From Bacillota bacterium (GTDB taxonomy: Bacteria; Bacillota; Limnochordia; DTU087), in NCBI GenBank assembly GCA_012799135.1, contig JAAZLW010000114.1, positions 1-35,090 of the forward strand: a stretch of 35,090 nt of DNA, read 5' to 3'. Shown here piece by piece: positions 1 to 35,090 of this stretch (positions are counted from its first letter, which is position 1; the number at the start of each line of letters is the position of its first letter). The translations under genes were made by a program, and so were the position numbers. The notes beneath the pieces are model-generated. The model made no database searches and was not told where the DNA came from. It saw only the letters and a program-made list of their open reading frames with translations.

Positions 1-2
1 AC

Positions 3-1493
3 TATCTAGCCAAGGCAAAGGAAGTCGGTTGTGAGCTCGTTAATTGTCGGTGGTATGCTCTTAAGCTACTGGAAATGGATAGGACTATTGGTGAGAAGCT
101 TAAAGCCATGATGGACAAGTCTACACAAGCTGGCACCGACACCCTTGCTGAACTCACAAGTGAAGTTGCCGCCGCCCGTGCACGGATTCGCAAAGCATCA
201 GGGCGTGACCCCATCGATCTGATAACCGAGGCACGCTACAACCAGGCTGCGAAGATAGCTCAAGCGGCGGTCAGCCAGAGCTCAGGTGACCCTACTGCGT
301 CACCGTCCTACGGAATTGACAGGATTGTACTCAACCCCTGGTTAGCCTATCCGATTTTCTTTGGGGTAATTTGGTTGATGTTCAAGGTGACCTTTACTTT
401 AAGTGAACCCGTCGCTGAGTGGTTCGTTACTCTCTTCGAGATACTTGGCTCCATGATCAGAACCTTGCTAATGGGATTAGGTACCCCGGAGCTGCTTGTC
501 GACTTTGTGGTCGATGGCATCGTCGCTGGTCTGGGTGCCGTTTTGGAATTTGCACCACCCATATTCTTGCTGTTTCTCGTGATCTCAATCCTGGAGGATA
601 TCGGTTACATGGCCAGAGCAGCTTTGCTTTCTGACCGCCTCATGCGGGCAATCGGTCTACACGGAAAGGCTTTCATCCCTATGATCCTGGGATTCGGCTG
701 CAATGTCACTGGCATTCTCGCCACTCGCAGCCTCGATAGCCCTAGAGACCGTCTGATTTCTATCCTGATCAATCCATTGATCTCTTGCGCGGGTCGCCTA
801 CCCATCTATGTGCTATTTGCCACAGCCTTTTTCTCAGAGCACCGTAGTCTTGTCGTGTTTTCTCTATATGTCTTGGGAGTATGTCTGTCGGCCCTAGTCG
901 CCAAAATACTCAGCTTCTTCATCGAGCCTGATGCCTCGTCCGCTTTTGTGCTAGAGCTTCCTCCTTACAGAGTGCCGAGGTTATCGGCTGTCCTCACTCA
1001 TACGTGGGAGAGAGGTAAGGAGTTTCTCCACAAAGCTGGGACAGTAATATTGCTGGCGGTAGCTATTGTGTGGTTCTTAGCTAACATGCCTCCTGGTACC
1101 GGTCCCGAAAGCCCCGAATCGTATATTGGCAAAATCGGTACTGTCCTGGCACCAGTACTGCGGCCTGCTGGTTTTGGCACCTGGGAAGCAGCTGTGGCTC
1201 TTATGTTCGGGATTGTGGCTAAGGAGCTAATCATTGGCACCTTAGGGGTGCTCTATGGCGTAGCCGATGGTAGCATCATCCAGGCCATCCAAGGGGCATG
1301 GACTCCCCTGTCAGCCTATGCTTTTATGGTGATGACCCTAGCCTATGTCCCGTGCGTAGCCACAATCGCCTCGTTCAGGCGGGAAACGGGTTCATGGAAG
1401 TGGACAGTCATCACAGTAGTTTATACATCGGTACTGGGGTGGACCCTAGCTGTCTTAGTTTATCAGGTTGGGATGTTGCTGGGGCTGGGATAG
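3..1493 (+). CDS. feoB: Ferrous iron transport protein B, C-terminal part (5' truncated by window edge)
   Basis: Frame is open from base 3 through the ATG at 75 with no stop. Gate-domain motifs GYMARAALLSDRLM, GFGCNVTGILATR and LISCAGRLPIYVLF are typical of FeoB. Confidence 0.95.
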   Translation, partial: YLAKAKEVGCELVNCRWYALKLLEMDRTIGEKLKAMMDKSTQAGTDTLAELTSEVAAARARIRKASGRDPIDLITEARYNQAAKIAQAAVSQSSGDPTASPSYGIDRIVLNPWLAYPIFFGVIWLMFKVTFTLSEPVAEWFVTLFEILGSMIRTLLMGLGTPELLVDFVVDGIVAGLGAVLEFAPPIFLLFLVISILEDIGYMARAALLSDRLMRAIGLHGKAFIPMILGFGCNVTGILATRSLDSPRDRLISILINPLISCAGRLPIYVLFATAFFSEHRSLVVFSLYVLGVCLSALVAKILSFFIEPDASSAFVLELPPYRVPRLSAVLTHTWERGKEFLHKAGTVILLAVAIVWFLANMPPGTGPESPESYIGKIGTVLAPVLRPAGFGTWEAAVALMFGIVAKELIIGTLGVLYGVADGSIIQAIQGAWTPLSAYAFMVMTLAYVPCVATIASFRRETGSWKWTVITVVYTSVLGWTLAVLVYQVGMLLGLG

Positions 1494-1527
1494 AGCCCCA
1501 GACAAGCGTTTTACAGAGCGTCCTTGC

Positions 1528-3045
1528 TTATTCTACTCTTGGCCGCATGTGGGGAAATAGCAGTACATCACGAATGGATGGTGAATCCGTCAGCAACATA
1601 ACCACTCGGTCAATACCTACTCCCAGACCGCCGGCCGGTGGCATACCATGCTCTAATGCCACAATATAATCCTCGTCCATCATATGAGCCTCATCATCAC
1701 CGGCCTGGCGCTGTTCCACTTGTTGCCTGAATCGCTCTTTCTGATCAATAGGGTCATTCAGCTCAGTGAACCCATTTGCCATTTCCCAACTGACAATAAA
1801 GGGTTCAAATCGTTCGGTCACTGTCGGATCATCGGCTTTGCGCTTAGCTAATGGCGAAATCTCCACCGGATGCTCTGTGATAAACACAGGCCCGGTAAGG
1901 TTGGGCTCCACGAAATTGTCGAAGAACTCATCAATGGCTTGGGCTTTGCCCGCTCCCGGTGGCATCTCTAGACCTCGGTCTTTGGCTACTTTGGCGGCCT
2001 CTTCATCATTTAGCTTTCTTAGATCGACCTCTGCATATTTCTGAATGGCATCCAGCATCGCTATTCGCGGCCAAGGTGGAGCAAGATCGATGACATTTCC
2101 TTGAAATTCAATCTGAGTAGTGCCCTTGACGAGCCTAGCCAAATAGGCAAATAATTCCTCAGTCAAAGCCATCATAGTGCCGGCATCGCCATAGGCCTCA
2201 TATACCTCTACAGAAGTATATTCCGGATTGTGTTTGGTGGAAATGCCTTCATTGCGGAAATTCTTACCTATCTCAAATACTTTCTCGAAACCACCCACCA
2301 AAAGACGCTTGAGATAGAGTTCGGGAGCAATGCGCATATAGAGGTTCATATCCAAAGCATTGTGATAGGTTACAAATGGTCTGGCATTGGCACCTCCAGG
2401 GATCACATTGAGCATGGGAGTCTCAACCTCTAGATAGCCCCGCTCCAAAAGAAAATCCCTAATCCCTTGGATAATCTTGCTGCGGGTAATGAATACATCC
2501 CTTACCTGTGGATTAGCTATAAGATCGAGATAGCGCATGCGATAACGCAGGTCGACATCCCTGAGGCCATGCCATTTTTCGGGTAATGGTCGAAGCGATT
2601 TGCTGAGCAAGGCAAATTCTTTCACTTCTACACTGACCTCGCCCCGACGGGTTCGGAATATTGTACCTTTAACCCCAACAATATCCCCAAGATCCAGCCT
2701 CTGGTATTGAGTGTACACCTCTTCGCCCACAGTGTTGATCTTCGTAAACAGCTGAATTGTACCAGAAGCATCCAGCAGATCGGCAAAACTCGCTTTTCCG
2801 TGTCCCCTAATGGCAGTTATCCTGCCTGCGATGGAGACACTTTGGCCTTCCAGCTCATCGAACTGGTCCAGTATCTCCTGAGCCATATGAGTCCTCTCAT
2901 ACCTGTGGCCATATGGGTCAACACCTTCAGCCTGCCAATCCAGCAGCTTCTGCCTTCGGATTAGCATTTGATCAGTAAGATCTTCCACGCCCTCAGCAGC
3001 CCCTTTATCCCTAACGGTCACCGGGGGTTCCCCTTCCTTGTACAC
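1528..3045 (-). CDS. lysS: Lysyl-tRNA synthetase, class II
   Basis: 505 aa; RNEGISTKHNPEYTSVEVYEAY and GLGVGIDRVVMLLTDSPSIRDVLLFPHMRP motifs. GTG start preceded by AAGGAGGGG. Confidence 0.97.
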   Translation of the reverse strand: MYKEGEPPVTVRDKGAAEGVEDLTDQMLIRRQKLLDWQAEGVDPYGHRYERTHMAQEILDQFDELEGQSVSIAGRITAIRGHGKASFADLLDASGTIQLFTKINTVGEEVYTQYQRLDLGDIVGVKGTIFRTRRGEVSVEVKEFALLSKSLRPLPEKWHGLRDVDLRYRMRYLDLIANPQVRDVFITRSKIIQGIRDFLLERGYLEVETPMLNVIPGGANARPFVTYHNALDMNLYMRIAPELYLKRLLVGGFEKVFEIGKNFRNEGISTKHNPEYTSVEVYEAYGDAGTMMALTEELFAYLARLVKGTTQIEFQGNVIDLAPPWPRIAMLDAIQKYAEVDLRKLNDEEAAKVAKDRGLEMPPGAGKAQAIDEFFDNFVEPNLTGPVFITEHPVEISPLAKRKADDPTVTERFEPFIVSWEMANGFTELNDPIDQKERFRQQVEQRQAGDDEAHMMDEDYIVALEHGMPPAGGLGVGIDRVVMLLTDSPSIRDVLLFPHMRPRVE

Positions 3046-3074
3046 GATACCCCTCCTTAGGGCTTACTTTGCCC

Positions 3075-3098
3075 GGAGACCATCGAGGATAGGTCTCC
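3075..3098 (-). other. Intercistronic hairpin between greA and lysS
   Basis: GGAGACC-T-ATC-CTC-GAT-GGTCTCC on the minus strand; no U-tract follows. Confidence 0.5.
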
Positions 3099-3119
3099 TA
3101 CGTTGGCATATGATTCTTA

Positions 3120-3602
3120 TCAATGTTTACCATTAATCGCAATAACCTGATACCTGACGATGCCAACCGGCACTTCCACTTCAATGGTATCCCCCGGCTT
3201 TTTCCCCAAAAGCGCTTCACCAACCGGAGACTCATTGGATATCTTGGCAGCTCCCGGATCTGCCTCAGCAGAGCTTACAATCATATACTCAAACTCATCC
3301 TGGTATTCTAGGTCCTTTAGCTTAACCCTGGTACCAAGACCTACTACCTCTGATTGAATATCCTCTTCGCTAATCAGCCGTGCATTGCGCAGCATTTTCT
3401 CCAACATGGCAATCCGGCCTTCAACAAAAGCTTGTTCATTCTTGGCATCATCATATTCGGCATTTTCCGTGATATCCCCAAAGGCTAAGGCTTGCTTGAT
3501 TCTGTCAGCTACTTCTCTCCGCCTGACAGTCTTTAGATGCTCCAGCTCATTCTCCAGCCTACTCAAGCCTTCTTTGGTCAAGAGAACTTCTTTCTCTGAC
3601 AT
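3120..3602 (-). CDS. greA: Transcription elongation factor GreA
   Basis: [57 protein letters not shown] is the GreA coiled-coil signature. Start placed at the internal ATG with GGGAGAG upstream rather than the ORF-track start at 3623. Confidence 0.96.
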
Positions 3603-3683
3603 ACAGCTCTCTCCCTTGTCCATGCTAACTTAGAACGCCGGGTAGCAAAGTCACAGCTTAATATTTGTGCTACCTCGTGCTTT

Positions 3684-3786
3684 TATACTGGCCACAAATC
3701 CCCGGCCCCCTTCCGGGGAGTCCTCTTGTTCTAAGCCAACAACGCACCACAGTACCCGGCCTTTTTCAGTGCCGGGTACCAGTATA
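3684..3786 (-). ncRNA. Candidate structured 5' leader of greA-lysS (multi-branch fold)
   Basis: Minus strand: closing stem TATACTGG/CCAGTATA (3779-3786 with 3684-3691) encloses GTACCCGGC-N10-GCCGGGTAC (3752-3779) and CCCCGG-N7-CCGGGG (about 3700-3718). Confidence 0.5.
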
Positions 3787-3827
3787 CCAGAGCAGGGCCA
3801 CCTAGCTGGTGCCCCATCGCGGCTTAT

Positions 3828-3857
3828 ATTATAGCCTAGTGGTTCAAGGGATGTCAA
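3828..3857 (-). promoter_or_regulatory. SigA-type promoter for greA-lysS
   Basis: Minus strand TTGACA (3857-3852), 18-nt spacer, TATAAT (3833-3828): both hexamers match consensus. Confidence 0.8.
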
Positions 3858-3900
3858 GCAGCGGGAACCTTGAAAACTTCGGCGCAATCCCCCGCATCCG

Positions 3901-4992
3901 CTAGTTAGAAATAGTAACTTGCCGAGCTTTCCTAGCTTGATCTTTGACTTGAGCAATCCATTCCTTAGTGACAGCCCTTTCGAAGCTTCGCAACCCACCC
4001 ACACGAAAGCCGTTCCTTGCAGCCAAATGGGCTATCTCGTCCACCTGTTCCACCGACAAATCTCTGCCCAGTGTAAAGCTCTCGTATCGCCCTTCCAGGG
4101 CCAGTATCATGGTCTCGGCCATACAGGCATATGATGTCCTGGCAGGAAATCCAAAATCTATGCCAAACTCTACATCCCCCGGCACCTCGACAACTCCGCC
4201 TTCAAAAACCAGTACATCTTTCCTCATCTCTGCCACCCGGCGAGATACGTTACGGGGTCTTGCCACATCACATATTATGGCACCTGGTTTTAGCCATTCG
4301 GGCTCTACTATAGCCCCGGTGGCACTGGTTACCGCTACCACTATATCGGCTCGTCGGCATGCTTTGGCTAGGTCGGTAGTAACCACAGCGCCTAGTTCTG
4401 TTTCCTCTCGTATCTTCGATGCTAGCTTCTCCAGCTTGCCTGGGGAGCGAGCAGCCAGAATCATCTCTCCAACATCCCGGGCCAAAATCCGTGCACAAGC
4501 GGAGCCTATGGACCCTGTGGCTCCCAATACGGCAACAGAAGCGTCGTTCAAGTAAATCTCCATATTATCGGCTGCATAGCGTATTCCCTGTATTGCAGTA
4601 GCTACAGTATAGCTATTCCCGGTCGTCACTGCAATGTCCATGTTGCGAGCCACGGTTATTCCTGCATCTCCCACGACTGCTGTGAAGGCTCCCAACCCCA
4701 CAATCTGAGCACCGAGTGCCTGGGCCTTTCTTGCCGCCCTAATGATTTTCTCCAATACCAGAGCCTCGGGTAGCTGAAGCATCTGTTTTGAAGTCAGCAG
4801 GCAGCCGACAAACCACCCTTCGGCCTCAACACCCCGAGGTGAACAGATACCAGTTATGTGGGATACCTTGATCGGGGGACTATGTCTAAACATGGCCTCC
4901 AACCAGTAGTCAGGAAGCTTTTCAGCTATCGGAAATTTGCGGGTAATATCCCGGATCTCCAGAGGATGTAATATGAAACCAAATCGCTCCAA
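3901..4992 (-). CDS. Long-chain acyl-ACP reductase (AAR)-like NAD(P)-dependent protein, shikimate-dehydrogenase-like Rossmann fold
   Basis: VAVLGATGSIGSACARIL nucleotide-binding motif, TTGNSYTVATAIQGI, VFEGGVVEVPGDVEF, SYACMAETMILALEGRYESFTLGR. These align by eye with cyanobacterial AAR (VAVVGATGDIGSAVCRWL, FACFAEAMLLEFEG). Confidence 0.75.
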   Translation of the reverse strand: MERFGFILHPLEIRDITRKFPIAEKLPDYWLEAMFRHSPPIKVSHITGICSPRGVEAEGWFVGCLLTSKQMLQLPEALVLEKIIRAARKAQALGAQIVGLGAFTAVVGDAGITVARNMDIAVTTGNSYTVATAIQGIRYAADNMEIYLNDASVAVLGATGSIGSACARILARDVGEMILAARSPGKLEKLASKIREETELGAVVTTDLAKACRRADIVVAVTSATGAIVEPEWLKPGAIICDVARPRNVSRRVAEMRKDVLVFEGGVVEVPGDVEFGIDFGFPARTSYACMAETMILALEGRYESFTLGRDLSVEQVDEIAHLAARNGFRVGGLRSFERAVTKEWIAQVKDQARKARQVTISN

Positions 4993-5048
4993 AAATTATC
5001 ACCTCAACCACTTAGCTAACTACGACCATGACCTCATTCTGCCCGTGT

Positions 5049-5972
5049 CTATGCAGAGAAGGAAGGCTGCAGATACTCCACCCTAGGGGTAAAGTCAACT
5101 GCTTCCAGCATCTTAAGATAGTCTGCGGGTCCGATCTCTTCCGGGCGCTTGCCGATCAGTGCTACCAGCACTGCCTCCATAACATTAGTCCCAAACGAGC
5201 GTCCGCATAGATTAGGGGTAGAGGTGATCAACGTCTTTACACCCTTTTGCCTCAGTTTCGCAATATCATCCTCTGTGACTGTATTAGTGACAATTATCTT
5301 ACCCTGCAAGTCATCCGGCATGTGGCTGCTGATAAAAAGATAATCACCAGCGATAATATCGGCCCAATGATAGTATTTGGCATACCTAACCTTTGGCTGT
5401 TCCTGCTTCTCCCCAGTGGGATAAAGCAAATGGAAAGGAAGGCGTACCGCTATTGGAGCCGCTATTCTGGCCACAGCACTTAAGGCACCTAGGCTTCGCA
5501 ATGGAATGGGAACTCCTAGCCCAAACATCAGATCACCGACAATCATGTCACAACCCGCCGCTGCAAAAGCTTCAGCCATACCGAAACGGTCGACCGCGGA
5601 CACCATAAATAAATGGCAGCGCCTTAATTCCATCCCCAAATCCTCTTGGAGGAAGGACACAACTCTTCTTTCCAGGCTGTTTTTCAGACCTGAACCGTCT
5701 ACCAAGGGTGTCTTCTGGGCAACGGCCGAAAAGCGTTTAGAATCACGAATTGTATATCTCCTTTTCCCGGCAAATATATACATGTCAATACCACCAAGAC
5801 CAAAGGCATCGACCTTGCCATCCAGATCCCGAATCATGGCTACCGCAGCGTCCATATCTCCATCGGTTCCGATGCGTTCGATGAGGAATCTCTCACCCAT
5901 AATCTCAATCTCTGCCCTATGATCTCGCTTAGAGGACCCTATACTAATACTCATCACGTGTTTCACAGACAT
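5049..5972 (-). CDS. Conserved protein of unknown function (homologs sometimes labelled 'quinate 5-dehydrogenase')
   Basis: MSVKHVMSISIGSSKRDHRAEIEIMGERFLIERIGTDGD...DAFGLGGIDMYIF...TPLVDGSGLKNSLERR. Start at 5984 also possible. Confidence 0.8.
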   Translation of the reverse strand: MSVKHVMSISIGSSKRDHRAEIEIMGERFLIERIGTDGDMDAAVAMIRDLDGKVDAFGLGGIDMYIFAGKRRYTIRDSKRFSAVAQKTPLVDGSGLKNSLERRVVSFLQEDLGMELRRCHLFMVSAVDRFGMAEAFAAAGCDMIVGDLMFGLGVPIPLRSLGALSAVARIAAPIAVRLPFHLLYPTGEKQEQPKVRYAKYYHWADIIAGDYLFISSHMPDDLQGKIIVTNTVTEDDIAKLRQKGVKTLITSTPNLCGRSFGTNVMEAVLVALIGKRPEEIGPADYLKMLEAVDFTPRVEYLQPSFSA

Positions 5973-6033
5973 GCCTCCATCCATAAATAAGCTTTACTTT
6001 TGGGCTCACCAGACCTGCCCCTCTGCTCTAAAG

Positions 6034-6570
6034 CTAGTTTGAAGTATCCATCAACGAACGAATTACAGCCTGCAAATCCCGTGGATCAACATACTTGTCC
6101 TCCTGCATGGGCGATTTACCTAGCTCAATTCCCAAGAGGGTCCCTGGTTCTAGCATGGCCTCCACCAATTTAATCCGCATATCTGAACCCAGGAAAATAA
6201 CTGTGTCATAATCCCTTAGCTGAGAAAACATCACCATTAGCTCATTGACCAGTTGCACGCCGCTACGATCCTGGGCGAAATCCCAGCGCTCATCATCAGT
6301 CATCACCAGGACATAATCCACTCCTTCTTGTCGGGCCATCAGCTCGATCTCCTCCTTATTCCCAACAGGAAAGCCGATCAGAGCCAACCTACCTCCTTTA
6401 CGCACCTCTCCGAGACCCTCCAGGCGAGATATGAAGGTCCGGTCAACCCCTATCTGATCAGCCACTTCCTGTTGCGACTGTCCCTGAGACCGCAATTGCA
6501 GAATCCTTTCCACTGTCCTGTGTATACGGCCAATGCTGACCAACTTCTCTCCAATGCGGAGTAGTTCCAT
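6034..6570 (-). CDS. HTH-domain transcriptional regulator with C-terminal putative sensor domain
   Basis: HTH stretch GQSQQEVADQIGVDRTFISRLE. First gene of the cluster with the unknown protein and the AAR-like gene; gaps about 50-75 nt. Confidence 0.75.
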   Translation of the reverse strand: MELLRIGEKLVSIGRIHRTVERILQLRSQGQSQQEVADQIGVDRTFISRLEGLGEVRKGGRLALIGFPVGNKEEIELMARQEGVDYVLVMTDDERWDFAQDRSGVQLVNELMVMFSQLRDYDTVIFLGSDMRIKLVEAMLEPGTLLGIELGKSPMQEDKYVDPRDLQAVIRSLMDTSN

Positions 6571-6615
6571 GTCTCATTCCACCTTAAGTTTGCACGTATC
6601 CCCCGACTTCTATGT

Positions 6616-6629
6616 GCACAAGATTGTGC
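6616..6629. promoter_or_regulatory. Inverted repeat GCACAA-GA-TTGTGC, candidate operator
   Basis: Perfect 6-2-6 dyad just downstream of the predicted -10, overlapping the expected start site of the HTH gene operon. Confidence 0.45.
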
Positions 6630-6637
6630 TCAGCAAC

Positions 6638-6666
6638 ATATTACCAGACCCCTCGATGACTTGCAA
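6638..6666 (-). promoter_or_regulatory. SigA-type promoter for the HTH/unknown/AAR-like operon
   Basis: Minus strand TTGCAA (6666-6661), 17 nt, TAATAT (6643-6638). Confidence 0.6.
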
Positions 6667-6745
6667 GGGTTACGATCGGCCTAAACGGAGTAAATGGCCG
6701 CACACATGATGAAGCATCATCATCGTCTCTGAAGTCTCATGCAAA

Positions 6746-6775
6746 ACAAAAAAGGCCTCCGCAAACTACGGAGAC
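6746..6775 (-). terminator. Rho-independent terminator downstream of dusB
   Basis: Minus strand GGTCTCCG-TAGTTTG-CGGAGGCC followed by TTTTTTG. Confidence 0.8.
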
Positions 6776-6844
6776 CGCTTCATATCTTTAATTCGATACC
6801 AATAGTGTTGTCTGATGCTTGTCTATCAACCCAGACATGAGCCT

Positions 6845-7816
6845 CTAGCTTTGAACCAACTGGATTGAGTTTTGCAGTAAATCCTCAACTTCTGCTATTG
6901 ACTCAGCACGATTCAGTTGCTGGCGAAGAACTGCTGCTTGTGGGAAACCCTTAGTATACCAAGCGAGTTGTGGACGCATGGTACGAACAGCCATATACTC
7001 ACCCCTTAGGGCAGCCAACTGATTTAGATGGAGCAGGGCCAAATCTGCCCTTTCTCCCAGGGACGGTCTAGGCAGGTATTCTCCATGGCGCAGGTAGTGG
7101 TCAATCTCTCTTAGCAGCCAGGGATTACCGAGCGCCCCGCGCCCAATCATAACTCCATCACAGCCGGTCCGCTGTAACAATTCCAGAGCCGTATCCGCAG
7201 ATTTGACATCGCCATTTCCCCAGACAGGTACACTCACCCTGGCCTTGACGGCCGCAATGCATTCCCAGTTGGCCTTCCCTCGGTAGAATTGCTCTCGGTA
7301 ACGGCCATGAATGGCTAACCCTTGGGCACCGGCCCTAACTAGCAAAGGAGCTAGCTCCACTGCGGAGGGAGATGTCTCGTCCCATCCTCGTCGCATTTTC
7401 ACAGTGACTGGACAGGTAGAGCTGCGGGCTACACTTTCCACCACCTGAGCAGCCCGATCCGGATCGAGCATCAAAGCAGCCCCGTCACCATTTTTTACTA
7501 TCTTGGGAGTCGGGCAACCCATGTTTATGTCGATAAAATCAGGCTGCAAATCCGCTAAGAACTTGGCTGCCTTTCCCATAAGCTTGGGTTCAGAGCCAAA
7601 GAGCTGCATTGCCAAGGGGCGCTCCTCTTCAGCAAAGGTCACGAGCTCCCTGGTCCGCTCATTATTGTATAGAAGCCCCCTGGAGCTGACCATTTCGGTG
7701 AAAACCAATCCCACTCCCATTTTCCTGGCAATCGCCCTGAATACCGAATCAGTCACACCGGCCATGGGGGCAAGGGCCACTGGGCTCTCTATTTTTACCC
7801 CGCCGATACGAAGCAA
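6845..7816 (-). CDS. dusB: tRNA-dihydrouridine synthase (DusB type)
   Basis: VALAPMAGVTDSVFR, DFIDINMGCPTPKIVKNGDGAALM, GCDGVMIGRGALGNPWL. Confidence 0.95.
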   Translation of the reverse strand: MLRIGGVKIESPVALAPMAGVTDSVFRAIARKMGVGLVFTEMVSSRGLLYNNERTRELVTFAEEERPLAMQLFGSEPKLMGKAAKFLADLQPDFIDINMGCPTPKIVKNGDGAALMLDPDRAAQVVESVARSSTCPVTVKMRRGWDETSPSAVELAPLLVRAGAQGLAIHGRYREQFYRGKANWECIAAVKARVSVPVWGNGDVKSADTALELLQRTGCDGVMIGRGALGNPWLLREIDHYLRHGEYLPRPSLGERADLALLHLNQLAALRGEYMAVRTMRPQLAWYTKGFPQAAVLRQQLNRAESIAEVEDLLQNSIQLVQS

Positions 7817-7878
7817 AAGTCATCACCTCATAGTTCCCTTGCTACTATTCTTACCCTGCCCTGCATGCATAGGTCAAT

Positions 7879-7905
7879 AAAAAAAGCAGGAGCTGTGCCC
7901 TGCTT
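7879..7905 (-). terminator. Rho-independent terminator downstream of rpmE
   Basis: Minus strand GCAGG-GCACAGCT-CCTGC followed by TTTTTTT. Confidence 0.75.
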
Positions 7906-7936
7906 TGCATACGTATGCATCCAACCTACCGTACAC

Positions 7937-8146
7937 TTACTCCTCTGGTAAATTGTACTTTCTCCGAAACCGTTCAACCCGCCCACCGGTATCCACTAGC
8001 TTTTGCCTTTGTCCTGTATAAAAGGGGTGGCACTGGGAACAGACTTCCACTCTAAGATTTTCCCGGGTGGAACCAGTCTCAAAGCTAGCACCACAGGCAC
8101 AGGTAACTGTCGTCTGGTGGTATTGTGGATGAATCTTCTCCTTCAT
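7937..8146 (-). CDS. rpmE: 50S ribosomal protein L31 (zinc-binding type)
   Basis: 69 aa [45 protein letters not shown]; CxC and CxxC present. Confidence 0.96.
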
Positions 8147-8195
8147 GGCCTGTCACCTCTTTCCCCATATCTGTCTGCCGGTCACATACCAATGA

Positions 8196-8224
8196 ATTAT
8201 AACATGATGGATATAGGGGTGCAA
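8196..8224 (-). promoter_or_regulatory. SigA-type promoter for rpmE
   Basis: Minus strand TTGCAC (8224-8219), 17 nt, TATAAT (8201-8196). Confidence 0.7.
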
Positions 8225-8266
8225 GCACCTATATGCCCCTTTTATGGTATGCTACTGCCGATTCGC

Positions 8267-9367
8267 CTAACGCATCAAATATTTCTCTGGATCTACCGCC
8301 TTACCTCGGTAGCGTATCTCAAAATGGATATGGGGACCTGTTGAAATGCCGGTATTGCCACTATAGGCAATGATCTGTCCCCGCTTGACGCTATCCCCTG
8401 CCCGCACTGCTAACCTTGAGTTATGGGCATACCTGGTTTCCACCCTCTGCCCATGGTCCACGATCACTAGGTTGCCATATGTCCCCCGGGGACCACTCCA
8501 AGAGACTCGACCATCGGCCGCTGCCCTCACCGGCGTACCGGTGACAACCGCTAGGTCAAGTCCATAGTGCATTCTGCCCCAGCGAGGACCATAGCGAGAA
8601 GATATACGTCCTCGAGCCGGCCAATCAAAAGCACGACGTAGTTGCCCATTGGAGGCCACCAGCAAATGACGCTGAGCTGCCACAGCTTGGGCTCCGGGGA
8701 TGACCAGCCTTTGCCCCACTCTTAGCGAAGATGGATCTAACAATTCGTTAGCTTCCACGATATCCTGTGTCTTGACTTGGTAGGCCCGGGCAATGTCCCA
8801 AACATTGTCTCCCAGCCTAACCGTATGTAAAGCGCCTTTGATTGTCAATATGGTCAGATTCTGGCCAACCTGCAAGCGCTGCGGATCGTTTAGCTGATTG
8901 GCGGCAACGACTGTATCAATATCGATCCCATACAGCTTAGCAATGTCCCACAGGGTCTGACCTCGTTCCACGACGTGCGTCAATACCAGTGGTTTTGGTT
9001 CCGGAGCCTCTGGCTTCTCCTCTGGCTCCTCTCCCGCCGGCCCAGCTTCCTCATCAATAGATTCACCCACTGCCACAGATTCTATATCTTCCAGTGCTAC
9101 TAGTTGAGTACCATCACCCATCACCTCCATGGCTAGGGCTATGTCGTCCTCGCTAGCTAGCTCACCGGGAAATTCGACATCGAGCGGATCGGGGCCACCT
9201 TGATTGGAGACTCCCAGTAGATTCTGGTTCCACGTAAAATACACCGGTGAATCAGAAGTCAACCTCGAGCTTTCATCTGTAACAGTCAAAGCGACAAGAA
9301 TCATCAACAGTAACAGGGTCCATCCCGGACGCCAGCGCCTGCTGTGGTTGTCGTCCAATGCTCCCAC
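8267..9367 (-). CDS. M23-family peptidase with two LysM domains and N-terminal membrane anchor
   Basis: LysM repeats HVVERGQTLWDIAKLYGIDIDTVVAANQL and HTVRLGDNVWDIARAYQVKTQDIVEANEL; M23 motif GRMHYGLDLAVVTGTPVRAAADG...GNTGISTGPHIHFEIR. Confidence 0.93.
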   Translation of the reverse strand: MGALDDNHSRRWRPGWTLLLLMILVALTVTDESSRLTSDSPVYFTWNQNLLGVSNQGGPDPLDVEFPGELASEDDIALAMEVMGDGTQLVALEDIESVAVGESIDEEAGPAGEEPEEKPEAPEPKPLVLTHVVERGQTLWDIAKLYGIDIDTVVAANQLNDPQRLQVGQNLTILTIKGALHTVRLGDNVWDIARAYQVKTQDIVEANELLDPSSLRVGQRLVIPGAQAVAAQRHLLVASNGQLRRAFDWPARGRISSRYGPRWGRMHYGLDLAVVTGTPVRAAADGRVSWSGPRGTYGNLVIVDHGQRVETRYAHNSRLAVRAGDSVKRGQIIAYSGNTGISTGPHIHFEIRYRGKAVDPEKYLMR

Positions 9368-9589
9368 CCCAATCCAATGGAATCCATTTTGCTAACTTCT
9401 TGCCATTGGCATCCAAATCCTCTTTTTGCTGCGAAATTGATCTTTAGGTTTATTTCTCCAGTTAAGCCAATAGTCCTTCACCCGTTTGTTCTATACGAAC
9501 AGCTGTGAGCTTAGCTTGGCGCGATGAACTACTACCAATATCAAACAGCCTGCCCTAAGAACATGACTTACCACACTCGGAAGCAGAGG

Positions 9590-10861
9590 TTAGGATGAGC
9601 GTACGTTTTCAGCAAAGGTAGAATTAATGACAATATCCATCAGTTCTGCGTTAGATTTGGTATGCATAATCCGGTCAATCACGATATCTGTGGTTTCCGC
9701 TGTCCCTACCGAACTAAAGGCTTTTCGCAAGAGCCACATCATCTCCAGCTCCTGTTCCGTTAGCAAGAGCTCCTCTTTTCTTGTACCTGACCGGTAAATG
9801 TCAATGGCGGGGAAAATGCGGCGCTCAGCAAGGCGGCGATCTAGGTGAAGCTCCATGTTGCCAGTGCCCTTGAACTCTTCATAAATCACATCATCCATCC
9901 GGGATCCGGTCTCAATCAACGCTGTAGCCAGTATGGTAAGGCTGCCACCTTCCTCTAGCTTTCGAGCGGCACCGAAAAACCGTTTGGGCCGATGCAGAGC
10001 AGCCGGGTCAACTCCACCGGACAATGTGCGCCCACTCGGCGGCACCACCAGATTATGGGCTCGAGCCAGACGAGTGATGCTATCTAACAAGATGACGACA
10101 TCCTTGCCATGCTCCACCAACCGCCGAGCCCTCTCCAAGACCATATCTGCCACCCTCACGTGGTTCTCAGGTGGTTGGTCAAAGGTCGAACTCGTCACTT
10201 CCCCGTCTACAGAACGCTGCATATCTGTGACTTCCTCGGGGCGCTCATCAATCAGCAACACCATTAACTCAATTTCGTCATGATTATGGGTGATGCTATT
10301 GGCTATTTTCTTTAGCACTGTAGTCTTACCGGCCTTTGGTGGTGCCACAATCAGGCCTCTTTGACCTTTACCCAAAGGTGCCACTAGATCGATGAGTCGG
10401 GTTGCTGTGTCTTCCTGTGAGACTTCCAACCGTATTCTTTCATGGGGATAGATGGGGGTGAGGTCTTCAAAGTTGGGTCGGCGAGTAGCCTTCTCAGGGT
10501 CGAGATTGTTTACTGCCACCACTCGCAGGAGTGCATAGTAGCGTTCATTGTCCTTAGGTGATCGTACCTGTCCCAAGATTAAGTCCCCAGTACGTAAGTT
10601 GAAGCGCCGGATCTGTGATGGTGAGATGTAGACATCCTCGTTACTGGGAGTATACCCATCTACCCGCAGAAATCCGTAGCCATCGGGCAGAATCTCCAGT
10701 ACACCATCTTTGAACATCAGTCCCTCTTTGTTGGTTTCGGCTTTGAGGATCTCAAAAATCAGTTCCCGCTTACGAAACCGTGTATATCCGGCAATCTCCA
10801 AATCTTTAGCAATTTCTTGCAGCTCAGCCGATGTCTTTTCTTCCAGTTGGGAAATATTCAT
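9590..10861 (-). CDS. rho: Transcription termination factor Rho
   Basis: [26 protein letters not shown] (Walker A), [45 protein letters not shown]. Start at internal ATG after AAGGAGTGG. Confidence 0.98.
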
Positions 10862-11080
10862 AATTCCACTCCTTAACCCTTCTATGCTGAATTGCACCTA
10901 ATCAGAACAGTAGGATTATTGTACTCAACAAAGCGATGTCTCTTGCTCCTAAAACCAGTAGGGTAAGCAAGTCTGTCATACCAATATATGCGGGATAGAA
11001 TCTGAATTAATGAACAGGGGAGTACTAAGATTATGTTGGCTACATCAAGGATGATGGTAGACTCAAATGACCTGATAGGT

Positions 11081-11105
11081 AGCGGGTGAAAGCCCTTCAC
11101 CCGCT
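11081..11105 (-). other. Perfect 10-bp stem-loop downstream of fba, no U-tract
   Basis: AGCGGGTGAA-GGGCT-TTCACCCGCT on the minus strand. Confidence 0.6.
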
Positions 11106-11113
11106 CTAATCTG

Positions 11114-11968
11114 CTATGCTTTCCCAGAACAGCCGAACAAACGCATTTTCTCCCTTACAACTTGTTTCATGGCCTCCCTAGCCGGGCCAAGGATTTTCCG
11201 AGGATCGATCTCGTCAGGACTAGCCTTTAGGGTTCTTTGTACAGCCCCCGAAAATGCCACCCTTAGTTCGGTATCAATGTTGATCTTGCTGATTCCGATT
11301 TGGCATGCCTTACGTATTGCCTGATCAGGGACTCCTGATGCACCATGCAAGACCAATGGAATATCCACTCGTGCTTTGATCTCCATCAGACGTTCAAAGT
11401 CTAGCTTAGGCTTTCCCTTATACACGCCATGTGCAGTGCCTATAGCGACTGCGAGAAGGTCCGGCTGCGCCGCTTCGATGAACTCAGCAGCCTCTTCCGG
11501 CTCTGTCATCATCGCCTCTCGTTCTGATACCACTATATCATCTTCGGTGCCTCCAATCTTGCCCAATTCAGCCTCCACCGATACCCCCACCGCGTGGGCC
11601 ACATCCACAACCCGTTTCACCAAGGTGATATTGTCTTCCAAAGGCAGCCTGGAGCCATCAATCATGACAGCGGAAAACCCTTTTCGAATGCACTGCATGG
11701 CTTGTTCAAAGCTGGTCCCATGGTCAAGATTCAGAGCAACCGGTACAGAGGCTTTCTCTGCGGCGACCCGCGCCATGGCCACGATATAGTCGATACCCGC
11801 GTACTTGAGTCCACCCTGACTTGCCTGCAAAATCACCGGGGAACGCTCTTCCTCCGCCGCCGCGATGACTGCCTGTAGTATTTCCATGTTGTTCAGGTTA
11901 AAAGCTCCTACGGCATAGCCGCCTTCAGCAGCAGCGCATGCTAGTTCCGCGACAGTCACTAAAGCCAA
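11114..11968 (-). CDS. fba: Class II fructose-1,6-bisphosphate aldolase
   Basis: VALNLDHGTSFEQ, AVAIGTAHGVYKGKPKLDFERL, LVLHGASGVPDQAIRKACQIGISKINIDTELR. Confidence 0.95.
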   Translation of the reverse strand: MALVTVAELACAAAEGGYAVGAFNLNNMEILQAVIAAAEEERSPVILQASQGGLKYAGIDYIVAMARVAAEKASVPVALNLDHGTSFEQAMQCIRKGFSAVMIDGSRLPLEDNITLVKRVVDVAHAVGVSVEAELGKIGGTEDDIVVSEREAMMTEPEEAAEFIEAAQPDLLAVAIGTAHGVYKGKPKLDFERLMEIKARVDIPLVLHGASGVPDQAIRKACQIGISKINIDTELRVAFSGAVQRTLKASPDEIDPRKILGPAREAMKQVVREKMRLFGCSGKA

Positions 11969-12017
11969 GTCCTTCTCCTCCCACTAACCGGGGCCATTCT
12001 CATCCATGGCCCTCTTC

Positions 12018-12674
12018 TCATATCTTGTGCCGGTAACGGAAATCAGCAGAATCAATACAAGTAAAGGCTCCCCGCTTTAGCACAACCTCCTTTAACCCCT
12101 CCATGGCAGCGAGGTCTTCCTCCCGTTCAGCGTATATGACCAGGGTGCTACCACAACGAGGACAAACCACTTCTACCTTTTCTGGAAATAGATCCAGATC
12201 CAGGTAATAATTCCCACAACCACAGTATAACTGCCCTTGCTCAGCCCAAGTCTCAAGCCGCCTTAGCACGTCACGCATAATACCGACATTTACAAATTCG
12301 GAATCCATAGCTCCCGGACCCACTACATTGGCCAGCAGATCACCTTCGGTTGCCAAGAGTTCCTCCACTCGATGGGCGTGTCCAATAATACCTAGGTCAA
12401 CATCACTTTCGGGGCAGTAGAGCACTACCGCATCATTATGTAATAAGCTCTTGACATCCAATAGTAGCTCATGGACTGTCTCGCAAACGATACACCCAAT
12501 CTGTAATCTGTATAGACGGCTGCGCCGGACAATACCTATGATAACATATCCGCATTGACAGCGGATACTGATGGGTTCAGTGCCTTCTAACTCGAACACA
12601 AAGAAATCCCGAACCTCAAGCCGACCACATCGAGGACACCGTACAGCTAGAACCCTTCTAGTATCGATTAGCAT
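12018..12674 (-). CDS. Cys-rich (multi zinc-ribbon) protein of unknown function
   Basis: 218 aa with CPRC, CQCG, CIVC, CGCG and CPRC motifs; sits between the DUF151 gene and fba. Confidence 0.75.
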   Translation of the reverse strand: MLIDTRRVLAVRCPRCGRLEVRDFFVFELEGTEPISIRCQCGYVIIGIVRRSRLYRLQIGCIVCETVHELLLDVKSLLHNDAVVLYCPESDVDLGIIGHAHRVEELLATEGDLLANVVGPGAMDSEFVNVGIMRDVLRRLETWAEQGQLYCGCGNYYLDLDLFPEKVEVVCPRCGSTLVIYAEREEDLAAMEGLKEVVLKRGAFTCIDSADFRYRHKI

Positions 12675-12814
12675 TCACTTCCACTCCCTTGGCGGCCCAG
12701 TTGTAGAGCTTCGCTGCTCAGACACAAACTCCTTTAGCCGTGACTCTTATTTTTCCTGGCTCTGAGCCGTGGGGCATACCTCAATGCTGACAGCCAGCAC
12801 CGGAGACCTTTTCA

Positions 12815-12862
12815 CAAAAATCGCCTCCCCGTTCTTTCCTTTTCAGTATGAACAGGGGAGGC
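12815..12862 (-). terminator. Terminator downstream of the DUF151 gene
   Basis: Minus strand GCCTCCCC-T-GTTC ... GAAC-GGGGAGGC followed by GATTTTTG. Confidence 0.6.
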
Positions 12863-12904
12863 AGAGTTTATAACCTGGACTTTTCCATTATTGGGCTGCT
12901 TTGA

Positions 12905-13414
12905 TTACTGGAGATGCCGCCGAAAATCCTCCGGAGTGAGATCATTCAAGAAACGACGGAACTCTTCCGCCTCTTGATCATCACTACCCACCGGTGTATC
13001 CCCGTTCGCCGATTCCCTACCTGCAATCATGGCCTGATTAGCCACAACATCAGATACGAAAATCGGGCTTTCGGTGCGCAAGGCAAGGGCAATCGCATCA
13101 CTGGGTCTAGCATCTATCTCGACTTTCCCTGTCACTGTCTTGAGAATAATGGAACCATAGTAAGTCTCATCCCTGAGGTCCGAGATCACCACTCGATCCA
13201 CTTGTGCGTCTAGTCTCAAGAGCAGATCCCGCATTAGATCGTGGGTAAGTGGTCGGGGGGGCTTGATGCCTTCAAGCTCCATGGCAATTGCACTGGCCTC
13301 CGCCGGTCCCACCATGATGGGAAGGAAACTCTGTTCATCCATGTCGGTGATCACCACAACTGGGCACATGGCAACCTGGTCAATTCCAACCAACTTCACC
13401 TTAACCCGAACCAT
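12905..13414 (-). CDS. Bifunctional nuclease family protein (DUF151)
   Basis: MVRVKVKLVGIDQVAMCPVVVITDMDEQSFLPIMVGPAEASAIAMELEGIKPPRPLTHDLM...DARPSDAIALALRTESPIFVSDVV. Start chosen after GAGAGAGGTGG. Confidence 0.9.
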   Translation of the reverse strand: MVRVKVKLVGIDQVAMCPVVVITDMDEQSFLPIMVGPAEASAIAMELEGIKPPRPLTHDLMRDLLLRLDAQVDRVVISDLRDETYYGSIILKTVTGKVEIDARPSDAIALALRTESPIFVSDVVANQAMIAGRESANGDTPVGSDDQEAEEFRRFLNDLTPEDFRRHLQ

Positions 13415-13557
13415 ATCTTCCACCTCTCTCGTCTCCAGGTGATAACCCTTGCTGCAGCTAGTGAACACTACTGCCGACAATCCAGCAATTGTGGTCTTTC
13501 CACTTACCTAATCTGCCATTATTATATCAAACTACCGCGCTTTCCGCCACTTGCACC

Positions 13558-15240
<1,683 letters not shown>

Positions 15241-15242
15241 TT

Positions 15243-15271
15243 ATTGTAAACCTTATTCGCCCCTACGTAAA
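15243..15271 (-). promoter_or_regulatory. Probable pyrG promoter
   Basis: Minus strand TTTACG (15271-15266), 17 nt, TACAAT (15248-15243). Confidence 0.5.
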
Positions 15272-15288
15272 GCCGCAGGAATTCCCAC

Positions 15289-15314
15289 AAAAAAGGAGCC
15301 TCCCCGAGGAAGCC
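15289..15314 (-). terminator. Rho-independent terminator after the argS/DUF624-like genes
   Basis: Minus strand GGGCTTCC-TCGGG-GGAGGCTCC (bulged, includes GU pairs) followed by TTTTTT. Confidence 0.5.
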
Positions 15315-15360
15315 CTATATCTTGGCCCCCATGCAGCCAATACCCTCTTCACACCCTGGG

Positions 15361-16092
15361 CTAACCTTCCACCTCGGCCGGCTCTTGTGCTTGTTCTGGC
15401 TCTGTGTCGTATTTTTGCATCAGTTCTCGATAGCCGACATTCTGCAGAAAGGCAATAATACCCATCATTAGCAGTAGTACCGGTGCTGCCAAAACAACGC
15501 TGAGTACCATTACGATCACCACTGCAATGGTGAGGAATATCGTGACAACAATATTATCAAGGGCAAGAAGCGCCGCCCGCTTCATGGTTAGAAACACACC
15601 AATATCCTGGTTAACCAAGAAAGGGAAGATGTAATTACTCATCAGCGCCCAAAAAATGAAGAAATAAATCCAAATGCCGGATAGCATTCGTATGATCTTA
15701 TTGGGGTTGTTGATTGTAAAGACAAAATCCGAACCCAAGATAGCCAGAATGAGGACATTGAGCAGTATGAGACCTAGTCCGCGACCGAAGAAACGCCGAA
15801 AGTGACCGAAAAACTCTCTTACAGCCACATCTTCTCTGTCAAGGATTCTAGTTATCATGGCATGGACCGCCGCCGTAGCCGGGCCAAAAGTGACTGGCGT
15901 TAGTACTATGGCTATCCCCACAACTATCGGGTTCTGGATATACTGGCTAAAAGCTGTGACCACCAGAATCGGTAAAAACCCCACAAAAAACCAAAGGGCA
16001 CTAGTGGCCAAGACCATACCAAGATAATCATAGGAATGGCGAATACCTTTGCGGAATATTAGCCATGATTTGCTGATCGATTGCCCTGCCAT
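15361..16092 (-). CDS. DUF624/YesL-like integral membrane protein
   Basis: 243 aa, several hydrophobic segments, FGPATAAVHAMITRI, acidic C-terminal tail. Confidence 0.7.
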   Translation of the reverse strand: MAGQSISKSWLIFRKGIRHSYDYLGMVLATSALWFFVGFLPILVVTAFSQYIQNPIVVGIAIVLTPVTFGPATAAVHAMITRILDREDVAVREFFGHFRRFFGRGLGLILLNVLILAILGSDFVFTINNPNKIIRMLSGIWIYFFIFWALMSNYIFPFLVNQDIGVFLTMKRAALLALDNIVVTIFLTIAVVIVMVLSVVLAAPVLLLMMGIIAFLQNVGYRELMQKYDTEPEQAQEPAEVEG

Positions 16093-16134
16093 ACAGCTCC
16101 TCCTTGTTTAGGTACCGGCACTTCCCCACTTTTC

Positions 16135-17814
16135 CTACATTCTCTCAGGGGTTGAAACTCCCAGAATCCCTAATGCTACTTGCAGAACTTGCCTTGTTGC
16201 CTTTAGCAAAACCAACCGCGCCCCTTGCAGAGCCTCATCTTCCCCTAGCACCCGACAGTGTGTATAGAAACTGTGAAAGCTTGAAGCCAATTCGTGGCAA
16301 TAGCGCGCTATGTGATGGGGTTCCCTGCGTTCGGCTGCTTGCAGAATCTCCTCCGGCAACTGTGCCAACTTCTTGATCAGGTCCATTTCCGCCTCTGTCT
16401 GCAGAAGCTGTAGATCAGCCTCTTGAGCAGATGGACAGTAAACAGCGTCCTCCTCTGCCTGTCTTAGAATACTACAGATACGGGCATGGGCATACTGGAT
16501 ATAGTAAACAGGGTTTTCCTGGCTCTGTTCCGCCGCTAAGGCTAGATCAAAATCAAGATGACTGTCAGGAGCCCGCATCAAGAAGAAATACCGAGCGGCA
16601 TCTTTGCCCACTTCTTCCAGCAACTCTGTCATACTGACGAATCTCCCCGCCCGTTTAGACATACGCACCTTCTCGCCATGGCGAAGGAGTGTAACCAACT
16701 GAAGGATGATCACCTCGAAGCTATCTGCAGGATAGCCCAACGCCTGGATGGCGGCATGCATGCGCCCGATATAGCCATGGTGATCGGGACCCCAGATATC
16801 GATCAAATGATCAAATCCACGGCGATACTTGTCCCAATGATAGGCCACGTCAGCGGTAAGGTAGGTAGGAACACCATCAGATTTGACCATAACCCTATCC
16901 TTGTCATCACCGAATCGCGAAGAGGCAAACCAGATGGCGCCATCTTCTTCATACAAGAAATCCGCTTCCTGCAAGAACTCAATGACCTTATTCAGCTGCC
17001 TCGTCGCGTGTAGATCACGTTCCCTAAACCACACATCAAAATTCACACCGAAGGCAGCCAAGTCTGCTTGTTGCTGACGCACCATTCGATCGGTACCCCA
17101 TCGCTTACAGAAAGCCTCCTGTTCTTCAAGAGATTTCTCTAAGAGATCCGGCACCTCCTGCCGCAAAACTCGGGCCAATTCCTTCACATAGGGGGCTGGA
17201 TATCCATCCTCGGGAAATTCCACCTCCTGCCCAGCCAGTTCCTTATACCGGGCCAGTAAAGATAGACCAAAAAGATAAGCTTGTCGCCCAGCGTCATTGA
17301 CATAATACTCCCGGCTGACCTCATAGCCCGCTGCCTGCATGATATTAGCCAGTGTATCCCCCACCGCCGCAGCCCGGGCATTAACTACATTCATGGGACC
17401 GACGGGATTGGCACTGACGAACTCCAGCATCACTTTCTTCTCCTGTGCAGTGGTTGAATAGCCATAGGCAGCCCCTTGGTTCTCGATATCCCGTAAGACT
17501 TCATAGAGCCACTCATTGCCGAGGCGTAAGTTAATGAACCCCGGTCCGGCTACTTCCGCCCTCTCGATAAAAGTCCCTGTCACATCCAGGTGCCGAATAA
17601 TTGTTTCTGCAATGCGCCTGGGTGCCAACTTCACATCCCGGGAAAGCTGCATGGCTACATTAGTAGCCAGATCCCCATGGGCTTTTTCTCTGGGAATTTC
17701 CAGTTCTACCGCGGGTATATCACTTATAGTCCAGCCCTCGCCGGTAGCTGCCTTGCTAATAGCGTCTGTCAATGCGGTCTGAATCCGGGTCTGCAGCTTC
17801 AGGGCTACACTCAT
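16135..17814 (-). CDS. argS: Arginyl-tRNA synthetase
   Basis: MLEFVSANPVGPMNVVNARAAAVGDTLANI, VYYIQYAHARICSILRQ; the KMSKS region reads VRMSKRAGRFV. Start at the ATG after AAGGAAG. Confidence 0.96.
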   Translation of the reverse strand: MSVALKLQTRIQTALTDAISKAATGEGWTISDIPAVELEIPREKAHGDLATNVAMQLSRDVKLAPRRIAETIIRHLDVTGTFIERAEVAGPGFINLRLGNEWLYEVLRDIENQGAAYGYSTTAQEKKVMLEFVSANPVGPMNVVNARAAAVGDTLANIMQAAGYEVSREYYVNDAGRQAYLFGLSLLARYKELAGQEVEFPEDGYPAPYVKELARVLRQEVPDLLEKSLEEQEAFCKRWGTDRMVRQQQADLAAFGVNFDVWFRERDLHATRQLNKVIEFLQEADFLYEEDGAIWFASSRFGDDKDRVMVKSDGVPTYLTADVAYHWDKYRRGFDHLIDIWGPDHHGYIGRMHAAIQALGYPADSFEVIILQLVTLLRHGEKVRMSKRAGRFVSMTELLEEVGKDAARYFFLMRAPDSHLDFDLALAAEQSQENPVYYIQYAHARICSILRQAEEDAVYCPSAQEADLQLLQTEAEMDLIKKLAQLPEEILQAAERREPHHIARYCHELASSFHSFYTHCRVLGEDEALQGARLVLLKATRQVLQVALGILGVSTPERM

Positions 17815-17934
17815 TACTATCACTTCCTTAGTAGCTAGCTATGGTGCATACATTGACAGGCCTGCCCCAAAGGTGACAAGCCTGCCTCTCGTCATCTATA
17901 CTTCTGGGTGACTTACAGCAATCCTGCCGGCGAC

Positions 17935-18849
17935 TCAGAACCGAATGCTGAGTAAAGCTTCCCGTACTAACTTGGCCACCAAAATCGCCGTAGTGTCTCC
18001 ATAATCCAATGACGGAGACAATTCCACGATATCCAGTCCAACTACATTTAGGCAACCCAATAGGTGGACTACCTCCATGATCTCCCGGGAGGTACACCCC
18101 ACCGGTTCGGGGGCTCCAGTCCCAGGCGCAAAAGCCGGATCGACCACATCAATATCAATAGTCACATATACCGGTTCTTGTCCCAGTTCCGCCAAGCAAT
18201 CACGCAAGGGCTCCAAAACCGCATCGGGGTAAAAGCGAGTATGCTCATAACCAAAGCCAAACTCCTTCTCTGTACCAGAGCGAATGCCAAACTGATAGAG
18301 ATTGCGCGGTCCTATGCGTTCTGTCACTCTCCTCATGACCGTTGCATGGGATAGTCTCTGCCCCAAGTATTCGTCCCGCAAATCAGCATGGGCATCAAAA
18401 TGTAGAACCGTCAGCTTCCCATGCTGATCCGCCAGTGCTTGGATAGCAGGCAAACTCACCAGATGCTCGCCGCCGATCAAAAGAGGCACTTTCTCTAAGC
18501 TCACTAGCTCAGTGATCACCCTTTTGATTAGAGCGAGAGTGGTATCTACATCACCGAAGACCACCGGTACATCTCCAGCATCATAGTAGGCCACATCCGT
18601 TAAAGACCTATCCAGATAGAAGCTGTACTCTTCCAGTCCATCGGAGACTTCTCGAACCTTACTCGGCCCAAATCTGGCTCCGGGTCGAAAGCTGGTCGTA
18701 CAATCCATGGGGACCCCCAACAGGATTAGCTTCGCCGCTTCCCAATCAGCGATGCTCCCCATAAACACCCCTCGGCGCCTGAGACAATCACCAATGGGAA
18801 ATCTCTTTGTCTTCTCACCCTTGGTTAATTCATCTCTAAGATTTTCCAT
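17935..18849 (-). CDS. speB: Agmatinase / ureohydrolase
   Basis: LLIGGEHLVSLPAIQAL, LHFDAHADLRDEYLG, VTIDIDVVDPAFAPGTGAPEPVG metal-ligand motifs. Alternative start at an internal ATG (MGSIADW). Confidence 0.93.
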   Translation of the reverse strand: MENLRDELTKGEKTKRFPIGDCLRRRGVFMGSIADWEAAKLILLGVPMDCTTSFRPGARFGPSKVREVSDGLEEYSFYLDRSLTDVAYYDAGDVPVVFGDVDTTLALIKRVITELVSLEKVPLLIGGEHLVSLPAIQALADQHGKLTVLHFDAHADLRDEYLGQRLSHATVMRRVTERIGPRNLYQFGIRSGTEKEFGFGYEHTRFYPDAVLEPLRDCLAELGQEPVYVTIDIDVVDPAFAPGTGAPEPVGCTSREIMEVVHLLGCLNVVGLDIVELSPSLDYGDTTAILVAKLVREALLSIRF

Positions 18850-18856
18850 GGTAGTA

Positions 18857-19687
18857 TTAGGGTGTCACCAACTCCTGCACAAACCTAGGCAGGCAAAAGG
18901 CAGCTCTATGCACATCCGGGGTATAATACCTCGTCTTGAGAGCTTGTAGCTTGCCATCATCAATTGACAGGGGATCACATTGCTTCGATCCCAAAGTGAA
19001 GCTCCACATACCACTGGGATAACTGGGAATATAAGCTATGTATAGACGGGTTGTGGGAAAACCGGCGTTGATACGGGCAAAGGTTCTCTGAACTAATTCT
19101 GGTTCGTAATAAGGTGATTCCGTCTGGGCAACCATGATTCCTTGGTCTGTTAGTGCCTCATAAACATCCCTATAGAATTCTTCAGTGAAGAGGCCGACCG
19201 CAGGACCGACTGGGTCTGTGGAATCGATAATAATCACATCATAGGTATTCTTTGACTCTCTGATATGAGCAATACCATCTGCAATCAGAACTTCCACCCG
19301 GTCATCATCTAGTCCGCAAGAAATCTCTGGCAGGTATTGGCGGCTGGCTTCAATCACCTGCTCATCGATCTCCACCAGTACGGCTTTCTCTACCGAGCCA
19401 TGTTTGATAATCTCTCGAATGCTGCCTCCATCACCGCCACCGATCACCGCTACTCGACGGGGGTGCGGATGTACAGCAAGTGGCACGTGGGCGATCATTT
19501 CATGGTAAATAAATTCGTCCTTGATCGTGGTCTGAATTACTCCGTCAAGAAGTAACACCCGATCAAACTGCTCAGTCTCAATGACTGCCACCTCTTGATA
19601 CTGGGACTGTTTCCTCATGAGAGTACCCCTGGTCTTGCAGGTAATCCCTACATGATCCGTTTGTTTCTCTGTAAACCAAAGCTCCAC
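18857..19687 (-). CDS. speE: Polyamine aminopropyltransferase (spermidine synthase family)
   Basis: [67 protein letters not shown]. Confidence 0.96.
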
Positions 19688-19731
19688 GCGATCGACCTCC
19701 CCTCCATGTTGATACCATTGCTCTAACTATG

Positions 19732-20187
19732 CTACCACAGGGCTACACCTGCAAAAGCGCAGCCTGCTTGGCTCACCGTGTGTTCCACTCCCTTTACCAT
19801 TACCCTAAGGAGCTGCAATTTGCGAGTACGAAAGGCTTCCCGTACCATCTCTTCTATCATGTCTTCAGCTTGCACCCGGGAGCACTTGCCCGAATACTCC
19901 ATGATTACACCAAAGGTGTCCTTGCCCAATCCTACCCCAACAGCAGCTGAGATCAGTTCTCCCGCCTGATCACTGACGATTGATCCATATGCCGTGGGAA
20001 TCAGGGAACCCGGTGGCATCTGTAACTTCTCCACATACTGGGCTCCAGGAGGTAATATACTACTGACCTTCAATAGATTTAGGTTGCCGATTCCTGCCTC
20101 CAATAAGGCATTGTCAAAGGCATTCAGCTTATGGGAGCCTTCAGCAGCACCGGCACATAAGGTAAACCTCTTGGGGGTAGGTAGCAT
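19732..20187 (-). CDS. pdaD: Pyruvoyl-dependent arginine decarboxylase
   Basis: FTLCAGAAEGSHKLNAFDNALLEAGIGNLNLLKVSSILPPGA includes the Ser-Ser autocleavage site of this family; starts at MLPTPK. Confidence 0.92.
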   Translation of the reverse strand: MLPTPKRFTLCAGAAEGSHKLNAFDNALLEAGIGNLNLLKVSSILPPGAQYVEKLQMPPGSLIPTAYGSIVSDQAGELISAAVGVGLGKDTFGVIMEYSGKCSRVQAEDMIEEMVREAFRTRKLQLLRVMVKGVEHTVSQAGCAFAGVALW

Positions 20188-20300
20188 CTCTTGCTTATGC
20201 CTCCTCACGGTTCTCCTCTTTTGAACATGCCAAAGGGTCTCGAAAATCACGCTATACCTAGACGGAGTCAATCTACCGGCCTACAGAGATCTATTAGCTC

Positions 20301-20361
20301 CTGACAGCGTAAGAGTGTCCTCCGAGGAGCTCGAGTGGGCACTCTTGCCGGTAGCTATCAG
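20301..20361 (-). ncRNA. Candidate structured leader upstream of pdaD
   Basis: Minus strand nested stems: CTGATAGC/GCTGTCAG (one GU), AAGAGTG/CACTCTT, CTCC/GGAG; no U-tract follows. Confidence 0.45.
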
Positions 20362-20405
20362 TTAGTATACCAAATGGGCTCTGGAAAATAAACACCATTT
20401 TTCTA

Positions 20406-22964
20406 TCAGCGCAAAGTCAGCAAATGTAGCTTCCCATCGATGGTATAGGCCAGCGCGTTGCCACGTGCCGACCAGTTGACTGCCTCTCTGCCATCACTCT
20501 GGGAGCTAGCCAACACCAGTGACTCCTTGGAGCCAGGCTCCCATAGGTGAATCTTGATGGTGCTATCTTGCTCCCTGCCAACATAGGCCAGGAAATAACC
20601 ATCGGCAGACCAGGTAGGGCTATCCCCAGGCAGCCGTGCCACAATCTCCTTGCTGTGTACGTTGATCACTACTAAATCTCTGTCTGTAGTCACTGCCAAA
20701 TGCTCTCCATCAGGTGACCACAGCAGGGATTGCACTTTACCTATCCAGCATAGCCTTTCCGGTATCCCTGTGGTTAGCTGATACACCCATACTGCTCCCT
20801 GTCTGCTAAAGGCAACCTGCTTACCATCAGCGGTCAGGGCCGGTGTCTCGGCATCGGTAAGCAGAGGTACACTCAATCCATCCTGGGCCCCATAGATCAT
20901 TCTGTTCTGGCCAAAGAATAGCAAATCACTATCAGCAAACCACCCAGGTGAATGGAGGTCTACCGCTTGTGCTAAGACAGAAGTGGACAAGGCCTCGACG
21001 GCAGCGACTTCCTCTGTTTTGCTGCTGTTGGTTCCTAGCTCTATGAGGTACAATCGTTTCAGATCTGCGGAACCGGTTCCGCAGACTGCTGCTAGTACCG
21101 AACCATCACTTTTCCAGGCAACCTCCAATATGGGTTCTGCCAAGATTCTGGCTTTCTCGCCTGTTATGGCATGGAAAATCCATAACCCTCCTCCATCTCC
21201 TCCTGTCCCGTACGCAATCAAATCCCCGGCCGGAGACCATTTGATCACATGTGTCAGTTCATCAATACCCTGCTCCGGACCAAGGATCGCCACCCAGGAC
21301 TGAACTAGCCCTTTTCTCTCCCAGGCGAGTTGGTGCTCCATAGATTTATAGTACTCAGCTAGTGCTACAAGAGTGACATTAGTGTAGTAGTGTTGTAGTA
21401 TTTCCTTGTATCCATAGCCTAAACGGGACATGTGTACAGCCCCTGCTTGTGATAGACCTAGACCATGGCCGTTACCCTGTCCTGTTGCCACAACCCTCCG
21501 GATTTCACCGTCATGCCTTTCTACTTTCAGATCAAAGCGAGTACTCGGGAGAATACGCCCATCAGGCCTGCGCAAAACCCAACGGATCTTGTCTTTTGTC
21601 ACTTCATACTCGAGTGCGCGAGTTGCATCTGCCTCCATCGGTTCCTGATAGGAAATTACCAGCTGTTCAGCTCGACCCAAAGCATCCTTTTTGCCCACCT
21701 TAAGATCCTTAAGCACAGCGGTGGAAGGGACTCTAATCGAAAGCTCACTCTGCAAGTACCGGCGCAGACTGTCTGACAGCTTACCACCCTGCCACTCAAC
21801 CTCCCAGCTGTATCCCGGCCGATCTTGTCCAAGCTTCACCAATGAACCGGTCTTAGGATCCACCGCCTCATCTGGTCGAGGCCTGAGGTAACCTGAATAC
21901 CGGGTAGACCACACCTGCTCAGCACCGGCAGTGGACCCGCCACTACTGGAATGATAAACCGCACTGATCGTCTGCCCCCCGTAGGTTAGAATCTGGCCTG
22001 CAGTCATATCAACGGCCTGTTGGATGAGCTGGGATTCGCGTTCAATCCCTTGGTAGACCTGGCAGTGGACTGTCGCGCAAAGGTCATAGCCTTCCGTAGC
22101 GTGTTTCCCCAAGTTTTCCACAGCATACGTCCTGGCCGCAACTGCTTGAGCTGCCAGAGCTGCCAGATCATCCTTGTTCTTACTGTATAGCTCGGCTCCC
22201 ACTACTCCATAAAGATACTCTTCCAGCCCGATCATGTTAACAACTCGAAGCCGGCCTTTCCCCAGGAATGTGAGACAAAGGCATCCCCGATAACTCGCTT
22301 TAGGGCTATTTGGTAGCTCCACCACCAATGCATGATCACCTATAGGTTTTATCATCAACTTGGAGCATTTAACAGTAGTCAAGAGCCTTCCCGCGTCATC
22401 CTCTATTCTGAGAAAGGACCCCTCATTCGGCAAATCAGCAATAGTGTCTTCTTGCGCCGGTTCTACCCTTGTCACCCAGGCATCTTGGTAACCCAAGGTA
22501 ATGAGTCTCTCTTTGAGGGCTTCGGCATCGGCTGCATTATCCCCGTCCCCTACTTGCACCTTATACCAAGGCTCAACGTGAACTACATACGCCGCAACAC
22601 CGCTGTCTATCTCCACTTGGTGCCGCAAAGCCAATGCAGCCTCTTCATTCCGGACGGCCTTGATTTGCACTCTCCAAACCGCCCTTTGTCCCTGTGGGCT
22701 CTCGCCGGTCTCACCGGCAACGCGGATTGCCTGCTGAAATTCACCAAGGGTCTCTCCCTCCCCAGTGGCGATTTGGACACCTTTGGTGGACGAGATTCGC
22801 ACCAGCCCCGATGTTTCACCAAGCCCTACGGCTATCTCTTCATCGGTGTCCCGTAGCTCCAGTACCCTCGAAGGAGAAGCCGCCGTGATGATACCTGTAA
22901 AGACAATCAGCAAACACAAGACTAATCCCAGGATGGGTAGCTTCGCTGGAATAGATGGCTTCAT
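20406..22964 (-). CDS. SpoIID/LytB-domain protein with N-terminal SPOR-like region and C-terminal TolB/WD40-like beta-propeller
   Basis: Start moved to MKPSIPAKLPILGLVLCLLIVFTGIITAAS (signal/TM segment, GGAGGG upstream). SpoIID motifs NMIGLEEYLYGVVGAEL, AQAVAARTYAVENLGKH, VYHSSSGGSTAGAEQVW, GQGNGHGLGLSQAGAVHMSRLGYGYKEILQHYY. Repeated IxWSPxGDxIAY-type blades. Confidence 0.9.
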   Translation of the reverse strand: MKPSIPAKLPILGLVLCLLIVFTGIITAASPSRVLELRDTDEEIAVGLGETSGLVRISSTKGVQIATGEGETLGEFQQAIRVAGETGESPQGQRAVWRVQIKAVRNEEAALALRHQVEIDSGVAAYVVHVEPWYKVQVGDGDNAADAEALKERLITLGYQDAWVTRVEPAQEDTIADLPNEGSFLRIEDDAGRLLTTVKCSKLMIKPIGDHALVVELPNSPKASYRGCLCLTFLGKGRLRVVNMIGLEEYLYGVVGAELYSKNKDDLAALAAQAVAARTYAVENLGKHATEGYDLCATVHCQVYQGIERESQLIQQAVDMTAGQILTYGGQTISAVYHSSSGGSTAGAEQVWSTRYSGYLRPRPDEAVDPKTGSLVKLGQDRPGYSWEVEWQGGKLSDSLRRYLQSELSIRVPSTAVLKDLKVGKKDALGRAEQLVISYQEPMEADATRALEYEVTKDKIRWVLRRPDGRILPSTRFDLKVERHDGEIRRVVATGQGNGHGLGLSQAGAVHMSRLGYGYKEILQHYYTNVTLVALAEYYKSMEHQLAWERKGLVQSWVAILGPEQGIDELTHVIKWSPAGDLIAYGTGGDGGGLWIFHAITGEKARILAEPILEVAWKSDGSVLAAVCGTGSADLKRLYLIELGTNSSKTEEVAAVEALSTSVLAQAVDLHSPGWFADSDLLFFGQNRMIYGAQDGLSVPLLTDAETPALTADGKQVAFSRQGAVWVYQLTTGIPERLCWIGKVQSLLWSPDGEHLAVTTDRDLVVINVHSKEIVARLPGDSPTWSADGYFLAYVGREQDSTIKIHLWEPGSKESLVLASSQSDGREAVNWSARGNALAYTIDGKLHLLTLR

Positions 22965-23119
22965 AGGAATAGCAGCCCTCCAGATCAAGCTAGGAGAGTC
23001 ATTCTTGGACATACAACTAGGTTTCGCTGACACTCTGCCACCTCCCCTAAAGCCTCTGGCTCCCTTGGCAAAGCTCGCCTCTTCACTATCGGCGATCGGA
23101 GCTCTCCTACTATTCAAGG

Positions 23120-23136
23120 AAAAAGGGCAAAGCCCT
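23120..23136 (-). terminator. Weak terminator-like hairpin after the small ORF
   Basis: Minus strand AGGGC-TTT-GCCCT followed by TTTT. Confidence 0.35.
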
Positions 23137-23187
23137 GCCTTACCCTTGAGTGTCCACAAATCTCTGTCTATATCCCGAAAATTCCAA

Positions 23188-23376
23188 TCAGATACGAGCA
23201 CTGGCGACCACATTGCCCTCTGCATCAAACAGGAAAGCAGTGATAATCCCTTCACAGGTCTTTTCTCGGGCAAACCTGGTACCATCGGTGAATCTCAGCT
23301 TCACCGTCCCATTACTCAACTCTGCCATGTCGATAGTCTTGCCTTTCAGGATCTTGGCCAACTCAGCCGGCAACAT
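23188..23376 (-). CDS. Small conserved-looking protein of unknown function (62 aa)
   Basis: MLPAELAKILKGKTIDMAELSNGTVKLRFTDGTRFAREKTCEGIITAFLFDAEGNVVASARI; strong AAGGAGGGG upstream of ATG; 28 nt after ndk. Confidence 0.65.
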   Translation of the reverse strand: MLPAELAKILKGKTIDMAELSNGTVKLRFTDGTRFAREKTCEGIITAFLFDAEGNVVASARI

Positions 23377-23404
23377 GCTGCCCCTCCTTCATCTCCAAAA
23401 ACGG

Positions 23405-23812
23405 TCAATTGCCAAAGAACCGCTTGATCTCCGCCTCTGCCGCTGAGGGCGCATCAGCCGCATGGACCATATTATAGGGAAGCCGCAGGGCAAAATCTCC
23501 TCGAATGGTGCCGGGAGCCGCCTTTATGGGATCTGTAGCCCCGACCAGATTCCGGACCTGGGTTATGGCATCATCGCCCTCTAATATAGCCAAGACCACG
23601 GGGCCCTCTGTGATAGCTTCAATCAGGTGGGGAAAAAACGGCTTATCCCTGTGATGAGCATAGTGCTCTTCTGCCACCTGTCTCTCAATCTGGGTTACGG
23701 ATAGCGCTTTGATGCTCAAGCCTTTCCGCTCAAACCTGGCCAGTATCTCTCCTACCAGCCTTCTTGCGACAGCTTCCGGTTTGATAATCACGAAAGTTCG
23801 TTCTACTGCCAA
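23405..23812 (-). CDS. ndk: Nucleoside diphosphate kinase
   Basis: ERTFVIIKPEAVARRLVGEI and YNMVHAADAPSAAEAEIKRFF (active-site His region). Confidence 0.94.
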   Translation of the reverse strand: MAVERTFVIIKPEAVARRLVGEILARFERKGLSIKALSVTQIERQVAEEHYAHHRDKPFFPHLIEAITEGPVVLAILEGDDAITQVRNLVGATDPIKAAPGTIRGDFALRLPYNMVHAADAPSAAEAEIKRFFGN

Positions 23813-23838
23813 AGTGCTTCACTCCCTATGTCAAACTA

Positions 23839-25515
23839 TCATGACAGCCCTATGATAGTTCCTTCTGAATCTATATCAATCATCTTAGCCACTGGCTCTT
23901 TGGGAAGTCCCGGCATGGTCATCATATCCCCCGTTAGTGGCACCAAGAAACCGGCCCCCAAGGATGCCCTTACTTCTCTGACAGTCAGAGTCCAGCCGGT
24001 AGGCGCACCCTTCAGAGCGGGGTTATCTGATAAAGAGTGCTGCGTCTTAGCAATACACAAAGGTAGACTACCATAACCCATTTCTGTTAAAGCCGCGATA
24101 TCCTGTTCGGCTCTGGTGGTATAAGCAACTCCCTCGGCCCCGTAAACCTCGCGAGCCAGAATATCGATTTTCTCTTTGATCGGCAGGTTCCAATCATATA
24201 GCGGCCGAAATTCACTGTCTCCTTCTGATAGGACCGATAGCACCGCCTCTGCCAGTTCAAGACCACCAGCGCCACCTCTGGCAACTACCTCAGAAAGGGC
24301 GGCTCTAACGCCTAGCTCTTGGCATCTTCTCTCGACCAACTCCAACTCTGAGGTATCATCAGTGGGAAAACGGTTAATCGCCACTACTACCGGCAGGCCG
24401 AACTTCTTGAGATTCGCTACATGCTTTTCTAGATTACTCAGGCCACGTCCTAAGGCTTCCAGGTTGGTCTTCGCAACATCTTCCTTGGCAACTCCGCCGT
24501 GCATGTTCAACGCCCGCACCGAAGCCACTAACACAGCTACATCCGGAGTTAACCCGCTATAGCCATGGACAATATCAAAGAATTTCTCTGCCCCCAAATC
24601 GGCAGCAAACCCGCCCTCAGTCACAACATAATCAGAGAGTTTCAATGCCAGCCGGGTGGCAATAATACTGTTATTGCCATGGGCGATGTTGGCAAAAGGC
24701 CCTCCATGGATCAGAGCCGGTTGACCTTCCAGTGTCTGAACCAGATTTGATTTCAAGGCATCCTTGAGCAGGACAGCCAGTGACCCGATTACGCCCAAAT
24801 CCCGGGCGTAGACCGGCTTCTTGGTACGAGTATATCCTACCAGCATCCTACCTAACCTGAGCTTCAAGTCTTCCATATCTTCTGCCAAACAAAGGATAGC
24901 CATGATCTCTGACGCCACAGTGATATCAAAGGCAGATTCCCGGGCAACCCCATCCCCGGGTCCCCCGAGGCCAACCACGATATTCCGCAGTTGCCGATCA
25001 TTCATATCCATCACTCTACGCCACAGCACCCGTTTCGGATCTATATTGAGCTCATTACCTTGGAATATGTGATTTTCCAGCACTGCTGCCAAGAGATTAT
25101 GGGCGGTACCTACCGCATGGATATCCCCGGTAAAGTGCAGATTGATGTCTTCCATGGGTACTACTTGCGCATAGCCACCCCCGGCCGCTCCACCCTTGAT
25201 ACCGAACGTGGGACCTAAGGAGGGTTCTCTTAGGCAAACCGTAGTTCTCTTGCCCATCTTGCCCAAAGCCTGCGTAAGTCCTATGGCAGTACATGTCTTG
25301 CCTTCACCCGCGGGAGTTGCCGTAATCGCGGTCGTATAGATCAACTTACCATTAGGCCGATCTTGAACCCGCTCCCACACTTTGGACCCGATCTTGGCCT
25401 TATACCTTCCATATAGCTCTAAGTCATCACTACTGAGGTCCAGTTGAGCCCCGATTTCCTGTATTGGTCGCAGTTTAGCCTTTTGGGCTATGTCTATGTC
25501 ACTTAACACATGCAA
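23839..25515 (-). CDS. fhs: Formate--tetrahydrofolate ligase
   Basis: TPAGEGKTCTAIGLTQAL, LREPSLGPTFGIKGGAAGGGYAQVVPMEDINLHFTGDIHAV, QPALIHGGPFANIAHGNNS. Confidence 0.98.
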   Translation of the reverse strand: MHVLSDIDIAQKAKLRPIQEIGAQLDLSSDDLELYGRYKAKIGSKVWERVQDRPNGKLIYTTAITATPAGEGKTCTAIGLTQALGKMGKRTTVCLREPSLGPTFGIKGGAAGGGYAQVVPMEDINLHFTGDIHAVGTAHNLLAAVLENHIFQGNELNIDPKRVLWRRVMDMNDRQLRNIVVGLGGPGDGVARESAFDITVASEIMAILCLAEDMEDLKLRLGRMLVGYTRTKKPVYARDLGVIGSLAVLLKDALKSNLVQTLEGQPALIHGGPFANIAHGNNSIIATRLALKLSDYVVTEGGFAADLGAEKFFDIVHGYSGLTPDVAVLVASVRALNMHGGVAKEDVAKTNLEALGRGLSNLEKHVANLKKFGLPVVVAINRFPTDDTSELELVERRCQELGVRAALSEVVARGGAGGLELAEAVLSVLSEGDSEFRPLYDWNLPIKEKIDILAREVYGAEGVAYTTRAEQDIAALTEMGYGSLPLCIAKTQHSLSDNPALKGAPTGWTLTVREVRASLGAGFLVPLTGDMMTMPGLPKEPVAKMIDIDSEGTIIGLS

Positions 25516-25800
25516 CTCCCTTTCTGATCAGTCTCTGTAGATACATAGATTTGCTTGCCAATGAGTATAACTGTCTAGGCTACACCTCGATAAACAGTAT
25601 TTCCACAGAGAGACAAAAGGTTCCTTCCAGCGAGGCGAGTAAGGGCTGGCTATACGAGGACACACAGAAGTCAATGCAAACCCTGCTGGTATTCTCCTAG
25701 TTTGTGTAGGAATGATTGCCCATGTGACGAATTAACAAGAAGTGGGTTCTTAACAACCACTGCAAAAAGATTCGCCGGAACAGATCAAGGAGGAGCATGA

Positions 25801-26913
25801 ATGAGGGAGACTAGGAAAAGGCTGGTTTGGGGGATCATACTGATCGTTGTCTCGGTAGGTGTTATTCGATTTTTGAAGATCACCGATTCGTGGCAAGAAA
25901 TGGCTTGGGTAATCGGCATCTTGGTAGTAAACTTCCTGGTCGTGGGCATAGGGGTTTTTTTCCGAAAGCAAAAAGTCGAAGACCTGGAAGATGTCACCAA
26001 ACAGCTGGCAGCCGGCGATTTCAGTGCAACTGATACCCTGACTGCCAGTGAGGATAGGCTGCTTGGCTCTTTGGGCCGTGCTCTGGCTACACTGGGAGAT
26101 AGGCTGCGCCACTTCATGAACAATGCTCAACAGATCGCCAATGATGTGGTGCAAAGCGGGGATGAGCTCCTCACTACCTCCGAACAGATCAATGCATCTA
26201 TTCAGGAAGTGGCCAGTGCAGCTAACCAATTCGCTAGCGGTGTTCAGCAAGTTGGGGCTACATCTAAGGTTTTGGCTGATTCTTCATCCCGGGTGGGCGA
26301 AATCACAGAAGAGCACCTGACAAGAATCCAGGATGTTGTCACTCAGATGGCCCAGATCGAGCAAGCCATCACGCAACTGTCGGAGATTCGCGAAGATCTG
26401 AGTCAGCGTTATGAGCAGATCAATCGCTTTGTCGGAGTTATTACGGATATCGCAGAACAGACGAATATGCTAGCTCTCAATGCCGCCATCGAAGCCGCCC
26501 GGGCCGGCGACCAGGGGCGGGGCTTTGCTGTAGTGGCAGAGGAGGTTCGTCAGCTTGCAGAACAGTCGCGCAGAGCTGCAAACGAAGTCCAGAGGGTGGT
26601 CGCCAACATCTCGGAAGGAGATGCTCAAGCCGATGCTGCTGTCGAAACCAATGTGCGAGCGGTAAAAGGCGGCCGCGATATCCTTGAATCTATGACGGAA
26701 AGTTTTGCAGAGGTCAAGGAAGAAGTGGACAGGTCCGTTACAGAGATGCAGAACATCAACTCCAGTATCCAGCAGTTGAGCAGTGGAAGCCAACAGATTG
26801 CAGCAGCTGCAGAACAACAGGCCGCGTCTATCGAGCAGATCTCAGATAAGGCCCAAGTCCTCAATGAGATAGCTGAGCGCTTGCGTAACCATATCCAAGA
26901 ATTTCGGGCATAG
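25801..26913 (+). CDS. Methyl-accepting chemotaxis protein, minimal N-terminus
   Basis: Two close TM segments, then an MCP signalling domain: [47 protein letters not shown] upstream. Confidence 0.92.
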
Positions 26914-26915
26914 AC

Positions 26916-26968
26916 CCAGGCTTCCCCCGGTGGTCCCCACCACCGGGGGAAACACAAAAGGAGCCTGG
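26916..26968 (+). other. Compound hairpin immediately 3' of mcp
   Basis: TTCCCCCGGTGGT-CCCC-ACCACCGGGGGAA (13-bp stem, 26922-26951), flanked by CCAGGCT/AGCCTGG. Confidence 0.7.
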
Positions 26969-26970
26969 AG

Positions 26971-27341
26971 TGATCTTCGCTCCGACCAACGTACCTCCCT
27001 ACAGATCCTACAGCAACCTTTCGGCTACTATAGAACCTTACGAGAACTACGCTGATCTTCGCCCGACCACCACGAGTCACAGTCAGAACCCATGATGACC
27101 TGACGGCCATCATAGATCCTTAAGCAACCCGAGGTGATCTTGGCCCGGCTACTACAGATCCCTCCGGAGCCAGTAACAGCTTACTTAGCTGTTACCGACC
27201 ACCTATGAGACCTGTAATAACCTTGGCGCCGGCCAAAGCTGATCCTCTAGCTTGGAACCAGCTTTGACCTTTGCTCGACCCACACAGATCCTCATCAGAA
27301 CCTGTATGGATCTGCGCTCAACCACTACAGACCCCTTTATC
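26971..27341. repeat. Degenerate tandem repeat array, main period about 41-43 nt, non-coding
   Basis: Units begin at 27033, 27074, 27115, 27157, 27209, 27241, 27287 and 27330 plus flanking partials. Approximate consensus GATCCTtaagcaGAACCyatgaTGATCTTcGCcCGaCCACtACA. Confidence 0.65.
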
Positions 27342-27370
27342 GCAACCCAAGAAGCAGCAACTTGGGTTGC
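27342..27370 (+). other. Perfect 10-bp hairpin at the end of the repeat array
   Basis: GCAACCCAAG-AAGCAGCAA-CTTGGGTTGC. Confidence 0.7.
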
Positions 27371-27379
27371 ACTAATAAG

Positions 27380-27402
27380 ATACCCCGCAATCAGCGGGGT
27401 AT
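27380..27402. terminator. Possible bidirectional terminator between mcp and rex
   Basis: ATACCCCGC-AATCA-GCGGGGTAT; only weak T-tracts on either side. Confidence 0.45.
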
Positions 27403-27468
27403 GCAGTCTTTACGTAGATTCCTTGTGCCAATTGTAACCATTTTCGCCAGTCTTTTTGACTGTCCCAG

Positions 27469-28104
27469 CTATAGTCCGACATAGTATGCTAACCGCTGAA
27501 GCTCTAGGCTCAGATCAACATTGGCTACATGCACATTATCGGAAACTTCCAACTGCACCGGAGCGAAATTCAAGATAGCCTTTATGCCGGCATCAACCAG
27601 AGTATTGCTGACTGCTTGAGCAGCATCGGCGGGCACGGTAATAATCGCCAGCTGAATCTCCAGTTCCCTGATTATCCTAGCAATCTCCTCCAGTCCATAG
27701 ATCGGCACTCCATCTATGGTATCTCCCATCAACTTAGGATTCACGTCAAAAAGAGCTACTAGCTTGATGGTGAATATCGGATCCTCTAGAAAACGTCGGC
27801 GGTTGTAGCGGGCCAGAGCATGTCCTAGACTACCTACTCCTACTAGTGCCATATGGAGTGGCTCATCTAGATGCAAGATCTTGCGCAGCTCATCTTGAAG
27901 GAACCCTACATCATAGCCTACTCCCTGTTTACCAAACTCACCGAACCAGGCCAAGTCCTTACGTACCAATGCCGGCGTCACACTGGCTTTCGCTCCTAAC
28001 TCCTGTGAGGAAATCGATGGTTGCTTATCTCTTACTTCCTCCAGTACTCGCAGATATATCGGCAACCGGCGAATAACCGCATCGGAGATCCCTTTCCATG
28101 CCAC
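27469..28104 (-). CDS. rex: Redox-sensing transcriptional repressor Rex
   Basis: ISDAVIRRLPIYLRVLEEV, VRKDLAWFGEFGKQGVGYDV, MALVGVGSLGHALARY. Confidence 0.95.
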   Translation of the reverse strand: MAWKGISDAVIRRLPIYLRVLEEVRDKQPSISSQELGAKASVTPALVRKDLAWFGEFGKQGVGYDVGFLQDELRKILHLDEPLHMALVGVGSLGHALARYNRRRFLEDPIFTIKLVALFDVNPKLMGDTIDGVPIYGLEEIARIIRELEIQLAIITVPADAAQAVSNTLVDAGIKAILNFAPVQLEVSDNVHVANVDLSLELQRLAYYVGL

Positions 28105-28242
28105 CTTTGGTCCCTCCTAGGGAAGTCTCTTCTTTTCGTATTGTTACCCCCCTCTACCGTGACCAAAACCTCAATCATGGTCACCATGCTTTGCTCTATT
28201 GTTGGCGCCGCCACATCCTTAGTTGCACCGCCATCGGATGTA

Positions 28243-29637
28243 CTAGTATGCTAGTTTATCCTCAAGGTAAGCTCGGACTTTATCTATGGGCAACCGTACC
28301 TGTTCCATGGAATCTCGATCTCGAATAGTGACTGCTTGATCTTCCAAGGAATCGAAATCAAAGGTAATGCAAAACGGTGTTCCAGTCTCATCCTGCCTAC
28401 GGTAGCGTCTGCCAATACTACCGGCATCATCGTAGCCAACCGGGAAATGATGTCGCAAAGCATCATAGATTTTCTCTGCCTCGGGCCCCAAGCGCTTGGA
28501 TAGCGGCAATACCGCTGCCTTGAAGGGAGCCAGATATGGATGTAAGCGGAGAACGGTCCTAGTTTCACCATTCTCCAGCTGCTCTTCCCGATAAGCATCA
28601 GCCAAGAAGGCCAGGAACAACCGGTCCACTCCCACCGATGGTTCCACGCAGAAGGGAACATACTTTTCATTGGTGTAGGGGTCTACATAAGACATATCTT
28701 CACCGGTTGCTTCAGCGTGTTGTCGTAAGTCATAATCAGTGCGATTGGCTATCCCCCAGAGCTCCCCCCAGCCAAAGGGGAAAAGGTACTCAATATCTGT
28801 TGTGGCCTTGCTATAGTGAGAAAGCTCTTCCGCAGTATGTTCGCGATTACGGACATAATCGGCTCTGAGGCCAAGATCTAGTAACCATTGTAGTGAGAAT
28901 GACTTCCAGTAATCATACCACTCTGCGTCAGCGCCGGGTGCACAAAAGAACTCCAATTCCATTTGTTCAAATTCCCGCGTTCTAAAGATGAAGTTGCCAG
29001 GGGTGATTTCATTCCGAAAAGACTTTCCGATCTGCCCTATACCGAAGGGGATCTTCTTACGAGAAGTACGCTGTACATTCTTGAAATTGACAAAGATCCC
29101 CTGAGCTGTCTCCGGTCGCAGATAGACTTCCGATTTGGCATCCTCTGTCACGCCCTGAAAGGTCTTGAACATCAGGTTAAACTGCCGAATATCGGTGAAA
29201 TCATGGTTGCCACAGCGGGGGCAGGCCAATCTTTCGGTTTGTATATAGTCCAGCATCCGCTCCTCAGACCAGCCATCGACTACTTCTACCTCTTGGCGAT
29301 CTCGTTTGATCATATGTTCCTCAATCAGCTTGTCCGCCCGAAACCTGGCTTTGCACTGCCGGCAATCTATCAGTGGGTCACTAAAGCCACCCACATGTCC
29401 GGAGACTACCCAAGTCTGAGGATTCATCAGTATGGCGGAATCTAATCCGACATTGTATGGTGATTCCTGGATAAATTTCTTCCACCATGCGCGCTTGATA
29501 TTATTCTTCAGCTCTACACCCAAAGGCCCGTAGTCCCAGGTATTGGCTAGTCCCCCATATATTTCCGAACCAGGGAAAACAAACCCCCGGGATTTAGATA
29601 AGGAAACCAGCTGATCCATCGTTCTCTCTGCCATCAC
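28243..29637 (-). CDS. glyS: Glycyl-tRNA synthetase (alpha2 type)
   Basis: [75 protein letters not shown]. Confidence 0.96.
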
Positions 29638-29684
29638 CTAAGCTCCTTCCCGCCCTATGCATACTAATCCAAGGTTCTTGCCCT

Positions 29685-29714
29685 ATTATACCCATAGCAG
29701 GTAGTTCTCTGCAA
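29685..29714 (-). promoter_or_regulatory. glyS promoter
   Basis: Minus strand TTGCAG (29714-29709), 18 nt, TATAAT (29690-29685). Confidence 0.6.
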
Positions 29715-29827
29715 ATGCCAAATTCCTTTTTGCCCTTCCCTCCGTTGCACCAAAAAGGATAAGCTACCCTTTACACCGAATGTTTTTGGTATCAATGACT
29801 GAGTTCGCAACAAAAGGAGGTAGAATA

Positions 29828-31237
29828 ATGTCCCAGATTACTTTGGGTCTGATCGTAGGTAACCGTAACTTCTTCCCTGATAGTCTATGTGAAGATGGGC
29901 GCCAAGACGTCATTAGGGCTATGGAAGAACAGGGCTTGAAAGTCATCACTCTTTCGCCGGAAGATACGACCCTGGGAACAGTAGAAACATGGGATGATTC
30001 ACAAAAATGCGCGGCTCTGTTTAAGAAACATCTTGACCAGATCGATGGGATCTTGGTCACACTGCCCAACTTCGGTGATGAGCGAGGTGTGGCCAATGCC
30101 ATCCGCCTCTCGGGATTAAAGGTACCCGTTTTGGTACATGCCTTTGCCGATGACGCCAGCAAAATGAGCATTGCCCACCGACGGGATAGCTTCTGTGGCA
30201 AACTCTCTGTCTGCAATAATCTGCGGCAATATGGTATCCCATTTTCTCTTACCTCAAGGCATACGGTGGCTCCTGATGATCCGCTTTTCGCTGAAGACTT
30301 GCAGTGGTTTGCGGCAGTCTGTCGAGTTGTCAAGACACTGGATGGAGCCCGGATTGGCGCTATTGGGACCCGGCCACCGAATTTCACTACGGTAAGGTAT
30401 AGTGAGAAACTACTAGAGGCAGCAGGTATCTCAGTAGAACCACTGGATTTGTCCGAGGTCTTTGGACGTATTGACCGGCTGGCCGATAATGATGCTTCAG
30501 TCCAGGCCCAACTGAGCGAGATCACCAATTATATCCCCACCAAAGGAGTACCGGAATCTGCTCTCCTGAAAATGGCCAAACTCGGCTTGGTGATTGATCG
30601 ATGGGTCGAGGAACATGATCTGATCGGTACCACGATTCAGTGCTGGACCTCTATGGAGGAGTACTTTGGGATAGTCCCCTGCACCATTATGAGCATGATG
30701 AGCAATCGCCTCCTACCCAGTGCCTGTGAGGTAGACGTACCTGGTCTGATCGCTATGCTCGCGCTGCAGGCAGCTTCCCAAAAGCCCAGTGGGATCATTG
30801 ACTGGAACAATAACTATGGGGATGACCCCAATAAACTGGTCGCCTTCCATTGCAGCAATTTCCCCCGGGATCTGGTGGAAAAGCCCATCATGGCTTACCA
30901 GGATATTATCGCCGGCACTGTAGGCAAAGAGAATACCTATGGGACAGTCACGGGCAGAATCAAGCCGGGCCCATTTACCTTCGCCAGGGTTAGTACCGAT
31001 GATTTGAATGGCAAGATCCAGGCCTATGTAGGACAAGGGCAATTTACCGATGACCCATTGACAACCTTCGGTGGCTATGGAGTGGCTGAGATTCCTGGAT
31101 TACAATGTCTCTTGAAGCATATATGCAATAAGGGCTTCGAGCACCATGTGGCGATTAATCAATCACAGGTGGCCTGTGCAGTCTATGAGGCTTTCAGCAA
31201 GTATCTCGGCTGGGACACCTATTATCACGAGGGGTAA
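29828..31237 (+). CDS. L-fucose/L-arabinose isomerase-family protein
   Basis: MSQITLGLIVGNRNFFPDSLCEDGRQDVIRAMEEQG...IGTTIQCWTSMEEYFGIVPCTIMSMMSNRLLPSACEVDVPG. Near-ideal AAAGGAGG before the internal ATG. Confidence 0.8.
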   Translation: MSQITLGLIVGNRNFFPDSLCEDGRQDVIRAMEEQGLKVITLSPEDTTLGTVETWDDSQKCAALFKKHLDQIDGILVTLPNFGDERGVANAIRLSGLKVPVLVHAFADDASKMSIAHRRDSFCGKLSVCNNLRQYGIPFSLTSRHTVAPDDPLFAEDLQWFAAVCRVVKTLDGARIGAIGTRPPNFTTVRYSEKLLEAAGISVEPLDLSEVFGRIDRLADNDASVQAQLSEITNYIPTKGVPESALLKMAKLGLVIDRWVEEHDLIGTTIQCWTSMEEYFGIVPCTIMSMMSNRLLPSACEVDVPGLIAMLALQAASQKPSGIIDWNNNYGDDPNKLVAFHCSNFPRDLVEKPIMAYQDIIAGTVGKENTYGTVTGRIKPGPFTFARVSTDDLNGKIQAYVGQGQFTDDPLTTFGGYGVAEIPGLQCLLKHICNKGFEHHVAINQSQVACAVYEAFSKYLGWDTYYHEG

Positions 31238-31278
31238 GAGACAGAGACCGAGTAGTGTAATTTGCCATCTGGAAAGAG

Positions 31279-31307
31279 ACCAAGGGGTAATACCCTTGGT
31301 TTCTTTA
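31279..31307 (+). terminator. Terminator downstream of the isomerase-family gene
   Basis: ACCAAGGG-GTAATA-CCCTTGGT followed by TTCTTT. Confidence 0.7.
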
Positions 31308-31787
31308 ATGGTGATAGGCCTCACCTCGAGCTATGGTAAAGCATCGGTAGATCTGTTCCAGTAAGATCAAACGCATTAATTGATGGGGAAAAGTGAAGGG
31401 AGAGAAGGATAGCCGCAAATCCGCATCATTGAGAATCGATGAGTGCAACCCTAAAGCACCTCCGATGATGAAGGTGACTTGGTTCCAGCCGCTTACCCCC
31501 AGATAACTGATCAGTTCCGACAGCTCTTCAGAGGACCGCATTTGTCCTCGCACATCCAGCCCTATGACATAGCTTTTCGGTGGCATTACCTTCCGGATTC
31601 GATCCGCTTCCCTGGCTTTCACCATCTCCTGCTGAGCCGAGGAATACCCTTCCTTGAAAGGCTCGTCCTTCACTTCTATGATGTTCAGCCGGCAATACGA
31701 ACGCAATCGCTTAGCGTATTCGGCGATACCCTTATCTAGGTAGGCTTCCCTGAGCCTGCCAACTGCAACTATGGTAACCCGCATCAC
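31305..31787 (-). CDS. rlmH: 23S rRNA (pseudouridine1915-N3)-methyltransferase RlmH
   Basis: MRVTIVAVGRLREAYLDKGIAEYAKRL, FIIGGALGLHSSI, HQLMRLILLEQIYRCFTIARGEAYHH. Likely start is the second Met. Confidence 0.96.
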   Translation of the reverse strand: MMRVTIVAVGRLREAYLDKGIAEYAKRLRSYCRLNIIEVKDEPFKEGYSSAQQEMVKAREADRIRKVMPPKSYVIGLDVRGQMRSSEELSELISYLGVSGWNQVTFIIGGALGLHSSILNDADLRLSFSPFTFPHQLMRLILLEQIYRCFTIARGEAYHH

Positions 31788-31837
31788 CTGACAATCACCC
31801 TCCCCCCCCGAGTTCAGCAGGAAGAGGTCATGGATGA

Positions 31838-32968
31838 TTATAGGTGAGCTGTGGTCACTATTTTGTCCTCTCCACGGAAAAACGTGATCCTTAGCTTCCC
31901 GCCATGTCCGGCTTCCCGTACCTGCGAAACCAACTCCTCCATGGTTCGGACTTCCTTGCCACCTGCCTCGGTAATGATATCATCTGGTTGTAGCCCTGCT
32001 AGGGCTGCCGGTCCGTCGACTACTACCTCTACAAGGTATATACCGGTGTTAACCGGCAGCTTGCTTCCTGTTTCCCGTTCATAACGGGCGATAAAGACGT
32101 CATCTATCGTACCACCCAAAACTCCCAACCTGAGCACCTTGCCGTGGGCGATCAGTTCTGTCGCTATTGCCCGAGCGGTGTTAATCGGAATGGCGAAACC
32201 TATACCCTGAGCCCTTTGGATAATGGCAGTATTGATCCCAACCACCCGGCCGGTCAGATCCAGCAGAGGTCCACCACTGTTACCAGGATTTATGGAAGCA
32301 TCAGTCTGAATGACACCTTCGATTTGCAGATTATAGTCGGGATCCACCAATAGTCCCCGCCCTAGAGCACTGACAAGGCCCAGGGTGACTGAGTTTTCAA
32401 ATCCATAGGGATTGCCAATGGCAATCACAAACTGGCCCACTCGCAGTTTGTCCGAGTCTCCCAAACCTGCCACCGGCAGGTCCTTGCCGGAAATCCGGAC
32501 CACAGCCAAATCAGTAAAGGGATCGGCACCCACTACAGTTCCTCGATAGGGATCGGTGCGCTGGGGCAGAAATACCCTAATCTCCGAAGCTCCTGCCACA
32601 ACGTGATTATTGGTCAGGATGTGCCCATCTTGATCTATCATTACCCCTGACCCGATACCCTCCCGCTCCTGCACAATGCGCCCCGCAAAAAAGTGATCGA
32701 CAACCGCCTTCTCGGTTGTCGCTATTTTCACAACCGCTGGCCCCACCTTTTCTACTACATTCACAGCAGCCGTCTCCAAAGCAGTCAAAAGGTCCAACTC
32801 ATTCTCGTGATCGCTCTGCTCTTCTGCCTTGATTTTCTCTGGAACAGGTGGAGAAGACCTTGTCCCCCCACGCTGATCAACCCACCAACCGGCAACCAGA
32901 CCGATAATTACACAGGCGATGAGGACAGTAATAAGCTCTCTACGACCCTGGGACTGCCTCCCTGACAT
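31838..32968 (-). CDS. Membrane-anchored trypsin-like serine protease with C-terminal PDZ (DegP/HtrA family)
   Basis: GSGVMIDQDGHILTNNHVV, DLAVVRI, INPGNSGGPLLDLTGRVVGINTAI, PDZ-like GPAALAGLQPDDIITEAGGKEV. Confidence 0.95.
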   Translation of the reverse strand: MSGRQSQGRRELITVLIACVIIGLVAGWWVDQRGGTRSSPPVPEKIKAEEQSDHENELDLLTALETAAVNVVEKVGPAVVKIATTEKAVVDHFFAGRIVQEREGIGSGVMIDQDGHILTNNHVVAGASEIRVFLPQRTDPYRGTVVGADPFTDLAVVRISGKDLPVAGLGDSDKLRVGQFVIAIGNPYGFENSVTLGLVSALGRGLLVDPDYNLQIEGVIQTDASINPGNSGGPLLDLTGRVVGINTAIIQRAQGIGFAIPINTARAIATELIAHGKVLRLGVLGGTIDDVFIARYERETGSKLPVNTGIYLVEVVVDGPAALAGLQPDDIITEAGGKEVRTMEELVSQVREAGHGGKLRITFFRGEDKIVTTAHL

Positions 32969-33048
32969 ACATTTGTCTCCTCTCTTAGCAGTTTACCTTA
33001 GTATGTCTGTAAGGCAGAAGACTATGTAGCTTAGGAAGCACGCTTGGC

Positions 33049-34482
33049 TTAGTGGTCTTCTACAAGGGCCGTAACCGCGTCTTGAATCTCTTGTACTTCC
33101 TGTTCTGATTCGCCTTCGATATAAATGCGAAGCAGTGGTTCTGTACCTGAGGGACGCACCAAGAACCAACTTCCATCTTCTAAGATGAGTTTCGCCCCAT
33201 CAATATCGGTGATGCCGGCCAGCTTTCGACCCGCTATCGTCTCTGGTGGCACCGCCACTAGCTCCTGAACCAGACTAGCCTTCTTTTCATCAGGGTATCT
33301 TAGGTCGATGCGACGGCTATGCACTGTGCCCACTTCAGCCATGATCTCCTCCAGCAAGTGAGTCAAGCTCTCTCTCCGCACTGCTTGCATTTCCGCGATG
33401 AGGAGATTAGCCAGGATCCCATCCTTTTCCGGTATATGGGCTCCAATACTAAGACCACCGCTCTCCTCACCACCAATAATAACCGGCCTGGTCCGCATTT
33501 CTGCGCAAATATGTTTAAAACCTACTGGGGTTTCAATGAGCTCCAGGCCATACTTCTCTGCCAAACGATCCAGCAAATGAGTAGTCGCTACTGTGCGGAC
33601 TACAGCTCCCTCATATTCCCTGTGTTCGACCAGGTGGACGAGTAACAGCGCGATCACTTGATTAGGAGTGATATACCGGCCTGTGCCATCGATGACCCCA
33701 AACCTATCTGCATCACCATCGGTGGCCAGTCCCAGATGGCTACCGGTGGCCTTCACTCGATCAGCCAAGGGCGCTAATTCAGTGGCAGTAGGTTCAGGTA
33801 ACCCCCCACCAAATAGAGGATCCCTATGTCCATGGATAACCTCAACCTGACAACCATTGGCTTTGAGAATATCAGGCAAGTAATGGCGCCCAGAGGCGAA
33901 CATGGGGTCACAGACAATCTTCAGACCACTATTGGAGATGGCTTCCAAGTCCACTATCTTGCTAATCTGCTCAAAGTACTCTGGTCGCGGGTCGATGATC
34001 TCCAGTTGACCCTGCCGACGAGCTGATTCCAGATCAATGGACTCTGCCGCAGCCACCACCGGTTGACCGAGATTTCCCTCTATGGCTTTGGTGATATCGT
34101 TAGAGGCTGGTCCCCCGTATTCCGGTATGTATTTGATTCCATTATATTCAGGTGGATTATGGCTGGCAGTGAACATTACCGCCCCAGCCGACCGGTGTAA
34201 AGTAACAGCATAGGCCACAACCGGTGTCGGGGCATCTTCAGGCAGCATATAGACCTTGATTCCATTAGCGATCATAACTTTAGCTGCCTCTTCGGCAAAA
34301 CGTTCTGCTAAGAACCGAGCATCATGACCGATAATCACACCCTTATCGGCCTTCTGACTATCCAATAGGTATGTGGCTATCGCCTGAACCACTAAACGCA
34401 CATTGGCAAAAGTGAAAGTATCACACATGATGGCTCTCCAGCCATCGGTGCCAAACTTAATCTGCTTAGACCCGCTTCCCAT
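33049..34482 (-). CDS. Phosphoglucomutase/phosphomannomutase family protein
   Basis: FGTDGWRAIM, VMFTASHNPPEYNGIKY (phosphoserine loop), GLATDGDADRFGVIDGTG, GGEESGGLS, VRPSGTEPLLRIYIE. Confidence 0.95.
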   Translation of the reverse strand: MGSGSKQIKFGTDGWRAIMCDTFTFANVRLVVQAIATYLLDSQKADKGVIIGHDARFLAERFAEEAAKVMIANGIKVYMLPEDAPTPVVAYAVTLHRSAGAVMFTASHNPPEYNGIKYIPEYGGPASNDITKAIEGNLGQPVVAAAESIDLESARRQGQLEIIDPRPEYFEQISKIVDLEAISNSGLKIVCDPMFASGRHYLPDILKANGCQVEVIHGHRDPLFGGGLPEPTATELAPLADRVKATGSHLGLATDGDADRFGVIDGTGRYITPNQVIALLLVHLVEHREYEGAVVRTVATTHLLDRLAEKYGLELIETPVGFKHICAEMRTRPVIIGGEESGGLSIGAHIPEKDGILANLLIAEMQAVRRESLTHLLEEIMAEVGTVHSRRIDLRYPDEKKASLVQELVAVPPETIAGRKLAGITDIDGAKLILEDGSWFLVRPSGTEPLLRIYIEGESEQEVQEIQDAVTALVEDH

Positions 34483-34490
34483 AGGTTCTG

Positions 34491-34533
34491 AGACCGCTCC
34501 TCTATCGCAAACTACTCCAGCAAAGAGCGGTCT
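34491..34533 (-). promoter_or_regulatory. Long-loop hairpin overlapping the phosphohexomutase ribosome-binding site
   Basis: Minus strand AGACCGCTC-N25-GAGCGGTCT; the GAGGAG Shine-Dalgarno overlaps the 3' arm, ending about 8 nt before the ATG at 34482. Confidence 0.5.
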
Positions 34534-34733
34534 GCCTCCTCTCTCAGTGGAATTGCCGTCTATGTTACCATACTCGGTCTTTTCCTTGATTCCTCTTGGA
34601 ATTCTGGTGCCCTTACTTTATCGTCTTGTGAGACATGCCGGATTGCTTTAGTCAGCACTCGGGGTACTTGTGCTCCCCGTCTATTATCCTAACCTTCTGG
34701 ATTCGCCTTACTCCTCCTGTCATTGGGCAACTC

Positions 34734-35090
34734 CTAGTGACGACCCTTTTGCCGCCGAAGTAGATAGAGAAAGAACGGTGCTCCGGCCAAGGCAGTGATC
34801 ACACCTACGGGCAATTCCGCAGGTGCCAAGATCGTCCGAGCCAGCGTATCGGCAGCCACCAAAAAGATGGCACCAACCAGAGCCGCAGCCGGCAACAGGA
34901 TGCGGTGATCAGGGCCGGTCAAAAGCCTGACGGTATGGGGAATGATTAACCCAACAAACCCGATTACACCGCTAACGGACACGGCTGCCGCTGCCATAAG
35001 CGAACCGGCGGTCAATAGAATCGCCTTGACTCTCTCCACATTTACCCCAAGGTTGTGTGCGGCTTCCTCTCCCAGGAGCATGAGATTCAA
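34734..35090 (-). CDS. FecCD-family iron-siderophore/cobalamin ABC transporter permease, C-terminal part (truncated by window edge)
   Basis: [68 protein letters not shown]. Confidence 0.95.

Follow-up and report, generated by a model that had tools for sequence, protein, structure and literature searches.

The interval between the convergent mcp and rex genes of the window (the whole 35,090-nt stretch of DNA analyzed) is a predicted minus-strand gene for a structured noncoding RNA of about 380 to 410 nt, running from about position 27370 to 26958. It almost certainly represents a real, so far unrecognized class of large structured RNA. Our reading as a whole, that of a new class of large, ornate forespore RNA with wobble-register contact faces, probably acting as a compact scaffold, is one we consider probable. 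In Pfam searches the flanking genes gave an MCP signaling domain at 25801 to 26910 on the plus strand and Rex domains at 27472 to 28104 on the minus strand.

The strand and the fold of the RNA are clear from the energy calculations. The minus strand of region 26955 to 27380 folds with −246.5 kcal/mol, against −141.4 ± 4.7 kcal/mol in shuffles (z = −22.3), while the plus strand of the same interval reaches a z of only −4.4. For ten homologues, RNAalifold gave −358 kcal/mol on the minus strand, with 164 pairs, 365 G.U cells, and 50 mismatch cells, versus −192 kcal/mol on the plus strand, with 38 G.U cells and 101 mismatch cells; this much weaker plus-strand structure turns the minus-strand wobbles into A.C mismatches. 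When the structure was imposed on an independent MAFFT alignment of the family, 97.5% of cells were paired, and changes on both sides occurred at 54 pairs, compared with 21 in shuffles and 5 to 10 when the partners were slid. Across 45 sequences of the phylum, standard pairs made up 95.8% of pair cells, 131 of 149 pairs showed two-sided changes, and covariation scored 0.650 against 0.252 in shuffles (none of 500 shuffles scored as high); that alignment was fitted to the structure of the model, so these pair statistics lean towards it. Single-sequence folds are free of such alignment bias, and distant members with G+C contents from 42 to 73% fold singly into the same plan. The element is long, free-standing, noncoding, and supported by covariation, which is how large ornate bacterial noncoding RNAs are described.

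Comparison shows that a closing stem of 18 bp (P1) and five arms (P2 to P6) meet in a six-way junction, in whose linkers a G-GC-AAG-RUC theme recurs. Almost all helices are modules of about 16 bp, and P4, P5, and P6 each hold two modules around an internal loop. From 5' to 3' on the minus strand, the order is a 5' hairpin, P1, P2, P3, P4, P5, P6, and then a terminator-like hairpin. The 5' hairpin (GCAACCC...GGGTTGC, 27370 to 27342) is specific to the family of the window, where it is a covarying helix conserved in 10 sequences, and transcription is predicted to start close to its first base. The RNA body, with the six-way junction closed by P1, extends over 27337 to 26958 and is defined by the fold z-score, the covariance model, and the pair counts. 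The 5' strand of P1 (27337 to 27320) pairs with 26975 to 26958, and 16 of the 18 pairs change on both sides phylum-wide. The 3' strand of P1 and all arms were placed by the family structure together with the phylum pair counts: P2 (27312 to 27277) and P3 (27269 to 27231) are hairpins of one 15- to 16-bp module; the P4 arm (27222 to 27147) consists of P4a and P4b, 16 bp each; the P5 arm (27144 to 27061) consists of P5a, about 17 bp, and P5b, 16 bp; and the P6 arm (27057 to 26984) consists of P6a, 15 to 16 bp, and P6b, 16 bp. A GNAA tetraloop (GAAA, GGAA, or GCAA within the family) caps P6b. The terminator-like hairpin (26922 to 26951, no strand assigned), found by a hairpin call and the family alignment, lies between the 3' end of the RNA and the convergent mcp; in one relative (L006) T-runs flank it on either side, as in a bidirectional terminator. 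The P5 arm carries extra insertions in other families, and in loci L100 to L127 it often has, next to the conserved distal module, an additional variable hairpin as a fourth branch, which sets these loci apart from the family of the window.

Several other functions for the interval were considered and dropped. On the plus strand, an AAAGGAG followed by ATG or GTG (26957 to 26973) resembles a ribosome-binding site and start codon; however, the short frame behind it is broken in one locus (L011) and runs on in another (L004), it has no evident codon bias, and the apparent Shine-Dalgarno sequence is the complement of P1. The open reading frame antisense to the RNA at 26625 to 27113 had no Pfam match. 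An array of CsrA-type GGA sites was set aside because the conserved motif is GGNUC and not GGA, and a Rho utilization site would leave the covariation unexplained.

Most base pairs change freely by compensation, whereas G.U wobbles are conserved in a fixed register in nine helices. Counted from the junction, the register of the radial modules is base pairs 3, 12, and 14. P1 and P3 have wobbles at all three positions; P2 has them at 12 and 14, with 52% at 3; P4a at 3 and 12, with 47% at 14; P5a at 3 and 12, with missing pairs; and P6a at 3, 11, and 13, the last two being 12 and 14 if one skipped mismatch is counted. In the distal modules P4b, P5b, and P6b, the wobbles lie at 3, 5, and 14. Altogether, 22 pairs wobble in at least 70% of sequences, a level reached by no pair in 500 within-sequence permutations. 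One turn of an A-form helix takes 11 bp, so pairs 3 and 14 face in one direction. Among the known roles of G.U pairs are support for the along-groove packing of helices and the binding of divalent metals (PMC8793689). From this and the geometry of the register, we infer that the wobbles serve either to pack the arms or to offer a protein repeated contacts.

According to this model, the shared register would mark contact faces that are equivalent and separated by one helical turn; by way of these faces the arms may pack side by side by along-groove G.U packing with bound Mg2+, or may bind a repeated protein. The result would be a compact, nuclease-resistant particle that acts as a scaffold, for structure or for sequestration, in the forespore and in the core of the spore. 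Such a compact structural or scaffold role, for which we draw on the wobble register and general knowledge, is put forward tentatively, as a possibility somewhat short of an even chance. Rather doubtful, at the lower end of that range, is the fuller proposal of an ancient RNA component of endospores: a forespore-made nanostructure of nine equivalent modules of about 16 bp, quasi-six-fold, in which a G.U "register code" might build a compact and possibly multimeric particle with a structural or protective function in the spore core.

The same RNA class with the same forespore promoter could instead be a sponge, in which wobble-marked helices titrate a double-stranded-RNA-binding protein, a nuclease, or a regulator during sporulation and form no specific tertiary particle. 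In favor of this role are as many as nine near-equivalent sites, most of them two-fold symmetric helix ends of the type GGNUC/GGNUC with invariant G.U pairs, and the free-standing gene. However, the linkers of the six-way junction, the fixed module lengths, and the near-constant number of arms exceed what a string of sites would need, and a candidate protein is not known; we regard the sponge as unlikely, though it is the strongest competitor of the scaffold.

Both of these readings place the RNA in the forespore, and this rests on its predicted promoter. Upstream of the RNA on the minus strand (27405 to 27376), a consensus scan and a de novo motif both point to a −35 element TGCATA (27405 to 27400), a 17-nt spacer, and a −10 element TATCTTA (27382 to 27376), the last lying within GGGGTATCTTA. 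A de novo two-block search of 49 upstream regions returned one motif, (Y)GHATA-N12/13-GGGNNANAATA, which is of the sigma-F/G type and has 14.4 bits compared with about 8.0 in shuffled sequence. In nearly all families the motif ends 2 to 9 nt ahead of P1, and in the family of the window it precedes the 5' hairpin. By scanning the upstream regions with consensus strings taken from general knowledge, we obtained mean z-scores against shuffles of 2.4 for sigma-F and 2.0 for sigma-G; other types were not enriched there (sigma-A, 0.43; sigma-E, 0.5; sigma-K, 0.25; sigma-H, 0.13), and the sigma-A consensus was significant in just 2% of loci. When the matrix built from the RNA promoters was applied within the class to the 160 nt that precede spoVT, it detected sites (mean z of 2.0), including ATGAATAA-13-GCTATATACTA in the window's own genome, and it gave no signal upstream of rex (mean z of −0.08) or in arbitrary pieces (0.02). 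In Clostridioides difficile, spoVT is under the control of sigma-F and sigma-G (PMC3789822), and the consensus types of these two factors overlap (PMC7438776). A member of the sigma-F/sigma-G regulon should have a forespore-type promoter that keeps a fixed distance to the RNA, as predicted here, and the position of this promoter 2 to 9 nt before the first helix in nearly all families argues for transcription of the free-standing gene by sigma-F and/or sigma-G in the developing spore. The transcript, its ends, and its timing are predictions from sequence; on that footing, we think forespore transcription very likely.

An alternative is that the RNA is a general vegetative or stationary-phase molecule like OLE or raiA and that its link to sporulation is merely taxonomic. 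The known large RNAs of Bacillota do act outside the forespore, and the raiA RNA (ModT) has a sigma-A promoter (PMC11706538) and is nevertheless reported to affect sporulation (Soares et al. 2024, as cited in PMC12286853). The absence of a sigma-A signal upstream, the strong sigma-F/G signal, and the transfer of the promoter matrix to spoVT make this explanation improbable, clearly more so than the sponge, and we retain the reading as a forespore RNA.

We collected the first homologues by BLAST against loci obtained through the neighboring Rex protein, and these were near full-length and 74 to 92% identical. In the family of the window, the element occurs once per genome, full-length in 10 of 11 genomes and truncated in the eleventh; conservation in the family alignment is confined to the element, and the flanks are much less conserved. 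The homologues adjoin rex or lie about 4 kb away behind an ABC-transporter insertion, a three- to four-gene operon placed between rex and the RNA gene in loci L005, L006, L007, and L009 (about 5700 to 9650) and limited to one genus of the family. In the truncated copy (L009:9596-9867; genome G007, contig C104), DNA similarity extends for 159 nt and then gives way to a different, GC-rich inverted repeat; the genome is otherwise 97% complete, and the copy is a natural partial loss of the RNA.

A covariance model of the minus-strand element, as the initial annotation had proposed building for its repeat units, recovered the RNA across the class and the phylum: 24 of 73 class genomes, in eight families, had single and mostly full-length matches, and 157 of 399 sampled phylum genomes had matches, mostly one copy and sometimes two or three. 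The model was built from ten members of the window's family only, so misses elsewhere may be undetected homologues. It gave no match in Alkaliphilus pronyensis or in any of 151 genomes of an outgroup phylum (that of a Herpetosiphonaceae genome), and plasmids and phages had no BLASTN match with one phylum member (L106) as the query. Among the multicopy genomes are G145 (contig C9, 1331 to 1734 and 3944 to 4338), G442 (three contigs), G224, G362, and others; the copies of G145 and of G362 share one contig, and such paralogues could tell whether copies specialize.

The RNA is restricted almost entirely to genomes with the sporulation sigma factor gene sigG, which is present in 154 of the 157 carriers of the phylum sample. 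Of 67 sampled genomes that lack sigG, only 3 carry the RNA (Fisher p = 1.8e-12, a value inflated by shared ancestry), and these three are draft assemblies of 170 to 360 contigs and 61 to 93% completeness. Within the class, two draft genomes (G021 and G022) carry the RNA with no sigG above the cutoff. In the opposite direction, 178 of the 332 sigG carriers of the sample had no match to the model, including class families f7 and f13. It seems that sporulation does not require the RNA everywhere, so that it is accessory in part of the phylum, or that it is too divergent there for the model to reach. Given its occurrence in many spore-forming Bacillota and a promoter type used in the developing spore, the RNA is probably an unrecognized part of endospore formation.

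No neighbor gene is fixed: TrmK is the neighbor in seven loci and SpoVA genes are neighbors in at most three, the rest being mostly unrelated. This variation favors a free-standing RNA gene over a cis-regulator. Among the neighbors in loci L086 to L127, the models for SpoVAC, SpoVAD, and SpoVAE have three matches apiece in the flanking proteins, perhaps to one and the same set, so that forespore-expressed genes stand beside the RNA in a few loci; in one phylum member, a cluster of four tRNAs lies directly downstream (L105:2058-2557). A cis-acting 3' element, such as a Rho-dependent or structured terminator between mcp and rex, would fit the position of the RNA in the window between two convergent 3' ends and beside a terminator-like hairpin, but flanking genes differ in identity and direction in other families and a dedicated predicted promoter faces the RNA, which makes this account very improbable. 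Therefore, of the suggestion in the initial annotation that the interval might hold a structured 3' RNA, the structured RNA is very strongly supported, and its assignment as a 3' element of mcp or rex fails on the RNA's own predicted minus-strand promoter and its unrelated neighbors elsewhere.

The interval was initially annotated as a degenerate tandem-repeat array at 26971 to 27341, which nearly coincides with the RNA body. The recurring blocks are present there, but as a tandem repeat the array is weak. Tandem Repeats Finder reported nothing in the interval even at a score of 30, and adjacent copies alignable head to tail, as in a minisatellite, were not found; the only direct repeats are one 21-nt family of three copies with 76 to 81% identity. 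Self-match per lag, compared with dinucleotide shuffles, was highest at lag 82 (z = 4.5), with minor values at lags 11 (2.6), 42 (2.0), 32 (2.0), and 10 (1.9). The supposed unit of 41 to 43 nt does correspond to something real, a hairpin module (16 bp, loop, 16 bp, and linker), which belongs to the quasi-symmetric minus-strand RNA. The helix ends containing G.U, namely GGAUC, GGUUC, and GGUC, read as their complements GATCC, GAACC, and GACC on the plus strand, just as the junction motif GGUCGGGCGAAGAUC reads there as its complement GATCTTCGCCCGACC; the repeated words have a structural cause. A degenerate DNA tandem repeat or decaying mobile repeat would account for the weak periodicity at 82, 42, and 11 nt but has practically no chance of being correct, being refuted by the pair-change counts, with strong compensatory evolution over the entire element, vertical conservation mostly as a single copy per genome, no Tandem Repeats Finder match, and no BLASTN match in plasmids or phages. 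Of the other earlier suggestions, a protein-binding array is possible only as an RNA that may bind protein, not as a degenerate DNA repeat, and the views that the interval encodes no repeat protein and does not resemble known RNA families were correct.

An RNA of about 400 nt with 131 covarying pairs that occurs in about 40% of sampled phylum genomes and is absent from Rfam is a rare find. If it is made in the forespore, endospores would hold a conserved RNA machine or scaffold overlooked by decades of protein-centered sporulation genetics. With the 3/12/14 register, nature would offer a design rule by which RNA helices are packed or marked, one that structure prediction and nanotechnology of RNA could both use. 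The claim is open to direct test in culturable carriers.

Searches of Rfam 15 at the curated gathering thresholds gave no match in the window or in 13 class loci, and in 20 phylum loci they gave tRNAs only, none for the RNA itself; weak E-value matches to the RNA were all far below threshold. Families without a match include raiA (RF03072), OLE, GOLLD, ROOL, 6S, tmRNA, RNase P, and SRP. We found no description of the RNA in the open-access literature; subscription papers and preprints lay outside the search, and an earlier description there is possible. The closest RNAs in kind are OLE, ROOL, GOLLD, and raiA, none of which it matches by model, size, promoter, or plan. Like the first three, it is a large, intricate, free-standing noncoding RNA supported by covariation, and OLE is also found in Bacillota. 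OLE, ROOL, and GOLLD form homo-oligomeric RNA particles (PMC12286853). At about 380 nt, it is smaller than OLE (about 600 nt) and GOLLD (often more than 800 nt); GOLLD and ROOL, unlike it, are linked to phages or prophages, and the descriptions consulted for the three mention neither a forespore promoter nor a quasi-six-fold junction built from 16-bp modules. The raiA motif is likewise a structured RNA that is widespread in Bacillota, and its disruption has an effect on sporulation, but it measures 205 to 260 nt, with a core of about 205 nt, eight helices, two pseudoknots, and a sigma-A promoter (PMC11706538), and our RNA differs in length, in architecture, and in lacking a sigma-A signal. Two further RNAs are alike in single respects. 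Bvs196 of Bacillus velezensis (294 nt) is also a sporulation-linked noncoding RNA, compared here by description only, and the available account presents it as sporulation-specific in one species. The smtA motif ("Soda Lake RNA") is likewise an orphan structured RNA of more than 350 nt with no assigned function, but it is confined to Thioalkalivibrio (PMC11109978).
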